A DNA stretch of 64,000 nucleotides from positions 3,472,001 to 3,536,000 of the forward strand of contig NZ_JAVDQF010000001.1 in assembly GCF_031454135.1 (NCBI RefSeq), given 5' to 3'. How positions within the stretch are numbered: the first letter of the stretch is position 1; every line of letters starts with the position of its first letter. Below the pieces are notes generated by a model. The model had not been told where the DNA came from, did no database searches, and saw nothing but the letters and a program-made list of their open reading frames with translations. Shown here piece after piece: positions 1-64,000 of the stretch. A program made the position numbers and the translations under genes. The DNA is from Arthrobacter russicus. Its GTDB lineage: Bacteria; Actinomycetota; Actinomycetes; Actinomycetales; Micrococcaceae.

Positions 1-61
1 CACCGGACAAGGTCAAGGCTGCGGCTGCGCCCAGCGCTGCCGCTAGTCTTACCAATTTCAT
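1..61 (-). CDS. Secreted or membrane protein, N-terminal fragment cut by the window edge
   Basis: Only the first 20 codons are present. They read as a classical signal peptide: Met-Lys, a short polar stretch with Arg at position 5, then an Ala/Leu-rich hydrophobic core (ALGAAAALTLSG). A GGAAGG ribosome binding site lies about six bases before the ATG at position 61, which supports the start. The gene runs leftward out of the window, so the mature protein cannot be named. The end of the visible part (TLSG) could lead into a lipobox or a signal peptidase I site; this cannot be decided from what is visible. Confidence 0.6.
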   Translation of the reverse strand, partial: MKLVRLAAALGAAAALTLSG

Positions 62-212
62 GATGAACCTTCCGTTGTTCTTGTAGGAATCGGGTGTTCA
101 AACAAACCGGACCTCGTTGTCCGAATTAGTCGTCAAGGCTAGGTACAAACCCTGGCAACAACCCGGCAATAGCCTGGAAGACACCTCGATGCCGGTGCGG
201 GGCCCCGGCCCT

Positions 213-282
213 AGCCCAACTTTCACGCCCGGAAGTTGGGCAGGAACGCCGCTGCTCCACTTTCAGGCGTGAAAGTTGGGCT
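213..282. repeat. Long palindromic element with 17-bp perfect arms
   Basis: Arms at 213-229 and 266-282 are perfect reverse complements (17/17). The 36-base loop contains further half-sites: 233-240 can pair with 215-222 as an alternative hairpin. It lies between the stop of the minus-strand lipoprotein gene (305) and the start of the next minus-strand gene (61), so it could act as a transcription terminator. There is no clear U-tract. The four-half-site design resembles the elements at 6686-6747 and 63930-63979, although the sequences differ. Confidence 0.7.
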
Positions 283-304
283 GGGGTGAAAGGGCCAAGC
301 CCGG

Positions 305-808
305 TCACACCGTCGCCTTGGCCTCCGCCGGTCCGCCGCAGCGGTCATCGCCGCCGACCCGGATCCAATCCGGGGAAACCGCGACGCTGCGCCGGACTGC
401 GCCGTCCGCGCCGAGAACCTGTACCGTGAGCGCGTGGGGGCTGCGCATCGGGAAAGCGAAGGTCCAGTTCTGGCCGTCCCGGGAGTAGAAGCTCGCTCCG
501 GAGAGATCCGTGCTGCTCGGCGGCGGGTCAGTGGCCGGCCTTGCCGTAGGCGCTGGGCTGGACGATGCCGGGCTGGGCGACGATGATTCCAGTGGCATCC
601 GGTCCGTCGAGGAGATGCATTCGGCGTCGAGGCAGATCCGTACTCCGCCGACCGGCTCGAGCTCCGGGTCGACGGAAAGCACCAGATCGTTCGACCAGCC
701 GATGGCGGTGCAGGCGGTCGGCGGAACGCAGCCGCCGAGCATCACGGCACCGGTCAACCCGAGGGCCGGAACCGGGACCGCCGCTGCCGTGCGGGTGAGC
801 CGTCGCAT
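305..808 (-). CDS. Small lipoprotein, function unknown
   Basis: A 167-residue protein with a lipoprotein signal peptide: two Arg residues near the N-terminus, a hydrophobic core, and a lipobox (LGGC) with the acylated Cys at about residue 27. The mature part has several Cys residues and a Ser/Pro/Ala/Thr-rich middle (about residues 70-100) that probably forms an extended linker. The C-terminal third carries an aromatic segment containing SRDGQNWTFAF. I recognise no named family. It is divergent from the YdeP-like gene at 960, with about 150 bases between them. It is presumably anchored to the outer face of the cell membrane. Confidence 0.65.
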   Translation of the reverse strand: MRRLTRTAAAVPVPALGLTGAVMLGGCVPPTACTAIGWSNDLVLSVDPELEPVGGVRICLDAECISSTDRMPLESSSPSPASSSPAPTARPATDPPPSSTDLSGASFYSRDGQNWTFAFPMRSPHALTVQVLGADGAVRRSVAVSPDWIRVGGDDRCGGPAEAKATV

Positions 809-959
809 GGAAACAGCGTAGACCGAAAACCGGATTCAGCCCAGGTTCCAGGCCGGAAATCGGCCTCGGCCCGGGTACGCCGGGGGTCGGTGCTGGCCGT
901 CTACGGCAACGCGTAATAGGCTGGCCGGAAGACGCCGTCGAGCTTGTGGGGGAACTGGA

Positions 960-3335
960 ATGAGTGCCCAGAGATCCAACCGGGATGAAGCGCCGGGCGC
1001 GCTGCCGGCAGGACTCGGACCGGTGGCTGGCCTACTGCCGGCGATGCCGCGGCAGGGCGGCTATGGTCCGGTTTCCACCCGGGACTGGTCGCAGCTGGAC
1101 TACCACCATCCCGCTGCCGGGTGGGGTGCGGCGATGTCCGTGGGCAAAGTTTTGCTGACCCAGGGCGAAGTCGTCTCCGGCAGCTTGGCGATGATCAAGA
1201 TGAACCATCCGGTGAAGGGTTTCGATTGCCCGGGGTGTGCCTGGCCGGACGACAACAAGGGCTTGATGCTCGACATCTGCGAGAACGGGATCAAGCACGT
1301 CACCTGGGAAATGACCCGAAAACGGGTGGACCCGCAGTTCTTCGCCAAACATTCGGTCACGGAACTCGCCACCTGGACCGACTTCGAGTTGGAGAACCAG
1401 GGCCGGTTGACCTACCCGATGGTCTACAACGCGGACACCGACCATTACGAACCGATCAGTTGGGATGCCGCCTTCGAGCTGGTCGCCGAAGAGCTCCGGG
1501 CCCTGGCGAGTCCCAACCAGGCTGCTTTCTACACCTCCGGACGGCTCAGCAACGAAGCTACCTTCGTTTACCAGCTGATGGTCCGCGAATTCGGCACCAA
1601 CAACCTGCCGGACTGTTCCAATATGTGCCACGAGGCCTCGGGACGCGCATTGCAGGCCTCGCTCGGCACCGGCAAGGGCACCTGCGACCTGGACGACTGG
1701 GAGGAATGCGACGCCCTGTTCATCATGGGCGTCAACGCGGCGTCGAACGCGCCCCGGATGCTCACTGCGCTTTCCGAAGCGACTAAACGGGGTGCGGCCG
1801 TGGTGCACATCAATCCGCTCGTCGAGGCCGGTGCCACCCGGACCATCGTGCCGCACGACATTGTGGACATGGCGCTTTTCAAGACCTCCTCGACCAGCAC
1901 CTTGAACTTGCAAGTGCGGCCGGGCGGGGATCTGGCTTTGCTGCGCGGCATGGCGAAGGCACTGTACGAAGCCGCCGAATCTGATCCCGGTGCGATCGAT
2001 CAGGACTTCCTGGACGCCTACACCAGTGGCTCGGCGGAGTATCGCGAGTTGGTGGCGGCCACGAGTTGGGCCGAACTGAGCCGGCAGGCCGGGCTGGGCG
2101 AAGCCGAGATCCGCCAGGCCGCCGAGGTCTACCGGCAGTCCGACAAGTCGATTTTCAGTTGGTGCCTGGGCATCACGCAGCACGAACACGGCGTGGACAC
2201 GGTACGGGAGATCGTCAATCTGCTGGCCTTGCGGGGAAACCTCGGCCGGCTCGGGGCCGGTCCGTCTCCGGTCCGCGGGCACAGCAATGTGCAGGGCAAC
2301 CGCACGTGCGGCATCGATCACCGGCCGGCCGGGGAGTTCTTGGACCGTCTCGACGCGGTCTGCGGAATCACTTCGCCGCGCGAGCCCGGCTTGGACACGG
2401 TCGGCATCATCAAGGCGATGCACGACGACGAACTGAAGGTGTTCGTCGGTCTGGGCGGGAACTTCGTGCTCGCCGCCCCGGACACCATTTATACCGCCCG
2501 CGGTATGCAGAAATGCGAACTCACCGTGCAGGTGAGCACGAAACTCAACCGCAGCCACTTGGTGCATGGCAAGAAAGCCTTGATTCTGCCGTGTTTGGGC
2601 CGTACTGAGGAAGACCTGCAGGCGAGCGGTCCGCAGGGGGTCAGCTGCGAAGATGCCATGAGCATGGTCCAACTCTCGGTGGGGCGGCGGAAACCGGCCT
2701 CGCCGCATTTGCTCTCGGAGACCGCGATCATCAACGGGATGGCCCGGGCGCTGCTGCCGCAGAGCGCTACCCCGTGGGAGTCCTACACCGAGGACTACGA
2801 TGCGATCCGTGAGGTGATGGCCCGGGTCCTGCCCGGTTTCGAGGATTACAACAGCCGGGTCCGCGAGCCGCTCGGCTTCCGGATCGCCCAGCCGCCGCGG
2901 GAACGCGAGTTCCAAACGCCGTCGGGCCTGGTCGAGTTCTCGCAAGCTCCGTTGCCGGACGTGATCCCAGCCGATGCCGAGGTACTGGTGTTGCAGACCA
3001 TGCGCTCGCACGACCAGTGGAACACCACGATCTATTCGGACAACGACCGCTACCGCGGGGTGAAAAACTTGCGTGAACTGATTTTCCTCAATAAAGCCGA
3101 CATGTCCGAGCGGGGCATCGGCCAGGGCGATTTCGTGGACATCACGGCTACCGCGAAGGACGGCAGCCTCCGCTCGCTGCGCAAGTACCGGGCGCTGGAG
3201 TACAACCTGCCGAGAGGGTCGGCGGCCGGGTACATGCCGGAGATGAATGTCTTGATCGGTTGGAGCGACTACAGCACGCAAAGCGATCAACCGCTCATGA
3301 AAAACCTGAAGGTCCGGGTGGTTCCGGCGCAATAG
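960..3335 (+). CDS. FdhF/YdeP-family molybdopterin oxidoreductase
   Basis: A 791-residue protein matching the YdeP branch of formate-dehydrogenase-like molybdoenzymes. The N-terminal region has the family hallmark FDCPGCAWPD (about residues 91-100), with two Cys instead of the full 4Fe-4S ligand set of true formate dehydrogenases. It is followed by the molybdopterin domain and a C-terminal molydopterin-dinucleotide-binding domain (from about residue 670; the typical QTMRSHDQWNTT segment is present). YdeP contributes to acid resistance in E. coli, but its substrate is not established. The ATG at 960 is preceded by a GGGGGAA ribosome binding site. There is no Tat signal, so it should be cytoplasmic. 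No dedicated subunits or cofactor genes lie nearby. Confidence 0.9.
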   Translation: MSAQRSNRDEAPGALPAGLGPVAGLLPAMPRQGGYGPVSTRDWSQLDYHHPAAGWGAAMSVGKVLLTQGEVVSGSLAMIKMNHPVKGFDCPGCAWPDDNKGLMLDICENGIKHVTWEMTRKRVDPQFFAKHSVTELATWTDFELENQGRLTYPMVYNADTDHYEPISWDAAFELVAEELRALASPNQAAFYTSGRLSNEATFVYQLMVREFGTNNLPDCSNMCHEASGRALQASLGTGKGTCDLDDWEECDALFIMGVNAASNAPRMLTALSEATKRGAAVVHINPLVEAGATRTIVPHDIVDMALFKTSSTSTLNLQVRPGGDLALLRGMAKALYEAAESDPGAIDQDFLDAYTSGSAEYRELVAATSWAELSRQAGLGEAEIRQAAEVYRQSDKSIFSWCLGITQHEHGVDTVREIVNLLALRGNLGRLGAGPSPVRGHSNVQGNRTCGIDHRPAGEFLDRLDAVCGITSPREPGLDTVGIIKAMHDDELKVFVGLGGNFVLAAPDTIYTARGMQKCELTVQVSTKLNRSHLVHGKKALILPCLGRTEEDLQASGPQGVSCEDAMSMVQLSVGRRKPASPHLLSETAIINGMARALLPQSATPWESYTEDYDAIREVMARVLPGFEDYNSRVREPLGFRIAQPPREREFQTPSGLVEFSQAPLPDVIPADAEVLVLQTMRSHDQWNTTIYSDNDRYRGVKNLRELIFLNKADMSERGIGQGDFVDITATAKDGSLRSLRKYRALEYNLPRGSAAGYMPEMNVLIGWSDYSTQSDQPLMKNLKVRVVPAQ

Positions 3336-3357
3336 CGGCGGCCCGGGGTTGCCGCCG

Positions 3358-3687
3358 CTATCCGGCGTCGATCGTCAATTCGCCCATCTCGTCCCAGCCC
3401 GAACCGTCCACCTTCCGGGAAACGATTTTCGGGGTGGCGGCGAGCACCGGCCGCATGGCTTCCAGGCCGGCAGCGAAGTGCTGGCTGGAGACGTGCGCCG
3501 CGGCCGCATCGTCGCCGTCGAACGCTTCGATCAGCACATATTCGTTGGGATCCGCCAAGCTCCGCGACCATTCGAACCAGAGATTGCCCGGCTCCTGGCG
3601 GGTCGCTGCCGTGAACTCGGCGGTGATCTCCGGGAAACGGTCGGCATGTTCGGCTTTGACCGGGAATTTGACCACGATGAAGTACAT
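3358..3687 (-). CDS. Putative quinol monooxygenase (ABM domain, YgiN-like)
   Basis: A 109-residue single-domain protein with the dimeric alpha+beta-barrel antibiotic-biosynthesis-monooxygenase fold. It shows a strand beginning MYFIVVKFPVK, the helix HADRFPEITAEF, the conserved EPGNLWFEWSRS stretch, and the pair YVLIEAFD...HVSSQHF. Members such as YgiN oxidise quinols without a cofactor, or act as small cofactor-free oxygenases. Its ATG lies 9 bases downstream of the stop of the MFS exporter gene, so the two are probably co-transcribed and share the TetR control upstream of the exporter. This pairing suggests a role in modifying or tolerating a quinone-like or aromatic compound; that is inference. 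Confidence 0.85.
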   Translation of the reverse strand: MYFIVVKFPVKAEHADRFPEITAEFTAATRQEPGNLWFEWSRSLADPNEYVLIEAFDGDDAAAAHVSSQHFAAGLEAMRPVLAATPKIVSRKVDGSGWDEMGELTIDAG

Positions 3688-3696
3688 GTTTTCAGC

Positions 3697-5184
3697 CTAC
3701 CCCGGCACCCGGCTGAACCGTCGGGCGCGGAAGGCTCCGGCCACTACGACCCCGCCCGCCAGGAAGGTGATGATGCTGGCCGCGAGCAGGGCGGTGTCCG
3801 CTCCGGTGGTGAACGCCGCGATGATTGCGGCGTGCTGTTCCGGTGCCTGGAGCAACGCCTGCGCGACCGTGTGCGAGGTTTGCAGGCCAACCGGCAGACC
3901 CTGGGTGAAGCTCACGGTCAGCACGGTGCCGACGACCGCGACGCCGATGGCGCTGCCGAGTTCCCGGGTCGCGGATTGCAAACCGCCGGCGATGCCGGCT
4001 TGTTCGGCGGGTAGCGCTGCCGCGATTTCCGTGGTCAGGCTGGGCAGCGCCAGAGCCAAGCCGGTCCCGATGACCAGCAGCCAGAGGGCATAGACGGGGT
4101 GCGGCTGCTGTGCGGCCTGCGAGATGCCGAACAAGCCCAGACTGGTCAGCAGGAATGCCGCGCCCAGCGTCAACGGGACGCCCAGCCGGTTGCGGGTTTT
4201 CCGCGCATAGAGCGGGCTCAACAGGACCGGAATGGTGGTCGGCAAGATGCCCAGACCGGCCTGCAACACGGAATAGCCGCGGCTGTACTGCAGCACCGAG
4301 GCATTGACGTAGAACAGGCCGAAGTTGCCGAAGAACATGATCAACATGCCGAAGCAGGCACTGCTGAGCAGCGGATTCCGGAACAGGCGCGGATCCAGCA
4401 TCGGGTGGCGTACCCGGAGTTCGACCAGAACCCAGGCACCGATCAGCACGGCGCCGAGGCAGAAGGCGAAGAGCACCGTGAAGCTCGCCCAGCCTTGTTC
4501 GGGTCCTTCGATGACGCCGATCAGCAAGGCCAGGACGGCCAGGACGAAAAGAAGCGTCCCCATCGGGTCGAGGTTTCGTTGGTGGCGGGCTGTCCGCGGG
4601 GCCGCGATCCCCATGCAGACGGCGAGCAGGGCGGCGATTGCCGCCGCTGCGATGAAGAGGCTTTGCCAGCTGCCGGTGCTCAGCAGCGCACCGCCGCCGA
4701 GGTTGCCGATCACGCCGCCGAACCCGGTGGTCGCCGCCCAGATGCCCAGGGCCCGGTTCCGGTGCTCGGCCGGGGTGACGTTGACGATCATGCCGACGCA
4801 GTTCGGCAGCACCAAGGCCGCGCCGAAGCCGGTGACGGTCCGGCCCAGCAGCATGAGCAGCACGTCGGGAGCCAATGCGCACAGCGCCGCGCCGAGCGCG
4901 AAGACGATCAAGCCGGTGGTCAGCACGCCTTTGCGGCCGAACCGGTCTCCCGCAGCACCGGACGGAAGCACGAACGAAGCGAAGATCACCACGTAGATGT
5001 CCACGATCCAGAGCAGGTTGGAGGCGCTGGGTTGCAACTGGCTGCGCGAAATCAGCGGTGCCGCGAGGTTGATCGAGGCGACGAACCCGATGACCAGGAT
5101 GGTGCAAGCGCACATGAGCGCCAATACCAGGCCGGGGTGCGGAGCTTTCCGCTGCGGCTTGGGGCGGGTCGTGGTCGAGGTCAT
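3697..5184 (-). CDS. MFS multidrug exporter, DHA2 (EmrB/QacA) type
   Basis: A 495-residue integral membrane protein with about 14 predicted membrane segments, as in the DHA2 drug:proton antiporters. MFS motif A appears as GAAGDRFGRKGVL between segments 2 and 3, and an antiporter motif C-like segment (GFGGVIGNLGGG) lies in segment 5. The start at 5184 has a strong GAGGAG ribosome binding site. It is divergent from a TetR repressor gene and a perfect 12-bp inverted repeat lies between them, so induction by its own export substrate is likely. The downstream ABM monooxygenase gene is probably in the same transcript. The substrate cannot be predicted. Confidence 0.9.
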   Translation of the reverse strand: MTSTTTRPKPQRKAPHPGLVLALMCACTILVIGFVASINLAAPLISRSQLQPSASNLLWIVDIYVVIFASFVLPSGAAGDRFGRKGVLTTGLIVFALGAALCALAPDVLLMLLGRTVTGFGAALVLPNCVGMIVNVTPAEHRNRALGIWAATTGFGGVIGNLGGGALLSTGSWQSLFIAAAAIAALLAVCMGIAAPRTARHQRNLDPMGTLLFVLAVLALLIGVIEGPEQGWASFTVLFAFCLGAVLIGAWVLVELRVRHPMLDPRLFRNPLLSSACFGMLIMFFGNFGLFYVNASVLQYSRGYSVLQAGLGILPTTIPVLLSPLYARKTRNRLGVPLTLGAAFLLTSLGLFGISQAAQQPHPVYALWLLVIGTGLALALPSLTTEIAAALPAEQAGIAGGLQSATRELGSAIGVAVVGTVLTVSFTQGLPVGLQTSHTVAQALLQAPEQHAAIIAAFTTGADTALLAASIITFLAGGVVVAGAFRARRFSRVPG

Positions 5185-5208
5185 GGGTGAATCTCCTCAG
5201 TTATGAGT

Positions 5209-5245
5209 CATCGTGTATCGAAACTAAATATAACGATACACGATG
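5209..5245. promoter_or_regulatory. TetR operator between the exporter and its repressor
   Basis: A perfect 12-bp inverted repeat (CATCGTGTATCG at 5209-5220 and its complement at 5234-5245) with an AT-rich 13-base spacer, in the divergent region between the MFS gene and the TetR gene. The position is that expected for an autoregulating TetR repressor. The right arm contains the upstream candidate ATG (5243) of the regulator, which argues for the downstream start at 5264 or for a leaderless message. Confidence 0.75.
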
Positions 5246-5263
5246 TCCAGGTATCATGGATGC

Positions 5264-5839
5264 ATGATTGAAGAATCGGGACCGGGCGGGCGGCCGCGAA
5301 GTGAAAAAGCCCGCGTCGCAGTGCTGCATGCGGTCGACGACCTGCTGGGCGAGGTCGGCTATGCGGCGATGAACATGAAGGGCATCGCCGAGCGGGCCGG
5401 GGTCTCCCGGATGACCGTGTACCGCTGGTGGTCCACCAAAGCGGAGATCCTTTTCGAGGCCAGTGTGATCGACGCCGAGCAGGAGCTCGCGGTCTCCGCT
5501 GAGGGGTCTGCTGCGGAGATTCTGGCCGACTATTCGACGAAGCTGGTGCGCTTCCTCACGGAATCTGCGGCGGGTGCGGCTTACCGTGCGCTGGTCGGCG
5601 AAGCGCAGCACGACCAAGTGGTCGCGGAGCTGATTTCGTCGAACGACGTGTTGCGGAGCAGTGCGCGGAAAGCCCTGCTCGCCTCCGGCTATTCGGACGG
5701 CTCCGGGGTTCCGTTGGAACAGGCTTGCGGACTGTTGGTGGGGCCGGTGTTTTTCTGGGCAATGAGCGGGCGTCTCGGGCGGGTTGACATCGAGGGTTCG
5801 GTGGCGGCGTTCCGGCGGGCGGTCGGATCGGAGCATTGA
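5264..5839 (+). CDS. TetR-family repressor of the adjacent exporter
   Basis: A 191-residue regulator (198 if the ATG at 5243 is used). The N-terminal helix-turn-helix domain covers about residues 10-60 and shows the typical pattern GVSRMTVYRWWSTKAEILFEA. The remaining two thirds form an alpha-helical ligand-binding and dimerisation domain (TetR_C_33-like). I prefer 5264 because the 5243 ATG sits inside the operator arm and has no ribosome binding site, though neither start has a strong one. Its divergent position and the operator at 5209-5245 point to repression of the MFS exporter and ABM monooxygenase, and of itself. Confidence 0.88.
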   Translation: MIEESGPGGRPRSEKARVAVLHAVDDLLGEVGYAAMNMKGIAERAGVSRMTVYRWWSTKAEILFEASVIDAEQELAVSAEGSAAEILADYSTKLVRFLTESAAGAAYRALVGEAQHDQVVAELISSNDVLRSSARKALLASGYSDGSGVPLEQACGLLVGPVFFWAMSGRLGRVDIEGSVAAFRRAVGSEH

Positions 5840-5870
5840 CGCAACCGTTAGGTTGCAATAGCGGGTTGCG
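5836..5870 (+). promoter_or_regulatory. Candidate promoter and ArsR operator before the SRPBCC-ArsR operon
   Basis: GCAACC-GTTA-GGTTGC (5841-5856) is a perfect inverted repeat and a third half-site GGTTGC follows at 5864-5869. A TTGACG box at 5836-5841 overlaps the TetR stop codon and could be a -35 element with the operator filling the spacer. An ArsR repressor bound here would block the operon that encodes it. This is inferred from position and symmetry; the -10 element is poor. Confidence 0.5.
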
Positions 5871-5896
5871 ATCTGCCGAATCAACGAGGAGATGTC

Positions 5897-6328
5897 ATGG
5901 GATTCCCGAATCACATCGAACGCACCATCGAAGTGCCGCAATCGCCGGAGCAGGTTTGGACGGCGATCACCTCAGCCGAAGGCCTGGGCAGCTGGTTCGG
6001 CAATCGGGCCACCGTCGACCTCCGCGTCGGCGGCCTGGCCCAGGTGGATTGGGATGAAGGCAGCGACGCCGAATTGCGGATCGAGCGTCTGGAGGAGCCG
6101 AACGTCTTCGGTTACACCTGGCGGGTCGATGAAGTACCGGCCGACAACCCGCAGCGGACCTACGTCGAATTCAGCTTGACTCCGATTCCCGGCGGAACCC
6201 GGATCCACGTCGTCGAGAGCGGGTTCGCGCAACTGGCCCAGGATCTGTACGACAAGGGGTTCGCCTCGCACACCGAAGGCTGGCCCCGGGAACTGGGCGA
6301 GTTGGTGGATTACCTCAATGCCGCGTGA
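5897..6328 (+). CDS. SRPBCC/AHSA1-family protein
   Basis: A 143-residue START/Bet v1-like protein of the AHSA1 group. It shows the N-terminal strand IERTIEVPQSPEQVWTAIT, the Gly-rich turn LGSWFGNRATVDLRVGG, and the C-terminal long helix covering the cavity (FASHTEGWPRELGELVDYL). A good GAGGAG ribosome binding site precedes ATG 5897. Such proteins bind hydrophobic ligands and are very often encoded together with an ArsR repressor, as here: the ArsR gene overlaps its 3' end by 11 bases. The ligand is unknown. Expression is probably controlled by the operator at 5836-5870. Confidence 0.88.
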   Translation: MGFPNHIERTIEVPQSPEQVWTAITSAEGLGSWFGNRATVDLRVGGLAQVDWDEGSDAELRIERLEEPNVFGYTWRVDEVPADNPQRTYVEFSLTPIPGGTRIHVVESGFAQLAQDLYDKGFASHTEGWPRELGELVDYLNAA

Positions 6329-6686
6329 CAGCGCGGTGCCGTCCGGCGCGGCGACGCCGTCCGGCACCGAATCGGTTGCGGAACAGGTGTTCGCCGCGCT
6401 GGCGGATCCGAACCGGCGAAGCATCCTGGCCAAACTGGCTGCGCACGGTCCGCGCACCGCAACCGAATTGAGCCAGGCGTTGCCGATCACCAGGCAGGGC
6501 ATCGCCAAGCATCTGGGACTGCTCGCCGACGCCGGGCTGGTCACGGCCGAGCCGGGGGAGGGCCGCCGGGTCAGGTTCCGGTTGTCATCGCAGCCGATCC
6601 GGGTCGCGCAACGATTCCTGACTGCCCTGGCCCGCGATTGGGACGGACCGCTGCAGGCGCTGCGCGAAGAACTCGACAAAAGATGA
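6318..6686 (+). CDS. ArsR-family winged-helix regulator
   Basis: A 122-residue regulator whose winged helix-turn-helix begins near residue 20 (AEQVFAALADPNRRSILAKL), continues through the recognition helix (TRQGIAKHLGLLADAGLV) and the wing (AEPGEGRRVRFRLS). It has no Cys metal-binding motif in helix alpha3, so it is of the non-metal type commonly paired with SRPBCC proteins. The start overlaps the SRPBCC gene by 11 bases, consistent with translational coupling. It probably represses its own operon through the inverted repeats upstream of the SRPBCC gene. Confidence 0.88.
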   Translation: MPRDSAVPSGAATPSGTESVAEQVFAALADPNRRSILAKLAAHGPRTATELSQALPITRQGIAKHLGLLADAGLVTAEPGEGRRVRFRLSSQPIRVAQRFLTALARDWDGPLQALREELDKR

Positions 6687-6798
6687 CGCCGTCGAAATTG
6701 GCTGACGCCGCGGAAATTTCTCCGGCGCCCGCCAATTTCGGCGGCGTGGATCTGGATTGCGGACCCGCTCCCTATGGCGTCCCCGCTCCCTATGGCGT
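6686..6798. repeat. Second long palindromic element, plus an 18-bp tandem duplication
   Basis: Arms at 6686-6702 and 6731-6747 are reverse complements at 16 of 17 positions, with a 28-base loop. Inside the loop a copy of the left half-site (TGACGCCG-NN-GAAATT) is directly repeated, and a small inner stem CGCCG/CGGCG can form. Directly after it the 17-base string at 6764-6780 is repeated at 6782-6798. The block lies between the convergent ArsR (plus) and LapA (minus) genes, so it may serve as a bidirectional terminator. Confidence 0.65.
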
Positions 6799-6807
6799 CG
6801 CCGACGC

Positions 6808-7056
6808 CTAATTCTTTTTGCGGGATTTCAGCCAGGGGAACAGCGAACCGATCGCGATGCCGACCACGAGCAGCACGAGGATCAAAGCCCACAGCGGCGA
6901 ATTCACCGCCCAGACCAGGATCTGGACCCGTACCGTGCCTTGGTTCGTGACGATGAAGATCACGGCAAGGATCGCCAACCCGACGGCGGTGATCAGCCGG
7001 GTGGTCAGCCAGGCGGGGCGGGAGGACTGCGGGGGCGTCGCCGGGGAGTTCGTCAT
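6808..7056 (-). CDS. LapA-domain small membrane protein
   Basis: An 82-residue protein with two transmembrane helices (about residues 21-38 and 53-75) separated by the motif FIVTNQGTVRVQILVW, typical of the lipopolysaccharide-assembly-protein-A (DUF1049) domain, and a basic C-terminus (KSRKKN). In actinobacteria such proteins are small inner-membrane proteins of unknown role. The start is the ATG at 7056, preceded by GGCAGGA. It is divergent from the P450 operon, with about 150 bases between them. Confidence 0.85.
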   Translation of the reverse strand: MTNSPATPPQSSRPAWLTTRLITAVGLAILAVIFIVTNQGTVRVQILVWAVNSPLWALILVLLVVGIAIGSLFPWLKSRKKN

Positions 7057-7203
7057 GGTCCTGCCTTTCGGAGTGCGGCTGTTCGGTGTGCCAACTCTAT
7101 CCAAAGCGATTGCTGAGAAAGCCAAAAAGTATCCGATACCGGCCGTTTCACTCTTCTCCAGCGCGGTATAACCGAAGAAAGGCTGCGGTCTAAGGAGAGC
7201 GTC

Positions 7204-8559
7204 ATGACAGCGACGGCGTCGTCGGGGATCAAGCGAAAAGACATCAGTGCCTTCCGGCCGGGAAACGGCTTGCCGGACGGTCCCAAGCTGCCGATCGCGC
7301 TGCAGACATTGATTTACTTCACCGCCCGGCCGCAATTGATGCGGTATTGCCGGGCGAAGTACGGTCCGGCGTTCACCGTGCGGTTCATGAAGCGGTCCGT
7401 GGTGGTGATCACCGAAGTCGAAGAGATCCGGAAGCTCTTCAGCGGTTCGCCGCAGGCGTTCCACGCCGGTGAAGGAAACCGGGTGCTGCAACCGATTGTG
7501 GGCGACCAGTCCTTGCTGATCCTCGATGAGGATCCCCATCTGCGGCACCGCAAGTTGCTGATGCCGGCCTTCGCCGGCGCTTCGCTGCGCGGCTATCGGG
7601 AACTGATCGCGGCCATCGCCGATGAAGAAGTACCTGGCTGGCGCCCCGGACGGACCCGCTTGGCCGAGCATACCCAGGCGATCACGTTGGAGATCATTTT
7701 GCGAGTGGTTTTCGGGGTGACCGATCCGGTGCGGCTCGCGAAAATGCGGACGTTGGTGCTGGGCGTCACCGGTGCCAGCCTGTTCACCATGGCCGGCACG
7801 CTGTTCCCGGTGCTGATGAAGCGGATTTGGCCCTGGAACCGGTTGCAGCGGACCCTTGATGGCTTGGATGAGTTGTTGTATGCGGAGATCCGGGAGTGCC
7901 GGGAGGCGCCGGATCTGGCTGCCCGGACGGACGTGCTGGCCCGGATGGTGCGGGCCGGTGACGATGCTGATGGCTTGTCGGATGTGGAGATCCGGGATGA
8001 GTTGGTGACCTTGTTGTTGGCCGGGCATGAGACGACGTCGAATGGTTTGGCGTGGACGTTGCATGAGTTGATGCGTGCTCCGGTGGAGCTGGCCCGGGCG
8101 GTGGCGGCTGCGGATCGGCAGGACAAGGAAGGCGATGAGTTCCTGGAAGCCTGTTTCAAAGAAGGGTTGCGGCTCCGCCCGGTGATCGGCGGCGTGGCCC
8201 GGCGGCTGACCGAACCAGCCGAAATCGCCGGCTACCAGTTGCCGGCCGGCGTCGTGGTCTCGCCCTCGATCGATCTGGTGCAACACGATCATGCGCTGCA
8301 TGCCGATCCCGGGGAGTTCCGGCCGGATCGGTGTTTGGACGGCAGCCTCACGACGTCGAACTGGTTGCCGTTCGGCGGCGGGGTGCGGCGCTGCATCGGC
8401 GCCGGCTTCTCAATGCTGGAATCCGTGGAGATCCTGCGCAAGGTGCTGCAGACGTGGGAGCTGGCACCGGTGGCCGAAAAACCGGAAGCCACCAAGACCC
8501 GGCACATCACCTTGGTGCCGGCCAAGGGCGCCCGGGCGATCCTGAGCCGCCGCCGATGA
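7204..8559 (+). CDS. Cytochrome P450, first of a tandem pair
   Basis: A 451-residue soluble class-I type P450. The I-helix oxygen-activation motif AGHETT starts at residue 273, the K-helix EGLRLRP follows, and the haem-binding loop is FGGGVRRCIGAG with the axial Cys at about residue 397. A strong AAGGAGAG ribosome binding site precedes the ATG, and TATAAC at 7167-7172 is a candidate -10 box. The stop overlaps the start of a second P450 (ATGA), so the two are translationally coupled. No ferredoxin or reductase gene is adjacent, so electrons must come from elsewhere. Large tracts are nearly identical at DNA level to the second gene. The substrate is unknown. Confidence 0.93.
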   Translation: MTATASSGIKRKDISAFRPGNGLPDGPKLPIALQTLIYFTARPQLMRYCRAKYGPAFTVRFMKRSVVVITEVEEIRKLFSGSPQAFHAGEGNRVLQPIVGDQSLLILDEDPHLRHRKLLMPAFAGASLRGYRELIAAIADEEVPGWRPGRTRLAEHTQAITLEIILRVVFGVTDPVRLAKMRTLVLGVTGASLFTMAGTLFPVLMKRIWPWNRLQRTLDGLDELLYAEIRECREAPDLAARTDVLARMVRAGDDADGLSDVEIRDELVTLLLAGHETTSNGLAWTLHELMRAPVELARAVAAADRQDKEGDEFLEACFKEGLRLRPVIGGVARRLTEPAEIAGYQLPAGVVVSPSIDLVQHDHALHADPGEFRPDRCLDGSLTTSNWLPFGGGVRRCIGAGFSMLESVEILRKVLQTWELAPVAEKPEATKTRHITLVPAKGARAILSRRR

Positions 8560-9869
8560 GCCGGTACGCGACGCTGCCGCCCGGACCGGCATGGCCGGCA
8601 GTGCTGCAGGGGATGCTCTACTTCGTCGCCAGGCCGGAGCTGATGCGCTACGGTCGGAAACACTACGGAACCGTGTTCACGGTACGGTTGCCGCGCCGGC
8701 CCACGGTGATGATCGCGGACGTCGAAGCAATCCGCAGCCTGTTCAACGGCCCGGCGAACGTCTTCCACGCCGGGCAAGGGAATCGCGAGGTGCTCAAACC
8801 GGTGGTCGGGCAGCATTCGATGCTGCTGTTGGACGAGGATCCGCATCTGCGGCACCGCAAGTTGCTGATGCCGGCCTTCGCCGGCGCTTCGCTGCGCGGT
8901 TATCGGGAGCTGATCGCCGAGATCACGGCTCAGCAGACCGCAGGTTGGGCCGAAGGACGGGTCAAGCTGGTCAAATACACCCAAGCCGTGACGTTGGAGA
9001 TCATTTTGCGGGTGGTTTTCGGGGTGACCGATCCGGTGCGGCTCGCGAAAATGCGGAAGTTGGTAGTAGGCATCACCGACGCCAACGTGGTGGTCATGGC
9101 GGGCAGCCTGAGTCCGTTCGCCACCCGCTATCTCTGGCCCTGGAAAACGTTCAAGCGGACCCTTGATGGCTTGGATGAGTTGTTGTATGCGGAGATCCGG
9201 GAGTGCCGGGATGCGCCGGATCTGGCTGCCCGGACGGACGTGCTGGCCCGGATGGCCCGGGCCGGCGGCCAAGACGGTGACGCATTGTCGGATGTGGAGA
9301 TCCGGGATGAGTTGGTGACCTTGTTGTTGGCCGGGCATGAGACGACGTCGAATGGTTTGGCGTGGACGTTGCATGAGTTGATGCGTGCTCCGGTGGAGCT
9401 GGCCCGGGCGGTGGCGGCTGCGGATCGCCGGGACAAGGAAGGCGATGAGTTCCTGGAAGCCTGTTTCAAAGAAGGGTTGCGGTTGCGACCGGTGATCGGC
9501 AGTGCCTCCCGGCTCTTGACGCAGCCGGCGGAAGTGGCCGGTTACCGGCTTCCGGCCGGGGTGATGGTTTCGCCGTCGATCGACTTGGTGCACGAAGACC
9601 GGACCCAGCACGTCGACCCCGGGGTGTTCCGGCCGGATCGGTGTTTGGACGGCAGTGTCACGACGTCGAACTGGTTGCCGTTCGGCGGCGGGGTGCGGCG
9701 CTGCATCGGTGCCGGATTTTCCTTGCTCGAAGCGGTGGAGATCCTGCGCAGCATCCTGCAGACCTGGGAACTCCGCGCGGTGCAGCAACGCGTGGAACGG
9801 CCCAAGAGCAAGCACATCACCTTGGTCCCGTCGAAGGGTGCGATGGCGGTGCTGCGACGGCGCGACTGA
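8556..9869 (+). CDS. Cytochrome P450, second of a tandem pair
   Basis: A 437-residue P450 paralogous to the preceding gene. It shares AGHETT (from about residue 259), the K-helix EGLRLRP and the haem loop FGGGVRRCIGAG (Cys about 383). The start is the ATG of an ATGA overlap with the upstream stop. Compared with its partner, the N-terminal 15-20 residues, the B-C region and the segment after the I helix differ most. Long internal stretches (for example 9158-9240 and 9291-9430) are almost identical at the nucleotide level. That pattern fits duplication followed by gene conversion, with divergence confined to likely substrate-contact regions. The two may act on related positions or substrates. 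Confidence 0.93.
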   Translation: MSRYATLPPGPAWPAVLQGMLYFVARPELMRYGRKHYGTVFTVRLPRRPTVMIADVEAIRSLFNGPANVFHAGQGNREVLKPVVGQHSMLLLDEDPHLRHRKLLMPAFAGASLRGYRELIAEITAQQTAGWAEGRVKLVKYTQAVTLEIILRVVFGVTDPVRLAKMRKLVVGITDANVVVMAGSLSPFATRYLWPWKTFKRTLDGLDELLYAEIRECRDAPDLAARTDVLARMARAGGQDGDALSDVEIRDELVTLLLAGHETTSNGLAWTLHELMRAPVELARAVAAADRRDKEGDEFLEACFKEGLRLRPVIGSASRLLTQPAEVAGYRLPAGVMVSPSIDLVHEDRTQHVDPGVFRPDRCLDGSVTTSNWLPFGGGVRRCIGAGFSLLEAVEILRSILQTWELRAVQQRVERPKSKHITLVPSKGAMAVLRRRD

Positions 9870-10134
9870 AGTGCAACGTCGGGCGGCGGGATCCGTCTGG
9901 AAGCAAACGCGAAGCGCTTCAGCAGATTGCGGGGGATACCTTGGTTTCACACCTGAATGGTTTATTGCAGGACGATAACGAGGGTTGAATTTTGCGAAGT
10001 TGAACCAAATCTTCCACGCTTTTCCACAAATTGTTCCAACCAGATCGATTGAACCAGCGGCTCCTATCGAGTGTGCTTAACACAGGGTTCGCACAGCGAA
10101 CCAAACCAAGCTGGCTACTCGAGAAGGACTATAG
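9870..10134. other. Intergenic region after the P450 pair
   Basis: No convincing gene. From about 9960 to 10110 the sequence is clearly richer in A and T than its surroundings, and several TTGAACC/TTCCA-like words recur (9987-10060). It probably contains the promoter of the open reading frame at 10135. No clear terminator hairpin for the P450 operon was found. Confidence 0.4.
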
Positions 10135-10653
10135 ATGTTGATGGAAATCGGAGATAATCAGCTTCGAGGGCAACAAGCGTCGGGCGAAACGCCGGAGACC
10201 GGTTCCGGCCGCCGGCTCGACCTTGCCGCACAGACCTTGCGGGACGAAGTCGTCGCCCGTTGGGGGCGTGAGGTTCTCGCCGGGGACGGCCTTGGCTTCG
10301 ACGACGAAGCGGTCTGTGAATCGCATCGACTCGATCCGGAAGGCGTCGACCATGCCTTGGACCTCCGCGTCGATTTCGAAGGCACCGGTCTCGGTTTGAG
10401 CGTAGAAGACGGCATGTGGCTGGCCGAATATCTGCGCGGCGTCGGCCGGCGGACCGGACGATTCTCCTCTTTGATCCACCGGGGCCAAATCGCCGGCGCG
10501 TTCTCCGGCTGGCGTTGGGGCCGGTACCGCGGTCCCGGCGCCACGATGGACCGGATCCACCTCAGTGTCTGCGAGGTTCATTCTGGCGAAGCCTCGCTGC
10601 TCGATCCTGCGATCTTCGATTCGACCAAGCCCTGGGGGATCAGAGCCGCATAA
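10135..10653 (+). CDS. Hypothetical protein, no family recognised
   Basis: A 172-codon frame starting with an ATG preceded by a good ribosome binding site (AGAAGGA about seven bases upstream). The third-position G/C preference is weaker than in neighbouring genes, and the opposite strand is also open over the same interval, so coding status is uncertain. The translation is polar and rich in Gly, Arg and Asp. It has no signal peptide, membrane segment or known motif. The frame lies directly upstream of the decayed NBR1-Ig fragment and could be part of the same degenerating locus, but I see no similarity to the N-terminal part of the intact NBR1-Ig protein. Confidence 0.35.
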   Translation: MLMEIGDNQLRGQQASGETPETGSGRRLDLAAQTLRDEVVARWGREVLAGDGLGFDDEAVCESHRLDPEGVDHALDLRVDFEGTGLGLSVEDGMWLAEYLRGVGRRTGRFSSLIHRGQIAGAFSGWRWGRYRGPGATMDRIHLSVCEVHSGEASLLDPAIFDSTKPWGIRAA

Positions 10654-10826
10654 TCCAGCTGCGTCGGGCCCCGTTTGTCCTTCCGGCATCCGCTTGGCAG
10701 AACCGGGGATGCCCCGTGACGCCGTGCCGCGCAAAGCTCGTCGACCGGCTTGCGCCGCAGAAAAAAGCAATGGGTCTTCGGCGATGAAGACCAAGCGGGT
10801 CCGTGGTTCCTGGGCTTTAGGGCGTT

Positions 10827-10976
10827 CAAGCGAGCGATGTCCGGCAGTCCGAATATCGGCTACCTGGCGAATTCCGGTTCAGAATGGTCGACCAAAACGT
10901 GGGCTCCGCCGGCCCACGTGCTATCCCCATGGGGCGGCCTTTGTCATCGAAACCAGGGACTTCGACCCGGCGTTGA
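10827..10976 (+). pseudogene. Remnant of a second NBR1-Ig-domain gene
   Basis: Translation of this stretch aligns with the last ~50 residues of the intact NBR1-Ig protein encoded at 11214-12212. YRLPGEFRFRMVDQN here corresponds to NRLPGFSEVRFKMVDENG there. After a frameshift, YPHGAAFVIETRD corresponds to YPYGLTMVIETRD. No reading frame spans the whole match and nothing upstream resembles the rest of the gene. I therefore read it as the decayed 3' end of a tandem duplicate. The flanks (10654-10826 and 10977-11213) contain no other recognisable gene. An 8-bp inverted repeat TTCCACAG/CTGTGGAA occurs at 11097-11140. Confidence 0.7.
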
Positions 10977-11213
10977 TCCGGCTCGGGATGGCGCAGGCCC
11001 CGGAGTGTTCCTGGGTCCATCGTGCAGATCCGCAGAGCACCGGACTGATCGGAATCTCCGAGATTTCGGCTTCTTCAGGATGCTGAATGCGAGCATTTCC
11101 ACAGTGGAATGACCCGGCCAAATGACTGGAAGCTGTGGAATAATCGGTGAGCGCGGCATCTGCCGGTTCATTGCCGTGCAGTGATCGGCGGGGACTGAAC
11201 AGACAGGACTACG

Positions 11214-12212
11214 GTGGCAGTGGATCGCACGGCGCTCGACGAAGCGACGATATCAGCATGCTGCGCAGAAATCGCGGAAAGATTTTCGCCGCGACAAAAA
11301 ATCAACAGTTTGCGGGTCCAGGCCTGCCCGGCATTGGTCGGCGTCGCGAAACGGCTTTTTGGTTCCACGAGCGAGTCCGAACGCGATCTCAATGATCTGG
11401 TCCATTTTGCCGCGATGTTCACCGAGCCGACGCTTTCCGAAGCCAAAGAACGTGCCCTGTTGCGGGCCGGGGAAGCGTTCCTGTTTTGTTCCCGGGTGCC
11501 CAACGACCATGATTTCTTCCTGATCCAGCGCGGCAACCCGGGGCCGCGGATAGCTTCCCGGGACACCAAGAAAGTCCGCGACACCTGGGCGTTCATGACC
11601 TACAAGCGGAGCTTGCTCGGAAACCCCGAGGACAGCTTCACCGCGAAATCCGGTCAGAAGATGCGCCCCGACTTCCGCGACGCGACCATTGCCGCTGTGG
11701 CCAAGTCGCTGCGCAATTGGGACGAATTCCAGCAGACGGCTGCCGGATTCCGCGCGGAGCAACTAGCCAGCCGGCTGATGACCCGCCCGTACGACAAAAC
11801 CTCGCCGCAGGTCGATACCTGCGAATTCATCACCGAGACGGTTCCCGATGGCAGCTTGATGCCCTTCGGCACCGCTTTTGTGAAAACCTGGACGATTCGC
11901 AATACCGGGAACGTGCCGTGGATCGGCAGGTCGAGCAAACGGATCACGCCGCTCACGCCGCTGTTTCCGCATACTGCCGAACTCACTCCGATTCCGACCA
12001 CGCTTCCGGGCGAGACGGTGACGATTTCCGTCGACGTGGTCTCCAACCGGCTGCCGGGGTTCTCCGAAGTCCGGTTCAAAATGGTCGACGAGAACGGGGA
12101 GTTCTGCTGGCCGGTTCTGTACCCGTATGGTTTGACTATGGTGATTGAGACCAGGGACATGATCTGGACTGAGCGCAGTCCCGGAGCCGAGGACACTCCG
12201 TGGCAGAGTTGA
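11214..12212 (+). CDS. Protein with C-terminal NBR1-type Ig-like domain
   Basis: A 332-residue protein starting at GTG 11214 (AGGA six bases upstream). The N-terminal ~190 residues are mostly helical in character and match no family I recognise. From about residue 205 it has an Ig-like domain of the kind named after the autophagy receptor NBR1. The signature FVKTWTIRNTGNVPW is followed by LPGETVTISVDV and VRFKMVDENGEFCW. In bacteria these domains occur in scattered actinobacterial proteins, some with helix-turn-helix regions. No function is established for them; protein or peptide binding is the usual guess. No signal peptide is seen, so it should be cytoplasmic. Its 3' end overlaps the following crotonase gene by 13 bases, and a broken copy of its own 3' end lies upstream. 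Confidence 0.75.
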   Translation: MAVDRTALDEATISACCAEIAERFSPRQKINSLRVQACPALVGVAKRLFGSTSESERDLNDLVHFAAMFTEPTLSEAKERALLRAGEAFLFCSRVPNDHDFFLIQRGNPGPRIASRDTKKVRDTWAFMTYKRSLLGNPEDSFTAKSGQKMRPDFRDATIAAVAKSLRNWDEFQQTAAGFRAEQLASRLMTRPYDKTSPQVDTCEFITETVPDGSLMPFGTAFVKTWTIRNTGNVPWIGRSSKRITPLTPLFPHTAELTPIPTTLPGETVTISVDVVSNRLPGFSEVRFKMVDENGEFCWPVLYPYGLTMVIETRDMIWTERSPGAEDTPWQS

Positions 12213-13030
12213 GTCCCGGAGCCGCGGCCGAGCACGGCCTGGCAGTCTGGTTCGACGGGCCGATCGCACATCTCCAATTGGCCAGGCCGGAGAAGCTCAA
12301 TGCGATCGATACCGGGATTCTCCAGGCGCTGCCGCGAGTTGCGAAGCGAGTGCGGCAGAATCCGCAGATCCGCGCCGTGGTCCTCAGCGCGCAAGGCCGC
12401 GAGTTCAGCGCCGGAATCGATATCGGGGATGTCTTCGGAAAACCGGAGAAGATCATCCGCGGCCTGATCCCGATGCCGTTCCGCGGCACGAACACCTTCC
12501 AAGAGGCTTTCTGGGCGCTGCGCCGCTTGCCGGTCCCGGTGATCGCGGCGGTCCATGGCCGGGCTTATGGCGCCGGTGCGCAACTGGCGCTCGCCGCGGA
12601 CTTCCGGATTGCCACCGCGGACAGCGAGTTCTCCATCATGGAAGCCAAATGGGGGCTGATCCCGGACATGGCCGGCAGCGCTGCGTTGGCACAGCTGGTG
12701 GGCATCGACGTCGCCAAACGGTTGACCATGACCGCGGAGAAATTTTCCGGAGCCGAGGCCAAGGACTACGGATTGGTCAGCAGCCTCAGCCCGGATCCGG
12801 TGTCCGCTGCACTTGCCTTGGCCGAAGAAATCTCGACGCGTTCGCCGGACTCGGTCGCTGCCGCCAAATTCCTGTTCGAGAAGACCTGGCAGAAACCGCC
12901 GCTGCGGGCGTTCGCCGTCGAGCGGGCGCTGCAGGTCAGGCTGATCCTGGGCCGGAATTCCAAAATCGCCCGGAAGGCCGGGTTCCGCAAAGAGCAGCCA
13001 AGCTTTCCAGCACGGCAATTCTGGACTTAG
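12200..13030 (+). CDS. Enoyl-CoA hydratase/isomerase (crotonase) family protein
   Basis: A 276-residue crotonase-fold protein. The oxyanion-hole segments are present (FSAGIDIGDVF and HGRAYGAGAQLALAADF). The first catalytic Glu of true enoyl-CoA hydratases is replaced by Gln (GAQL). A Glu...Asp pair (EAKWGLIPDMAG) is kept at the second position, as in dienoyl-CoA isomerases. It may therefore be an isomerase or act on an unusual CoA ester rather than be a classical hydratase. The start is GTG 12200 inside the 3' end of the NBR1-Ig gene, which suggests co-translation. The C-terminal helix (RSPDSVAAAKFLFEKTW...) is typical of the family. Confidence 0.85.
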   Translation: MAELSPGAAAEHGLAVWFDGPIAHLQLARPEKLNAIDTGILQALPRVAKRVRQNPQIRAVVLSAQGREFSAGIDIGDVFGKPEKIIRGLIPMPFRGTNTFQEAFWALRRLPVPVIAAVHGRAYGAGAQLALAADFRIATADSEFSIMEAKWGLIPDMAGSAALAQLVGIDVAKRLTMTAEKFSGAEAKDYGLVSSLSPDPVSAALALAEEISTRSPDSVAAAKFLFEKTWQKPPLRAFAVERALQVRLILGRNSKIARKAGFRKEQPSFPARQFWT

Positions 13031-13114
13031 CCGGTCACCCGGCGGAGCGGTCGACGAAGCGCAACTCGGCGCGTGGCGCCGGATTCGGCAGGTTTCCACG
13101 TTGCCTGCAGCGTG

Positions 13115-13415
13115 CTATTCCGGCCATTCGCTGCCCAGGACCACCTCGACGAAATCACCGCGGACGAAGCCCGGCGAGTAATGCGCCAGTACATCCGCAT
13201 TGACATTTCCGAAAGTGCTTTCCGGGCGGTGCCGGATTTCTTGCGCGAAGGCGGAGAGGATCTGCCGTTTGAAATCCGGCCGCGGGTGCGCGGCGGTGAC
13301 CTGTGCCACGTCGGCCGCGGGCAGGTCACGGTACCCGATGCCCAGCCAGACTTTGCGGATGTCCGCGGCAGACAAGCCCCGGGTGCGGAGGAAATCCTGT
13401 GCCGCGGTCCGTTCC
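13115..13415 (-). pseudogene. C-terminal fragment of an HD-domain hydrolase
   Basis: The last ~100 codons encode a sequence (AAQDFLRTRGLSAADIRK ... FKRQILSAFAQEIRHRPE ... FGNVNADVLAHYSPGF) matching the C-terminal part of HD-superfamily proteins of the cyanamide-hydratase-like type. The HD metal-binding His/Asp residues, which lie further N-terminal, are absent. The frame continues upstream only as an unrelated low-complexity antisense of the MarR gene. The gene appears to have lost its 5' half together with the promoter region, in a deletion that also clipped the MarR gene starting at about 13383. Confidence 0.75.
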
Positions 13416-13814
13416 GCAGTGGCCGGCCTGTACCGGAGGTTCCGCGCCGAGCGCGGTGGCGGCGATTTGGGCGATGCTGCCGCAGAAGTGCTCTCGGTGC
13501 TCTGCAAGTCCGGTCCGCAAACCCTGAAGGATCTGAGCGAGTTGCAACGGGTCACTCCGGCTTCGATGAGCCAGGTGGTCAACCGGCTGACCTCGGCCGG
13601 TTACGCCGAGCGGGGCGGCGATCCGCGCGACGGCCGGAAGGTGATCTTCACCGCCACCGCGCAGGGCGAAGAGCTCTTCCTGGCGGACCGGGCCCGGCGT
13701 CACGCCTGGTTCGACGCGAACCTGGTCGGGCTCAGTGCCGCGGACCGTGCGGCACTGGCGCGGGCTGCGGAAATCATGGAGCGGATCGCAGTATCGCCGA
13801 ATCCCGGACTCTGA
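13383..13814 (+). CDS. MarR-family regulator, probably 5'-truncated
   Basis: The recognisable MarR domain runs from AVRSAVAGLYRRFRAER through the winged helix (TPASMSQVVNRLTSAGYAERGGDPRDGRKVIF) to the dimerisation helix. The usual first 10-15 residues are missing. Upstream the frame stays open but translates the antisense of an HD-hydrolase fragment. The in-frame GTG at 13383 gives 143 residues but lacks a ribosome binding site, and the next in-frame GTG (13419) is no better. The gene may be expressed from a poor start or be dead. MarR and HD genes probably once stood head to head with a shared promoter that is now deleted. Confidence 0.6.
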   Translation: MRRKSCAAVRSAVAGLYRRFRAERGGGDLGDAAAEVLSVLCKSGPQTLKDLSELQRVTPASMSQVVNRLTSAGYAERGGDPRDGRKVIFTATAQGEELFLADRARRHAWFDANLVGLSAADRAALARAAEIMERIAVSPNPGL

Positions 13815-13844
13815 TCGGCCGACGGCGTTGGGCGAGAAAGCCGA

Positions 13845-13887
13845 AAGCGGTCGTGGCGTCTCAGGGGGGTGGACGCCACGACCGCTT
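13845..13887. terminator. Bidirectional terminator between MarR and chitinase genes
   Basis: Perfect 16-bp inverted repeat (13845-13860 and 13872-13887) with an 11-base loop, placed between two convergent genes. The plus strand continues with GTTTC and the minus strand with TTTCGG, so tails are weak, but stem stability should be high. Confidence 0.75.
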
Positions 13888-13941
13888 GTTTCGGGGGAGG
13901 AGCACGCAATTCCTCAGGAACCGGTCCTCACCGGCCCGGGG

Positions 13942-15597
13942 TCAACAATTGCCCAGCAGCTGCCAGGGGTATCCGTCGGCGGTTTTCGGAGGTTCGTTCT
14001 GCGTCCACCACTTGGCCTGCCACTTCTGGCCTTGATAGCTGACCTGGTTGCCGGCGGTGTACACGGCTGAGGCCGACCACGCCGCCAGGCCGCCGCATGC
14101 ACCACCGGGCGGGGTGGTCGTCGGCGGGGTCGTCGTCGGCGGCGTGGTCGGCGGAGTAGTGGGCGGGGTGGTCCCTCCGGTGACCGGGCCCGGTTTGGCT
14201 GCCCGGAACTTGTCGACCAACGCCGAGCCCAAAGTGAAGCTCTGATCGCCGGAGAGATCCCACCACATGCCGCCGCCCAAGCCGTTCGCCTCGATGTAAT
14301 CGGCTTTCTGCTTGATCGTCTGGGCGTTGTCGTAGCTCCACCACTTGTCGCCGTCATAGCGCCATGCGGCACCGATCGCGGCGTTGTAGTAGTCGGTTCC
14401 GACGTTCTTGATGTCGTCGTAGTTGTTGATCCCGGTTTCGAAGCGGCCCGGCGCGCCGGAGGAAGCAGCTCCCCAAGGCGTCGAACTCGTCACGCCTTGC
14501 CAGCCACGACCGTACATGGCCAGGCCCATGGTCAGTTGGCTAGGTTTCACACCATTGGAAGTGTAGGCCTTGATCGCCTTGTCCACACTGAATTTCTGAT
14601 TGGCCGGGCGGGGGTCCTGCGGGTCGTCGTACAAGTTTCCCTGATGCCCGTCCATGGTCGGCGCCCAGGCGCCCCAGAGGTCATAACCCTGGACGTTCCC
14701 GAAGTCCAGGTAGTTGAAAATCTCCGGGTCGTTCCAGCCTCCGGAGGCGATGTCGGCAGGATTCGCCGGAGTGAAGGCGCTGAGCTCGTAACGTTTGCCG
14801 GTCTGTGCGCCGAGGGCATCCATCTGGGTGCGGAATTCTTTAAGCAACGCCTTGAAATTGGCTTTGTCATTGACCGTGTCGACGCTATTGCCGACGTTGC
14901 CATTGTTCGATCCGGGCCATTCCCAGTCGATGTCGATGCCCTCGAAGACGCCGGCCGCCGCGCCGTCGCCGCCGCGGCCGTCGATCACCGGAAGATTGCC
15001 TTTCAGGTAGAGGTTCACGCAGCTGGAAACCAGTTTTTTCCGTGACGCGTCGGTCGCCGCTGCCCGGGAGAAGTTCTTGGACCAGGTCCAGCCGCCGATC
15101 GAAATCATCGGCTTCAGCTGGGGATTCTTGGCCTTGAGCTGTTTGAGCTGGTTGAAGGAACCGGCGAGCTTCTGGTCCCAAGCGTCGGCCACGCCGGCAA
15201 CCGAGTTGGCCGCGGTGTAGCCCATGCCGAAGTCGGCCCAGGCGTCTCCGGCCCCGTCCGAGCCATTAGGGCCTTCGCCCTGCGCCTTATTGGCGATGAA
15301 GCATTCAAGGGACTGGTTGTTGATGTTGCCGAAGGCGTAATTCAGGTTCGTGAGCTTCGATGCTCCACCCGAATCCTGCAATTTCTTGAGTTTGAAATCT
15401 CGTGCATAGACGCCCCATTGTGGGAAGTAGCCGACGTTGCGGTACCCGTTGATCGTGCTGGTCTGGGCAGCGGCCGCGGGTGCCGCGGAGGGGTTTGCGG
15501 AGGCGGCGCTCACGAACCCGGCGCCGAGGACCGCAGTTGCGGCTACGGCAGCGATGGTCACCGTGAGCGGAAGGCGTTTCTTCATGTTTTCAGACAT
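13942..15597 (-). CDS. Secreted GH18 chitinase with C-terminal chitin-binding domain
   Basis: A 551-residue secreted enzyme that hydrolyses chitin. It has a signal peptide (about residues 1-35), then a GH18 TIM barrel (about 50-435) with the SIGGWTWS strand. The catalytic strand reads FEGIDIDWEWPG, in which the usual first Asp of DGxDxDxE is Glu while the catalytic acid Glu is kept. A Pro/Thr linker (about 440-475) leads to a CBM5/12 chitin-binding domain (AWSASAVYTAGNQVSYQGQKWQAKWWTQ). The start at 15597 has AGAAGG at good spacing. It lies 160 bases downstream of a LuxR-type regulator on the same strand, which could control it; no direct-repeat chitinase operator was identified. Confidence 0.93.
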   Translation of the reverse strand: MSENMKKRLPLTVTIAAVAATAVLGAGFVSAASANPSAAPAAAAQTSTINGYRNVGYFPQWGVYARDFKLKKLQDSGGASKLTNLNYAFGNINNQSLECFIANKAQGEGPNGSDGAGDAWADFGMGYTAANSVAGVADAWDQKLAGSFNQLKQLKAKNPQLKPMISIGGWTWSKNFSRAAATDASRKKLVSSCVNLYLKGNLPVIDGRGGDGAAAGVFEGIDIDWEWPGSNNGNVGNSVDTVNDKANFKALLKEFRTQMDALGAQTGKRYELSAFTPANPADIASGGWNDPEIFNYLDFGNVQGYDLWGAWAPTMDGHQGNLYDDPQDPRPANQKFSVDKAIKAYTSNGVKPSQLTMGLAMYGRGWQGVTSSTPWGAASSGAPGRFETGINNYDDIKNVGTDYYNAAIGAAWRYDGDKWWSYDNAQTIKQKADYIEANGLGGGMWWDLSGDQSFTLGSALVDKFRAAKPGPVTGGTTPPTTPPTTPPTTTPPTTTPPGGACGGLAAWSASAVYTAGNQVSYQGQKWQAKWWTQNEPPKTADGYPWQLLGNC

Positions 15598-15758
15598 ATC
15601 CGACCTTCTGTTGATGATCCGTTGCGGCGGCCCGCACCGGTCTTCAAAGATTAGAAAGTCCAGTGCCTCCGCGCGTCCGTACTTTCCACATCATTAGGGC
15701 GGCGAAGGCCGTCCGGGTAAGTAGTTCCACGTACTCCGGCAACCACGTCCGCGCCGGT

Positions 15759-17729
15759 TCAGCCGACGCTGCGGCCCAGCCCGGCATCGGAACGGTGCGC
15801 CAGGATGCTCAATTCGACCCGGGACCGTACGCCCAACTTCGCGAAGACGCGGCTCAGATGGACTTCCACGGTGCGCACCGACAAATGCAAGGCGAGCGCC
15901 ACCTCGCGGTTCGCGCTGCCGTCGGCTACGAGCAGGGCCACTTCCGACTCCCGCTCGGTCAACGGCCCAGTCCACTCCGGGCATTGTGGCGGCAAAGCCG
16001 TGAGCACCGGTTGCGGCAGGCCTTCCGCGGCCCCGGAGAGTTCGGATTCGGCGGTTTGCCGCCAAAACCCGGCACCGGCCTCTTCGAAAGACGAGGCGGC
16101 TGCCAGGAGATAGTGCCGGGCGGCATCTCGATTGCGGTAGCGGGCGAAAGCCCGGCCCAACTCGAATTCGGTACGGCCGCGTTCGAAGGGCGAGGTCGGA
16201 GCCTGGCCGAGGACGACGGCGGCGGTAGCCAGCTCCGCGAGCCCGGCTTGCTGGCTGCTGCCGATCCGTGCTCGGAGCCGGCTCGATTCGCGCTGCCGGG
16301 CGGAGTTCCCGAGGAGGCCCCATCGGTCACCGCCGTCGGGTTGGGGCAAATAGATGCTCTGCACCGCGGTATTTCCGCGTTCTGCGGCCACCGCCAAGAG
16401 GGTTTCCGCTTCGGCGCGCTGGCCGGCCAGATAGGCCAGCGTGGCGCGGTCCAGCAAGGAACCGGTGGAATCCGCTGGCTGGCTCTTCCGGGTCTTCAAG
16501 GCCGCAGCCATCGGGCCGGGTTCGCCGTAGATGTCGATGCCCAAGCGCTGTGCGAGCGGTCCGGAGATGCCACCCAGCACCGATTCGACCGGCAGGCGCA
16601 AGGCCGCTTCCTGCAGTTCCGCCTCGGCGGAACACAATTTTCCGGACCAGTAGTAGACCAGCGACCTGGCCACCCGCCGGGTTGCCAACCGCAACGGCGT
16701 CGGCGACCCGGGGCGGGCCGGAATGCCGGGGGCCGCATTCGGCTCCACCGGATCCGAGAGCGTCCGCAGCGCGGCTTCGAACTCATCCTGTTCGGCCAAC
16801 CGGAAAGCTTCGGCGACCCGGCGGTATTCAGCGCCCAGTCCGTCGTCGGCCGGCTCCGGCAGCTCCCCGGCCGAGCCATCCGGGCGGAGCAAGGCCGCGG
16901 GCAAGCGCCCGGCCAAAAGCGTTGCGATCTGCTCGGCGCAGTGCTGGGCCCGCCGGTGCAGGTCGGGGTGCGCTGTGCTTTGCACCGAACTCGCCCAGCG
17001 ATCAGCCTCCGCGAGGCAACCGGCGTGCAGTGCGGTCTCGGCGGCGAGCAATCGGGCTTCGTCGACGAGTTCCGCCGGGGCATGGCAGACCGCCTCTTTG
17101 GTCACCGAATGGGCCCAAGCGGCTTGCCCTCTGGACAAGGCCCGCCGAGCCACCCGCAGCAGTCCCGAGGCAAGGTCTTGATCGCCTTCGACGGTACTGA
17201 GCGTGCGGTGCCAATGGGCCATGTCGATTTCACCGGCCGCGGCGAAGGCCAAAGCCAAATCGGCATGCGCGGCATTGCGCTCGCCGAGTGTGGCGCCGGC
17301 GTGCACTGCGGCTCGGATCCGGGGATCTTCGAACTCGAAACCACCGGCGACGAACCGCAGATGCACTGCGGCCCGACTGGCTGCCGCCTCGGACATCGAA
17401 GCATTGCAGGAAACCAGTAGCGGCTGAGTCCGGCGGAAGACGCAGACTGCAGCCCGCAGCAGCATGGCACGTTCCCGCTCCGACAGTTCGGCGATCCGAT
17501 CGCGCACTGCGGCCTGCGTCGCCGGTGACAAAGGCATCGGGTCTGGGAGCAGGGCTTGGCCGGAACGTTGCTCAGTGGAGAGCGTCCCGGCGGTTTCCAG
17601 GATCGCGGCCCAGTCGCCTTGCAGCGAATGATGCAGTCGGAATGCGACATGCGGCGCGAGTTGCAGTTCTTCGCCGGTGAGTGCGGCGAGGATTTCGAGA
17701 ACCGGGTGCTTGCTTGCCGTGGCTGGCAT
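15759..17729 (-). CDS. Large LuxR-family transcriptional regulator without visible ATPase motif
   Basis: A 656-residue regulator. The last ~65 residues form a LuxR/GerE helix-turn-helix (LTERESEVALLVADGSANREVALALHLSVRTVEVHLSRVFAKLGVRSR is the diagnostic segment, summarised here in pieces: LTERESEVALLV, SANREVALAL, VRTVEVHLSRVF). The preceding ~580 residues are Ala/Leu-rich and helical, like the TPR-like region of LAL/MalT-type regulators. No Walker A motif is visible, so it may be a truncated LAL protein or a non-ATPase variant. A strong GGAGG site precedes the ATG. It follows the LLM oxidoreductase and lipoprotein genes and precedes the chitinase gene, all on the minus strand. Confidence 0.85.
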   Translation of the reverse strand: MPATASKHPVLEILAALTGEELQLAPHVAFRLHHSLQGDWAAILETAGTLSTEQRSGQALLPDPMPLSPATQAAVRDRIAELSERERAMLLRAAVCVFRRTQPLLVSCNASMSEAAASRAAVHLRFVAGGFEFEDPRIRAAVHAGATLGERNAAHADLALAFAAAGEIDMAHWHRTLSTVEGDQDLASGLLRVARRALSRGQAAWAHSVTKEAVCHAPAELVDEARLLAAETALHAGCLAEADRWASSVQSTAHPDLHRRAQHCAEQIATLLAGRLPAALLRPDGSAGELPEPADDGLGAEYRRVAEAFRLAEQDEFEAALRTLSDPVEPNAAPGIPARPGSPTPLRLATRRVARSLVYYWSGKLCSAEAELQEAALRLPVESVLGGISGPLAQRLGIDIYGEPGPMAAALKTRKSQPADSTGSLLDRATLAYLAGQRAEAETLLAVAAERGNTAVQSIYLPQPDGGDRWGLLGNSARQRESSRLRARIGSSQQAGLAELATAAVVLGQAPTSPFERGRTEFELGRAFARYRNRDAARHYLLAAASSFEEAGAGFWRQTAESELSGAAEGLPQPVLTALPPQCPEWTGPLTERESEVALLVADGSANREVALALHLSVRTVEVHLSRVFAKLGVRSRVELSILAHRSDAGLGRSVG

Positions 17730-17802
17730 GCGTCCTCCTCAAAAGTGCCCGATGGCCGGATGCCGCAATGGTACCGGGTGCAGGCTGGAGGAAGCTGGAG
17801 GC

Positions 17803-18840
17803 CTAGTTCGGGCCCGGATTTCCAGGGCGGACCCAGCCGAGCTTCGGTGCCAAGGATCCGGCGATGTCGCTGAGGATCTGCCGGTAGTCTTCGGGCTCGA
17901 AACTGAACGGAAGCGCAAAAGCCACTTCGTCGACCATGCGGAACGCCCGGTTGGCTGCCAGTTGTTCCGCGATGTCCGAAGAGTCGCCCACCAGGTCCGG
18001 AGCGAAAAGCATCCGTCGGGGGCCTTGCGGCGATCGGGTCCGTTCCAGCCGGCTGGCGGCGTATCTGCGATAACGCAGTTTTTGTTCCGCCGAGGCGTGG
18101 TCGGTGGGGATCACCACCAGCCCCTGGGAAACTCGGGCGGCCCCGCCCTGCCGGTGCCGTTCGCGGAAAAGCTCGATCTGCCGGGATTGAGCCGCGTCGA
18201 AGTCCGCCGAATCCTCGGCCGTGGTCACGCTGCTCACCAGCAGATTGAGATTCTGCTCGCCGGCCCATTGCGCCGAGCGCAGGCTGCCGGCCCCGTACCA
18301 GACCCGATCGGCCAGGCCCGGGGAGTGCGGTTGGACCCGGTTGGAGTACTCTTCGACCACGCCCGCTTTGCCGGCGAAGCTGCTCACCGGCTCGCCGCGC
18401 AGGTTGTGCAATAGCCGCTCGACCCTGGTGTAGCTGAAATTTTCCTGTTCCCAGCTGTCCGGGTAGAGGTGGGTTTTGAAGTCATCGAAACGCATCGGCG
18501 GCCCGACGCTCAGCCCCGGGTTGAGCCGGCCGCCGGAAAGCACATCGACGGTGGCCAGGTCTTCGGCGAGTCGAAGCGGATTTTCCAAGCCCAGCGGAAT
18601 GACCGCGGTGCCGAATTCGATCCGTTCGGTGAGCTGGCTCGCCGCCGCGAGCACCGCGACCGGCGAGGAAATGCCGAATTGCAGATGCCTTTGCCGCAGC
18701 CAGACGCTGTCGAAGCCGAGTTCTTCGCCGAGCGTGATGAGCTGGAGCGTGTTCTGGTGGCCGGTGAATGGATCGGCCTCGTCGAAGAGGCCCATGGTCA
18801 AGAAGCCCAGTTTTCGCAGTGGGCGATTGGCCGACGTCAT
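17803..18840 (-). CDS. LLM-class flavin-dependent oxidoreductase
   Basis: A 345-residue bacterial-luciferase-like TIM-barrel protein. The N-terminus LGFLTMGLFDEADPF and the segments FGISSPVAVLAAASQLTERI and LAEDLATVDVLSGGRLNPGL are characteristic of FMN- or F420-dependent monooxygenases and reductases. GSLRSAQWAGEQNLNLLVS corresponds to the C-terminal substrate-barrel strand. The substrate is unknown. The gene starts 18 bases after a lipoprotein gene and probably shares its transcript. Confidence 0.88.
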   Translation of the reverse strand: MTSANRPLRKLGFLTMGLFDEADPFTGHQNTLQLITLGEELGFDSVWLRQRHLQFGISSPVAVLAAASQLTERIEFGTAVIPLGLENPLRLAEDLATVDVLSGGRLNPGLSVGPPMRFDDFKTHLYPDSWEQENFSYTRVERLLHNLRGEPVSSFAGKAGVVEEYSNRVQPHSPGLADRVWYGAGSLRSAQWAGEQNLNLLVSSVTTAEDSADFDAAQSRQIELFRERHRQGGAARVSQGLVVIPTDHASAEQKLRYRRYAASRLERTRSPQGPRRMLFAPDLVGDSSDIAEQLAANRAFRMVDEVAFALPFSFEPEDYRQILSDIAGSLAPKLGWVRPGNPGPN

Positions 18841-18858
18841 GGTTTGCCGGGTTTCCCT

Positions 18859-19965
18859 TCAGGTCCAGGGGGATTGAGTCGAGCGCGCGTCGAAATCCGA
18901 GCGCGGGCATCCAGTAGGGGCCGGCAAACCCTGGATTTCCAGCCAGGCGTCCTGCAGCCCCGGGTTGACGTTGTTTGCCTGACCGCCCGCCGGGTACTTC
19001 GGAGGTGGGCACCCCGCTGCGGAGAACGCTCCGATCGACGCGGAGGGCAGCTCAAATCCGACCACAAGATCGGTTGCCGCCGGTTTCACCGTCTGCATGA
19101 TCGCTTGGATCCGCGGCCAAGCGGCGGTTCCGGTGATCGCGGCAAGGTCGTTGTCTGCTTTCGGCTTGAAATCCGGGGGAAGCGCCGCGGGCAGCGTGAA
19201 CTCCACCATGATTTTCTCTCCGGGAGCAGTCCGGAACCTGAAGGCCCGTTCGTTCTGCGGATCGATCTCGGCCAACTGGGCGAAGGCCGCCTCGAAGCCG
19301 CGCAGCGTGGCCGGCAGCGCGGGCTGCATCGGCGGGTCGACTCTCGACTGGTCGGAGGACCGTGGGCCAGATTGGATCCGCACCAGCATCGGATCTTCCC
19401 GAGTCGCCAGATTCAGCCGTTCCAGCAGCGCCGCCTGACCGGAGGGGGAGATGCCTGGCCGCACAATCTTGGTACTGACTGGAACGTTGTTCAGCACTTT
19501 TCTCGAAATCTTGGTCTCGCTCGGCAGGCGGTCAAAAGCGTTCTGCGCCCATTCCGCTGCGTACGGGGTGATCTCCGCTTCGCGCAACCCCGGGTCGACC
19601 ATCAGCAGAGCCGTCGGCTCTGCGGCCAGCTTCAGGTTGAGGTTTTCGCCCTTGCCGACCGGAAACGGTTCCGCACCGCCTTCCGGCAGCGAATTCCAGG
19701 TCGAAACAACCGTCTGGATTTGCGCCACGGTGACCGGATCGTCCATCGTGACCACGGTGTATCGCCTGATCCCGGCATCGAACCCGCCGTCGTCGACTTC
19801 ACTCAGCACGCTCTGCACTGCGGGGAGCGCAGAGAGTGCGTCATGGACTTTCGCCGCCGCACGTTCGGCATTCGCGACGTCGGCGGGCAGCGAACAGCCG
19901 GCCAGCACCAAGCCCAGCGAAACCGCCGGCAGCAGGGCGCCGGCGAGCGGGCGCAACCTGGTCAT
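18859..19965 (-). CDS. Lipoprotein of unknown function
   Basis: A 368-residue protein with a lipoprotein signal peptide ending in the lipobox LAGC (Cys at about residue 25) and an AGGGAGA ribosome binding site at good spacing before ATG 19965. The mature protein shows repeated alpha/beta units, such as VQSVLSEVDDGGFDAGIRRY near the N-terminus and DLVVGFELPSAS near the C-terminus. It has no enzymatic signature that I recognise. Similar proteins of this size are frequent, uncharacterised surface lipoproteins of Micrococcaceae. It is first in a likely operon with the LLM oxidoreductase. Confidence 0.75.
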   Translation of the reverse strand: MTRLRPLAGALLPAVSLGLVLAGCSLPADVANAERAAAKVHDALSALPAVQSVLSEVDDGGFDAGIRRYTVVTMDDPVTVAQIQTVVSTWNSLPEGGAEPFPVGKGENLNLKLAAEPTALLMVDPGLREAEITPYAAEWAQNAFDRLPSETKISRKVLNNVPVSTKIVRPGISPSGQAALLERLNLATREDPMLVRIQSGPRSSDQSRVDPPMQPALPATLRGFEAAFAQLAEIDPQNERAFRFRTAPGEKIMVEFTLPAALPPDFKPKADNDLAAITGTAAWPRIQAIMQTVKPAATDLVVGFELPSASIGAFSAAGCPPPKYPAGGQANNVNPGLQDAWLEIQGLPAPTGCPRSDFDARSTQSPWT

Positions 19966-20071
19966 CCGGCATCTCCCTTCCCCGCAGCACTTCCGATCTG
20001 AAGCCCAAATCTACCGGTCCGGCGGATCGGTCCGCCAGCTGATCGGGACCGCCGGGCCGCGGAGTCCTGCG

Positions 20072-20827
20072 ATGGAACGTAGGCTGGTGCACATGGACCG
20101 GAGCCTGGGCAGACGATGGGGCCAGCGGGCCGCCGATTACGCCGCGGCGGTACGGGGCCAGACCTTGGCCTGGGTCTCCCGGGAGCAACCGGGTGCGCTC
20201 GCCGCAGGCGACCCGGAGAAGCCGTTGCTGGTGCTGATTCCCGGGGTCTATGAATCCTGGCGGTTCATGCTGCCGCTGGCCCGCAAACTCAATCGGCACG
20301 GCTACCGGGTGCTTCCGCTGCCTGGCCTCGGCGACAACCGGCGCCCGGTGATGCATGGTGCACGGCTGCTCAGCGCAGAACTCGAACGGATCGCAGCCCG
20401 GGCCGGGTCCGGCACCGAACGGGTGGTCCTGGTGGCGCACAGCAAAGGCGGATTGATCGGCAAGCAGGTGTTGCTGGATTTTGCTGCCGGGCAAACGGAA
20501 TCAGGTGCGGCAGGCGGCCGCTTGGCGGTGCTCGGCATGGTCGCCGTGGCAACGCCGTTCCAGGGCTCGCGTTACGCCGCCCGTGCGGTGGGGCGGACCT
20601 TGCGCGAATTCCGCCCGGACAGCGAAACCATCCGGGCGCTTGCCGCCCAGGCCGAAGTCAATTCCCGGATCGTCTCGGTGCTGCCGAGTTTTGACCCGCA
20701 CATCCCGGGCGACCGGACGCTGCCCGGTGCAGCGGAATTCCGGCTGCACGGATCCGGACACTTCCGGATTCTGGCCAGCCAGGAGGGCTTGGCTGCGGTG
20801 CTGGCCGGAGTCGAATCGCTGCAGTAG
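20072..20827 (+). CDS. Alpha/beta-hydrolase (lipase/esterase-like)
   Basis: A 251-residue alpha/beta-hydrolase. The strand LLVLIPGVYESW ends with the oxyanion-hole region, and the nucleophile elbow is VAHSKGG (GxSxG variant AHSKG), followed by MVAVATPFQGSRYA, as in triacylglycerol lipases of the Bacillus/PGAP1-like group. The His near the C-terminus (LHGSGHFRIL) completes the triad. It has no signal peptide, so it should be cytoplasmic. ATG 20072 has GGAG seven bases upstream and is preferred over ATG 20093. The long open stretch upstream is antisense to the lipoprotein gene and is not part of the protein. Confidence 0.82.
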   Translation: MERRLVHMDRSLGRRWGQRAADYAAAVRGQTLAWVSREQPGALAAGDPEKPLLVLIPGVYESWRFMLPLARKLNRHGYRVLPLPGLGDNRRPVMHGARLLSAELERIAARAGSGTERVVLVAHSKGGLIGKQVLLDFAAGQTESGAAGGRLAVLGMVAVATPFQGSRYAARAVGRTLREFRPDSETIRALAAQAEVNSRIVSVLPSFDPHIPGDRTLPGAAEFRLHGSGHFRILASQEGLAAVLAGVESLQ

Positions 20828-20875
20828 CTAGAATTCGAAGATCTCCGGCAATCCGAACAGAACAGGACCAACAGC

Positions 20876-21403
20876 ATGCGGATCGTCGCCGAAAGCCCGG
20901 ACCATCCGGAGGTCCGCGCTTTGTTGGCCGAACACCTCGAGGAGATGCTTCGAACCTCCCCGGCCGAAAGCGTGCACGCCTTGGACCTCGACCGGCTGAA
21001 GCAACCGGACGTCACGTTCTGGACGGCACGGGAACCAGGCTCGTTGCTGGGCTGCGGTGCTTTGAAGCAGCTGTCCGCGACCTCGGGGGAGATCAAGTCG
21101 ATGCGGACCGCGGGCGGCGCCCGGCGCCGCGGCGTCGCCGGCGCGATCCTCGGCGAGATCGTGCGGGAAGCCGGAACGCGCGGTTATCGGAGTTTGTTCC
21201 TGGAAACCGGTTCGCAGGATTTCTTCGCTCCGGCCCGGCGGCTTTACCGGGCGCACGGCTTCACCGAGGCGGAGCCCTTCGCCGACTATTCGGCCGATCC
21301 GCACAGTGTTTTCATGGCCCTGCGGCTCGACTCCAACGGGCCGGTATCGCCTGCATCAACAACGCATGGTCGAACCTCGCGGAATCCGCCGGCAGGGCAT
21401 TGA
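20876..21403 (+). CDS. GNAT-family N-acetyltransferase
   Basis: A 175-residue acetyltransferase of the GNAT fold. The acetyl-CoA pyrophosphate loop is GGARRRGVAGAIL (Q/RxxGxG/A type), followed by RGYRSLFLETGSQDFFAPARRLYRAHGFTEAEPF, which forms strand 5 to helix 4. The natural C-terminus would be expected near FMALRL. The frame continues for 25 more codons that overlap the 3' end of the opposing DUF2071-like gene by 92 bases, so the extension is probably non-essential. The substrate is not predictable. Confidence 0.85.
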   Translation: MRIVAESPDHPEVRALLAEHLEEMLRTSPAESVHALDLDRLKQPDVTFWTAREPGSLLGCGALKQLSATSGEIKSMRTAGGARRRGVAGAILGEIVREAGTRGYRSLFLETGSQDFFAPARRLYRAHGFTEAEPFADYSADPHSVFMALRLDSNGPVSPASTTHGRTSRNPPAGH

Positions 21404-21998
21404 AAAACGACGACTCCAGTTCGCGGACCTCCAGCGGCGAGGTGGCCCAATACCCGGTCCGGAGCCGGACCCCGGTGAGCACCCCGGTCCGGGCTGCTGC
21501 GGACCAGGCAACTGGACTTGCCGCGACGAATTCCGAGGCCGCTCGATGGCTCGGGAACAGGTCGCTGTGCCAGTTCTCGGCCCGCTTCGCATGTACTCGG
21601 GTGAACTGTTCGCGCGCATGCATTTCGAGGCGGAATTCGCGGTCGGTTTCCTGGACCCGGAAGGTGCCGCGCTCGCCGGGGCCCGGCAGCCACCGGCCGC
21701 TGGCTGCCGCGAACCGCGAACCGGAAAACTGCTGCGGCAAGAACACCCCGCGTTGCACGCCGTCGGGCCCGTCCCATTCGACCGCGATCCGGTCCGCGGC
21801 ATTTTCCATCCGCCAGCCCAAGGAAGCGGGAATTCCGGCCGGCCGGGCCTGCGCCAGGCGGATGAAACAAGTCCCGGCCACCGCGTTGCCCTGGACGATC
21901 TGCGGGCGCAACGGTGCGGGCAGCAAGTCCCGGGCAAGTGCCCGGTCGAGCTGGTAGTTGAGCAATATCCGTCGTTCGATGACTGACCTGATCTCCAT
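21312..21998 (-). CDS. DUF2071-like protein (YqjF-type acetoacetate-decarboxylase fold)
   Basis: A 228-residue protein. LPAPLRPQIVQGNAVAGTCFIRLAQARPAGIPASLG is typical of DUF2071-like proteins, which have the beta-barrel fold of acetoacetate decarboxylase: a conserved early strand followed by the small-residue turn RPAGIP. No catalytic Lys environment can be recognised, so enzymatic activity is uncertain. I use ATG 21998. A TTG four codons upstream with better-placed TTCAGGG is an alternative start. Its 3' end lies antisense over the C-terminal extension of the GNAT gene. Confidence 0.7.
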   Translation of the reverse strand: MEIRSVIERRILLNYQLDRALARDLLPAPLRPQIVQGNAVAGTCFIRLAQARPAGIPASLGWRMENAADRIAVEWDGPDGVQRGVFLPQQFSGSRFAAASGRWLPGPGERGTFRVQETDREFRLEMHAREQFTRVHAKRAENWHSDLFPSHRAASEFVAASPVAWSAAARTGVLTGVRLRTGYWATSPLEVRELESSFFNALPADSARFDHALLMQAIPARWSRAAGP

Positions 21999-22179
21999 CC
22001 GTCGAGTCAACCCTGAATCCGGCCGCGTTTTTGAACGGCAGGCCCGACCTCGCGCTGATTCCCAGCAGCACCGATTCGAGTTGCCGGACCGGGCCGGGGG
22101 CGCGGCATTCTGCAGTACCGTGGGAGGTACGTGGGGACCGGCAGGCCGAGTCCCTGGAACCAAGCGGAAAGGCAGTTCA

Positions 22180-22926
22180 ATGGCGAAAGATGCCCTGGTG
22201 AGCGTCGGCTCGAAGTTCATGGTTTCCCCGGAGATCAGGGCGGCCGGTGAAGCGATCGGCATGCACGGATCGGCGTTGTACTTCCGCGGCCGGGTTGCGG
22301 CGCTGGGCGAGGTCAATGCGGTTGCGGCCGCAGAAATCATGGGCATCTTCCAACCCAGCCTGATCGAGCATCTGTGGCGCAAAACGGCGGGCGTCAGTGC
22401 GGCGGAGGCGCTTTCGGCCTACCTCGGAGTCTGTTCTGCCTGGGGCAGGAGCCATTTGGCCGGATTGAGCGATCCGGAGCGGCTGGTGGAACTCGCCGGC
22501 CGGGTGGTGGACCAGACCGGAATCTCCGCCTTGGCGCTTTTCGGCGCTTGGCGCCGGGTGGAGCGCCCGGAAGATCCGTTGGCTGCCGCGGCCTTTCTGC
22601 TGATGCTGTTGCGTGAATTGCGCGGCGGACTGCACTTCGCAGCACTCGCCGTGCAGGGACTGGAAATTCCATGGGCCATGATCGCTGATCCGGCGCTGAG
22701 CAGCCCGAAACATTTCGAGAGCCTGGGCTGGCGCGAGGCGGATATCGAAGCGGCTAATCGCGAGGCTGCTGCGGTGCCCCAGCTCGCCGAGCGTTGGGCG
22801 GCCGCGGAGGAACTCACGGTGGCGGCTTTCCGGAAGCGGCTGTCGGTATTGGACGACGCGGAACAAGCTGAACTGACCCGATTGATCGCAGAGTCGGACG
22901 AGCTCAGCTCGGCGCATTCCGCCTGA
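22180..22926 (+). CDS. SCO6745-family protein
   Basis: A 248-residue helical protein beginning at ATG 22180 with GGAAAGG upstream. It matches the actinobacterial SCO6745 family: the opening helix (EIRAAGEAIGMHGSALYFRGRVAALG), the central FQPSLIEHLWRK, and the conserved middle and C-terminal helices. The family has no established biochemical role. No metal-binding or catalytic motif is evident. It stands alone between a minus-strand DUF2071-like gene and a minus-strand acetyltransferase gene. Codons upstream of 22180 stay open but are antisense to the DUF2071-like gene. Confidence 0.78.
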   Translation: MAKDALVSVGSKFMVSPEIRAAGEAIGMHGSALYFRGRVAALGEVNAVAAAEIMGIFQPSLIEHLWRKTAGVSAAEALSAYLGVCSAWGRSHLAGLSDPERLVELAGRVVDQTGISALALFGAWRRVERPEDPLAAAAFLLMLLRELRGGLHFAALAVQGLEIPWAMIADPALSSPKHFESLGWREADIEAANREAAAVPQLAERWAAAEELTVAAFRKRLSVLDDAEQAELTRLIAESDELSSAHSA

Positions 22927-22991
22927 CCGGAGTTCGCCGGACCAGGGATCGCTCCCGGGCCGGTGGGTCCGGACTGTTTCAGGTCTCGATT

Positions 22992-23519
22992 TCAGGTCTC
23001 GATCCAATAGCGCCGGACCGCTTCCGGGGCGTCCGGTGGAGTCCGGGAATCTTCGTAGACGCCGCGATTGGCCTCGATGGTCCGGCGGGAACCCTCGTTG
23101 GATTCCAGACAGGTCACCAGGACCCGGGGCAAGCCCAGCTCCGCCGCCTTGCCGAGCGCTTCTGCCAAGGCCCAGCTCGCAATGCCTTCCCGACGCCGGC
23201 TCGGCCGCACGCTGTAACCGATGTTCCCGCCATAGTTGAGCAGATAGTCGTTCAGCCGGTGCCGGATCGAAACTCCGCCGAGATACTCGGCTGCTTCGGT
23301 GATCCAGAAATAGCTGCAATGCACCATGCCCGGAGCAGGCGCCACGGCCGGGTCGTCCTGTAGCAGAATGCTCGCCAGCCAGGCGTCGAACGCGGCCGGG
23401 TCTCCGGCGTCTACACTCGGCAGCAGCCCGGTGCCGTCTTGGTGCGCGCCGGCGAATTCCCGGTGTGCTGCGAGCCAGGAATCGTATAGCCGGCCGTCCG
23501 GCCGGATCAGGGTGCGCAT
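22992..23519 (-). CDS. GNAT-family N-acetyltransferase
   Basis: A 175-residue acetyltransferase. The segment YLGGVSIRHRLNDYLLNYGGNIGYSVRPSRRREGIASWALAEAL contains strands 3-4 and the acetyl-CoA loop (RPSRRREGIA). It is followed by LGLPRVLVTCLESNEGSRRTIEANRGVYE, which is typical of the RimJ/RimL-like and predicted-acetyltransferase COG3981 types. The last codons (IET-stop) lie in an exact 14-base tandem duplication (22978-23005), apparently a recent slip that copied the 3' end. The substrate is unknown. Confidence 0.85.
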   Translation of the reverse strand: MRTLIRPDGRLYDSWLAAHREFAGAHQDGTGLLPSVDAGDPAAFDAWLASILLQDDPAVAPAPGMVHCSYFWITEAAEYLGGVSIRHRLNDYLLNYGGNIGYSVRPSRRREGIASWALAEALGKAAELGLPRVLVTCLESNEGSRRTIEANRGVYEDSRTPPDAPEAVRRYWIET

Positions 23520-23546
23520 GCCATCAGATTAGTGCAGGCAGCGGCG

Positions 23547-24059
23547 TTATCGGGTGTGGTCGGGGGTTTCGAAATTGCGCAACCAAACCGTGAGCAGCCG
23601 TTCCAGCTGTGCGGCATCTTCGGCGGAGAGCGCGTCGAGGAGGCGCCGCTCGTTTTTCATGTGCTCCGTGAAGGCCTGATCGATCAGGCTTTTGCCGGCT
23701 GCGGTCAAACCGACGACCCGGCCACGGCCGTCGTCGGCACGCACCGATCTGACCACCAGGCCGGCCTTTTCCAAGCGGTCGATCCGTTTGGTGATCGCGC
23801 CGGTGGTCACCATGGTGAACCGGGCCAGCTCGCCGGGCGCACGTTCGTAAGGGGCGCCGGCCCGACGCAATGTGGCCAACACATCGAAGTCTCCTTCGCC
23901 CAGGCCGAACCGGCGGTACACCGTGCAGAGTTCTTCGGTCAGGAATCCGGAAAGCCGGTGCAGCCTGCCGATCACCCCCTGCGGATGCACGTCGAGGTCC
24001 GGCCGTTCCTGGCGCCATTCTGCCTGGATCCGGGCAACGTGGTCATGCGGCGTAGTCAT
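23547..24059 (-). CDS. MarR-family repressor of the EamA transporter
   Basis: A 170-residue MarR protein. The winged helix spans FGLGEGDFDVLATLRRAGAP and MVTTGAITKRIDRLEKAGLVVRS, with the wing at DDGRGRVVGLT. Related proteins start near MTTPHDH, so I use ATG 24059; ATG 24071 (four codons earlier, GGAAG three bases upstream) is possible. It is divergent from an EamA exporter gene, and two palindromic operators lie between and over the starts. Substrate-inducible repression of the exporter and autoregulation are therefore likely. Confidence 0.85.
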   Translation of the reverse strand: MTTPHDHVARIQAEWRQERPDLDVHPQGVIGRLHRLSGFLTEELCTVYRRFGLGEGDFDVLATLRRAGAPYERAPGELARFTMVTTGAITKRIDRLEKAGLVVRSVRADDGRGRVVGLTAAGKSLIDQAFTEHMKNERRLLDALSAEDAAQLERLLTVWLRNFETPDHTR

Positions 24060-24074
24060 GGCAACGATCATAAT

Positions 24075-24107
24075 CTTCCGTGGAAGGTATGATAACTTCC
24101 ATGGAAG
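24075..24107. promoter_or_regulatory. Double palindromic MarR operator
   Basis: Two perfect 12-bp palindromes, CTTCCGTGGAAG (24075-24086) and CTTCCATGGAAG (24096-24107), differ only at the centre. Their centres are 21 bp apart, two helical turns, so two dimers could bind the same DNA face. The second palindrome contains the preferred EamA start codon (24101). Confidence 0.82.
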
Positions 24108-25078
24108 GTAATTTTCGGTGGGCGCTCGTCGCGGCCATCGCGCCGATCGCCTGGGGCAGCAATTATTTCGTCACCAAGCAATTGCTGCCAGCGGACCATC
24201 CGCTTTACGGTGCCGCGATCCGCGCCCTGCCGGCCGGAATTCTGCTGCTGCTGCTCAGCCGGAGGATTCCGCAGGGCTCATGGTGGTGGAAGTCGGCGGT
24301 CTTGGGCACGCTCAACGTGGCTGCTTTCTTCGTGCTGATCTACGCTGCCGCGCAACTGCTGCCGACCAATGTCGCCTCGACGATCATGGCGACCTCGCCG
24401 GTGGTGATGATGCTGTTGGCCTGGCTGCTGCTTGCGGACCGGCCGAAGCTGTTGCACCTGCTCGGCGCCGCCTTGGGCATCGGGGGAGTCTGCTTGATGC
24501 TGTTCAGCGCGGAAGCCCCGGCGCGCCCGCTCGGCGTGCTGGCCTCGGTGGCCGCAATGCTGATGTCTTCGCTCGGCTACGTGCTGGCCAAGAAATGGAG
24601 CTCCGGAATCGACATCATGGCCCTGAGTTCTTGGCAGCTGCTGGCCGGCGGGATCGTGCTGCTCCCGGTGGCAATGCTCTTTGAAGGCGCTCCGCCGGCT
24701 TTGGACGGGGCGGCGCTTTGGGGCTTCGGCTATGTCACCATCGTGGCGACCGCACTGGCCTATGTGGCCTGGTTCTCCGGTCTGCGGCACCTGGGCGCCG
24801 GGAGCGTCGGCTTGATCGGGTTGCTCAATCCGGTGACCGGGGTGTTGCTCGGTACGCTGATCGCCGGCGAAGCCTTGGGGGCACAGCAGGCCGGCGGCTT
24901 GCTGCTGGTGCTGGCGGGCGTGCTGCTCGGGCAGCCGGTGGCCGCGAAGCTGCTCCGGCGCCGTCGTGCCCGGCCGGACGAGAGCTCGCCCCGCGGGTCT
25001 ACTGGCCCGGTTGAATCGATTCGACCGGTCGCCGCGGACCCCGCGCGGCCGAAGTCCTCGCTTCGATCGCGCGGATGA
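24101..25078 (+). CDS. EamA/DMT-family transporter
   Basis: A 325-residue membrane protein with ten predicted helices in two EamA repeats (about residues 8-135 and 145-285). Typical segments are [42 protein letters not shown] and [23 protein letters not shown]-family members export amino acids or metabolites. The N-terminus is taken as ATG 24101, because GTG 24080 and ATG 24089 lie inside or between operator palindromes. A hydrophilic C-terminal tail (about 290-325) overlaps the following minus-strand gene by 80 bases. Confidence 0.88.
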
Positions 25079-25925
25079 CGGCGGCCATGTCGGCGCTGCC
25101 GTGCCCCAAGGCGTCGGTCTCGGCGAACAGGGCATGGCAGGCATCCAGAACCGGCGTGGCGATGCCGGCGGCCCGGGCCGCCGAGGCGATGAACTGGTTG
25201 TTCTTCAACACATCGGCGATCGCGGCCTGCGCGGCGAAGTCGGATTCCACCAGCTTCTCCGATTTGATCCGCGAAACGCTGCTGGACATCGGGCCGGAAT
25301 CCAGTATGCCACGCAGCTGCTGCAGGTCCAGGCCCTGTTGCCCGGCGAAATGGAAGGATTCGGCCAACCCGGTCACGGTGCTGATTAGGAAGATGTTGAC
25401 CGAAAGCTTCATCATGAGCGCTGCCGGAACTGCGCCGCAGACCACGGTCTCCCGGCAGATCGGGGCCAGCAGCGGCCGGACCTCGGCCACCACCTCGTCC
25501 GGACCGGCCAGCATACCGATCAGCTCGCCCGCTTCGGCGGGTTTCCGGGAGCCGGAAACCGGCGCCTCCAGATAGGAGCCGCCGGCGGCGAGGATCTCGG
25601 TTTCCAGGCCGAGCGAATACTCCGGAGGCGTGGTCCCCATGTGCACGATCACCCGGTCCCGGACGTTTTCCGCGAACTCCTCGGTGCCCCGGCCGAGGAC
25701 CGAGTCGATGGCATCGCCATTGGCCAGCATCATGATGGTGACCCGGGCGCTGCGGAATACTTCGGCAGCATCGGCTGCCGCCCGGGCACCCGCGGCCAGG
25801 AGTGCCGCGGATTTTTCCGGCCGACGATTCCAGATCAGCAGATCGGTGCCGGCATCGACCAGGTTCCGGGCCATCGGCTCGCCCATGATGCCGATGCCGA
25901 TGAATCCCACAGTTGTTCGCATCAC
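24999..25925 (-). CDS. NAD(P)-dependent 3-hydroxyisobutyrate-dehydrogenase-family oxidoreductase
   Basis: A 308-residue beta-hydroxyacid dehydrogenase. The N-terminal Rossmann fold has [16 protein letters not shown] (GxGxMG), the substrate motif is [16 protein letters not shown], and the catalytic Lys is in [11 protein letters not shown] (about residue 173). The all-helical dimerisation domain follows. Such enzymes oxidise 3-hydroxyisobutyrate, tartronate semialdehyde and similar short acids, or reduce succinic semialdehyde (GLYR type). The specific substrate is unclear. The 3' end is antisense to the end of the EamA gene. Confidence 0.88.
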
Positions 25926-25973
25926 TCTGTTCTAGCCGAGATTCCTTCCGGAAAACAGGTCCAAACGGGCAGG

Positions 25974-26432
25974 TTAGTTCCACTTCGCGCCGGCCGGCTG
26001 CGCGATCGCCATGTTGATCCGGTTCCAGACATTGATCGTGCTGATCGACAAGATCAAGGAGGACAGTTCATCGGCCGAATAGTGCTCGGCTACCGCCGAC
26101 CACAGCGCATCCGGCACTGGATCGGCCTGATCCGCGATCCGGGTCAGCGCTTCGGTCAAGGCCAAGGCTGCGCGTTCGGCCTGGTTGTACAGCGGCGAGT
26201 GCCGCCATGCCGCGATCGAGGCGATGCGTTCTGCGGATTCCCCGGCTTCGCGCAATTCCCGGGAATGCATGTCCACGCAGAAGGCGCAGCCGTTGATCTG
26301 GCTCGCCCGCAGGTGGACCATTTTGTGCGTGGTCTTGGGCACGGCTGAAGCTTCGGCGGCCTTGCCCAGGGCGAGCAGCGCCTGCATTGCTCCGGGGGCG
26401 GCGATTGCGGGGTTTTTGATCCGGGCTTCCAT
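25974..26432 (-). CDS. AhpD-like carboxymuconolactone decarboxylase family protein (ECF41 partner)
   Basis: A 152-residue CMD/AhpD-fold protein with the redox motif CAFCVDMHSRE (CxxCxxxxH), as in alkylhydroperoxidase D. It is the classical conserved neighbour of ECF41 sigma factors, here divergent from one. The start has AAGGAGAA upstream. It is preceded by an exact ECF41-type promoter on its own strand, so it should belong to the sigma factor's regulon. The likely role is peroxide or thiol-linked redox handling, although the in vivo substrate of these ECF41-linked proteins is not established. Confidence 0.92.
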   Translation of the reverse strand: MEARIKNPAIAAPGAMQALLALGKAAEASAVPKTTHKMVHLRASQINGCAFCVDMHSRELREAGESAERIASIAAWRHSPLYNQAERAALALTEALTRIADQADPVPDALWSAVAEHYSADELSSLILSISTINVWNRINMAIAQPAGAKWN

Positions 26433-26457
26433 CAGTTCTCCTTGGTTTTCGCGGCAT

Positions 26458-26484
26458 TGTCACATTCGGCGCGAACGCGCCGTC
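26458..26484 (+). promoter_or_regulatory. ECF41-type promoter for the sigma factor gene
   Basis: TGTCACA (26458-26464), a 16-base spacer and CGTC (26481-26484) match the ECF41 consensus exactly. Transcription would start near 26490 and read into the sigma factor gene at 26521, so the factor should activate its own expression. Confidence 0.88.
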
Positions 26485-26492
26485 ATACTGAT

Positions 26493-26519
26493 GACGAATC
26501 CCCGAGGGAGAATGTGACA
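26493..26519 (-). promoter_or_regulatory. ECF41-type promoter for the AhpD-like gene
   Basis: On the minus strand, TGTCACA (complement of 26513-26519), a 16-base spacer and CGTC (complement of 26493-26496) form a second exact ECF41 promoter. It reads leftward to the AhpD-like gene. Its -10 faces that of the plus-strand promoter, with only eight bases between them. Confidence 0.88.
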
Positions 26520-26520
26520 G

Positions 26521-27417
26521 ATGGTGCGAAATGATCTTTTGACCGAGCAGTTCGAGGCGCAACGGCCGCGGCTGCGAGCGGTGGCCTACCGGATGCTGGG
26601 CAGTTTCAGCGAAGCCGACGACGCCGTCCAAGAGGCGTGGCTGCGGTTGTCCCGTCAGGATGCGACCACGATCGAAAACCTGGCGGGCTGGCTCAGCACA
26701 GTGGTCGGCCGGATCTGTTTGGATTTCTTGCGCAGCCGCGGTGCGCAACGCGAGGGTCCGTTGGAGGCGGCCGAGGAGCGGATCCGGCTCCCGGAGCTCA
26801 TGCTGCGCCGCGCGGATGCCGCTGACCCGGAAGAACAGGCGATTCTGGCCGATTCCGTGGGGGTGGCGCTATTGGTGGTGCTGGAGACCCTGTCGCCGGC
26901 GGAACGGCTGGCCTTCGTGCTGCACGATGTCTTCGCGCTGCCGTTCGAGGAGATCGCCGAAGCGGTCGGCAAGTCGCCCGAAGCGACCCGCCAGCTCGCC
27001 AGCCGGGCTCGGCGCAAAGTGCAGGGCGTCGCGACGGTGCCGGATCCGGATCTTGCCAAGCAACGTGCCGTGGTGGCGGCTTTCCATGCCGCCTCGCTGA
27101 CCGGCGACTTCGACGCGATGGTGGCGGTCTTGGATCCGGAAGTCGAGTTGCGGGTGGACCAAGGGGCGTTCAATGCGAATACCCAACGGATCCAGGGTGC
27201 GGCAAACGTCGCGTCGCAAGCATTGATGTTTTCGCAGTTCGCCCGGTTCGAGGTGCCGGTACTGGTCAACGGCGTCGCCGGGTTGGCGACGGTCGTGGAC
27301 GGCAGATTGTTCTCGGTGCTCGCCTTCACGGTGTCGGGCGGTACGGTCAAAGGCATCGACATCCTGGCGGATCTGGAGCGGCTCGGCCGCATCGATATTT
27401 CGCAATTGACCGGCTGA
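26521..27417 (+). CDS. sigJ: ECF41-family RNA polymerase sigma factor (SigJ-like)
   Basis: A 298-residue extracytoplasmic-function sigma factor. Region 2 begins FEAQRPRLRAVAYRMLGSFSEADDAVQEAWLRL (about residues 10-42), and region 4 is LSPAERLAFVLHDVFALPFEEIAEAVGKSPEATRQLASRARRKV (about 122-166). A C-terminal SnoaL-like domain of about 120 residues follows, which in ECF41 factors takes the place of a separate anti-sigma factor by modulating activity. The genetic partner is the divergent AhpD-like gene. Exact promoters for this sigma class precede both genes, so positive autoregulation is likely. GAGGGAG lies about ten bases before the ATG. Confidence 0.93.
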   Translation: MVRNDLLTEQFEAQRPRLRAVAYRMLGSFSEADDAVQEAWLRLSRQDATTIENLAGWLSTVVGRICLDFLRSRGAQREGPLEAAEERIRLPELMLRRADAADPEEQAILADSVGVALLVVLETLSPAERLAFVLHDVFALPFEEIAEAVGKSPEATRQLASRARRKVQGVATVPDPDLAKQRAVVAAFHAASLTGDFDAMVAVLDPEVELRVDQGAFNANTQRIQGAANVASQALMFSQFARFEVPVLVNGVAGLATVVDGRLFSVLAFTVSGGTVKGIDILADLERLGRIDISQLTG

Positions 27418-27457
27418 AGGGCCTTGCCAGCGTGGTCGTTGCCGGATTCAATGAGGC

Positions 27458-28207
27458 ATGAGCCTTATCGATCCGTCCGCAGCGGCCCGGGAGCGTGCCG
27501 CCCGGAAACGCGGCCCGTTGCCTCTGCTGGTCACCGGGGCGCTTCTGATCGGCTTCGGCGGATTCGCCGGTTACGGTTGGTCGGACTTCACGGCCGGCGG
27601 GTTCGAAGCGGCTCCCGAAGTACTCTCGATGGTCGCGATCCCGCTGGGCATGACCGGCAGCATCATCTCGTTCATCGCCTGGTCGGCGATGTCGTTGCGG
27701 CGGGAACGCTTCAACGTGGGGCTGGGCCTCGGCCTGATTCTGCTCGGTTTCGGCTCGGTGTTCCTCTGGACCGCGAGTTCTGCCGAGGCCGCGCGCTCGG
27801 ACACCTCGGTGCTTTGGATTGTCGGTTCGGCCGCGCTGGCGGTCTCGGCGTTGCTGATTCTGCTCAGTGTGCTCGGTGCGGTCAGGCGGGCCGGCCGCGG
27901 CCGTTTGGAGGAAGAGATCATGCGCAATGGCCGGGAGACCGTTGCCGCGGTCTCCGATCAGGGGTACGTCCGGTTCCGGGAGAGCGCCAATATCCTGACC
28001 ACGGTGACCTTCACCTTCCATGACGCCGAAAGCCGGCAGCGTTGGGTCCGCCGGAGCATGCTGATCAGCGAAAACGCCCCGGTGCTCAACGGGCAGAAAA
28101 CCCGGCTCTGGTATGACCCGATGGAGCCGGGCAATGAGAAGAAGATCGTGGTCGAGATGGCCCGAAGCTCGAAAGTCTTCAGCCGGGCACCGGGGACTCA
28201 GGCGTAA
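27458..28207 (+). CDS. Membrane protein with a DUF3592-like extracytoplasmic or cytosolic domain
   Basis: A 249-residue protein with four predicted transmembrane helices (about residues 22-42, 58-80, 88-106 and 118-140). The soluble C-terminal domain contains MRNGRETVAAVSDQGYVR, VTFTFHDAESRQRWVRRSML and LWYDPMEPGNEKKIVVE. The pattern of a beta-rich domain asking for 'x W Y D P x x P' is typical of DUF3592-type proteins. Function unknown. It begins 40 bases after the sigma factor gene on the same strand and could be co-transcribed. Its end overlaps the opposing flavin-reductase pseudogene by ten bases. Confidence 0.7.
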   Translation: MSLIDPSAAARERAARKRGPLPLLVTGALLIGFGGFAGYGWSDFTAGGFEAAPEVLSMVAIPLGMTGSIISFIAWSAMSLRRERFNVGLGLGLILLGFGSVFLWTASSAEAARSDTSVLWIVGSAALAVSALLILLSVLGAVRRAGRGRLEEEIMRNGRETVAAVSDQGYVRFRESANILTTVTFTFHDAESRQRWVRRSMLISENAPVLNGQKTRLWYDPMEPGNEKKIVVEMARSSKVFSRAPGTQA

Positions 28208-28635
28208 CGCTCTTCCGGAATCGATGCGAGCACCGACTCGGCGGTGCGTGGTGCCAAACCGTACAGCTGCTGGAAACCCATGATCATCGGATTCCAGACA
28301 TCCGGATTGATCCGATTGGCATGTCCGGCGAGCTGCAGCTCGGGCCGGACGTGCACGGCGAGCACCTCGAGTTCCACGCTCAGGATCTTTCCCGTCTGCT
28401 CGGGCAGATCGGACATCAGGGGCGTGGCACCGACCAATCTGGTTTCCTGGTGCACCGGGCATTGCTCGATCCTCGGGGTGCTGATTTCGGTGCTGGGCAG
28501 GAAAACCAGGCCGGCCCGGCCGGCCTTGTCCGGCACCTAGCGGTAGCCGCGTTTCGCCTTGCCTGCCAAGAGCACCGGGGTTCCGAAATACAGGATCGAC
28601 GGTGCGATCCGGCGGTGTTCGGCAGAGAACGGCAT
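28198..28635 (-). pseudogene. Flavin-reductase-family gene with internal deletion and in-frame stop
   Basis: From ATG 28635 the frame encodes the N-terminus of a flavin reductase (RIAPSILYFGTPV). It then jumps directly to the middle of the family (AGKAKRGYR), meets an in-frame TAG at 28537-28539, and continues in the same frame with VPDKAGRAGLVF ... IEQCPVHQETRLVGA ... MIMGFQQLYGL to the natural C-terminus. About 70 residues that normally lie between the first two segments, including most of the FMN-binding barrel, are missing. The result cannot be an active enzyme. A GTG right after the stop could start a 112-residue fragment, but that would lack the cofactor site. Confidence 0.8.
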
Positions 28636-28711
28636 ATGCCAAGTCTGCAGTTTCGACCCGGTCCGCGCTGGCGGAAATCGGACGGAGCGCTCCGCCGCCG
28701 GAAGATTCGGC

Positions 28712-30706
28712 TCAGAGCGCGGCGGCCAGTTCCGTCGCCTGTTTGATCGCACGTTTGGCATCGAGTTCCGCGGCGACGTCCGCCCCACCGATGACATGCG
28801 AGGCACCCGCGGACAGCTCGCGCACCGAGTCCTGGCCGGCGCACAGGATGATCGAATCGACCTCGAGCAGCCGGGTGCTGCCATCCGGCAGGCCCAGGTG
28901 CAGACCGGCGTCGTCGATCTTCTGGTAGGCCACACCGCCGATCAACTCCACCTTGCCGGCCCGCAGCGCGGCCCGGTGCACCCAGCCGGAGGTCTTGCCC
29001 AACCCGGCGCCGAAGGAACTGGTCTTGCGCTGCAGCAGGAACAATTCGCGTCGCGGGGGAGCGGCGACTGCGGTGCCCAATCCGCCCACCACGTCTGCGC
29101 CGTCGCTCACACCCCAGCGGGCCTGCCATTCGGCAAGCGATTCATGCGGTTCGTGCAGCAGGTATTCGCCCACGTCATAACCGATTCCGCCGGCGCCGAT
29201 GATCGCGACCCGACGGCCGGCGGTCTTCTCGCCGCGGAGCAGTTCGTCGTAGCGGATCACCGAGGAGTGGTCGACGCCGGGAATCTGCGGCACCCGGGCT
29301 TTCACCCCGGTGGCCAGCACCACGTCGTCGAACCCGGAGAGCAGTTGTTCGGATGCGGTAGTGGAAAGCCGTACCTGGACGCCTAGGACTTCCAGCCGCC
29401 GGGTGTAATACCGCAGGGTCTGCGCGAATTCCTCTTTGCCCGGGATCTGCATCGCGAGGCGGAATTGGCCGCCGAGCTCGGCCCGGGCCTCGAACAAAGT
29501 CACCGCATGGCCGCGTTCGGCGAGCCCCACCGCGGCGGAAAGCCCGGCCGGTCCGGCACCGACCACGGCTATCGATTTGCGCCGTTGCGGGGGTACCGGG
29601 AGCAGCTGCAAACGGGTTTCCCGGCCGGCCCGGGGGTTCACCATGCAGCTGGCCTTCTGGTTCGCGAAGGTATGGTCCAGGCAAGCCTGGTTGCAAGCGA
29701 TGCAGACGTTGATTTCATCAGCTCGGCCGGCCGCCGCCTTGTTCACGAACTGCGGGTCTGCCAGGAAAGGGCGGGCCATGGAGATCAGATCCGCGTTGCC
29801 TTCGGCCAGCACTTGCTCCGCGGTCTCCGGGGTGTTGATCCGGTTCGAGGCGACCACCGGGATGCCGACGGCGGCCTTGAGCTTCCCGCTCCAGGCGGCG
29901 AACGCGGCGCGCGGTACCGAGGTCACGATGGTCGGCACGCGGGCCTCATGCCAGCCGATGCCGGTATTGAAGAAGCTCGCCCCGGCGGCTTCGATCTTCT
30001 GCGCGAGTTCCAGGATTTCGGTCCAGGTCTGCCCATCCGGAACCAGGTCCAGCAGCGAGATCCGGTAGCTGATCAAGAAGTCGGGACCCATTGCTTCGCG
30101 GATCCGGCGCACGATTTCCACCGGGAAGCGCATCCGGTTCTGCGCGCTGCCGCCCCATGAATCGGTCCGGTTGTTGGTGTGCCGGGCCAGGAACTGATTG
30201 ATCAGATAACCTTCGGAACCCATGATTTCAACGCCGTCGTAACCGGCTGAGCGCGCCAATCTGGCGGTTCTGAGATAGGCCCGGATGGTGCGTTCCACGC
30301 CGCGGCTGGAGAGGGCCCTGGGCCGGAACGGGGTGATCGGGGATTTGATCTTCGAGGCGCCCCGGCTCAACGGCTGGTACCCGTACCGGCCGGCGTGCAG
30401 GATCTGCAGCGCGATCAGTCCGCCTTCAGCGTGCACCGCATCGGTGATGATCCGGTGTTTCCGGGCCGTGTGTTCGGTGCGCAGCATGGAGCCGGCCGGC
30501 AGCAGCGCGCCTTCCAGGTTCGGCGCGAAACCGCCGGTGATCAGCAAAGCCGCACCGCCGGCGGCGCGCTCGGCGAAGTAGGCGGCGAGTTCCGGAAAGT
30601 GCTTCGCCCGGTCTTCCATGCCGGTGTGCATCGAACCCATGATGACCCGATTGCGCAGGGTCACCGAGCCCAGCTGCAGGGGTTCGAGCAAGTGCGGGTA
30701 GGTCAT
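28712..30706 (-). CDS. fadH: 2,4-dienoyl-CoA reductase-type NADH:flavin oxidoreductase
   Basis: A 664-residue, three-domain enzyme. Residues 1-~320 form an Old-Yellow-Enzyme-like TIM barrel (LEPLQLGSVTLRNRVIMGSMHTG; GYLINQFLARHTNNRTDSWGGS). The [4Fe-4S]-binding segment CIACNQAC...C follows at about 332. FAD- and NADPH-binding Rossmann domains follow, with GAGPAG near 381 and GAGGIGYDVG further on. It would reduce 2,4-dienoyl-CoA during beta-oxidation of unsaturated fatty acids, although relatives act on other enones. The start overlaps the stop of a PadR gene (ATGA), so it is co-translated with its likely regulator. Confidence 0.88.
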   Translation of the reverse strand: MTYPHLLEPLQLGSVTLRNRVIMGSMHTGMEDRAKHFPELAAYFAERAAGGAALLITGGFAPNLEGALLPAGSMLRTEHTARKHRIITDAVHAEGGLIALQILHAGRYGYQPLSRGASKIKSPITPFRPRALSSRGVERTIRAYLRTARLARSAGYDGVEIMGSEGYLINQFLARHTNNRTDSWGGSAQNRMRFPVEIVRRIREAMGPDFLISYRISLLDLVPDGQTWTEILELAQKIEAAGASFFNTGIGWHEARVPTIVTSVPRAAFAAWSGKLKAAVGIPVVASNRINTPETAEQVLAEGNADLISMARPFLADPQFVNKAAAGRADEINVCIACNQACLDHTFANQKASCMVNPRAGRETRLQLLPVPPQRRKSIAVVGAGPAGLSAAVGLAERGHAVTLFEARAELGGQFRLAMQIPGKEEFAQTLRYYTRRLEVLGVQVRLSTTASEQLLSGFDDVVLATGVKARVPQIPGVDHSSVIRYDELLRGEKTAGRRVAIIGAGGIGYDVGEYLLHEPHESLAEWQARWGVSDGADVVGGLGTAVAAPPRRELFLLQRKTSSFGAGLGKTSGWVHRAALRAGKVELIGGVAYQKIDDAGLHLGLPDGSTRLLEVDSIILCAGQDSVRELSAGASHVIGGADVAAELDAKRAIKQATELAAAL

Positions 30707-31275
30707 GGCTTCTCCTGCCGTGTCGGGGTGGGGTGCGCGGGGTCGCGGTCCAGCAGTTCCAGCATTTCTTCGCACCAGGCGATGTACCCGGTTTCGGTGC
30801 GGATCCCGCCGCGCAACACCAGATACGGTGGAAGCCGCGCGGCATCCAGGGCTTCCGGATCCGGGTAGTTGCGGGCGGCTTCGGCCAGATAGTAGGCCAG
30901 CCGTGCGCGGTGCGCTTCTCGTTGCCGCTCGATGTCCAGCCGCACTGCGGTCGGGTCGCCGAAGTTCATGCCGCGGATCTTCACCGCGAATTCACTGCGC
31001 GGCTGTTCCGTGGGGGTCGGTTCCCTGGTCCACTCATGCAGCGCCCGGCGGCCGGCGTCGGTCAAGCGGTAGACCTTCCGGCCGGGTTTCCCGGTGCCTG
31101 CCTGCAGCTCTGCGGCGAGCTCCCCGGAATTCTCCATTTTGGCGAGCAGCTGGTAGATCTGCTGATGGCTGGCTTGCCAGAAGAAGCCCAGGGATTTGTC
31201 GAAACGGCGCGCCAGGTCATAGCCGCTGGCCGCCTTTTCGGCGAGCGAGACCAGAATCGCGTGCTTCAATGCCAT
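30703..31275 (-). CDS. PadR-family transcriptional regulator
   Basis: A 190-residue PadR protein: an N-terminal winged helix (MALKHAILVSLAEKAASGYDLARRF; QIYQLLAKMENSGEL; RKVYRLTDAGRRAL) and a C-terminal Vir/PadR_C helical domain from about residue 95. It overlaps the FadH-type gene by four bases. A palindrome about 15 bases upstream of its start (31290-31305) is a likely operator, which suggests autoregulation of the padR-fadH unit. The gene upstream on the opposite strand (quinone oxidoreductase) may share this control. The inducer is unknown. Confidence 0.88.
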   Translation of the reverse strand: MALKHAILVSLAEKAASGYDLARRFDKSLGFFWQASHQQIYQLLAKMENSGELAAELQAGTGKPGRKVYRLTDAGRRALHEWTREPTPTEQPRSEFAVKIRGMNFGDPTAVRLDIERQREAHRARLAYYLAEAARNYPDPEALDAARLPPYLVLRGGIRTETGYIAWCEEMLELLDRDPAHPTPTRQEKP

Positions 31276-31289
31276 GCATCAAGTTTCAT

Positions 31290-31305
31290 ATGCAATAACT
31301 TGCAT
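31290..31305. promoter_or_regulatory. Candidate PadR operator
   Basis: ATGCAA-TAAC-TTGCAT is a perfect inverted repeat in an AT-rich patch just upstream of the PadR start and about 140 bases before the divergent quinone oxidoreductase start. Size and position fit an autoregulatory PadR site. Confidence 0.6.
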
Positions 31306-31447
31306 AGTCAAGCGTCGGGCCGATTTTCCGGATGTGTCCCAGACGACAGTCCGGGCGGAAATGATTTTGCGGCATCGCCGGTTGCTCCCTGGTGGAAGAC
31401 GCGATTCCGATTTGAATGCCCGGTCCCGGGTGCCTGAGGAGGCAGCT

Positions 31448-32368
31448 ATGTCCAGATTCGTCCAATATGAAGAATTCGGTGGCCCCGAGGTTCTGCAGAT
31501 CGTCAATGTGGCCGATCCGGAGCCCGGTCCCGGAGAAATCCGGATCAAGGTGGCGGCTGCCGGGCTCAACCCGGTGGACTTCAAGATCTTCCACGGCGGA
31601 CCGATCGCCGAAGCTTTCGGCGCCAGCCTGCCGTCCGGAGTGGGCAATGACTTCGCCGGAGTGGTGGACCGCGTCGGCGCCGGCGTTTCGGAGTTTGCGG
31701 TGGGCGATGAGGTCTTCGGCGCGGCGCGGAACCATGCGATAGCCGATCTGGTGGTGGTTCCGGTGGAATCGGTGCTTCCGCTGCCGGCAGGATTGAGCCT
31801 GGAAACCGCTGCTACGCTGTGGGTCGCCGGGCGCACCGCGTGGGCCTTGGTGGAGTCGCTGGAGCTGACCGGCCAGGACACCGTGGTGGTCAGCGCTGCT
31901 GCGGGCGGGGTCGGCGTATTGGCCGCCCAGTTGGCCAAGCGCAAGGGCGCCACCGTGATCGGCACCGCGAGCGCCGCGAACCACGAGTACCTGCGCAGCA
32001 TCGGGGTGCTGCCGGTCGCCTACGGCGAAGGCTTGGCGGACCGGCTGCGCGCCGCCGCCCCGCAAGGATTGACCGCGATGGTCGACGCGCAGGGCGCGGC
32101 CAGCATCTCGGCGGCGCTGGCGGTCGGGGTGCCGACGGCCAGGATCGTCTCGGCTGCGGCCCATGCCCCGGACGAACTCCAGGGCGCCCGTGCGGTCGGC
32201 GGCAATGACGCGACGACGGAAGAGCTCGCGGTTGTCGCGCAGCTCGTGGCCGACGGCGCCCTTGAGGTGCCGATCGACTCGAGGTTCCCGCTGGACCAAG
32301 TCCAACAAGCGTACGTCCGGGCCGAAGGCGGCCACCTGCGCGGCAAGATCGTCGTTTCCCTGGCCTGA
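31448..32368 (+). CDS. NADP-dependent quinone oxidoreductase-like MDR protein
   Basis: A 306-residue medium-chain dehydrogenase/reductase without the zinc ligands, thus of the quinone oxidoreductase type. The N-terminal GroES-like domain is VQYEEFGGPEVLQIVNV ... GLNPVDFKIFHG, and the NADPH-binding motif is SAAAGGVGVLAAQLAK (AxxGxxG). It reduces quinones or enones at the expense of NADPH. ATG 31448 has GAGGAGG at ideal spacing. It is divergent from padR. The stop codon is the first unit of an 8-bp tandem repeat. Confidence 0.9.
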   Translation: MSRFVQYEEFGGPEVLQIVNVADPEPGPGEIRIKVAAAGLNPVDFKIFHGGPIAEAFGASLPSGVGNDFAGVVDRVGAGVSEFAVGDEVFGAARNHAIADLVVVPVESVLPLPAGLSLETAATLWVAGRTAWALVESLELTGQDTVVVSAAAGGVGVLAAQLAKRKGATVIGTASAANHEYLRSIGVLPVAYGEGLADRLRAAAPQGLTAMVDAQGAASISAALAVGVPTARIVSAAAHAPDELQGARAVGGNDATTEELAVVAQLVADGALEVPIDSRFPLDQVQQAYVRAEGGHLRGKIVVSLA

Positions 32369-32435
32369 GCCACTGAGCCACTGAGCCACTGAGCCACTGA
32401 GCCACTGAGCCACTGAGCCACTGAGCCACTGAGCC
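32366..32435. repeat. 8-bp tandem repeat of TGAGCCAC, 8.75 copies
   Basis: Eight exact copies of TGAGCCAC (32366-32429) are followed by a partial copy TGAGCC. The first TGA is the stop codon of the quinone oxidoreductase gene. Because the unit is 8 bp and contains TGA, stops recur in all three frames. Such perfect short repeats expand and contract by slippage. Here that would change only the 3' untranslated region. Confidence 0.95.
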
Positions 32436-32456
32436 GCGCCAACCTCGCGCTTTTTT
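32436..32456 (+). terminator. Possible intrinsic terminator after the tandem repeat
   Basis: A short GCGC/GCGC stem (32436-32439 with 32447-32450) is followed by six T residues (32451-32456). The stem is short, so efficiency would be modest, but a T-run is rare in this GC-rich sequence. Confidence 0.4.
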
Positions 32457-32540
32457 GTGCCGTTTCTACTGTCGACTAGTCTCGAATCTGTCGGAATTTC
32501 GGCGCATGCTGCCGCGATGCGATTCCGGTCAGCAAGGACT

Positions 32541-33188
32541 TCAGGCTGCGGCTGCGCTGGCGTCCGCCAGATCGGCGAACATCGCGATATTGAGCTTGAA
32601 CGCCGCGTGGACTTCGGCGACGACGCGTTCCTGTTCGGCCGGAGCGAGGCCCAGGGCGTTCAGTTTCGCCCGGTACCGGTCCTTGAAGGGCTTGGTTTTG
32701 GGGATCGCCGGGAAGCTGTAGAAACGCACGCCGTCAAGATTGAGTCCGAACTGCCGTTGCAGCAGCCGCTGCATGATCTGACCGCCGGACAGATCGCCGA
32801 GGTAACGGGTGTAGTGGTGCGCGATGAAGCCGACTGGCCATTCCGCGCTCCGGTCGATCTGTTCGAGGTAATCGGCAGTGGCGGGCAGCGGTGAAATCAG
32901 CTCGCGCCATTGCGGCCCGATCAGGAAGGCCAGGTCCTTTTCGATCTCCGGCACCCGGCTCAGTTCCGCGGAATGGAACCCGCCGACCACTTCGTCTTCG
33001 GCCAGTCGGGCGGCCATCGATTCGAGCGCGTGGTAGACGAAGTATTGCTGCGCGGCCAGTGCGGTGTAGTCGGCGAGCGAGCGTTTGCCGGACATCAACT
33101 CCGAGATGAACGGCGAATCGTGCGCTTGCTGATGCAGGAATTGGGTCGAATCGCGCAATGTTTGGGAAAAGCCGGTGCTGCTGGACAT
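32541..33188 (-). CDS. hmuO: Haem oxygenase, biliverdin-producing
   Basis: A 215-residue haem oxygenase of the HmuO/HO-1 fold. The proximal haem His lies in TQFLHQQAHDSPFI (about residue 19-22), and the distal-helix signature YLGDLSGGQIMQR is intact. It opens haem to biliverdin, CO and iron, so cells can use host or environmental haem. An IdeR/DtxR-type iron box lies about 40 bases upstream of the start, so expression under iron limitation is expected. No haem-uptake genes are adjacent in the window. Confidence 0.93.
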   Translation of the reverse strand: MSSSTGFSQTLRDSTQFLHQQAHDSPFISELMSGKRSLADYTALAAQQYFVYHALESMAARLAEDEVVGGFHSAELSRVPEIEKDLAFLIGPQWRELISPLPATADYLEQIDRSAEWPVGFIAHHYTRYLGDLSGGQIMQRLLQRQFGLNLDGVRFYSFPAIPKTKPFKDRYRAKLNALGLAPAEQERVVAEVHAAFKLNIAMFADLADASAAAA

Positions 33189-33227
33189 CTGGACCTCATA
33201 CGCTGGGAACGGAACAATGCAAGTCTA

Positions 33228-33246
33228 TTAGGTAAGGCTAACCTTT
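33228..33246 (-). promoter_or_regulatory. IdeR/DtxR-type iron box
   Basis: The 19-base site TTAGGTAAGGCTAACCTTT closely matches the DtxR/IdeR consensus (TTAGGTTAGGCTAACCTAA). It lies directly upstream of the haem oxygenase gene, where iron-loaded repressor would block transcription. Confidence 0.85.
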
Positions 33247-33364
33247 GCTATACTTCGAGTGTAACCAGCTAAGGCCTTGCTGACAATATGTCAGCAAAAA
33301 TTCTTTGCCGGTTTCCGTCCGCTCGAAGCAAGCGTGCGCCGGTTCGGCTGTTTAGGATGGCCGG

Positions 33365-33913
33365 ATGGCGAACTATCTGCTGGGAGCTCTCGAAACCGTG
33401 CCGGCGCTGAGCCGGCTTGATCTGTTGGCCCCGTCGACGGCGGATTTCCTGCGCGGGTTCGCTGCTGCGGACCGGGTGGGCGTCGTCGAAATCGATCCGG
33501 AGTTCTCGGATACCGCAGCGACCCGGGACGCCTATGCCTTGGCTCCGGAAGCGCTGGTCAACTGCGTGATCGTGGCCGGCAAACGGGAGGGCATCGAGCG
33601 GATCGCGGCTTGTCTGGTCCCTTTTACGAAACGGGTTGATGTCAACAATGCGGTCAAACGCCGGCTGGATGTGCGCAAAGCGTCGTTCTTACCCCAAGAC
33701 CGCGCGACCGGACTCAGCGCGATGGAGTTCGGCGGGATCACCCCGTTGGGCCTGCCTTGGCCGGTGCTGCTCGATGAAGCGGTGGCGGAACTGCCGCTGG
33801 CGTTGATCGGGTCCGGGATCCGGAAATCGAAGCTGATCCTGCCCGGCGACCTGCTGGCCCGGCTGCCACAAGCCGAACTGCTGGCCGGGCTAGGGGTGCG
33901 GATCAGCGGCTGA
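33365..33913 (+). CDS. YbaK/EbsC-like aminoacyl-tRNA deacylase-family protein
   Basis: A 182-residue protein. The C-terminal ~120 residues fit the YbaK/ProX editing fold: VNCVIVAGKREGIERIAACLVPFTKRVDVNNAVKRRLDVRKASFL, then the diagnostic MEFGGITPLGLPWPVLLDEAV and LIGSGIRKSKLILPGDLL. Such proteins remove mischarged amino acids from tRNA in trans, for example Cys or Ala from tRNA(Pro). The role is inferred from family only. It is convergent with the glycosyltransferase gene at 33929, only 15 bases away. Confidence 0.82.
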   Translation: MANYLLGALETVPALSRLDLLAPSTADFLRGFAAADRVGVVEIDPEFSDTAATRDAYALAPEALVNCVIVAGKREGIERIAACLVPFTKRVDVNNAVKRRLDVRKASFLPQDRATGLSAMEFGGITPLGLPWPVLLDEAVAELPLALIGSGIRKSKLILPGDLLARLPQAELLAGLGVRISG

Positions 33914-33928
33914 CCCGGCCGCCGGCGC

Positions 33929-35119
33929 TCAGACCGGCAAGCGCTCCTTCGCGAGCACGTTCTCGATCGCGTCCACTGCGGCCCGGAGGCCGCCGGCAGC
34001 ACGCAGCGCCTCGGCGTGGGGCCGGGCGTTTTCCCGGTACTGCGGATCGCGGAGCACCTGTTGGGTGGCTTCGGCGATCTGCGCGGCGGTGGCCCGGGAG
34101 AACCGCACCGCGATGCCGATGCCGTATTCATCGCTCTTTTCCGCGAGCAGCGGCTGGTCGTCCCGGATGCCGGCCAGGACCATCGGGACTTGATGCCAAA
34201 TGCCCTCCAGAACGCTGTTGTAGCCGCCGTGGTTGATGAAGCCGACCACGTGCTGGAGCAGTTCCTGCTGCGGCACATGCGGTACCACCAGGATCTCCGG
34301 ATCGTCGAATCCGGCCAAGGCGTTCGAAGGGTCCGCGATGATGGCCCGCAGCCCGGCTTCGCGCAAACCCTGCGCGGCGGCTTGGATGAACCGGTCCCCG
34401 GCACCGACGTTCGTGGTGCCCAAGGCCACCAGGACGGTCGGCGATTCCTGGGCGAACCGGATGATCCGCCGATTCTCCGCCGCCGCTTCCGGGGAAACCG
34501 CAGCTGGGCGGAACACCGGCCCGACGAACTCCACCGGCCCGGGCAGCTCGGTGCGGGCGTCGAAGAGTCCGCCGATGCCGAAGGCGATGGTCAGGAAAGG
34601 GGAGTAGAGCGGGTCAGCGCCGGAATCCGGATCGCCGATGTCCTGGCGCAAGCCGCGGAACAGCTCATCGCGCCATTCCAGGACCTTCGGCAGTTTGCCC
34701 ACCGGGTTGATCAGTTCGATCATCGTGGTGGCCGAAGTCACCCACGGCACGCCCAGGCGTTCGGCCACCATCGAGCCGGCCAGAGCCTGCTGGTCGACCA
34801 GCATCAGATCGGGCCGGAAATCGCGGACCGCAGCCTCGACGTCGGCCGCCATGCCGCGGGCCAATGGCACGAAACCGTCCTCCCAGAGGAATTTCAGCGC
34901 GCCCGGACCCATCAGCTTCACCGGCCGCTCCGGCTGCACATCGGCTTCCCAGCCGGTGCGGTAGTTGTAGAACTTGGTCTCCGGCGCCAGGAACCGGGAA
35001 TGGAATTTCCACAAACCGGACCAGGCCACCTGGTGGCCGCGGCGTTCGAGTTCATCGGCGATGGCCAAGGGCGGGCTGCTATGGCCCACCAGCGGCGGGA
35101 CGACGATCAAAATGCGCAT
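33929..35119 (-). CDS. MGT-type glycosyltransferase (GT1), tailoring enzyme of the lipid cluster
   Basis: A 396-residue GT-B fold enzyme. The N-terminal acceptor domain starts MRILIVVPPLVGHSSPPLAIADEL. The C-terminal nucleotide-sugar domain carries the PSPG-like motif VPHVPQQELLQHVVGFINHGGYNSVLEGI, with the catalytic-region HGGYNSV, followed by DQPLLAEKSDEYGIG. This group transfers hexoses or rhamnose to macrolides, flavonoids or lipids such as mycolactone-like and rhamnolipid precursors. It ends the five-gene operon, 13 bases after the hydrolase, so the acceptor is probably the product of the upstream megasynthase. Confidence 0.9.
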   Translation of the reverse strand: MRILIVVPPLVGHSSPPLAIADELERRGHQVAWSGLWKFHSRFLAPETKFYNYRTGWEADVQPERPVKLMGPGALKFLWEDGFVPLARGMAADVEAAVRDFRPDLMLVDQQALAGSMVAERLGVPWVTSATTMIELINPVGKLPKVLEWRDELFRGLRQDIGDPDSGADPLYSPFLTIAFGIGGLFDARTELPGPVEFVGPVFRPAAVSPEAAAENRRIIRFAQESPTVLVALGTTNVGAGDRFIQAAAQGLREAGLRAIIADPSNALAGFDDPEILVVPHVPQQELLQHVVGFINHGGYNSVLEGIWHQVPMVLAGIRDDQPLLAEKSDEYGIGIAVRFSRATAAQIAEATQQVLRDPQYRENARPHAEALRAAGGLRAAVDAIENVLAKERLPV

Positions 35120-35132
35120 GCGAGGGCACCAA

Positions 35133-35975
35133 TCAGTGGGAAGGTTCGTGGTTGGGGACGGGGCTGAGGGCCTTGCCGGAGACCACCGGGTGTTCCAGCA
35201 CCCAGTCGATCAAAAGCTCTTCGAGCAGGCGGGGCACATCGGTGAGCAGCGAATGCCCGACGCCGGGCACGATCACGGTCTTCACGTTCTTGATCAGTTC
35301 CCGGACCTTGGGCTCCTGTTCGACCAGTTTGAATTCACTGCCGTAGACCGCCAGGACCGGCATCTCCAATCCGGCGATCGCATCGTCGGCGACCAACTGG
35401 GCTTGGGGCAGTTCTTCGAAGAAATTGGTGTCCTTGGCCATCCGTTTGCCGTTTTTGAGCATTTTGACCCCGGGCATGCCGAAGCTGGCGAGCATCCGGA
35501 CCATGGCATCGGGCCGGCGCATCTCGGCATAGCTCTCTTCGAAGGCCTGGACCATTTCATTGGCCCAGAACGCGGTGGGCGGCTCGGCCTCCAAAGAACC
35601 GAGACTGGCTACCCGCTCCGGGAACTTGAGCGCGAATCCATAGGCGATGGTGCCGCCGTAGGAGTTGCCGGCGATATGCACCGGAGTACCGTCGTGGATG
35701 GTGTCCAGCAATTCGGCGATGTCGTCCAGGATGTGCTCCATCTGGTAGCCGGATTTGATCCGTTCGCTTTTCCCGTGCCCGCGATGGTCGAACATGATCA
35801 CGTCGATGCCCGCTGCCGCGATCGCCGGCGCGATGGTCAGGTAATAGCTGGCCAGATTGTCGATCACGATGCCATGGACCAAGACGAGCGTTTCCCGCGG
35901 CTCGTCCGGCGCCAGGTTGCTGGCCCGGAGGATTTCGTAGTTGAGCTTGAGCCCGTTGATGGTCAGGATGGTCAT
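35133..35975 (-). CDS. Alpha/beta-hydrolase of the lipid megasynthase operon
   Basis: A 280-residue alpha/beta-hydrolase. The oxyanion strand is LVLVHGIVIDNLASYY, the nucleophile elbow is IAGNSYGGTIAYG (GxSxG as GNSYG), and the acid and His are in VLAVYGSEFKLVE and VIVPGVGHSLLTDVP. Position 37 bases after the ACP gene and 13 before the glycosyltransferase gene suggests it releases the chain from the ACP as a thioesterase, or transfers it to an acceptor. Sequence alone does not separate these roles from a degradative esterase. Confidence 0.88.
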   Translation of the reverse strand: MTILTINGLKLNYEILRASNLAPDEPRETLVLVHGIVIDNLASYYLTIAPAIAAAGIDVIMFDHRGHGKSERIKSGYQMEHILDDIAELLDTIHDGTPVHIAGNSYGGTIAYGFALKFPERVASLGSLEAEPPTAFWANEMVQAFEESYAEMRRPDAMVRMLASFGMPGVKMLKNGKRMAKDTNFFEELPQAQLVADDAIAGLEMPVLAVYGSEFKLVEQEPKVRELIKNVKTVIVPGVGHSLLTDVPRLLEELLIDWVLEHPVVSGKALSPVPNHEPSH

Positions 35976-36012
35976 GGCGATTTCCTCAGGGTTCGGGGCG
36001 ATCGGGTGCGGT

Positions 36013-36336
36013 TCAGGCTTGGCTTGCGCCGGTTCCGTTCAGGCTGCTGGTCACATAATCGACCAGCTGGCCGACGTTCATGCTGATGATCTCCTCGAGG
36101 TCCAAGGATCCGAGGAATTCGGCGAAATTGATTCGCTCACCGTAGATTTCGCGCAGTTTCCCGCCGAGCGTGACCAGGTCGATGCTCTCCAGCTCCAAAT
36201 CCTCCTGGAACTGGGTCTCCCTGGTCACTTCGATGTCCTCGATGTCGTATTCGTCGAGGATCTCTTCAATGACCCGGGTGATTTCGGCGAGTACGGACTC
36301 GGCGGTCGGAGCAGTGGTCGGAAGTTCGATGGTCAT
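36013..36336 (-). CDS. Discrete acyl carrier protein of the lipid cluster
   Basis: A 107-residue acidic carrier protein. The phosphopantetheine-attachment Ser lies in DLELESIDLVTLGG (DSL-like motif with E before S, about residue 51). A longer than usual C-terminal helix (NVGQLVDYVTSSL) follows. Its ATG overlaps the stop of the AT-DH-PPT gene (ATGA). It is the third ACP of the cluster, in addition to the two fused in the KS protein, and may accept starter units or the finished chain. The PPT domain encoded by the upstream gene is the likely activating enzyme. Confidence 0.92.
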   Translation of the reverse strand: MTIELPTTAPTAESVLAEITRVIEEILDEYDIEDIEVTRETQFQEDLELESIDLVTLGGKLREIYGERINFAEFLGSLDLEEIISMNVGQLVDYVTSSLNGTGASQA

Positions 36337-39300
36337 TGCGGTGTCCTTTCAGAGTCGTCCAGACCGGTTGTCCAGGCGACGATGTAGCTTCGTTCGGTGA
36401 GTATTTCGAGGTTGTGGATGGTGCTGACCGCCACCCGGTAGCGCCGCCCGGCCGCAGTGTCGACGTCGAGCCGGTAGTCGCAGTCCGGGGTTCCCGGATG
36501 CACTGCGACCACTTCGAGTTCCCGCGGCCGGCCGGCCAGGCCGGTGCCCAAGGCTTTGCCCACCGCTTCCTTCGCGGAGAAGAACCTGGTCAACCAGGCC
36601 AGCGCCTCGGCCGGCTCGGCGTCCTTGCGCAGCGCATCCAGCCGAGCCTGCTCGGCGTCGCCGAAAAGCACTGCTTCGATCGATTCCGGCCGGCTTTCGA
36701 TGGCTTCGACGTCGATGCCGACGCCGGCCGATCCGGGCACCCGGGGCCGGGCGATGGCGACGCCGACGTCGTTGCTGTGCGCGATCGAGAACTCGAGTTC
36801 GGGCAGTTGCCGCCCGTGTACGCCGGACACCGTCGGTTGCCCGCTGGGCAGGTGCCCGATGGCCAACTCGGCCGGGAAGACGCCGGACGGGTCCGTGCTC
36901 CACAAGACGCGCCGGATCGCGTCTTTGGCCGCGATCTTCCCGAGCAGCCGCTGCCGTCGGCCGCGCGGCGGGCTGGCCAGGTGTTCCTGCCGTTCGGCCC
37001 GGCCGAAATACTTGCGCAGGGTCAGGTCCCGGCTGGCCAAATCGGGCCAGAAATCCGGCAGCAAGACCCAACCGCCCGGCTGCGGCAGGGAGAAGGTGTG
37101 TTTCTCGATCGCCTCGTCCATGTCGTGGATATTGGGTTCGTTGTCGAAACGGTGTTCCTGCCACCCGGTGATTTGGCACCATACCCGGCCGTCGTGCACC
37201 AATTGGCCCGTCACGGCGAACGAATCTTCGGTGAATTCGGTGATCTTCAGGTGGCATTCCAAGACTTCGCCGGGCAGCGGCTCCGGCCCGCTGAACGCCA
37301 TGGTCTGCACTCCGACCGGGAACACCCGGGAACGACGGCTGAACTGGAGCTGGACCCAGTACCCGGCCAGCTGGCCGATGCTGTCCATCAGCGAACCCTT
37401 GGCGTCCTTGGCGACCAGGCTGGCCCGGATGTGCCGTTCGCCGACACCGTGCACCGCCGTAATGATCTGGTATTGCGGCCCGTGGAACATCCAGCCTTCG
37501 CTGTAGAGCTGCGAGGCATGGCTGATTCCGGCGGGCCGTTCGGCCGACGTGTCGACCGGCCAGACCTCGCTGGCCGGAGCCGGGTACTCTGCGGCCAGTT
37601 CGATGGTGCCGTGGGCGAACCCGCCGAAGGAGACGGCCAGCCGGTGGTCATCCAGCCAGTCCATCGCGATTTCGACGTCGGTCGGCTCGCTGAGGTCCAC
37701 CCAGCGGTCCAGCCGGACCTCGTGCAGCGCGACCGCGGACCGGCCGGTGGCGGCTTCGGCGGCGTCCATCATGAACCGGATGATCGCGGTTCCGGGCACC
37801 ACCGGGAACCGGTCGCTGACATCCGGCCAATCCTCGCGTTGCCGGAAGAAGCTGTGGTCGATCAGGTAAGGCATCCGGTCGAGCGAAACCGTCAATGCGC
37901 GCGGCGGAAGCTTTGGCCTCGAGTCGGCCACGGGTTCCGCCGGCCCAGCGGTTCCCGGCGCTTCCGGCGGAAGCTGCGGTGCCGGAAGCGCCGCGGGCGG
38001 GAGGCTTGCGGCAACTGACGGTGGAACCTGGATTTGCCGGAGCGCGCCCGGCAACGCGGCGGCCCGGGCCAGCGAGCCATCGAGCAGGGCGGCGACCAGG
38101 GCCTCCGATTCGGTGAGGAACGCGTCCAGCTCCGCGGCGAGCAACGGCGAAAGATTGCTCCCGCTGCGGAAGCCCGCGGCGCGTTCGGAAGCGTCGACGG
38201 GGGAAGCCGCTCCGCCGGCCGCAGCCGCAGCTGGGGCTTTCGGCGGCCCGGCGGATTCGACCGGTGTGTCAGATTCGGCCGGTGCGCCGGATTCGACCGG
38301 TGCAGCAGCGGGCGAACTGACGCCCAAAAAGCCCAAATCCACCTCCCGGCCGCAGGCCCAAAGCGCCGTGAGCACACTGCGCAGCTGGTTCAACCCGGTG
38401 CGGTGCGAGGCATTGGCGCTGACCACCACATGCTCGGTGTGGTGCAAGGTGTCCGAGATCAAACTGCCCAACTGGCCCGGACCGAGCTGAATGAAAACCG
38501 TGCTGCCGTCCGCGTGCATATTCGCGATGAGTTCGCGGAACCGGACGTGCTCGACCAAGTGCCGGATGAAGATTTCCTGGATCTGCGCCACGTCTGCCGG
38601 GAACGGCCGCATTGTGGTGGCGGACCACACGGGCCGCTGCGCCGGGGAGATCGCCCAGGATTCGGTCAGTGCCTGGATCTGGCCGACGTGTTCGCGGAAC
38701 ATCGGCGTGTGGAAACCGGAAGCGAACGGCAGCACCCGCGAGATGAAGCCTTGTGCCCGGAATTCCGCGACGATCTCCTCGACGGTCTGCAAGGGGCCGC
38801 AGATCATCGATTGCTGCGGCGCATTGTCGTGCGAGAGCACCACATCCCCGCGGCCCTGCAGAGCTGCGGACACGGTCTCGGCAGAGGTGCCGATGACTGC
38901 GAAGGCCAAGCCCGGGAACTGGATTTCGGTCATTCCGGATTCGTCCAGGAACCGGTCGACGGCGCCGCCGTCGTAAATGCCGCCGATGATCATCGCGGAC
39001 CATTCGCCCACGCTGTGCCCGGCAAGTTCATCGGGAATCACCCCGATCCGCTGCAAAGCCGCGGCCAGCACCCGGGAGACCTGCAGCACCGCGCTACTCT
39101 GCAACTGGGTGCCCTGCAGCGCATCGCCCTTTCCGGCCGCGCCACGCAGCGCCGGCAAACCGAAGTGCTCGATGACGTCGTCGATCCGCGGGCTGAAGTC
39201 GGCCTCCAAACCGGGGCAGACGAAAGCCAGTTTGCCGCCGCCCCCACCCGGTCCGGAATCCGCCCGAGCGCGCAGCAACGGGCCGGGCCGGAACCAGACA

Positions 39301-39569
39301 TCATTCCGACCGTGCCAGGGATTGCCCCGGCTGACTGCTTTGCGGGCCACGTTGAGCTGCTTCTTGCCGGGCGCCACGATGCCCAACCGCACTGGCCCGT
39401 CTCCGGGCGGCGTGCCGATCCGGGCGAGCAGTTCGGCGTCTTCGGCCATCAGGAGCTGTTGCATCTCCGGCAGGCTGCCAGCGCTCAACAGCAACACCTG
39501 TGCGGCATCGGGCTCGACCGCGGACCGGACGGCGGCGGTGCGCGGCAGGTTGCCCAGTTCGGTGCTCAA
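36333..39569 (-). CDS. AT-DH-phosphopantetheinyl transferase fusion protein
   Basis: A 1078-residue protein with three catalytic parts. An acyltransferase (about residues 110-440, LAGHSVGEW with the active Ser near 186) resembles PfaB of PUFA synthases. After an Ala/Pro linker (about 440-560) comes a hot-dog dehydratase domain (about 560-830). It carries YLIDHSFFRQ, the following VVPGT and the second-helix Asp in LMDSIGQLAGYW. The C-terminus is a Sfp-type phosphopantetheinyl transferase (about 860-1065; GIDVEAIE and WLTRFFSAKEAVGKALG). The start is a TTG one base after the stop of the KS gene, so translation is coupled. It provides dehydration and ACP activation for the pathway. Having the transferase fused in cis is unusual. 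Confidence 0.9.
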   Translation of the reverse strand: MSTELGNLPRTAAVRSAVEPDAAQVLLLSAGSLPEMQQLLMAEDAELLARIGTPPGDGPVRLGIVAPGKKQLNVARKAVSRGNPWHGRNDVWFRPGPLLRARADSGPGGGGGKLAFVCPGLEADFSPRIDDVIEHFGLPALRGAAGKGDALQGTQLQSSAVLQVSRVLAAALQRIGVIPDELAGHSVGEWSAMIIGGIYDGGAVDRFLDESGMTEIQFPGLAFAVIGTSAETVSAALQGRGDVVLSHDNAPQQSMICGPLQTVEEIVAEFRAQGFISRVLPFASGFHTPMFREHVGQIQALTESWAISPAQRPVWSATTMRPFPADVAQIQEIFIRHLVEHVRFRELIANMHADGSTVFIQLGPGQLGSLISDTLHHTEHVVVSANASHRTGLNQLRSVLTALWACGREVDLGFLGVSSPAAAPVESGAPAESDTPVESAGPPKAPAAAAAGGAASPVDASERAAGFRSGSNLSPLLAAELDAFLTESEALVAALLDGSLARAAALPGALRQIQVPPSVAASLPPAALPAPQLPPEAPGTAGPAEPVADSRPKLPPRALTVSLDRMPYLIDHSFFRQREDWPDVSDRFPVVPGTAIIRFMMDAAEAATGRSAVALHEVRLDRWVDLSEPTDVEIAMDWLDDHRLAVSFGGFAHGTIELAAEYPAPASEVWPVDTSAERPAGISHASQLYSEGWMFHGPQYQIITAVHGVGERHIRASLVAKDAKGSLMDSIGQLAGYWVQLQFSRRSRVFPVGVQTMAFSGPEPLPGEVLECHLKITEFTEDSFAVTGQLVHDGRVWCQITGWQEHRFDNEPNIHDMDEAIEKHTFSLPQPGGWVLLPDFWPDLASRDLTLRKYFGRAERQEHLASPPRGRRQRLLGKIAAKDAIRRVLWSTDPSGVFPAELAIGHLPSGQPTVSGVHGRQLPELEFSIAHSNDVGVAIARPRVPGSAGVGIDVEAIESRPESIEAVLFGDAEQARLDALRKDAEPAEALAWLTRFFSAKEAVGKALGTGLAGRPRELEVVAVHPGTPDCDYRLDVDTAAGRRYRVAVSTIHNLEILTERSYIVAWTTGLDDSERTPQ

Positions 39570-39570
39570 C

Positions 39571-42500
39571 TCACCACTCCGAAGCGGTGTAGACGACGGC
39601 GTTCACATGGCGCTCGCCCCAAGCGAGCTCCTTGAGCAGCGCATGCGTCCCGGCCTCGGGGTCGATCAGTTTGATGCCGCGCCGGACGAAGTCGCGGCCG
39701 AGTTCGTCGCTGACCATTCCGGGATTGCTGCCGGAGGGCGCCCAGGGCCCCCAGTGCACCGTGACGGCACGCTGCCCGGTGCGCAACGACCAGGCGGTGC
39801 CCATGGCTTCCAAGGCGTCGTTCGCGGCGGCGTAATCGCTTTGCCCCCGGTTGCCCATCGCGGCCGCGATGCTGCCGAAGAAGACCACGAATCCGGGGCT
39901 GACCGGCAGCGAATCCAGCACCGCCAGAATCGTGGCGGCCCCGTCCACTTTGGTGCTGTACACCCGGCGGAACGATTCCGGGTCCTTGTCCGCGACCAAA
40001 CCGTCTTCGATCACTCCGGCCGCATACACGATGCCGTCGATCCGACCGTTGCGGTCATGGATCCGGCCCAGCGCCTCCCGGACCGCATCCGCGTCCCGGA
40101 CGTCCACCGATTGGTATTCCACGCTGCTGCCGTTGGCGCGCAGCCCTTCGATGGTGCCGGCGACCTCGCGCCGGGCCAAAATCGCTGCGGCTTCGCGTTC
40201 GATCGAGGCCGCGCTGGCTCCGGGGCGGCCGGCCAAGACGCGGCGCAGGGCCGGAAGATCAGCGGCTGCCGCGGTGTCCGCGGGCTCGGCCAGGCCGTCG
40301 AAAGCGGTACGGCCGATCAGCTCGATGCGGCAGCGGCTGGTGCTGGACAGGGTGTTCGCGAACTTCGCGGTGATCCCGCGGGCGCCGCCGACCAGGACGA
40401 CGACAGAGTCCCGGTCCAGCTGCAGGGCTTCGGCTTCGGCAGCGCCTTCGCCGGCCGGACCGGCTCCGGTGGCACCGAGCAGGCCCAGATCGGTGTTGAC
40501 CAGTTCCAGGCCGGTGCGTTCGCCGTTGAACAGATCCACGATCGGTTCATTCGAGACATCGGTGAGTTCGGCCAGCAGCGACGCTGCGACCGCATCGGCC
40601 GGCTTGGTGGGCTCGATGTCCACGAGACGGACCAAGGACTGCGGGTATTCGCGGGCCAGGCTGCGGAACAGTCCGCGCAACCCGATCGTGCGTTCGGCCC
40701 GGCCGGATCCGTCCGAGGCGATCGGCCGGGCGGCCAGCAGGTACCGCGGCCCGAGCGCCATGGCCGCTTTGAAGAGCGGGAACAGGTCCGGCACCGCGGC
40801 GGTCTGCGGATTGTCCAACGGATCGAGGTAGAGCACGCCGTCGATGCCCGGTTGCAAGGCCTCGGTTGCTTGCTCCGGCCCGGCCAGCACCGCAGTGGCG
40901 CCGAGTGCGGCGGCGGCCGACACAGCCTGGCCGGCGATCTCGCCGGAACCGATGATCAGCAGTTGCCGGCCGGCCAGCGCGCCCGCGGTGGCTTGCGGCA
41001 AGTCCAAACGGGTTTTCTTGAAGAGCAGCCGTTCCGGAGTGTGGCCCGGTACCGCCGAACCAGCCTGGGCGGGCTCTGCCGGTTGCTGATCCGCCGCGGC
41101 CGGTGTGGCCGGTTCGGCCGGGGTTCCACTGAGCGATACCAGGAGCCAGTCGGCGATCGCGCCGGTGGTGCGGGCTTTGGAAAGCTCATCGAGCTGGTTG
41201 TCGCTGAGTTTGCTGCTGCCCCCGGCCTCCGCGAAGCGGGCGGCCAGCTCTCCGGCGATTTCGGTGCGTTTGATCGAATCGACGCTCAGATCGGCTTCCA
41301 GGTCGAGGTCCGGTTCGATCATTTCGGCCGGGTATCCAGTCCGTTCGCTGATGATCTCCACGACCGCGTCCAAAATCGCCGAGATGTTCAACGCGGCGGC
41401 TTGCGGGCTGACGGCTGAGCCGGTTGCCGGACCGGCGGGGGCGCCGATCGGGGATCCGGCCGGGGCCGCTGCCTCGACGGCGCTGCCGATCCGCGCGCTG
41501 AGCCAGTCGGCGATCGCGCCGGTGGTGCGGGCCTTGGAAAGTTCTTCGAGCTGCCGGTCGTCCAAGGCGATCGCGGAACCTTCGACCTTGCTGAGCCTGG
41601 CGGCCAGCTCACCGGCGATTTCGGTGCGCTTGATCGAATCGACGCTCAGATCGGCTTCCAGGTCGAGGTCCGGTTCGATCATTTCGGCCGGATACCCGGT
41701 GCGTTCGCTGATGATCTCCACGACCGCGGCCAGGATCGCGGCAGGGCTCAAGCCGACCGCCGGGGCCGGGTTCGCCTGCGGTTGCAGCAGCGTCGCAGTG
41801 GCCCCGACCGGAGCGCCTCCGGCCAGGCCCGCTCCGGCTGCGACGGGGCTGGCCGGCGCCGGCGCGGGCGGTCCCGGCACAGCCGGAGCCGCGGCGGCGA
41901 ACTCGGGCGTCGCGGCAGGGGTAGGAAGGAAGGACTGGGATCCGGCCGATGGCGCGGACGGCGTGCCGGAACCGGATCCGAAGTAGCCCAGGAGCACGTC
42001 CCGTTGCGCGGCGACCATTTCACGGCTGGTCTTGAGGAACTCGGCGACCAGGGCATCCCGCTCGGCGAGTTGTTGCGGCTGTTGCGCTGCGGATTGCTGC
42101 ACTGGGGTGACCTCCTGGAGACGTCGTGCTGGGGCGAGCGCGCCGGGGACTACTTTCCCGTCGCGAGTTTTGATGGTGGCGCCGTTGACGGTCCAACCCG
42201 GAGTCAGCGGAATGATCGAGCTGTTGATCGTCTGGGCATCGCGGCCGCGGTAGAGCCAATCGACCGATACCTTGGTCCCGGCCGTGGCCAAGCTCGCGAA
42301 GGCGACTAGGAGCTCGCGGATGCTGCCGCGCGAACTCCTGGCCAGCGGAACCACGGTGTGCGGCCGTTCGCCCAGGATTGCCGCGACCAATTTGCTGAGC
42401 ACCTGGCCGGGGCCGACCTCGACGAAGGTCCGGGCACCGGCGGCATACATCGATTCGATCTGCTCGACGAAGCGCACCGGTGCGGTCACTTGGGCCGCGA

Positions 42501-45500
42501 GCTCGGCACGGATCGAAGCCGCACCCTGCGGATACGGCTGGGCGGTGCGGTTGCTCCAGACCGGGAATGCGGCTTCCGCCAGCGGCACTCCAGCCAGGGC
42601 AGCGTCGAAGCTGCGCGATGCCGCGGCGATCACCGGGCTGTGGAAAGCACAGGCCACCGGGAAGGTCTTCACCCCTAGGCCGGCCTCGCGCGCGGCGTCA
42701 ACGGCCGCATCGATGGCTGCACTGGCACCGGAGATCACCGTTTGGGCCGGTGAATTGCGATTCGCCAGGGTGACGGTCGCAGCGAGCCCGGCCTGCTCCA
42801 GAGCGGCTTCGACGGCTTCGGCGGAGGCCGAGACGGCAGCCATCTTGCCGGGGTCTGCACCGATTGCGCCGACCACCGAGGCCGCACGGTCCGCGCTCAT
42901 CGAAATCAGCGTCTTGGCATCGAAGACCCCTGCTGCGCTGAGCGCCGCGAGCTCGCCGTAGCTGTGCCCGGCGGCCAGATCCGGCCGGATGCCGGCTTTG
43001 CCGAGCAGCTCGCCCAAAGCGATGGCGGCAAGGCCCAAAACCGGTTGCGCGACCCTGGTATCCGTGATCCGGAGCGATTGCGCCTCGGATTCCTCCGCGG
43101 TGAAGGCCGCCGGCGGAAGCATCGCACCCAGCCAGGGGCGGCCCAGGGCCAAGGTTTCGTGCAGCTCCGGGAAGGCGACGAAAAGCTCCCGCAGCATCCC
43201 CGGACGTTGGCTGCCCTGGCCGGGGTAGAGGAACGCCAAGGACCCGGGCTCCGCAGGTTTCGCGGCCGTGAACAAGCCTGCGTCCGGGTCGTGTTCGCCT
43301 TTCGCAGCGCGGGCCAGCAGTACTGTGAGCTCGTCGATGTCGCGGGCCACCAAGGCGATGGACGCCGGTTTGCCGGCGTTCGCCGAGCGGACGGCGTTGC
43401 TCGCGGCCAGGTCCCGCAGCCGCCAGGGCCGGCCATTGTCGTCGCCCAACGAGACGACGGCACCGAGCTCCTTCACCGATCGCATCGCGTCGGTGGCGTC
43501 GCCGTGGAAGAGGAACAGTTCGGCCGGCCACTCGTCGATGCTGTGCCGCGGCGGGGCGGATTTCTTGTGCCCACCCAAAACCACGTGGAAGTTGGTCCCG
43601 CCGAAGCCGAAGCCGCTGACCCCGGCAAAGCGTTCGTCCAACGGGGCGGTCCACGGAGTGGCTTCCTTGTTGAACACGAACGGACTGCTGTCCAGGTCCC
43701 AAGCCGCGCTCGGCGTGGTGACGTGCAAGGTGGGCGGTTTGACCCCGTTGTAGATCGCCATCGAGACCTTGATCATGCTGGCCATCCCGGCCGCGCACTT
43801 GGTGTGCCCGATTTGCGATTTCACCGAACCGATCGCGGCGTTTCCGGCCGGCACGCCGGACTCGGTGAAAACCTTGGTGAGCATGGTCAGTTCGGTGCGG
43901 TCGCCGACCACGGTCCCGGTGCCGTGCGCCTCGACCAGGCCGACCTGGGCCGGATTCACCCGGGCGTTTCGGTAGGCGCGTTCCAACGCCGAACGCTGGC
44001 CTTCCGGACGGGGTGCGGTCAAGCCCAGTGATTTCCCGTCGCTGGAACTGCCGATGCCGCGGATCACCGAGTAGATCCGATCGCCGTCGCGTTCGGCGTC
44101 CGCGAGCCGTTTCAGCACCAAACAGCCCACGCCTTCACCGAGTGCGATGCCGTCGGAGTTCCGGTCGAAAGCCCGGGACCGGCCGGTCGGGCTCAACGCC
44201 GTGACCGAGGCGAACAAAAGGTAGTCGTTGATCGTGTTGTGCAGATCGGCGCCGCCGCAGAGCACCATGTCCGCGGTGCCGAGAGTCAGTTCCTTGCAGG
44301 CCACGTCGAGGGCGGCAAGCGAGGAAGCGCAGGCCGCATCCATGGTGTAGTTGGCGCCACCGAGGTCGAGCCGGCTGGCGATCCGGCCGGAAATCACGTT
44401 GGAGAGCATGCCGGGGAAGGAATCTTCGGTGAGCCGGGGCAGCTGTTCGGAGAGCTCTGCCGGAATGTTCGCCACATAATTGGGCAAGATGGTCTGCACC
44501 AAGCTGGCGTTCGCCAGGTCGCTGCCCATCTCCGCGCCGAAGAACACCGCGATCCGGGAACGGTCCGCGGACGAGTTGAAGTTGGCGTCGTCCAGGGCTC
44601 GGCGGGTGACTTCCAGGGCGAGCAACTGGACCGGCTCGATCGCGCCCAACGACGCCGGCGGAATGCCGTAACGCAGCGGATCGAAGGGGATCTCCGGCAG
44701 GAACCCGCCCCACTTCGACGGGCTCTTGATCCCGTTGGAGGTGGCGCCGTCGTAGTAGACCGCCGGATCCCAGCGATCCGGGTGCACCTCCGTGACTGCA
44801 TCTTTGCCGTTGACGATGGTGGACCAGAAGGCGGCGAGGTCCGGGCTTCCGGCGAACATGCCGGACATGCCGACGATCGCGATGTCCAGTGGCGCGGCGG
44901 TGGCCGGTTCGGCGTCGACGGGCTTCGCCTCGGGGGAGTGCCGGGCCAGGAATTCTGCGGCGTCGCTGCTCAGCGTGCGGTGCAAATCGGCCACCGTGGT
45001 GACCGCGGAACGCAAGGCGACGACTTCGCCGGCCATGAACATGCCGTCGGAGAGCTGCCGTTCGGCGGTGACTTCGTGCAGTTCGGAGCCGATGCGTTCA
45101 ATGCCCTTGCTGGCCAGACGCAACCGGCCGAGATTGAGCGATTCGAGCTCTTGCCAAGCGTCCCGGTCCGGGATTCCTTCTGCGGACATCCGGGCTTTGA
45201 TCGCCAGGAACTCTTCGGTGAACGGACTGCTCACGCACCGGGTCGCGTGCCCCGGGGCGGTTTCGAGCATCGCGGTCGTGGTGCCTGCGACGACTTGCTG
45301 CTGGAATACCTCGCTGATCGCACCGGAGGCAACTGCTTCCTCGGTGAAAAGATACGCGGTGCCGATCAGCAGGCCGATCAGGGCTCCTTTGGCGGCCAGC
45401 GGAGCGGCCATCGCGGCGACCATCGCCGCGGAACGTTCATCGCTGATGCCGCCGGCGAAATAGACCGTGACCGGGTCGCCGTCGAGCTTGTCGATGCGGT

Positions 45501-46899
45501 CTTCGAGGACCGCGATCTGGGCTTCCCAAAGCGCGAAGCTGTTGCGCGGTCCGATATGGCCGCCGCATTCGGAACCTTCGAAGATGAACCGGCGGGCGCC
45601 GGCGGTGAGGAACTGCCCGAGCAGGGCCGGCGAAGGAACGTGCAGGAAGGTTTTGATCCCCGCAGCTTCCAGCGCCGCGGCCTGGGCCGGGCGGCCGCCG
45701 GCGATGATCGCGTGGCTGGGCTTGACCTCGTGCACGATGGCCAATTGGGCGTCCTTGGTCGCATCGTCGGCGAAGCCCAGGATCCCCACGCCCCAGGGCT
45801 TGGCACCGATCCGGTCGCGGGTGCCTTCGAGCATTTCCCGGGACTGTGCGGCATTGGACAGGGCCAGGGCGATGAACGGCAACGCGCCCTCGGCCGCGAC
45901 GGATTCGGCGAAAGCGGGCTGATCGCTCACCCGGGTCATCGGTCCTTGGGCCAGTCCCAACCGAGTGCCCATGTTCTGCGCCAAGGGCGAATCCGGAAGC
46001 AGGATGTCGGCGTGCTGCGGCTCGCGGATCGCCTTGCGCAAGCCTTTCACGCTGCCGGAGACATTGCGCCAGAGCGAGGCGAAACGGGCGGCCAGGAATC
46101 CGTCCTGGCCGATCGGCACCAGCTGCCGGTCCAGATCGGTGCTGCCGAGGTCGGCGGGCAGCTGCGGGTTGCCGCGCTCCGGTCCGGTGCCGGCTTCCGG
46201 TTTGCGGGCCGGGCCGCGACGGCGCAGCACCCGGTAGCCGTCGACCAGGAGGGTTTCCGAGCCGTCCATGGTGGCCAAAGCCGAGGCCAGTTCGGCCGAA
46301 GTGCCGGCTTCTTCCAGCAAGGCGAGCTGGGTGTCCAGGAGCACGCCTGCAGCCCCACCTGTGATGGCCGCCCGGGCGGTATTCGGTCCGATGCCGCCGG
46401 CCGCCCAGACGGGCAGCTCGACGTCGGCTGCAGCGACCAACTGCTGCAGCAGCACGAAAGAACTCAACGAACCGACCAGCCCGCCGCCGTCGCTGCCCCG
46501 GGCGATCAGGCCGTGCGCGCCCAGGCGCTGCGCGTTCAGCGCGTCCTCGAGGCTGCGCACTTCCACCAAGACCAGGGTGCTGCCCGGGACCTCTCCGGGT
46601 TTCCAGCCGGGCAGCAGTTCTGGATCCTGCGCCAGCAACAGGTGGCTCGGCGCGCTCAAGTGCTCCGCGAAGACCTCCTGCGGACTCACCCGGCAGCCGG
46701 TGTCCACCCTGATCCCGAACGGTTCCGAGGTCCAGCGGCGCACTGATTCGAGCGCCTGCAGGGCCGGCTCGGCGCGCGACCCGAGGTCCAGGATTCCGAG
46801 GGCGCCACAATTCGAAGCTGCGGCCACGAGCCGGGCGTCCGGCGTGGCGAACGGGCTCACCGCGAGGATCGAGATGCGGTTTGCAGTGTCAGCGCGCAT
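39571..46899 (-). CDS. Pfa/PUFA-synthase-like megasynthase: NMO-NMO-KS-AT-ACP-ACP-KR
   Basis: A 2442-residue iterative lipid synthase. Two nitronate-monooxygenase/PfaD-like FMN barrels come first. The first (about 1-220) has GSDGGGLVG where the FMN/catalytic His is expected. The second (about 310-620) has the intact SECGGHIG. KS (about 670-1110) has DAACASS (Cys about 857), VEAHGTGT and GHTKCAAG. AT (about 1220-1530) has AAGHSYGEL. A Pro/Ala linker leads to two ACPs (about 1717-1804 and 1839-1924), each with ADLSVDSIKR. The KR (about 1960-2400) has VGGARGIT and SIAAAMGNRGQSDYAAAND. With the separate DH this set can fully reduce each cycle. No chain-length-factor KS is present. ATG 46899 has AGGA six bases upstream. 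The product is unknown. Confidence 0.92.
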   Translation of the reverse strand: MRADTANRISILAVSPFATPDARLVAAASNCGALGILDLGSRAEPALQALESVRRWTSEPFGIRVDTGCRVSPQEVFAEHLSAPSHLLLAQDPELLPGWKPGEVPGSTLVLVEVRSLEDALNAQRLGAHGLIARGSDGGGLVGSLSSFVLLQQLVAAADVELPVWAAGGIGPNTARAAITGGAAGVLLDTQLALLEEAGTSAELASALATMDGSETLLVDGYRVLRRRGPARKPEAGTGPERGNPQLPADLGSTDLDRQLVPIGQDGFLAARFASLWRNVSGSVKGLRKAIREPQHADILLPDSPLAQNMGTRLGLAQGPMTRVSDQPAFAESVAAEGALPFIALALSNAAQSREMLEGTRDRIGAKPWGVGILGFADDATKDAQLAIVHEVKPSHAIIAGGRPAQAAALEAAGIKTFLHVPSPALLGQFLTAGARRFIFEGSECGGHIGPRNSFALWEAQIAVLEDRIDKLDGDPVTVYFAGGISDERSAAMVAAMAAPLAAKGALIGLLIGTAYLFTEEAVASGAISEVFQQQVVAGTTTAMLETAPGHATRCVSSPFTEEFLAIKARMSAEGIPDRDAWQELESLNLGRLRLASKGIERIGSELHEVTAERQLSDGMFMAGEVVALRSAVTTVADLHRTLSSDAAEFLARHSPEAKPVDAEPATAAPLDIAIVGMSGMFAGSPDLAAFWSTIVNGKDAVTEVHPDRWDPAVYYDGATSNGIKSPSKWGGFLPEIPFDPLRYGIPPASLGAIEPVQLLALEVTRRALDDANFNSSADRSRIAVFFGAEMGSDLANASLVQTILPNYVANIPAELSEQLPRLTEDSFPGMLSNVISGRIASRLDLGGANYTMDAACASSLAALDVACKELTLGTADMVLCGGADLHNTINDYLLFASVTALSPTGRSRAFDRNSDGIALGEGVGCLVLKRLADAERDGDRIYSVIRGIGSSSDGKSLGLTAPRPEGQRSALERAYRNARVNPAQVGLVEAHGTGTVVGDRTELTMLTKVFTESGVPAGNAAIGSVKSQIGHTKCAAGMASMIKVSMAIYNGVKPPTLHVTTPSAAWDLDSSPFVFNKEATPWTAPLDERFAGVSGFGFGGTNFHVVLGGHKKSAPPRHSIDEWPAELFLFHGDATDAMRSVKELGAVVSLGDDNGRPWRLRDLAASNAVRSANAGKPASIALVARDIDELTVLLARAAKGEHDPDAGLFTAAKPAEPGSLAFLYPGQGSQRPGMLRELFVAFPELHETLALGRPWLGAMLPPAAFTAEESEAQSLRITDTRVAQPVLGLAAIALGELLGKAGIRPDLAAGHSYGELAALSAAGVFDAKTLISMSADRAASVVGAIGADPGKMAAVSASAEAVEAALEQAGLAATVTLANRNSPAQTVISGASAAIDAAVDAAREAGLGVKTFPVACAFHSPVIAAASRSFDAALAGVPLAEAAFPVWSNRTAQPYPQGAASIRAELAAQVTAPVRFVEQIESMYAAGARTFVEVGPGQVLSKLVAAILGERPHTVVPLARSSRGSIRELLVAFASLATAGTKVSVDWLYRGRDAQTINSSIIPLTPGWTVNGATIKTRDGKVVPGALAPARRLQEVTPVQQSAAQQPQQLAERDALVAEFLKTSREMVAAQRDVLLGYFGSGSGTPSAPSAGSQSFLPTPAATPEFAAAAPAVPGPPAPAPASPVAAGAGLAGGAPVGATATLLQPQANPAPAVGLSPAAILAAVVEIISERTGYPAEMIEPDLDLEADLSVDSIKRTEIAGELAARLSKVEGSAIALDDRQLEELSKARTTGAIADWLSARIGSAVEAAAPAGSPIGAPAGPATGSAVSPQAAALNISAILDAVVEIISERTGYPAEMIEPDLDLEADLSVDSIKRTEIAGELAARFAEAGGSSKLSDNQLDELSKARTTGAIADWLLVSLSGTPAEPATPAAADQQPAEPAQAGSAVPGHTPERLLFKKTRLDLPQATAGALAGRQLLIIGSGEIAGQAVSAAAALGATAVLAGPEQATEALQPGIDGVLYLDPLDNPQTAAVPDLFPLFKAAMALGPRYLLAARPIASDGSGRAERTIGLRGLFRSLAREYPQSLVRLVDIEPTKPADAVAASLLAELTDVSNEPIVDLFNGERTGLELVNTDLGLLGATGAGPAGEGAAEAEALQLDRDSVVVLVGGARGITAKFANTLSSTSRCRIELIGRTAFDGLAEPADTAAAADLPALRRVLAGRPGASAASIEREAAAILARREVAGTIEGLRANGSSVEYQSVDVRDADAVREALGRIHDRNGRIDGIVYAAGVIEDGLVADKDPESFRRVYSTKVDGAATILAVLDSLPVSPGFVVFFGSIAAAMGNRGQSDYAAANDALEAMGTAWSLRTGQRAVTVHWGPWAPSGSNPGMVSDELGRDFVRRGIKLIDPEAGTHALLKELAWGERHVNAVVYTASEW

Positions 46900-47500
46900 G
46901 GAAATTCCTGTCTCTAAAGCGTTTAAATACCGCCATGGTGTAAAAAATTTAACTGGTTGAGGCTCCAGATGGAAGATTCATTCCTAAGGCCACCGCAATC
47001 TTTATTGTAGAGTCGTCGGGGTTGGCGTCAAGCAACAAATCTTCAGGTGGCAATTTGTTTACCCAATACGTACCCAAAGTTATTTTTCTTGAAATATATT
47101 GAAACGTCCGGGTGCGGGCAATTCACCTCGGGTATTGTGCTCAGGAGCGATCCGGCGATTTATTGCGACTTAGCGTCGCAATAGTTGTCCGGTCGCGGCT
47201 TGAAGGGGCAAGTTGCCTTTAAATTCAAGGATCGGGAGCCGCGCTGTGAATTTTTTGCCGGCGTGCGCGACGGTCTGTCGCCGTGATTTTGTGACCTTGA
47301 TTACATTGCCGACTTTCCCCAGAATGCTCCGGTTGAAAAGTAGGCAAAGTGGCGTATAAGCGGGTTGGGTCGCCTTGGTGCAAATTTGGGATCGACTACC
47401 GCAAAGATAGGCGCAGCGGGCGCCTCGGCGGGCGCTTCCGCGCTATCACTGAGATGGCCATTCGGTTATCCGAGTGGTTAGAAATTTAGCAATTCGCTGG
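46900..47500. promoter_or_regulatory. AT-rich control region upstream of the megasynthase operon
   Basis: Six hundred bases without a gene, clearly richer in A and T than the surroundings, especially 46915-47110 and 47200-47345. The megasynthase promoter should lie near the left end: on the minus strand TATTTA (about 46923-46928) is a candidate -10. A symmetrical site ATTGCGAC-TTAGC-GTCGCAAT occupies 47162-47182 and could be an operator. The region also carries the 3' side of the TetR gene's terminator zone. Base composition resembles DNA bound by xenogeneic silencers such as Lsr2. Confidence 0.6.
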
Positions 47501-48133
47501 CTATTTTGAGGCGGGTTGCCGGTCCGGGGTGGTGAGCGCGCTGAGAATGCATTGCAGGGTGAGCGGGCTCAGGTCTGCGGGCTCCGGGGCTCCAGGGTCC
47601 GGGAAGTGGCTGTGCGTCATGGCGCCTTCGTGTGCGGCCATGACCACTCGGATCAAGACCGAGATCGGCACCGTCGGTTTGCGGCCGGCCCGCTCGATCG
47701 CGCTCAGCAGGATCGGTTCCAGTCTTTCCCGGAGCCGGCGGCGGTGTTCGGAGAGCGCCGCAGCGGCCAGCGGGTTGCGCAGGGCTTGGGCGGTGAATTC
47801 GGCATTGAGCAGCTGCCAATGGCTGCCGACCTGAAGCAGGTTGAGCACTTTGCCAACGATCTCGCCGACGTCCGGCGTCGCCGCAGTGCTGGACAGGACC
47901 TCTTCGAGGCGATCCAGATAGAGCTCGATGTTCCACTCGTAGAGGGCGAACAGCAGCTCGTCCACGGACTCGAAGTTCGAATAGAAGGCGCCCCGGGTGA
48001 ATCCTGCGCGTTCGCAGATCTCTTCGATGCTCGCCTTGTGGATCCCGTGTTCCACGAGAAGCTCGCCGGCCGCTGCGATCAGGCGTTTGCGGGTTTCGGA
48101 CCTGCGCCGCGGAACTTTCTCGGAACCAATCAT
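47501..48133 (-). CDS. TetR-family repressor between the lipid cluster and the BVMO operon
   Basis: A 210-residue TetR regulator. The helix-turn-helix is RKRLIAAAGELLVEHGIHKASIEEICERAGFTRGAFYSNFESVDEL (about residues 15-60), and the ligand domain follows. The gene reads away from the hydrolase-BVMO-SDR operon, with an operator-like 13-bp inverted repeat between them (48148-48180). It should repress that operon and itself. Its 3' end faces the control region of the megasynthase, so it may also influence that cluster, but no matching operator was found there. Confidence 0.9.
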   Translation of the reverse strand: MIGSEKVPRRRSETRKRLIAAAGELLVEHGIHKASIEEICERAGFTRGAFYSNFESVDELLFALYEWNIELYLDRLEEVLSSTAATPDVGEIVGKVLNLLQVGSHWQLLNAEFTAQALRNPLAAAALSEHRRRLRERLEPILLSAIERAGRKPTVPISVLIRVVMAAHEGAMTHSHFPDPGAPEPADLSPLTLQCILSALTTPDRQPASK

Positions 48134-48147
48134 GGAAAAAGTCTATC

Positions 48148-48180
48148 CAATACAGAATGTTTTGAATACATTGTGTATTG
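48148..48180. promoter_or_regulatory. TetR operator upstream of the hydrolase-BVMO-SDR operon
   Basis: Arms CAATACAGAATGT (48148-48160) and ACATTGTGTATTG (48168-48180) are reverse complements at 12 of 13 positions, around a 7-base spacer. The site lies in the divergent promoter region, 14 bases from the TetR start and about 20 from the hydrolase start. Confidence 0.78.
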
Positions 48181-48201
48181 AGACTCAACGAAGAGAGGTT
48201 C

Positions 48202-49077
48202 ATGATGCCTGTTTTGCCCCCCGGCCTCAGCCTGAAGCGAATTTCGGTCAAGGGCCGCAGCACCCGGTATGCAGATCTGGGCGACGGTGCGCCGCTGGTG
48301 CTGTTGCACGGCATCGTGCGGAGCCTGGAGGATTGGGGCCAGGTGATCGAACCCTTGTCCAAGCAATACCGGGTGCTGGCTCCGGATCTGGCCGGATTCG
48401 GTTTTTCTGAAGGCTTGCCCAGCTACAACCTGGAAGCCTTGGCCGAGCACGTTTGGGATTTCCTCGATGCGCTCGGCGTCTCCGGGCCAGTACGCCTGGT
48501 GGGCAATTCGCTGGGCGGTGCAGTCACCATGAAAGCCGCGGTGCAGGATCCGGACCGGGTGGAGCGGGTGGTCCTGGTGAACAGCGCTGGATTCGGCAAG
48601 TCGGTGACCGTGGCGATTCGGGCATTGGCCATTCCGGTGATCGGCGGAAAAGTGATCAAGCCGCTGCTGCTCCGGCCGAATATGCGGATGGCCCGGGCGG
48701 TGGAGAGTTCGTTGTACCGGGACCAGCGCATCGTGACCCGGGAACGGGTCAACCTCGGCTACGACCTTTTGGGCCAGGAGCAGGCGATGCGCGCCTCGGT
48801 CGAATCCGGCGTCGCCCTGGGCAGCTTCTTCGGCGCGGCCGAAGGTTGGCGCCGGGAGCTTCTGGACGGCTATCGTCCCTTGTCCCATCCCACGCTGGTG
48901 CTGTGGGGCAGCCACGACAAGATCCTGCCGGCCAGTCATCTGCCCAATGCGCGGCGCGAACTGCCGGCCGCCCGATTCCACCTCTTCCAGCGGGTGGGCC
49001 ATATGCCGATGACCGAGGTTCCGGAACAATTCCTGGCGGTCGTCGGGCCGTTTTTGGCGGAAAACGCCGATGCCTGA
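48202..49077 (+). CDS. Alpha/beta-hydrolase (esterase), first gene of the BVMO operon
   Basis: A 291-residue alpha/beta-hydrolase. LVLLHGIVRSLEDWGQV holds the oxyanion HG, the nucleophile elbow is LVGNSLGGAVTMKAA (GNSLGG), and the catalytic Asp and His are in LVLWGSHDKILP and VGHMPMTEVP. Two adjacent ATGs (48202, 48205) follow GAGAGG; the second has the better spacing. Its 3' end overlaps the BVMO start by eight bases. In Baeyer-Villiger pathways such an esterase hydrolyses the ester or lactone made by the monooxygenase; that role is inferred from the neighbour. Confidence 0.9.
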   Translation: MMPVLPPGLSLKRISVKGRSTRYADLGDGAPLVLLHGIVRSLEDWGQVIEPLSKQYRVLAPDLAGFGFSEGLPSYNLEALAEHVWDFLDALGVSGPVRLVGNSLGGAVTMKAAVQDPDRVERVVLVNSAGFGKSVTVAIRALAIPVIGGKVIKPLLLRPNMRMARAVESSLYRDQRIVTRERVNLGYDLLGQEQAMRASVESGVALGSFFGAAEGWRRELLDGYRPLSHPTLVLWGSHDKILPASHLPNARRELPAARFHLFQRVGHMPMTEVPEQFLAVVGPFLAENADA

Positions 49078-50632
49078 GGCCAGCATCGAAATCGCCGTGA
49101 TCGGAGCCGGGTTCTCCGGGCTGGGAGTCGCCTGCGAACTCGTCCGGCACGGTCGCCGGGATTTCATCGTGCTCGAACGCGGCAGCACGGTCGGCGGCAC
49201 CTGGCGGGACAACACCTACCCGGGTTGCGCCTGCGATATCCCCAGCGACCTCTACTCCTTCTCCTTCCAGCCGAATCCGCACTGGTCCAGCAATTACGCC
49301 GCGCAGCCCGAGATCCTGGCCTACCTGCAGCAGGTTGCCGCGGACTACGGCTTGCTGGAGCCCGACGGCGCGCCGGCCGGCTCGGACCTCTCGGCGGCAG
49401 CCCCGGGCAGCATCAGTTTCGGCACCGAACTGCAAGGTGCCGATTGGTTGCCGGATCGGCAGCGTTGGCGGATTTCGACGAACCGGGGCAGTTTGCTCGC
49501 CAGATACCTGATTTCCGGCCACGGCCCCTTGATCACGCCGAAATGGCCGGATTTGGCCGGGCTGGACGAGTTCCGAGGGGTCCGGTTCCATTCGGCGCAA
49601 TGGGACCACACCGTCGATCTCGCCGGCAAACGGGTCGCGGTCATCGGCACCGGTGCCAGCGCCATCCAGTTCATTCCGCAGGTGCAAGGCGTGGCCGGCG
49701 AAGTCCACGTCTTCCAGCGGACACCACCATGGATCGTCCCGCGGGGTTGGCGGGAGACCTCGGCGAAACGCCGTGCCGTGTTCGCCAAATACCCCGTGCT
49801 GCAGAAACTCGACCGGCAGCGGAAATTCCGGATTCTGGAGACCCGGCATCTGGGCCTGAGTACCGCACGGTTCAACCGGGTCATGCAGGACTTCGCGCTG
49901 AGCTACCTCAATCGCAAGGTCAAGGATCCGGGGCTCCGGGCCAAGCTCACCCCGGACTATCGGATCGGCTGCAAACGGATCCTGATTTCGGACAACTATT
50001 TCAATGCGCTGCAAAAACCCAATGTGGAGCTGGTCACCGACGCCGTGGTCAGGGTCACCGAACGCGGCATCGTCACTGCGGACGGCGTGGAACGCGAAGC
50101 CGACGTCTTGATCTGCGGTACCGGGTTCAATGCCACGCAGCCGAAGATCGCCGGTTTGATCCGGGACGGCGACGGCGTCTCGTTGGCCCAGAGGTGGGGC
50201 GCGGATTTCGAGGCGCACCGCGGGACCACGGTGACCGGTTACCCGAACCTCTTCCTGATCGTCGGACCGAACACCGCCCTCGGCCACAATTCGATCATCT
50301 ACATGATCGAAGCCCAGGTGCGTTATGTCCTGGCTGCGCTCAACGCGGCAGAACGGCGCGGCGCGGTGGAGTTGGCGCCCACGGAGGCCGCCCAGCGGGC
50401 ATACAACCGCTGGCTGCAGAAACGCCTGGCCCGGCTGGTCTGGACCCGCGGCGGCTGCTCGAGCTATTACCTCAGCAGCACCGGCAAGAACACCACGCTC
50501 TGGCCGGAGCGGGCGGCTGCGTTCCGGCGCAAGCTCGGCCGCTTCGATGCGGCCAGCTATCGGTTTTTCAAACCCCGTCATCCTGTCCTGTCCGCCATCC
50601 CGACCAAGAAAGCGGTATCTCCCCATGTCTGA
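49070..50632 (+). CDS. Flavin-binding monooxygenase, Baeyer-Villiger type
   Basis: A 520-residue FAD/NADPH enzyme with GAGFSGLG (FAD, about residue 11) and GTGASAIQ (NADPH, about 193). The type-I BVMO fingerprint FxGxxxHxxxWD (FRGVRFHSAQWD, about residues 168-179) lies between them. The WRDNTYPGCACDIPSDLYSFSF segment is typical of BVMOs and of the mycobacterial MymA-like group. It would convert ketones to esters or lactones. It lies between an esterase and an SDR gene with short overlaps on both sides, the classical enzyme trio for alcohol-ketone-ester conversion. The substrate is unknown and could be a lipid. Confidence 0.92.
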   Translation: MPEASIEIAVIGAGFSGLGVACELVRHGRRDFIVLERGSTVGGTWRDNTYPGCACDIPSDLYSFSFQPNPHWSSNYAAQPEILAYLQQVAADYGLLEPDGAPAGSDLSAAAPGSISFGTELQGADWLPDRQRWRISTNRGSLLARYLISGHGPLITPKWPDLAGLDEFRGVRFHSAQWDHTVDLAGKRVAVIGTGASAIQFIPQVQGVAGEVHVFQRTPPWIVPRGWRETSAKRRAVFAKYPVLQKLDRQRKFRILETRHLGLSTARFNRVMQDFALSYLNRKVKDPGLRAKLTPDYRIGCKRILISDNYFNALQKPNVELVTDAVVRVTERGIVTADGVEREADVLICGTGFNATQPKIAGLIRDGDGVSLAQRWGADFEAHRGTTVTGYPNLFLIVGPNTALGHNSIIYMIEAQVRYVLAALNAAERRGAVELAPTEAAQRAYNRWLQKRLARLVWTRGGCSSYYLSSTGKNTTLWPERAAAFRRKLGRFDAASYRFFKPRHPVLSAIPTKKAVSPHV

Positions 50633-51467
50633 GTTCCCCTATGTATCCGGCGCCGCAGTACTCACCGGGGCCGCAAGCGGCATCGGCGAAGCGACCGCCA
50701 AAGGTCTGGCGATGCGCGGTATGGATATGGCAATCATCGACAAGGATGCGGCGCCGCTGGAGGCCCTGGCAGCCGGGTTGCGGGCCAATTATCCGAAACT
50801 GACCATCAGCACCCATGTGGTCGACCTTTCCGAAGCAGCACCGATTGCGGCTCTGCCCGAGGAAGTCCGGCGCAGTCACGAGCGGGTCAGCATGCTGATC
50901 AACAACGCCGGGGTGGCCTTGGGCGGCACCTTCGAGGATGTTTCGCTGGCTGACATCGAATTCGTGATGGCGGTGAATTTCTGGGCCGCGGTCCGGATGA
51001 GCAAGGCATTCATGCCAGATCTCCGCGCGGCCGATTCGGCCCTGATGATCAATATTTCAAGTCTCTTCGGCTTGATCGGCACTCCGGGGCAGACTGCGTA
51101 CACGGCGAGCAAATTCGCGATCCGTGGCTTTTCCGAGTCATTGCGCACCGAGGTCTCGCGCTTCGGAATCAAGGTGCTCCAGGTGCATCCCGGCGGGATC
51201 AAGACCAATGTCGCGAACAACGCCCGGCTCGGCGCGAATCTCACCCGTGGGGATGTGGACCAGGTCCGCAGTTCGTTCAACAAGGTGCTCACCATGGATC
51301 CCCGCGTCGCGGCAGAGCAGATCTTGAACGCGGTGGCCGCCGGGAAAAACCGTTTGGTGATTACCAAAGAGGCCAAAGCGCTGGATCTGCTCGCCAGATT
51401 GTTGCCGGCGAAGCACGGCGAAATCATCGCCAAGGAAATGCTCCGCAGAACCGGGGTCAAGCTCTGA
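50625..51467 (+). CDS. Short-chain dehydrogenase/reductase
   Basis: A 280-residue SDR of the classical type: cofactor motif TGAASGIGEA (TGxxxGIG), NNAGVALGG, catalytic Ser in NISSLFGLIG and the YxxxK as YTASK, then HPGGIKTN. The ATG lies inside the end of the BVMO gene (8-base overlap), so the three genes are translated as one unit. It probably oxidises a secondary alcohol to the ketone used by the BVMO, or works in reverse. The C-terminal extension (residues 230-280) resembles that of the 3-oxo-acyl and SDR2-like actinobacterial proteins. Confidence 0.92.
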   Translation: MSEFPYVSGAAVLTGAASGIGEATAKGLAMRGMDMAIIDKDAAPLEALAAGLRANYPKLTISTHVVDLSEAAPIAALPEEVRRSHERVSMLINNAGVALGGTFEDVSLADIEFVMAVNFWAAVRMSKAFMPDLRAADSALMINISSLFGLIGTPGQTAYTASKFAIRGFSESLRTEVSRFGIKVLQVHPGGIKTNVANNARLGANLTRGDVDQVRSSFNKVLTMDPRVAAEQILNAVAAGKNRLVITKEAKALDLLARLLPAKHGEIIAKEMLRRTGVKL

Positions 51468-52447
<980 letters not shown>

Positions 52448-52462
52448 TCTGAGCGGCGACCA

Positions 52463-52537
52463 GGCCCCGGTCACCGGGGCCGGGAGCCCGTTGGAGAGGG
52501 CGGGGCGGCTTTGCGCAGGCAAGGCTGCCCCGCCCTC
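52463..52537 (+). terminator. Double terminator after rpf, then gcvH upstream region
   Basis: A short stem GGCCCCGG/CCGGGGCC (52463-52481) is followed by a longer one, GAGGGCGGGGC (52496-52506) with its perfect complement at 52527-52537, ending in TCTTC. The remaining bases to 52763 hold no gene. TTGACT near 52686 is a possible -35 element for gcvH, and the word TTAGACCTGAA occurs at 52744-52754. Confidence 0.7.
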
Positions 52538-52743
52538 TTCGGCATCCCGGGGAGCGGCACCCCGGACGGACTCGGCGCTGCGGAACGTGGGGAACGGTCA
52601 GTTTTGTGATTCGAGTCCGTCAGTTTGTCCGGTGCACCAGGCCATCCGGCAGGCTGGGCACTTGCCCTGGGCCATCGGCTCACTGTTGACTGGGGGTAGC
52701 AGTTTTGCGCTGCTGGTCGTCCCGGCCCGATCCGTTGCAGAAT

Positions 52744-52754
52744 TTAGACCTGAA
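52744..52754 (+). promoter_or_regulatory. Shared promoter word TTAGACCTGAA upstream of gcvH
   Basis: This 11-base word lies 9 bases before the gcvH start. It recurs exactly at 55060-55070, upstream of the second MerR gene of the same block. It could be a site for one of the MerR-type regulators encoded here; that is inference. Confidence 0.45.
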
Positions 52755-52763
52755 AGGCGCCCC

Positions 52764-53150
52764 ATGAGCAACATTCCCGCTGAATTTTCCTATACCGCCG
52801 AGCATGAGTGGGTCAGCGCACCCGATGCCGAAGGCGTGGTCCGGGTGGGCATCACGGATTTCGCCCAGGACGCCTTGGGCGACGTGGTCTATGTCCAGGT
52901 TCCCGAAGTCGGCAGTGCGCTCACCGCCAATGACGTGGTCGGCGAGGTCGAGTCCACGAAGAGCGTCAGCGACATCTTCGCTCCGCTCAGCGGCGAGGTG
53001 GTGGCCCGGAACGAAGGTCTGGACAGCGACCCGGCACTGATCAACTCGGACCCGTACGGCGAAGGCTGGTTGCTGGAGATCAAACTCGACGATGCATCGT
53101 CCCACGAGAGCCTGCTCAGTGCCTCGGAGTACGAACAGCAGGTAGGGTAG
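52764..53150 (+). CDS. gcvH: Glycine cleavage system H protein
   Basis: A 128-residue lipoyl carrier protein. The hybrid barrel ends in GEVESTKSVSDIFAPLSGEVV, where the Lys carries the lipoamide arm that shuttles the methylamine group between the P and T proteins. It starts MSNIPAEFSYTAEHEWV, and GAAAGG lies about eight bases upstream. The gcvP and gcvT genes are not in the window. Standing alone upstream of garA and the merR genes, as in mycobacteria (Rv1826-Rv1830 order), is conserved across actinobacteria. Confidence 0.95.
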   Translation: MSNIPAEFSYTAEHEWVSAPDAEGVVRVGITDFAQDALGDVVYVQVPEVGSALTANDVVGEVESTKSVSDIFAPLSGEVVARNEGLDSDPALINSDPYGEGWLLEIKLDDASSHESLLSASEYEQQVG

Positions 53151-53280
53151 TCTGATACCTCGCATCGCGCCGGGCGGAGCAATCCGCAGCCCGGCTCCCG
53201 ATGCCGGAATAGACCATTTGGAGCTTCCGGAACAACGGTTCTGGAAGGATTGCAGGAATGAAAACAGGGGAGGAACTCAG

Positions 53281-53745
53281 ATGGGTGGCAATGAGCGCGA
53301 CGCCGTGAACGCGACGCCGGAAGAGGCTCACACGCCCAAGGCTTCCGAAACCACGTCGATCCATGTGCCTTCGGCTTCGGCCGAGCCGGCGATCCAGCCG
53401 AATTTGAGCAATGAAGAACTTTCTGCGGTAGCGGCGCTCCCGGCTGGTTCGGCGCTTTTGATCGCGCACTCCGGGCCCAATCAGGGAGCCAGGTTCCTCT
53501 TGGACTCGGAGACCACGTTGGCCGGCCGGCACCCGGATGCGGATGTCTTCCTCGACGACGTCACGGTATCCCGCAGGCACGTGGAGTTCCGCCGCGAAGG
53601 CAATGGCTTCCGGGTCGTCGATTCGGGCAGCCTCAACGGAACCTACGTCAACGGCGACCGGGTGGATTCCGTGCTGTTGCGAACCGGCAGCGAGGTTCAG
53701 ATCGGCAAGTTCCGCTTGACCTACTACGCCAGCTCGAAAGCCTAG
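53281..53745 (+). CDS. garA: FHA-domain regulator GarA/OdhI
   Basis: A 154-residue protein. The N-terminal tail carries the phospho-acceptor motif ETTS (residues 23-26), the target of Ser/Thr kinases in GarA and OdhI. The FHA domain follows (about 60-150), with LAGRHPDADVFLDD, VTVSRRHVEF and SLNGTYVNG, the phosphothreonine-binding residues. Unphosphorylated GarA/OdhI inhibits 2-oxoglutarate dehydrogenase and adjusts glutamate metabolism. GGGAGGA lies before ATG 53281; the frame upstream of it is not used. The second motif Thr is followed by Ser-Ile-His rather than the usual SVFR, a small departure from mycobacterial GarA. Confidence 0.95.
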   Translation: MGGNERDAVNATPEEAHTPKASETTSIHVPSASAEPAIQPNLSNEELSAVAALPAGSALLIAHSGPNQGARFLLDSETTLAGRHPDADVFLDDVTVSRRHVEFRREGNGFRVVDSGSLNGTYVNGDRVDSVLLRTGSEVQIGKFRLTYYASSKA

Positions 53746-53755
53746 GGCGGCTTGA

Positions 53756-54526
53756 GTGGCAGTACAGGGGGCGCGTCGGGCGGCCGGTGAAAACCGGCTC
53801 GGTGACGCGCACGCTTATGCCGGGCGACCGGTCATCTTCAACATCGGCGAAGTGCTCGCGCAGCTCACCGAAGACTTTCCTTCGGTCACCGCGTCGAAAA
53901 TCCGATTCTACGAGGAGAAGGGCTTGGTCACGCCGCAGCGGACGGCAGCGGGATACCGGCAGTTCACCGAATCGGACGTGGAACGGCTGCGCTTCGTGCT
54001 GGCCTTGCAGCGCGACCACTATCTGCCCTTGAAAGTGATCCGGGACTACCTCGATTCGATCGACCGCGGCGAAGGGCCGGAGAACCTCCCGCCCGGAGTC
54101 AGCGCCTCGATCGCGCCGCGTCCGGTGAACCCGGAACTGGCCGCCGAAATGGCCGGCCGGGCCCGGCGGCTCAGCGTGGAGCAACTCCGAGTCGAGTCCG
54201 GCGCGAGCAACGAGCTGTTGGAGTCGCTGCTCAGCTTCGGCTTGATCGCTGCCGAGGCGGGCCATTTCGACGACCACGCGCTGCGGGTGGCGAAAGCCTG
54301 CGCTGCGCTTGCCGCGCACGGCTTGGAACCGCGCCACCTGCGCCCGTTCCAGGCCGCTGCGGAACGCGAGTTCGGTCTGGTCGAACGGGTGGTATCGCCT
54401 TTGGCCTCGCGGCGCGACGGCGCCTCCCAAGCCCGTGCGGCCGAGTCCGCCCGCGAAATCAGCGATCTGTGCCTTTCCCTGCATTCCGCCTTGGTCCAGG
54501 GCCATATTGCCCGGATGGACAGCTGA
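53756..54526 (+). CDS. ftsR: MerR-family regulator FtsR (Rv1828-like)
   Basis: A 256-residue MerR-type regulator starting at GTG 53756, 10 bases after garA. The winged helix is FNIGEVLAQLTEDFPSVTASKIRFYEEKGLVTPQRTAAGYRQFTESD (about residues 26-70), followed by a long helix and a C-terminal domain larger than in classical MerR sensors. No Cys metal site is seen. The orthologue in corynebacteria (FtsR) activates ftsZ and links growth to division. It sits in the conserved order gcvH-garA-ftsR-bfn-merR. Confidence 0.92.
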   Translation: MAVQGARRAAGENRLGDAHAYAGRPVIFNIGEVLAQLTEDFPSVTASKIRFYEEKGLVTPQRTAAGYRQFTESDVERLRFVLALQRDHYLPLKVIRDYLDSIDRGEGPENLPPGVSASIAPRPVNPELAAEMAGRARRLSVEQLRVESGASNELLESLLSFGLIAAEAGHFDDHALRVAKACAALAAHGLEPRHLRPFQAAAEREFGLVERVVSPLASRRDGASQARAAESAREISDLCLSLHSALVQGHIARMDS

Positions 54527-54548
54527 ACGGTGAACGGCATGGGTTCAG

Positions 54549-55034
54549 ATGATTGAACTCGAACTCGTCGGCGTCCGGATCGAGATGCCGTCCAGTCAGC
54601 CCCTGGTGCTGCTCAAGGAAGTCGACGGCGAGCGGCACCTGCCGATCTGGATCGGCACTCCGGAAGCCAGTGCGATTGCGATCGCCCAGCAAGGCGTCGC
54701 GCCGCCCCGGCCGTTGACCCATGATCTTTTCGGCGATCTTCTGGCTGCCGTCGGGTTGAGCCTGGCGCATGTGACGATCACCGCGGTGGAAGACGCGGTG
54801 TTCTACGCCCAGCTGGTGCTCGACGACGGAACCGTGATCGGATCCAGGGCCTCGGATGCTTTGGCGCTCGCGCAACGCGCGCATTGCCAGATCTGGTGCG
54901 CCGATGTCGTCTTGGACGAGGCCGGAGTGCGGATCGGCGACGATGACGGTTCCGCCCCCGAGGACGATGAAACGGAAGTGCAGCGGTTCCGGGCCTTTTT
55001 GGACGACGTCGAACCGGAAGACTTCGGCAACTGA
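54549..55034 (+). CDS. Bifunctional nuclease family protein (DUF151)
   Basis: A 161-residue protein of the DUF151/BFN domain: MIELELVGVRIEMPSSQPLVLLKEVDGERHLPIWIGTPEASAIAIA, followed by LTHDLFGDLLAAVG and GTVIGSRASDALALAQR. Plant and bacterial relatives have RNase/DNase activity in vitro; the mycobacterial orthologue (Rv1829) is essential-like but its role is unknown. The acidic tail (DDETEVQRFRAFLDDVEPEDF) is typical. It lies between the two merR genes and begins 22 bases after ftsR. Confidence 0.93.
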   Translation: MIELELVGVRIEMPSSQPLVLLKEVDGERHLPIWIGTPEASAIAIAQQGVAPPRPLTHDLFGDLLAAVGLSLAHVTITAVEDAVFYAQLVLDDGTVIGSRASDALALAQRAHCQIWCADVVLDEAGVRIGDDDGSAPEDDETEVQRFRAFLDDVEPEDFGN

Positions 55035-55053
55035 GCGGATCGCTGAGGTTTCA

Positions 55054-55070
55054 TTCAGGTTAGACCTGAA
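55054..55070. promoter_or_regulatory. Inverted repeat upstream of the second MerR gene
   Basis: TTCAGGT-TAG-ACCTGAA is a perfect 7-bp inverted repeat. It includes the 11-base word TTAGACCTGAA found also before gcvH. It lies about 230 bases before the MerR start. It may be an operator for one of the two MerR proteins in the block. Confidence 0.5.
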
Positions 55071-55300
55071 GGTTAAACTTTCGACACGCCGGAAGATTTT
55101 TGCTAGCGTCTTTGACCAATGCCCGCTGCGGTTCTAACGTCGGATTAGACAGTTCCCATTGCATGTCCGGCGATCTATCGTCACACTGGATTGAGAAGTT
55201 ACACCGATGAGCTTCTGATCGTGCGTACTTCCGCACAGTGGTGACGGATTCCGGACGTACCTTCCCCGGGAACTTTGACAGATCAACGACGGAGGGTCCG

Positions 55301-55894
55301 ATGAGTCCGAAAGGCGAGGGTGGCGAGCTGAAACAAGCCGCCAGTCCCACCACGGTGATACCTGCCGGGGCGCAAGGATTGCTTTTCACCGAGGACCTCC
55401 CTGTTCTGGATGAAGACGCGGGTTACCGCGGACCCACGGCTTGCAAAGCCGCCGGAATCACCTATCGTCAGCTCGATTACTGGGCACGTACCGGTCTCGT
55501 CGAGCCGACCGTGCGCAACGCCGCCGGCTCCGGCTCGCAGCGGCTCTACGGGTTCCGTGACATCTTGGTGCTCAAGGTGGTCAAACGCCTGCTGGACACC
55601 GGGGTTTCGCTGCAGCAGATCCGTTCTGCAGTCGAGCACCTGCGGGAGCGCGGGGTCGACGATCTGGCCCAAATCACGTTGATGAGCGATGGCGCCTCGG
55701 TGTATGAATGCACCTCCGCCGACGAAGTCATCGACCTGGTGCAGGGCGGCCAAGGCGTGTTCGGAATCGCGGTGGGCAAAGTCTGGCGCGAAGTCGAAGG
55801 CAGCCTCTCCGAATTGCCGAGCGAACACGCTGAGGACCAGTCCTTCCCGGACGACGAGTTGGGCAAGCGGCGCGCGGCGCGACGGATTTCCTGA
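55301..55894 (+). CDS. MerR-family regulator (Rv1830-like)
   Basis: A 197-residue regulator starting at ATG 55301 with a GGAGGG site. The MerR winged helix is GPTACKAAGITYRQLDYWARTGLVEPTVRNAAGSGSQRLYGFRDI (about residues 45-90), then LLDTGVSLQQIRSAVEHLRERGVDDL. The C-terminal domain (TLMSDGASVYECTSADEVIDLVQGGQGVFGIAVGKV) is conserved in this actinobacterial family. The mycobacterial orthologue influences cell division and drug tolerance. It is separated from bfn by 265 bases with its own likely promoter. Confidence 0.92.
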   Translation: MSPKGEGGELKQAASPTTVIPAGAQGLLFTEDLPVLDEDAGYRGPTACKAAGITYRQLDYWARTGLVEPTVRNAAGSGSQRLYGFRDILVLKVVKRLLDTGVSLQQIRSAVEHLRERGVDDLAQITLMSDGASVYECTSADEVIDLVQGGQGVFGIAVGKVWREVEGSLSELPSEHAEDQSFPDDELGKRRAARRIS

Positions 55895-55987
55895 GCCTGC
55901 TTCCCGGCACCGGACTTCCGGTCGCTGTTCGCCTGCTGTTCTTTTGCCGGGCGGAAAACGTTCACTCCTTGCTGGCAGCGTTTCAGC

Positions 55988-57817
55988 ATGCCCGTCAATC
56001 ACTCAGTCTTTGCCGCTGGCCGCCTCCGGAAAACCCTTGATTCCAAGGGCCGCCGGGTAGCCGTCATCGTGCTCTCCGGCCTCCTGCTGGCCGCAAGCGG
56101 GCTGCCCGCCCAAGCCGAACCGCCCGGCAGCGCAGAAACCCCGGATTCGATCAGCACCGCGATGAACACCGCGGTTTCCGGCAATGCCTTCGCCGGGAAT
56201 CCCGACTACCAGCACACCGTGGTCGGGCACAACCAACCCTCGCACGGCCGCTTGGCGATCGCACCGAACGGCGATTACCGCTACACCCCCGAACCGGGCT
56301 ATCTGGGCCCGGATTCATTCCGGGTGGACAGCTCGGACGCGGTGCAGCTCTTCCAGACGGACCTGCCGGCTTTGGCTTCCTTCAGCTCGGTGCCGATCAC
56401 GGCAGGGGGATTCGGTTCGTCAGTGGCACCGGTGCCGGGCAAACCCGGACGCGTCTACGGGTTGACGGACCGGGGCCCGAACGTGGACGGACCGGCGAAA
56501 AACCTCAAGATCGAGGCGATTCCGGACTTCACCCCGTCGATCGGCGAGTTCCAACTCGATCAAGGCAAAGCCGTCCTGTTGCGCAGCATTCCGCTCAAGG
56601 CCGCGGACGGCACCCCGATGAACGGGCAGGTGAACTCCTCGGCATCGACCGGCGAGACCATCCAGGACCTCGATGGCAGGGTGCTTCCGGCCTCGCCCTA
56701 CGGACTGGACTCCGAAGGCTTGGTGGCGATGCCGGACGGCAGTTTCTACGTCTCGGACGAATACGGTCCATTCATCGTCCATTTCGACGCCACCGGCCGG
56801 GAAATCGGTAGGATGAGCCCGTTCGGCGGCGGTCTGCCGGCGGAGCTTGCGAACCGGACGCCGAATCAGGGCATGGAAGGACTGACCATCACCCCGGACG
56901 GCAAGACCCTGGTCGGCATCATGCAGAGCGCCCTCAACCAACCGGATCTGGCCAAGGGCGTCAGCGCGAAGAAAATCGCGGCCACCCGGATCGTCACGAT
57001 CGGCTTGGCAGACCGGGCAGTGCATGAATACCTGGTGCTGCTGGAGGATCCGGCGACCACCAAGGACGCGGTCAGCGAAATCACCGCACTGTCGGCGACC
57101 GAATTCCTGATCGACGAACGGGACGGCAACCTCCAGCCCGGCGGGCGCAAGCTGTTCTATCGGGTGGACATCAGCGGCGCCACCGACGTCGGACCGGCCG
57201 CGCAGCTGCCCGGGGCCGGGTACGACGGCGGAAAGGGCGGCTTGTTGCTGGCCGGCAAGACCATCGAGGCCACGCTCGGCGAGCGCCCGACGGCCGCAGC
57301 CGGCGCCGCGCTGGCGGACCTCGGGATCAAGCCGGCGGCCAAAAAACTGAGTTTGGACCTGGGTGCTTTGGTCAGCACGCTCAACCCGAGCGGGGCGTTC
57401 TTCGGGCACGACAAGATCGAGGGTGTCTTCCCGTTCGACGGCGGCAACAAGCTGCTGATCTCCAACGACAATGACTTCGGCATCGACGCGGTGCAACCCG
57501 GTAGCCAGAATCCATACGTGCTGCATCCGAAACTGCTGCCGGACGGCAAACAGGACGACGGGGAATACCTCGTGGTGGATCTGCGCAAATTGCCGGCTCG
57601 GCCGGTCTCCAAAACCATCGACATCTCGGTGACTGCTCCGGCTACCGAGGCTCCGGCCCTGCCACCGGCATCCGGCACCGCCGCTGCCACGGTGCCGGTG
57701 GCTGATGGCGAACCACTCGCCGCAACCGGCGTCGACCTCTGGGCGCTGGCTGCGGCAGCGCTGCTCATCGCGGCAGGGTTGGCCGGTTCCGGCTTCAGCC
57801 GGCGCCGGAAGCGGTAG
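55988..57817 (+). CDS. Cell-wall-anchored esterase-like/phytase-domain protein
   Basis: A 609-residue exported protein. A signal peptide covers about residues 1-43 (VIVLSGLLLAASGLPAQA). A short cadherin/Ig-like repeat (NGDYRYTPEPGYLGPDSFRV) precedes an 'esterase-like activity of phytase' beta-propeller domain (about 130-540; YGLDSEGLVAMPDGSFYVSDEYGP and EGLTITPDGKTLVG). The C-terminus has LAATG, a hydrophobic helix and RRRKR, the class-E sortase signal, so it should be linked to the peptidoglycan. Substrate unknown, perhaps organic phosphate esters. The ATG lacks a clear ribosome binding site. Confidence 0.88.
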   Translation: MPVNHSVFAAGRLRKTLDSKGRRVAVIVLSGLLLAASGLPAQAEPPGSAETPDSISTAMNTAVSGNAFAGNPDYQHTVVGHNQPSHGRLAIAPNGDYRYTPEPGYLGPDSFRVDSSDAVQLFQTDLPALASFSSVPITAGGFGSSVAPVPGKPGRVYGLTDRGPNVDGPAKNLKIEAIPDFTPSIGEFQLDQGKAVLLRSIPLKAADGTPMNGQVNSSASTGETIQDLDGRVLPASPYGLDSEGLVAMPDGSFYVSDEYGPFIVHFDATGREIGRMSPFGGGLPAELANRTPNQGMEGLTITPDGKTLVGIMQSALNQPDLAKGVSAKKIAATRIVTIGLADRAVHEYLVLLEDPATTKDAVSEITALSATEFLIDERDGNLQPGGRKLFYRVDISGATDVGPAAQLPGAGYDGGKGGLLLAGKTIEATLGERPTAAAGAALADLGIKPAAKKLSLDLGALVSTLNPSGAFFGHDKIEGVFPFDGGNKLLISNDNDFGIDAVQPGSQNPYVLHPKLLPDGKQDDGEYLVVDLRKLPARPVSKTIDISVTAPATEAPALPPASGTAAATVPVADGEPLAATGVDLWALAAAALLIAAGLAGSGFSRRRKR

Positions 57818-58699
57818 TCAGCGGCCGAGGATTTGCTGCAACAGGGCGTCGAAGCCTGCTGCAGCGGTCTTCGCCGCGTCTCCGGGCCAGTGGTGCACCG
57901 CGCGGGCAGCGCCCTGGATCTGCTGCCAGTTGGCCTGTTCGGCGATCGTCGGCGTCAGCAACAAGGAACCGAACATGGTGGCCATTTCATCGAGCCGGTA
58001 CTCGTGTTCGGCAGAGGACTGCCGGACCCGGTTCGCCACGATTCCGGCGGCGCTGAGCTTCGGCGCGAACTCATTGCGGAAAAGTTCGATGGCGCGCAGC
58101 GTCCGTTCCGTGCCGGCAACGGAAAAAAGCCCTGGTTCGGCGACCAGGAGGACTTTGTCCGAGGCGGTCCACGCGATCCTGGTCAGCCCGTTCAACGACG
58201 GCGGGCAATCGACCAGGACGAGTTCGTAGTCCGGCTTGCCGCCGATCACTTGGGTGTTCCGGGTGAGCCCGGCCAACACCGCGGAAAGCCGGCGCAAATC
58301 GCGGCGGCCCAAATCCGGCCGGTCGAAGATCCCGGAATAGGCGGAGCCGACGGCGACGTCGAGCACGGTCGAGGTCGCCCGTGCATCAGCCCGGTGTCCG
58401 GCACCGCGCCGCGAACTGGGGCGTTGCGCAGCTGCTTCCGTGCCGGCCGGGACGTGTTCCAGCCAGCCGGAGGGCTGGACTTGGCGGGTCAAATCGGCCT
58501 TCCGCGGGTTCTTCAGCATCCGGCCGATGTCGAGCTGCCCGCCGGGTCGCACCCCGAGGCCGGTGGTTGCATCGGCATGCGGGTCGAGGTCGATCACCAG
58601 CGTGGGAATGCCCGCGGCCAGAGCTGCCGAGGCGAGCCCCAAGGTCACGGAGGTTTTGCCTACGCCGCCCTTCAAAGAGCTGATACTCACTACCTGCAC
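57818..58699 (-). CDS. ParA-family ATPase
   Basis: A 293-residue P-loop ATPase with the deviant Walker A motif KGGVGKTS (residues 10-17), the A' region LVIDLDPHADATTGLG and LVLVDCPPSLNGLT (Walker B). It resembles chromosomal ParA/Soj proteins but carries a basic, low-complexity insertion (about residues 88-108). No ParB gene follows. It starts at GTG 58699 and is divergent from pyruvate carboxylase. It may position a cellular cargo other than the chromosome origin; a second MinD/ParA-like ATPase lies at 62489. Confidence 0.88.
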   Translation of the reverse strand: MQVVSISSLKGGVGKTSVTLGLASAALAAGIPTLVIDLDPHADATTGLGVRPGGQLDIGRMLKNPRKADLTRQVQPSGWLEHVPAGTEAAAQRPSSRRGAGHRADARATSTVLDVAVGSAYSGIFDRPDLGRRDLRRLSAVLAGLTRNTQVIGGKPDYELVLVDCPPSLNGLTRIAWTASDKVLLVAEPGLFSVAGTERTLRAIELFRNEFAPKLSAAGIVANRVRQSSAEHEYRLDEMATMFGSLLLTPTIAEQANWQQIQGAARAVHHWPGDAAKTAAAGFDALLQQILGR

Positions 58700-58950
58700 T
58701 CGAGATCCCCACTGAATAGATTTGATCGTCGTCCGGTCTGCCTGAACCTCTCCTCATCATATGTGCGACCGGGGCAGAATGCCGGTTATTGCGGGAACTG
58801 CGGTGCGGATCTACCCGGATGCAGGTGCCCGGGCAGATCCGCTTGGCGTAACCAAGTGACGGCGGACACTAAATCTGCACCGGGGAACCGGTATGCTGGC
58901 CCAGCAGTATCGGGGGGATTAAAAGTCGACTCAGCAAACAAGGGGAATGC

Positions 58951-61900
58951 ATGTTTTCCAAGATTCTGGTGGCCAACCGGGGCGAAATCGCAATCCGCGC
59001 GTTCCGCGCGAGCTACGAGCTCGGCGCCAAGACGGTCGCCGTTTTCCCTTATGAGGACCGTAACTCGATCCACCGGCAGAAAGCCGATGAAGCCTACCTG
59101 ATCGGCGAAGAAGGACACCCCGTCCGGGCCTATCTGGACGTCGCCGAGATCGTGCGGGTGGCCCAGGAAGCCGGAGCCGATGCGATCTACCCCGGCTACG
59201 GATTCCTGAGCGAAAATCCGGATCTGGCCAGAGCCGCTGCAGCTGCCGGCATCACCTTCATCGGGCCACCGGCCGAGGTGCTGGAACTGGCCGGCAACAA
59301 GGTGGCTGCGCTCAAGGCCGCGCGCAAAGCCGGAGTGCCGGTGCTCAAATCCTCCGAGCCGTCCAAGGACGTCGCCGAACTGATCGCGGCCGCGGACGAG
59401 ATCGGTTTTCCGATCTTCGCCAAAGCCGTCGCCGGCGGTGGCGGACGCGGCATGCGCAGGGTGGAAACCCGCGAGGACCTGCCCGAAGCCCTCAACGCGG
59501 CGATGCGCGAGGCAGATGCCGCGTTCGGCGATCCGACCATGTTCCTGGAGCAGGCCGTGCTGCGGCCCCGGCACATCGAAGTGCAGATCCTGGCCGATGC
59601 GCAGGGCAATGTGATGCACCTGTTCGAGCGCGACTGCTCGCTGCAGCGGCGGCACCAGAAGGTCATCGAAATCGCGCCGGCCCCGCAACTGGACGAGTCG
59701 ATCCGGCAAGCGCTCTACCGCGATGCCGTGGCCTTCGCGAAAGCCTTGGGCTACGTCAACGCCGGCACCGTGGAGTTTTTGGTGGACACCGCGGGGGAGC
59801 GGGCCGGGCAGCACGTTTTCATCGAAATGAACCCGCGGATCCAGGTGGAGCACACGGTCACCGAGGAAATCACCGACGTCGACCTGGTGCAGGCCCAGAT
59901 GCGGATTGCTTCGGGGGCGAGCTTGGCGGACCTCGGGCTGAGCCAGGAGACCGTGTCGATCAAAGGCGCCGCGCTGCAATGCCGGATCACCACGGAGGAT
60001 CCGGCAAACGGGTTCCGTCCCGACGTCGGCAAGATCACCGGGTACCGTTCCGCCGGCGGCGCGGGGGTGCGGCTGGACGGCGGCACGGTCTACTCCGGGG
60101 CGGAAATCAGCCCGCACTTCGACTCGATGCTGGTCAAGCTCAGCTGCCGCGGCCGGGATTATCCCGCCGCAGTGGCCCGGGCCAGGCGGGCTTTGGCCGA
60201 GTTCCGGATCCGCGGGGTCTCGACGAACATCCCGTTTTTGCAAGCGGTGCTGGACGATCCGGATTTCATCGCCGGCAATGTGGCGACGAGCTTCATCGAG
60301 GAGCGCCCGGAACTGCTCAAAATCCGGCCCTCGGCAGACCGGGGCACGAAGCTGCTGACCTGGTTGGCCGATGTCACGGTGAACAAACCGCACGGTGAAC
60401 TCACCGTGCATTCCGATCCGGCAGCAAAGCTGCCGAAGCTGCCCGAAGGCCGGCCCCCGGCCGGGTCGCGGCAGCGATTGGCCGAGTTGGGGCCGGAAGG
60501 CTTTGCCGCCGAGTTGCGGGCGCAAACCGCGCTCGCGGTCACCGACACCACCTTCCGCGATGCCCATCAGTCCTTGCTGGCCACCAGAGTGCGCAGCCGC
60601 GACCTGTTGGCGGCCGGCCCCGCGGTTTCCGCACTGACCCCGCAGCTGCTTTCGGTGGAGGCCTGGGGCGGTGCGACCTATGACGTGGCCCTGCGCTTCC
60701 TCGGCGAAGACCCCTGGGAACGGTTGACCGCCTTGCGCGAAGCCTTGCCGAACATCTGTCTGCAGATGCTGCTGCGTGGCCGCAATACGGTGGGCTACAC
60801 GCCCTATCCGGAGGAAATGACCGAGGCCTTCGTCCAGGAGGCGGCGGCGAGCGGCATCGACATCTTCCGGATCTTCGACGCGCTCAACGACGTCAACCAG
60901 ATGGCTCCGGCGATCAAAGCGGTCCGCGCCACCGGGACCGCGGTGGCCGAAGTCGCGCTGTGCTACACCTCCGACATGCTCGACCCGGAAGAAAAGCTCT
61001 ACACCCTGGACTACTACCTGGAGTTGGCGCAGCGCATCGTCGATGCCGGCGCGCATATCCTGGCGATCAAGGACATGGCGGGCCTGCTCCGCCCGGCTGC
61101 CGCGGCGAAACTGGTCAGCGCGCTCCGGGAACGGTTCGATGTGCCGGTGCACCTGCACACGCACGACACCGCGGGCGGCCAATTGGCGACCCTGCTGGCG
61201 GCGTCCGAGGCCGGCGTGGACGCGGTGGATGTGGCCTCGGCGTCCCTGGCCGGCACGACGAGCCAGCCTTCGGCTTCGGCTTTGGTCGCGGCATTGGCCC
61301 ATACGCCGCGGGACACCGGGATCGCTCTGGCGAACGTCGGCGCCTTGGAACCGTACTGGGAAGCAGTCCGGAGGCTCTACGCGCCGTTCGAATCCGGGCT
61401 GCCGGGACCGACCGGCCGGGTCTACCAACACGAGATCCCCGGTGGGCAGCTTTCCAATCTCCGGCAGCAGGCGATCGCGTTGGGCCTGGGCGAACGGTTC
61501 GAAGCCATCGAAGACATGTACACGGCGGCGGACCGGATTCTCGGCCACCTGGTCAAGGTGACCCCCTCGTCCAAGGTGGTAGGCGATTTGGCCCTGCACC
61601 TGGTCGGCCTGGGCGCCGATCCGGCCGACTTCGAAGAAAACCCGCAGAACTACGACATTCCGGATTCGGTCATCGGCTTCCTCTCCGGAGAGCTCGGCGA
61701 CCCGCCGGGGGGCTGGCCCGAGCCGTTCCGCAGCAAAGCGCTGCAGGGTCGGGAAGTCAAAGTCCGCGATGTGGAGCTCAGCGCCGAGGATTCGGCCGGG
61801 CTGGCTGGCGAGTCCGCCATCCGGCGCAGCACGCTCAACCGGTTGCTGTTCGCCGGCCCGACGAAGGACTTCCAGGCGGTCCGGGACAGCTTCGGCGATG

Positions 61901-62349
61901 TTTCGGTGCTCGACACCCGGGACTACCTGTTCGGCCTGCAACAAGGTCAGGAACACATCATCCCGCTGGGCAAAGGGGTCCGGTTGATCGCTTCCTTGGA
62001 AGCCATCTCGGACGCCGACGAAAAGGGCATGCGGACCGTGATGTGCACGTTGAACGGCCAATCCCGGCCGATCAGCGTGCGGGACCGCAGCATCGAGTCG
62101 AAGGTCAAAGCGGCTGAGAAGGCCGACCCAAGCAGCCCGGGCCAGATCGCGGCACCGTTCGCCGGCGCGGTGACCTTGCTGGTGGAAGCCGGCAGCGCGG
62201 TCCAGGCCGGTCAGACCGTGGCGACCATCGAAGCGATGAAGATGGAGGCCTCGATCACCAGTCCGGTCGCGGGCACCGTGACCCGGGCCGCGATCGGCCC
62301 GGTGGAGCAGGTGCAGGGCGGAGATCTGTTGATCGTGGTCGGCAGCTGA
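58951..62349 (+). CDS. pyc: Pyruvate carboxylase
   Basis: A 1132-residue single-chain pyruvate carboxylase that replenishes oxaloacetate from pyruvate, bicarbonate and ATP. The biotin carboxylase domain (about 1-450) has GGGGRGMR and FIEMNPRIQVEHTVTEE. The carboxyltransferase domain (about 525-810) has the metal site DTTFRDAHQSLLATR and the carbamylated Lys in AIKDMAGLL (about 705). The C-terminal biotinyl domain has EAMKMEA with the biotin Lys at about 1097. AGGGGA precedes the ATG. Length and order match the family exactly. Confidence 0.97.
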   Translation: MFSKILVANRGEIAIRAFRASYELGAKTVAVFPYEDRNSIHRQKADEAYLIGEEGHPVRAYLDVAEIVRVAQEAGADAIYPGYGFLSENPDLARAAAAAGITFIGPPAEVLELAGNKVAALKAARKAGVPVLKSSEPSKDVAELIAAADEIGFPIFAKAVAGGGGRGMRRVETREDLPEALNAAMREADAAFGDPTMFLEQAVLRPRHIEVQILADAQGNVMHLFERDCSLQRRHQKVIEIAPAPQLDESIRQALYRDAVAFAKALGYVNAGTVEFLVDTAGERAGQHVFIEMNPRIQVEHTVTEEITDVDLVQAQMRIASGASLADLGLSQETVSIKGAALQCRITTEDPANGFRPDVGKITGYRSAGGAGVRLDGGTVYSGAEISPHFDSMLVKLSCRGRDYPAAVARARRALAEFRIRGVSTNIPFLQAVLDDPDFIAGNVATSFIEERPELLKIRPSADRGTKLLTWLADVTVNKPHGELTVHSDPAAKLPKLPEGRPPAGSRQRLAELGPEGFAAELRAQTALAVTDTTFRDAHQSLLATRVRSRDLLAAGPAVSALTPQLLSVEAWGGATYDVALRFLGEDPWERLTALREALPNICLQMLLRGRNTVGYTPYPEEMTEAFVQEAAASGIDIFRIFDALNDVNQMAPAIKAVRATGTAVAEVALCYTSDMLDPEEKLYTLDYYLELAQRIVDAGAHILAIKDMAGLLRPAAAAKLVSALRERFDVPVHLHTHDTAGGQLATLLAASEAGVDAVDVASASLAGTTSQPSASALVAALAHTPRDTGIALANVGALEPYWEAVRRLYAPFESGLPGPTGRVYQHEIPGGQLSNLRQQAIALGLGERFEAIEDMYTAADRILGHLVKVTPSSKVVGDLALHLVGLGADPADFEENPQNYDIPDSVIGFLSGELGDPPGGWPEPFRSKALQGREVKVRDVELSAEDSAGLAGESAIRRSTLNRLLFAGPTKDFQAVRDSFGDVSVLDTRDYLFGLQQGQEHIIPLGKGVRLIASLEAISDADEKGMRTVMCTLNGQSRPISVRDRSIESKVKAAEKADPSSPGQIAAPFAGAVTLLVEAGSAVQAGQTVATIEAMKMEASITSPVAGTVTRAAIGPVEQVQGGDLLIVVGS

Positions 62350-62488
62350 AGCCGCAGCATCCGGCGGAGCTTCAGGAAATTCCCAGGAGGTTTCGACATC
62401 TCGGCTGGTTCTAGGAATCTCCTGTGGGTTAGGGTGAATGCTGATCCATGCTGAACTCCGAACAGCATGCCGAGAGATAGAGAACGCA

Positions 62489-63874
62489 ATGGCACAGGAC
62501 ACAGCTGAGACTGAACCGCGCTCGAACGGGGATCTCAGCCACGACGCTGCAGGGGACCCGTCGAGTACTGGAGTGATGACGGCGGTCGGCCCGGTCATCA
62601 CGGTCGCCGGTGCGGAAACCGACAACCCCGGCGAGCCGGCGGAGCCGGGTTCCGGAACCGTTGATGCTTCGGCAGACGCTTCCGAAGCGGCTGCCGAGGA
62701 AGCCGCTCGGCTCGCGCCCGGCACTGAAGAAGCCCCGGCTGGCCAAGAGCCGGCCGCTGCGGCGACGCAGGCTGTGCAAACCGCAGTGGTCGCCGAGACT
62801 CCGGCGGCCGCGCCGCCGGCTTCGACGGAGCCGGTCTACGACGAGCTCAGCGCCTGGCAGCCTTCCGCGGGCAGCAGCAGCTCGCCGAAAACCGAAGCCG
62901 CGGAGTCGGAAACCCGGCCCAGTGCGCGGCGGGAACGCGAGGACGGCCCGGAGCCGGCTGCCGCCTTGACTGCGGACCGGCTGCTCGCCGGCCGGGAGAC
63001 CCCGCCGGTTTCCGGTTGGCGGCGCCTGCTCTACTCGGCGTCGCTGGGCTACATCAACGTCGGCGATTCGGACAAGGTGCGGTTGCGCCGGGCCCAGGAA
63101 CACCGGATCGCGATGCGTCTGGGGCGACGTACCCGCTATGTTCCGGTGCTTTCCCGCAAGGGCGGCGTCGGCAAGACCACGGTGACCACGCTGCTCGGCA
63201 TGGCGCTTGCGGACCTGCGCGAAGACCGGGTGATCGCGATGGATGCCAATCCGGACCGCGGCACACTGTCCGACCGGTCCCCGGGACGCGCCGATTTCAC
63301 CGCGCGGCAACTGGTGAAGAACCGTTTCGACGTGAACACGTTCTCCGAATTGGCTGCCTATGTGGCCCGGGACGGTTCCCGGCTCGATGTGCTCGCCTCG
63401 GACACCGATCCGGCGGTCGCCCAGGCGTTCGACGACGCGGACTACCGCGCGGTGACCGAGATCCTGAGCCGTTATTATTCGATCGTGCTCACCGATTCCG
63501 GTACCGGAATGGTGCACTCGGTCATGAAGGGCACCTTGGAAAAGGCCGATTCGGTGGTCTTGGTCTCCGGCGGCAGCGTCGACGAAGCCAGGCTGGCCTC
63601 GGAAACCTTGTCCTGGCTGGAGGCGCATGGCCGGCAGGATTTGGTGGCCCGGGCGATCGTCGTGGTCAACATGTCGGCCGGCGAAGGCACCCTGGTCAAT
63701 ATCGAGGAAATCGAAGACCACTTCCGTTCCCGGGTGAAATCGGTGTTGCGGCTGCCCTACGACCGGCACTTGGCCGAAGGCAGCCGGGTGAGCTTGGACC
63801 AGCTCAAGCCGGCGACCCGGGCTGCCGTGATCGAACTGGCGGCGCTCGTGGTGGACGAGCTGCAAGGACTCTGA
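62489..63874 (+). CDS. MinD/ParA-like ATPase with long disordered N-terminus
   Basis: A 461-residue protein. The first ~165 residues are acidic, Ala/Glu/Pro/Thr-rich and probably unstructured. A conserved patch (PPVSGWRRLLYSASLGYINVG, about 180-200) and a basic helix follow. The ATPase domain carries the deviant Walker A motif RKGGVGKTTVTT and AMDANPDRGTLSDR, then VLTDSGTGMVHSVM. This form is related to actinobacterial ATPases linked to type VII secretion (EspI-like) or septum placement, but no ESX genes are visible here. ATG 62489 is chosen; the frame extends upstream with weak starts. Confidence 0.85.
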   Translation: MAQDTAETEPRSNGDLSHDAAGDPSSTGVMTAVGPVITVAGAETDNPGEPAEPGSGTVDASADASEAAAEEAARLAPGTEEAPAGQEPAAAATQAVQTAVVAETPAAAPPASTEPVYDELSAWQPSAGSSSSPKTEAAESETRPSARREREDGPEPAAALTADRLLAGRETPPVSGWRRLLYSASLGYINVGDSDKVRLRRAQEHRIAMRLGRRTRYVPVLSRKGGVGKTTVTTLLGMALADLREDRVIAMDANPDRGTLSDRSPGRADFTARQLVKNRFDVNTFSELAAYVARDGSRLDVLASDTDPAVAQAFDDADYRAVTEILSRYYSIVLTDSGTGMVHSVMKGTLEKADSVVLVSGGSVDEARLASETLSWLEAHGRQDLVARAIVVVNMSAGEGTLVNIEEIEDHFRSRVKSVLRLPYDRHLAEGSRVSLDQLKPATRAAVIELAALVVDELQGL

Positions 63875-63929
63875 GCGGGGGCGAGAATTCGCGGCTCGGT
63901 CCCACCGAGTCTGCCCGCTGAGTGGGCCA

Positions 63930-63979
63930 CAACCATTTTGTCCCACTCGAAATACCGACCCGGTGGGACAAAACCGTTG
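63930..63979. repeat. Third long palindromic element, possible terminator
   Basis: Arms at 63930-63946 and 63963-63979 are reverse complements at 15 of 17 positions, with the innermost 11 bp perfect (TTTTGTCCCAC / GTGGGACAAAA) around a 16-base loop. Partial copies of the half-site flank it. It follows the stop of the MinD-like gene and could terminate transcription. Confidence 0.7.
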
Positions 63980-64000
63980 GGACACATCCAGTGCGCCAGC

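Follow-up and report, generated by a model that had tools for sequence, protein, structure and literature searches.

Five genes on the minus strand of the window (the 64,000-nucleotide stretch of Arthrobacter russicus DNA analysed here) encode two synthase proteins, a free-standing acyl carrier protein (ACP), a hydrolase and a glycosyltransferase. PKS1 (39571..46899, 2442 aa) is a pfaD-A fusion that joins an enoyl reductase (ER) of the FabK/NMO type to a ketosynthase (KS1), an acyltransferase (AT1), two ACPs and a ketoreductase (KR). The ER region (residues 1-650; 44950..46899), recognised by Pfam and by matches to FabK chains, is in two parts, residues 21-202 and 304-597 matching different FabK chains; it is followed by KS1 (43564..44886; Pfam and KS tree), in which the Cys-His-His residues are present, and by the Pfam-matched AT1 (42250..43239; motif GHSYGE), tandem ACPs with VDSIK in each (41155..41754, limits approximate) and KR (39739..40404). 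PKS2 (36333..39569, 1078 aa), a protein of the pfaB-C-PPT type without the second ketosynthase (KS2), starts at a TTG codon with GGAG seven bases upstream and consists of a KS-AT linker, AT2 (38325..39227; Pfam and alignment), a PKS-type dehydratase (DH, 37137..37808; PKS_DH_N and PS-DH matches) and a phosphopantetheinyl transferase (PPT) domain (36477..36725). Every residue of the AT2 motif GHSVGEW except V is invariant over 65 aligned rows, and His572 and Asp729 of the DH are invariant in a five-row alignment that includes the window. The remaining genes encode the ACP (36013..36336, 107 aa; NCBIfam), an alpha/beta hydrolase with the motif GNSYGG (35133..35975, 280 aa; Pfam, NCBIfam), which we propose as a release or lactonising enzyme, and an MGT/YjiC-type UDP-sugar glycosyltransferase (MGT; 33929..35119, 396 aa; Pfam, NCBIfam). 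From PKS1 to MGT the successive junctions are a gap of 1 base, a 4-base overlap and gaps of 37 and 13 bases. Upstream on the same strand lie a promoter-like sequence, TTGACG-16-TACAAT (47004..47031), and a TetR regulator (47501..48133) that is weakly ScbR-like, below the NCBIfam cut-off, and has a counterpart upstream of PKS1 in the congener G002 (63% over the 131 residues compared). The promoter-like sequence is conserved between the window and G002, the intergenic region around it being otherwise diverged; it was looked for and not seen in the congener G005.

Gene coordinates, Pfam (run on the four larger proteins) and NCBIfam (run on all five) gave exactly the five minus-strand genes, domain list and gene spacing of a preliminary description made from the letters of the sequence, including its one KS, two ATs, three ACPs and one DH with no second KS in the window. 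Every domain was matched in the search that this description had proposed, and PS-DH, UDPGT and the remaining core domains scored above the Pfam cut-offs, while PKS_DH_N (22.2 vs 27), the MGT model TIGR01426 (131.8 vs 260) and the ACP models (best 35.9 vs 65) fell below their curated cut-offs. The best NCBIfam model for PKS1 was PfaA (TIGR02813) at 924.3 bits, under its curated cut-off of 1010.1. The nearest solved relatives of MGT are YjiC- and oleandomycin-type enzymes, glycosyltransferases that take varied acceptors; MGT and the alpha/beta hydrolase both belong to broad families.

The relatives considered were the 80 best-scoring named loci among at least 535 stretches encoding some PKS2 relative. 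A search for the five-gene order in other genomes, which the preliminary description had also suggested, found the arrangement ER-KS1-AT-KR, AT-DH-PPT, ACP, hydrolase and MGT kept in 62 of these 80. The same parts occur in the same order in several phyla, a recurrence that excludes chance, and such conservation of the order marks the hydrolase and the glycosyltransferase as part of the pathway. The operon is not a trait of the Micrococcaceae as a family: of the 149 family genomes sampled, 5 carried PKS2 homologues, and these five, the window's genome among them, belong to the same genus.

A second KS opens the second synthase in 77 of the 79 measurable best named relatives and in two congeners (G002, G005). 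Compared with G002, about 1.5 kb is gone from the window, and what remains is the start of the gene and the linker that follows the KS; in the scar (39507..39569, minus strand) some 20 residues separate the start codon from this KS-AT linker. The distance from KR to AT2 was 216-351 nt in four loci vs 1599-2076 nt in 80 rows (79 distinct, L021 and L061 being one contig). An assembly slip is ruled out by a second genome of the species (G113), which has the same KS2-less PKS2 frame. A search at E 1e-20 found no KS2 at another place in the window's genome (G000) or in G113; the next-best matches in G000 were the KS1 of the operon (44%) and a pair of FabF-like KSs (36%). The KS2 alignment covered 80 of 86 loci (L063, L080, L090, L018, L020 and the window being absent), and its Cys and both His residues were conserved in 80/80 rows, 79 of them distinct, which rules out a chain-length factor (CLF). 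As judged from these comparisons, a KS2 that was catalytically complete has been lost specifically in this lineage, by clean internal deletion. The preliminary description had set the lone KS against marine PfaC; the absence itself stands, but against its own kind it is a loss in one lineage and not a feature of the family.

The KS phylogeny that had been proposed placed KS1 beside a KS passing the PfaA model and with its congeners. The tree with references was built on a chosen subset (24 of 80 KS1, 20 of 80 KS2 and 9 reference KSs); in it KS1 grouped with its congeners (support 100/100) and with the PfaA-model KS (97/93, on a long branch and with a warning from the tool), apart from KS2. Its grouping with G002, of the same genus, had support of 100/94, and of 87 and, in a tree without FabF references, 95 in other trees. 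The tree of KS1 sequences covered 80 of 86 loci (L052, L056, L061, L090, L020 and L021 lacking a usable KS1) and required four changes of KS2 state, three of them forced by supported branches; the Type M members from S. avermitilis, Frankia and A. mirum lay outside the loci of the KS1 trees. The window's KS1 is 88% identical to that of a KS2-bearing sister lineage.

The shortened PKS2 is under purifying selection: within the species there are 15 nonsynonymous vs 24 synonymous differences (pN/pS 0.22, P = 3e-6 by a simple count), the value for PKS1 being lower (0.08), and the only two indels in PKS2 are both in-frame and lie between AT2 and DH. This is among the observations that make it improbable that the operon is decaying, with the loss of KS2 as a first step after which the remaining genes no longer make lipid. 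Decay would fit the congener G003, in which KS2 is missing and the reading frames of PKS1 and the hydrolase are interrupted (in a 60-contig draft where errors are possible), as well as the greater divergence of the window's DH (55-58% to both KS2-bearing congeners, which share 66% with each other) and the raised within-species dN/dS of DH (0.31) and PPT (0.55), values based on few changes. Against it, neither genome of the species has a broken frame among the five genes, the catalytic residues are conserved and the promoter-like site is common to the window and G002. It is likewise improbable that a KS acting in trans, either FabF or the genome's stand-alone KS, supplies the role of KS2 and yields the product of the KS2-bearing relatives. 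The genome does have two further KSs, but a FabF-sized KS was found in all 10 genomes compared, including the KS2-bearing G002 and G005, and the stand-alone KS clusters with FabF in the tree, is 36% like KS2 and has neighbours (a transporter, carbamoyltransferase, P450 and methyltransferase) that suggest no link.

Shulse & Allen 2011 (PMC3098273) list Type M secondary-lipid synthases from Actinosynnema mirum, Frankia, Renibacterium salmoninarum and Streptomyces avermitilis, and describe the PPTase motifs P1a, x(G/D)xP, in all types and P1b', hShxH, in Types M-T. The window shares with Type M the fused pfaD-A protein, an AT-DH-PPT protein and both PPT motifs, here SGQP and FSIAH, and an orthologous operon occurs in G002; the motifs of G002 and G005 agree with the window, while two G038 rows fall outside the P1b' pattern used. 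It differs from G002, G005 and those 77 of 79 relatives, in which the pfaB-C-PPT protein opens with a KS, and since KS2 is absent while AT-DH-PPT is present we term the operon a KS2-less variant. The arrangement itself is known and Type M-like. The preliminary description knew of no characterised product for such an arrangement in Micrococcales. Our literature search, covering open-licence PMC papers mostly through titles and the beginnings of abstracts, likewise found no compound linked to genes of this kind, but the arrangement itself is on record, R. salmoninarum of the Micrococcaceae being in the Type M list (PMC3098273). A 2026 paper likens a fused pfaD-A plus pfaB-C-PPT arrangement to the R. 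salmoninarum cluster (PMC13291983), and that cluster was still termed 'uncharacterized' in 2026.

With PfaA-D the window shares a KS1 beside the PfaA-model KS, tandem ACPs and an ER of FabK type, supporting the earlier reading of a Pfa-like iterative synthase; it differs in the two-part ER fused to the KS protein, the absence of a CLF, the single PKS-type DH set against the two DH domains described for PfaC, and the PfaA score below cut-off, and the expectation of a non-PUFA product is also supported. That the operon makes an unsaturated or saturated long-chain membrane fatty acid, with MGT and the hydrolase as resistance or housekeeping genes, would suit PfaA as the best model for PKS1 and the suggestion that the Renibacterium cluster is its strain's only complete fatty-acid pathway (Shulse & Allen, PMC3098273), but is very improbable given that PfaA score, the one DH and the ACP, hydrolase and MGT that accompany the synthase in 62 of those 80 loci.

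Hgl systems likewise combine a Pfa-like iterative synthase with a glycosyltransferase, and are described as making long glycosylated chains (C26-C32) with hydroxyls. Hgl chains are released as alcohols by a reductase (thioester-reductase) domain. Pfam at E 0.001 found no such domain in PKS1, PKS2, the hydrolase or MGT, which speaks against the Hgl route, and release by the alpha/beta hydrolase is, on this domain content, more likely than by a reductase.

Taken together, we consider it probable that this is a Type M-like secondary-lipid (Pfa-like) synthase operon that lost KS2 by clean internal deletion and directs a glycosylated acyl product. The PPT domain would charge the ACPs, AT1 and AT2 would load the extender and KS1 alone would carry out iterative elongation, with KR, DH and ER carrying reduction to completion in most cycles and stopping at the alcohol in others. 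The finished chain would be handed to the free ACP, MGT would glycosylate one of its hydroxyls, and the hydrolase would release the glycosylated hydroxy-fatty acid or a lactone of it. We infer the iteration, reduction pattern, order of tailoring and product, which is likely to be an acyl chain that bears hydroxyls, receives a sugar from MGT (glycosylation being what the preliminary description anticipated) and is released by the hydrolase. Cycloviracin, fattiviracin and glucolipsin are described as glycosylated hydroxy-fatty acids closed as dilactones, and arthrobacilins are grouped with them as lactone glucolipids. Glycosylation and lactonisation are possible for the window operon too, and its product may perhaps be a macrolactone resembling arthrobacilin, fattiviracin or cycloviracin, these actinobacterial glycolipids being linked to it by biosynthetic logic; the open-licence PMC search found no biosynthetic genes for arthrobacilin, fattiviracin, cycloviracin or glucolipsin. 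A wider and rather unlikely proposal by the same analogy is that Type M synthases are the makers of arthrobacilins, glucolipsins, fattiviracins and cycloviracins, in which KS1 and KS2 would share chain building, MGT would act on the 3-OH and the hydrolase would join and close the units; repeated loss of KS2 would then be a switch by which long chains with internal hydroxyls give way to shorter ones of the simple 3-hydroxy type seen in arthrobacilins. If the glycolipid reading is true, these would be genes for antiviral and growth-inhibiting lactone glycolipids.

The gene set is a common one whose product was not found in the literature search, although the figure of at least 535 stretches counts any PKS2 relative, unchecked for the whole set. 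The natural KS2-less operon and its KS2-bearing sister lineage offer a ready comparison for the role of each ketosynthase and for chain-length control. Methyltransferase, exporter and PapA-like genes gave no match adjoining the window's own operon, and the methyltransferase adjoining many relatives gave no hint of substrate. Among the best 80 named loci, a methyltransferase follows MGT within 1.2 kb in 37, an ABC exporter lies beside the operon in 7, and a PapA-like acyltransferase is present in all 11 Bacteroidota loci.

The operon comprises five genes on the minus strand, namely PKS1 (46899-39571; NMO/FabK-type ER, KS, AT, two ACPs and KR), PKS2 (39569-36333; AT, PKS-type DH and PPT) and the genes for an ACP (36336-36013), an alpha/beta hydrolase (35975-35133) and an MGT-type glycosyltransferase (35119-33929), all assigned with Pfam and NCBIfam models, for which part of the scores lay below the model cut-offs. 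The intergenic gaps listed in the preliminary description were borne out by these coordinates. The ER region of PKS1 consists of two FabK-like parts, with residues 21-202 and 304-597 matching different FabK chains.

Of 39 genomes, 5 encode a PKS2 homologue (that of the window, the congeners G002, G003 and G005, and one of the order). Sampling of 149 genomes of the family likewise gave 5 with a homologue, every one from this genus; that of the window and G113, the second genome of the species, were among them. The window genome is a single contig of 3,818,559 bases and that of G002, which we take to be probably Renibacterium salmoninarum ATCC 33209, has 3,155,250 bases. Scanning of the named genomes with an AT-DH-PPT alignment showed that at least 535 stretches encode a PKS2 relative; the best 80 of these, the named loci (L061 and L021 of G038 being one and the same contig), were mainly from Streptomycetaceae, Pseudonocardiaceae and other Actinomycetota, and also included Bacteroidota, Acidobacteriota, Planctomycetota and Pseudomonadota. 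The order ER-KS1-AT1-KR-AT2-DH-PPT-ACP-hydrolase-MGT was found in 62 of these best 80, the remaining 18 having at least one part without a match or a different order. The G002 locus (L019, 13381-16292) has two hydrolases, one each side of MGT, and the window's sole hydrolase matches the outer one at 68% versus 51% for the one in the same slot.

In G002 and G005 the second protein opens with a complete KS, about 470-490 residues long. KR and AT2 are 216-351 nt apart in four rows, those of the window, G003, Actinokineospora fastidiosa (L080) and an Acidobacteriaceae MAG (L063), against 1599-2076 nt in 80 others (79 distinct loci). Among the best 80 of at least 535 stretches, this distance was long in 77 of 79 measurable loci, and a KS2 row was obtained from 77. 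The segment lost from the window begins just past the start region and ends at the KS-AT linker, the linker itself being kept; G113 has the same KS2-less frame, and no KS2 was found elsewhere in either genome of the species. The window genome also encodes a stand-alone FabF-like KS (L003/L123, 8294-9514), the likely G002 counterpart of which carries a TAA stop.

KS1 and KS2 formed separate clades, and a Sulfidibacter KS passing the PfaA model grouped with KS1 on a long branch. The window and G002 were sisters in the KS1 trees (support 100/94 in one tree, 95 and only 87 in others), joined next by G005 and then by G003. Because of this branching order, the window and G003 would most simply have lost KS2 separately. 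The four KS2-less rows imply at least four changes of state on the KS1 tree, of which starred branches force three; the count by itself cannot separate losses from regains. The KS2-loss junction of G003 differs from that of the window. The KS2-less G003 operon (L018, 5597-17124) is split, its reading frames being broken within PKS1 and within the hydrolase.

The Cys, His and His of KS2 were kept in 80 of 80 rows. Of the 80 KS1 rows, 77 retain the Cys and 78 the first His, and those that deviate come from Actinomadura loci. Three of these (L068, L070 and L074, the KS1 of the last being covered in part only) are the mirror image of the window, with a KS1 lacking the catalytic Cys and a KS2 with Cys-His-His; no ACP or hydrolase match was found at them.

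All five frames are stop-free in both genomes of the species. The two PKS2 copies differ by 15 nonsynonymous changes against 24 synonymous ones, a ratio (pN/pS 0.22) that departs from neutrality at P = 3e-6 in a simple count in which a multi-change codon is scored once, as nonsynonymous; they also differ by two indels, both in-frame and between AT2 and DH. The respective differences were 13 and 62 in PKS1 (pN/pS 0.08), 1 and 4 in the hydrolase, 3 and 8 in MGT, and 1 and 1 in the ACP, too few to tell. Counted against a live operon were the greater divergence of the window's DH from those of G002 and G005 (55-58%, versus 66% between the latter two) and a raised within-species dN/dS in DH (0.31) and PPT (0.55), based on few changes.

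The operon belongs to a known kind, and its KS2-less form is new, providing a clear natural experiment on the division of labour between ketosynthases. In Shulse & Allen (PMC3098273), Type M, one of the types with uncharacterised products, comprises R. salmoninarum, three Frankia, Actinosynnema mirum and Streptomyces avermitilis; the window's PPT carries P1a, a motif common to all types, together with P1b', which that paper reports for Types M-T. A 2026 paper (PMC13291983) describes fused pfaDA and pfaBC-PPT genes in one Aquimarina and one Flavobacterium and likens them to the R. salmoninarum 'uncharacterized secondary lipid synthase'. No product of this kind of operon was found in the open-licence PMC literature searched. 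The glycosylated products of Hgl synthases are C26-C32 chains bearing several hydroxyls, and shorter C24 1,3-diol analogues are credited to related islands as the authors' speculation (PMC11804610). Pfam matches in the four larger proteins of the window's operon included no releasing-type reductase. Lactone glycolipids built in Actinobacteria from chain-glycosylated hydroxy-fatty acids include glucolipsin, fattiviracin (C22-28) and cycloviracin with C2-methylated sugars (PMC4365757); arthrobacilins, also lactone glycolipids, are recorded from Arctic Arthrobacter strains (PMC7564310). The lactone glycolipid structures would fit the operon's steps, a correspondence that is suggestive only.

Among the best 80 of at least 535 stretches, a SAM methyltransferase lies at most 1.2 kb after MGT in 37, an ABC exporter lies beside 7, and a PapA-like acyltransferase and two MGT matches follow the synthase in 11 of 11 Bacteroidota loci (L077, L078, L081, L085, L086, L089, L091, L093, L096, L097 and L099); the window's operon had no match to the methyltransferase, exporter or acyltransferase. 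Upstream of the operon is a TetR gene (48133-47501, minus strand), followed by approximately 600 bases with no obvious gene. Within these, a TTGACG-16-TACAAT site (47031-47004) is common to the window and G002, with diverged flanking bases, and was not seen in G005. Divergent from the TetR gene (48178-50632, plus strand) are an alpha/beta hydrolase and a flavin monooxygenase, the top NCBIfam match of the latter being pentalenolactone D synthase, far below the cut-off.
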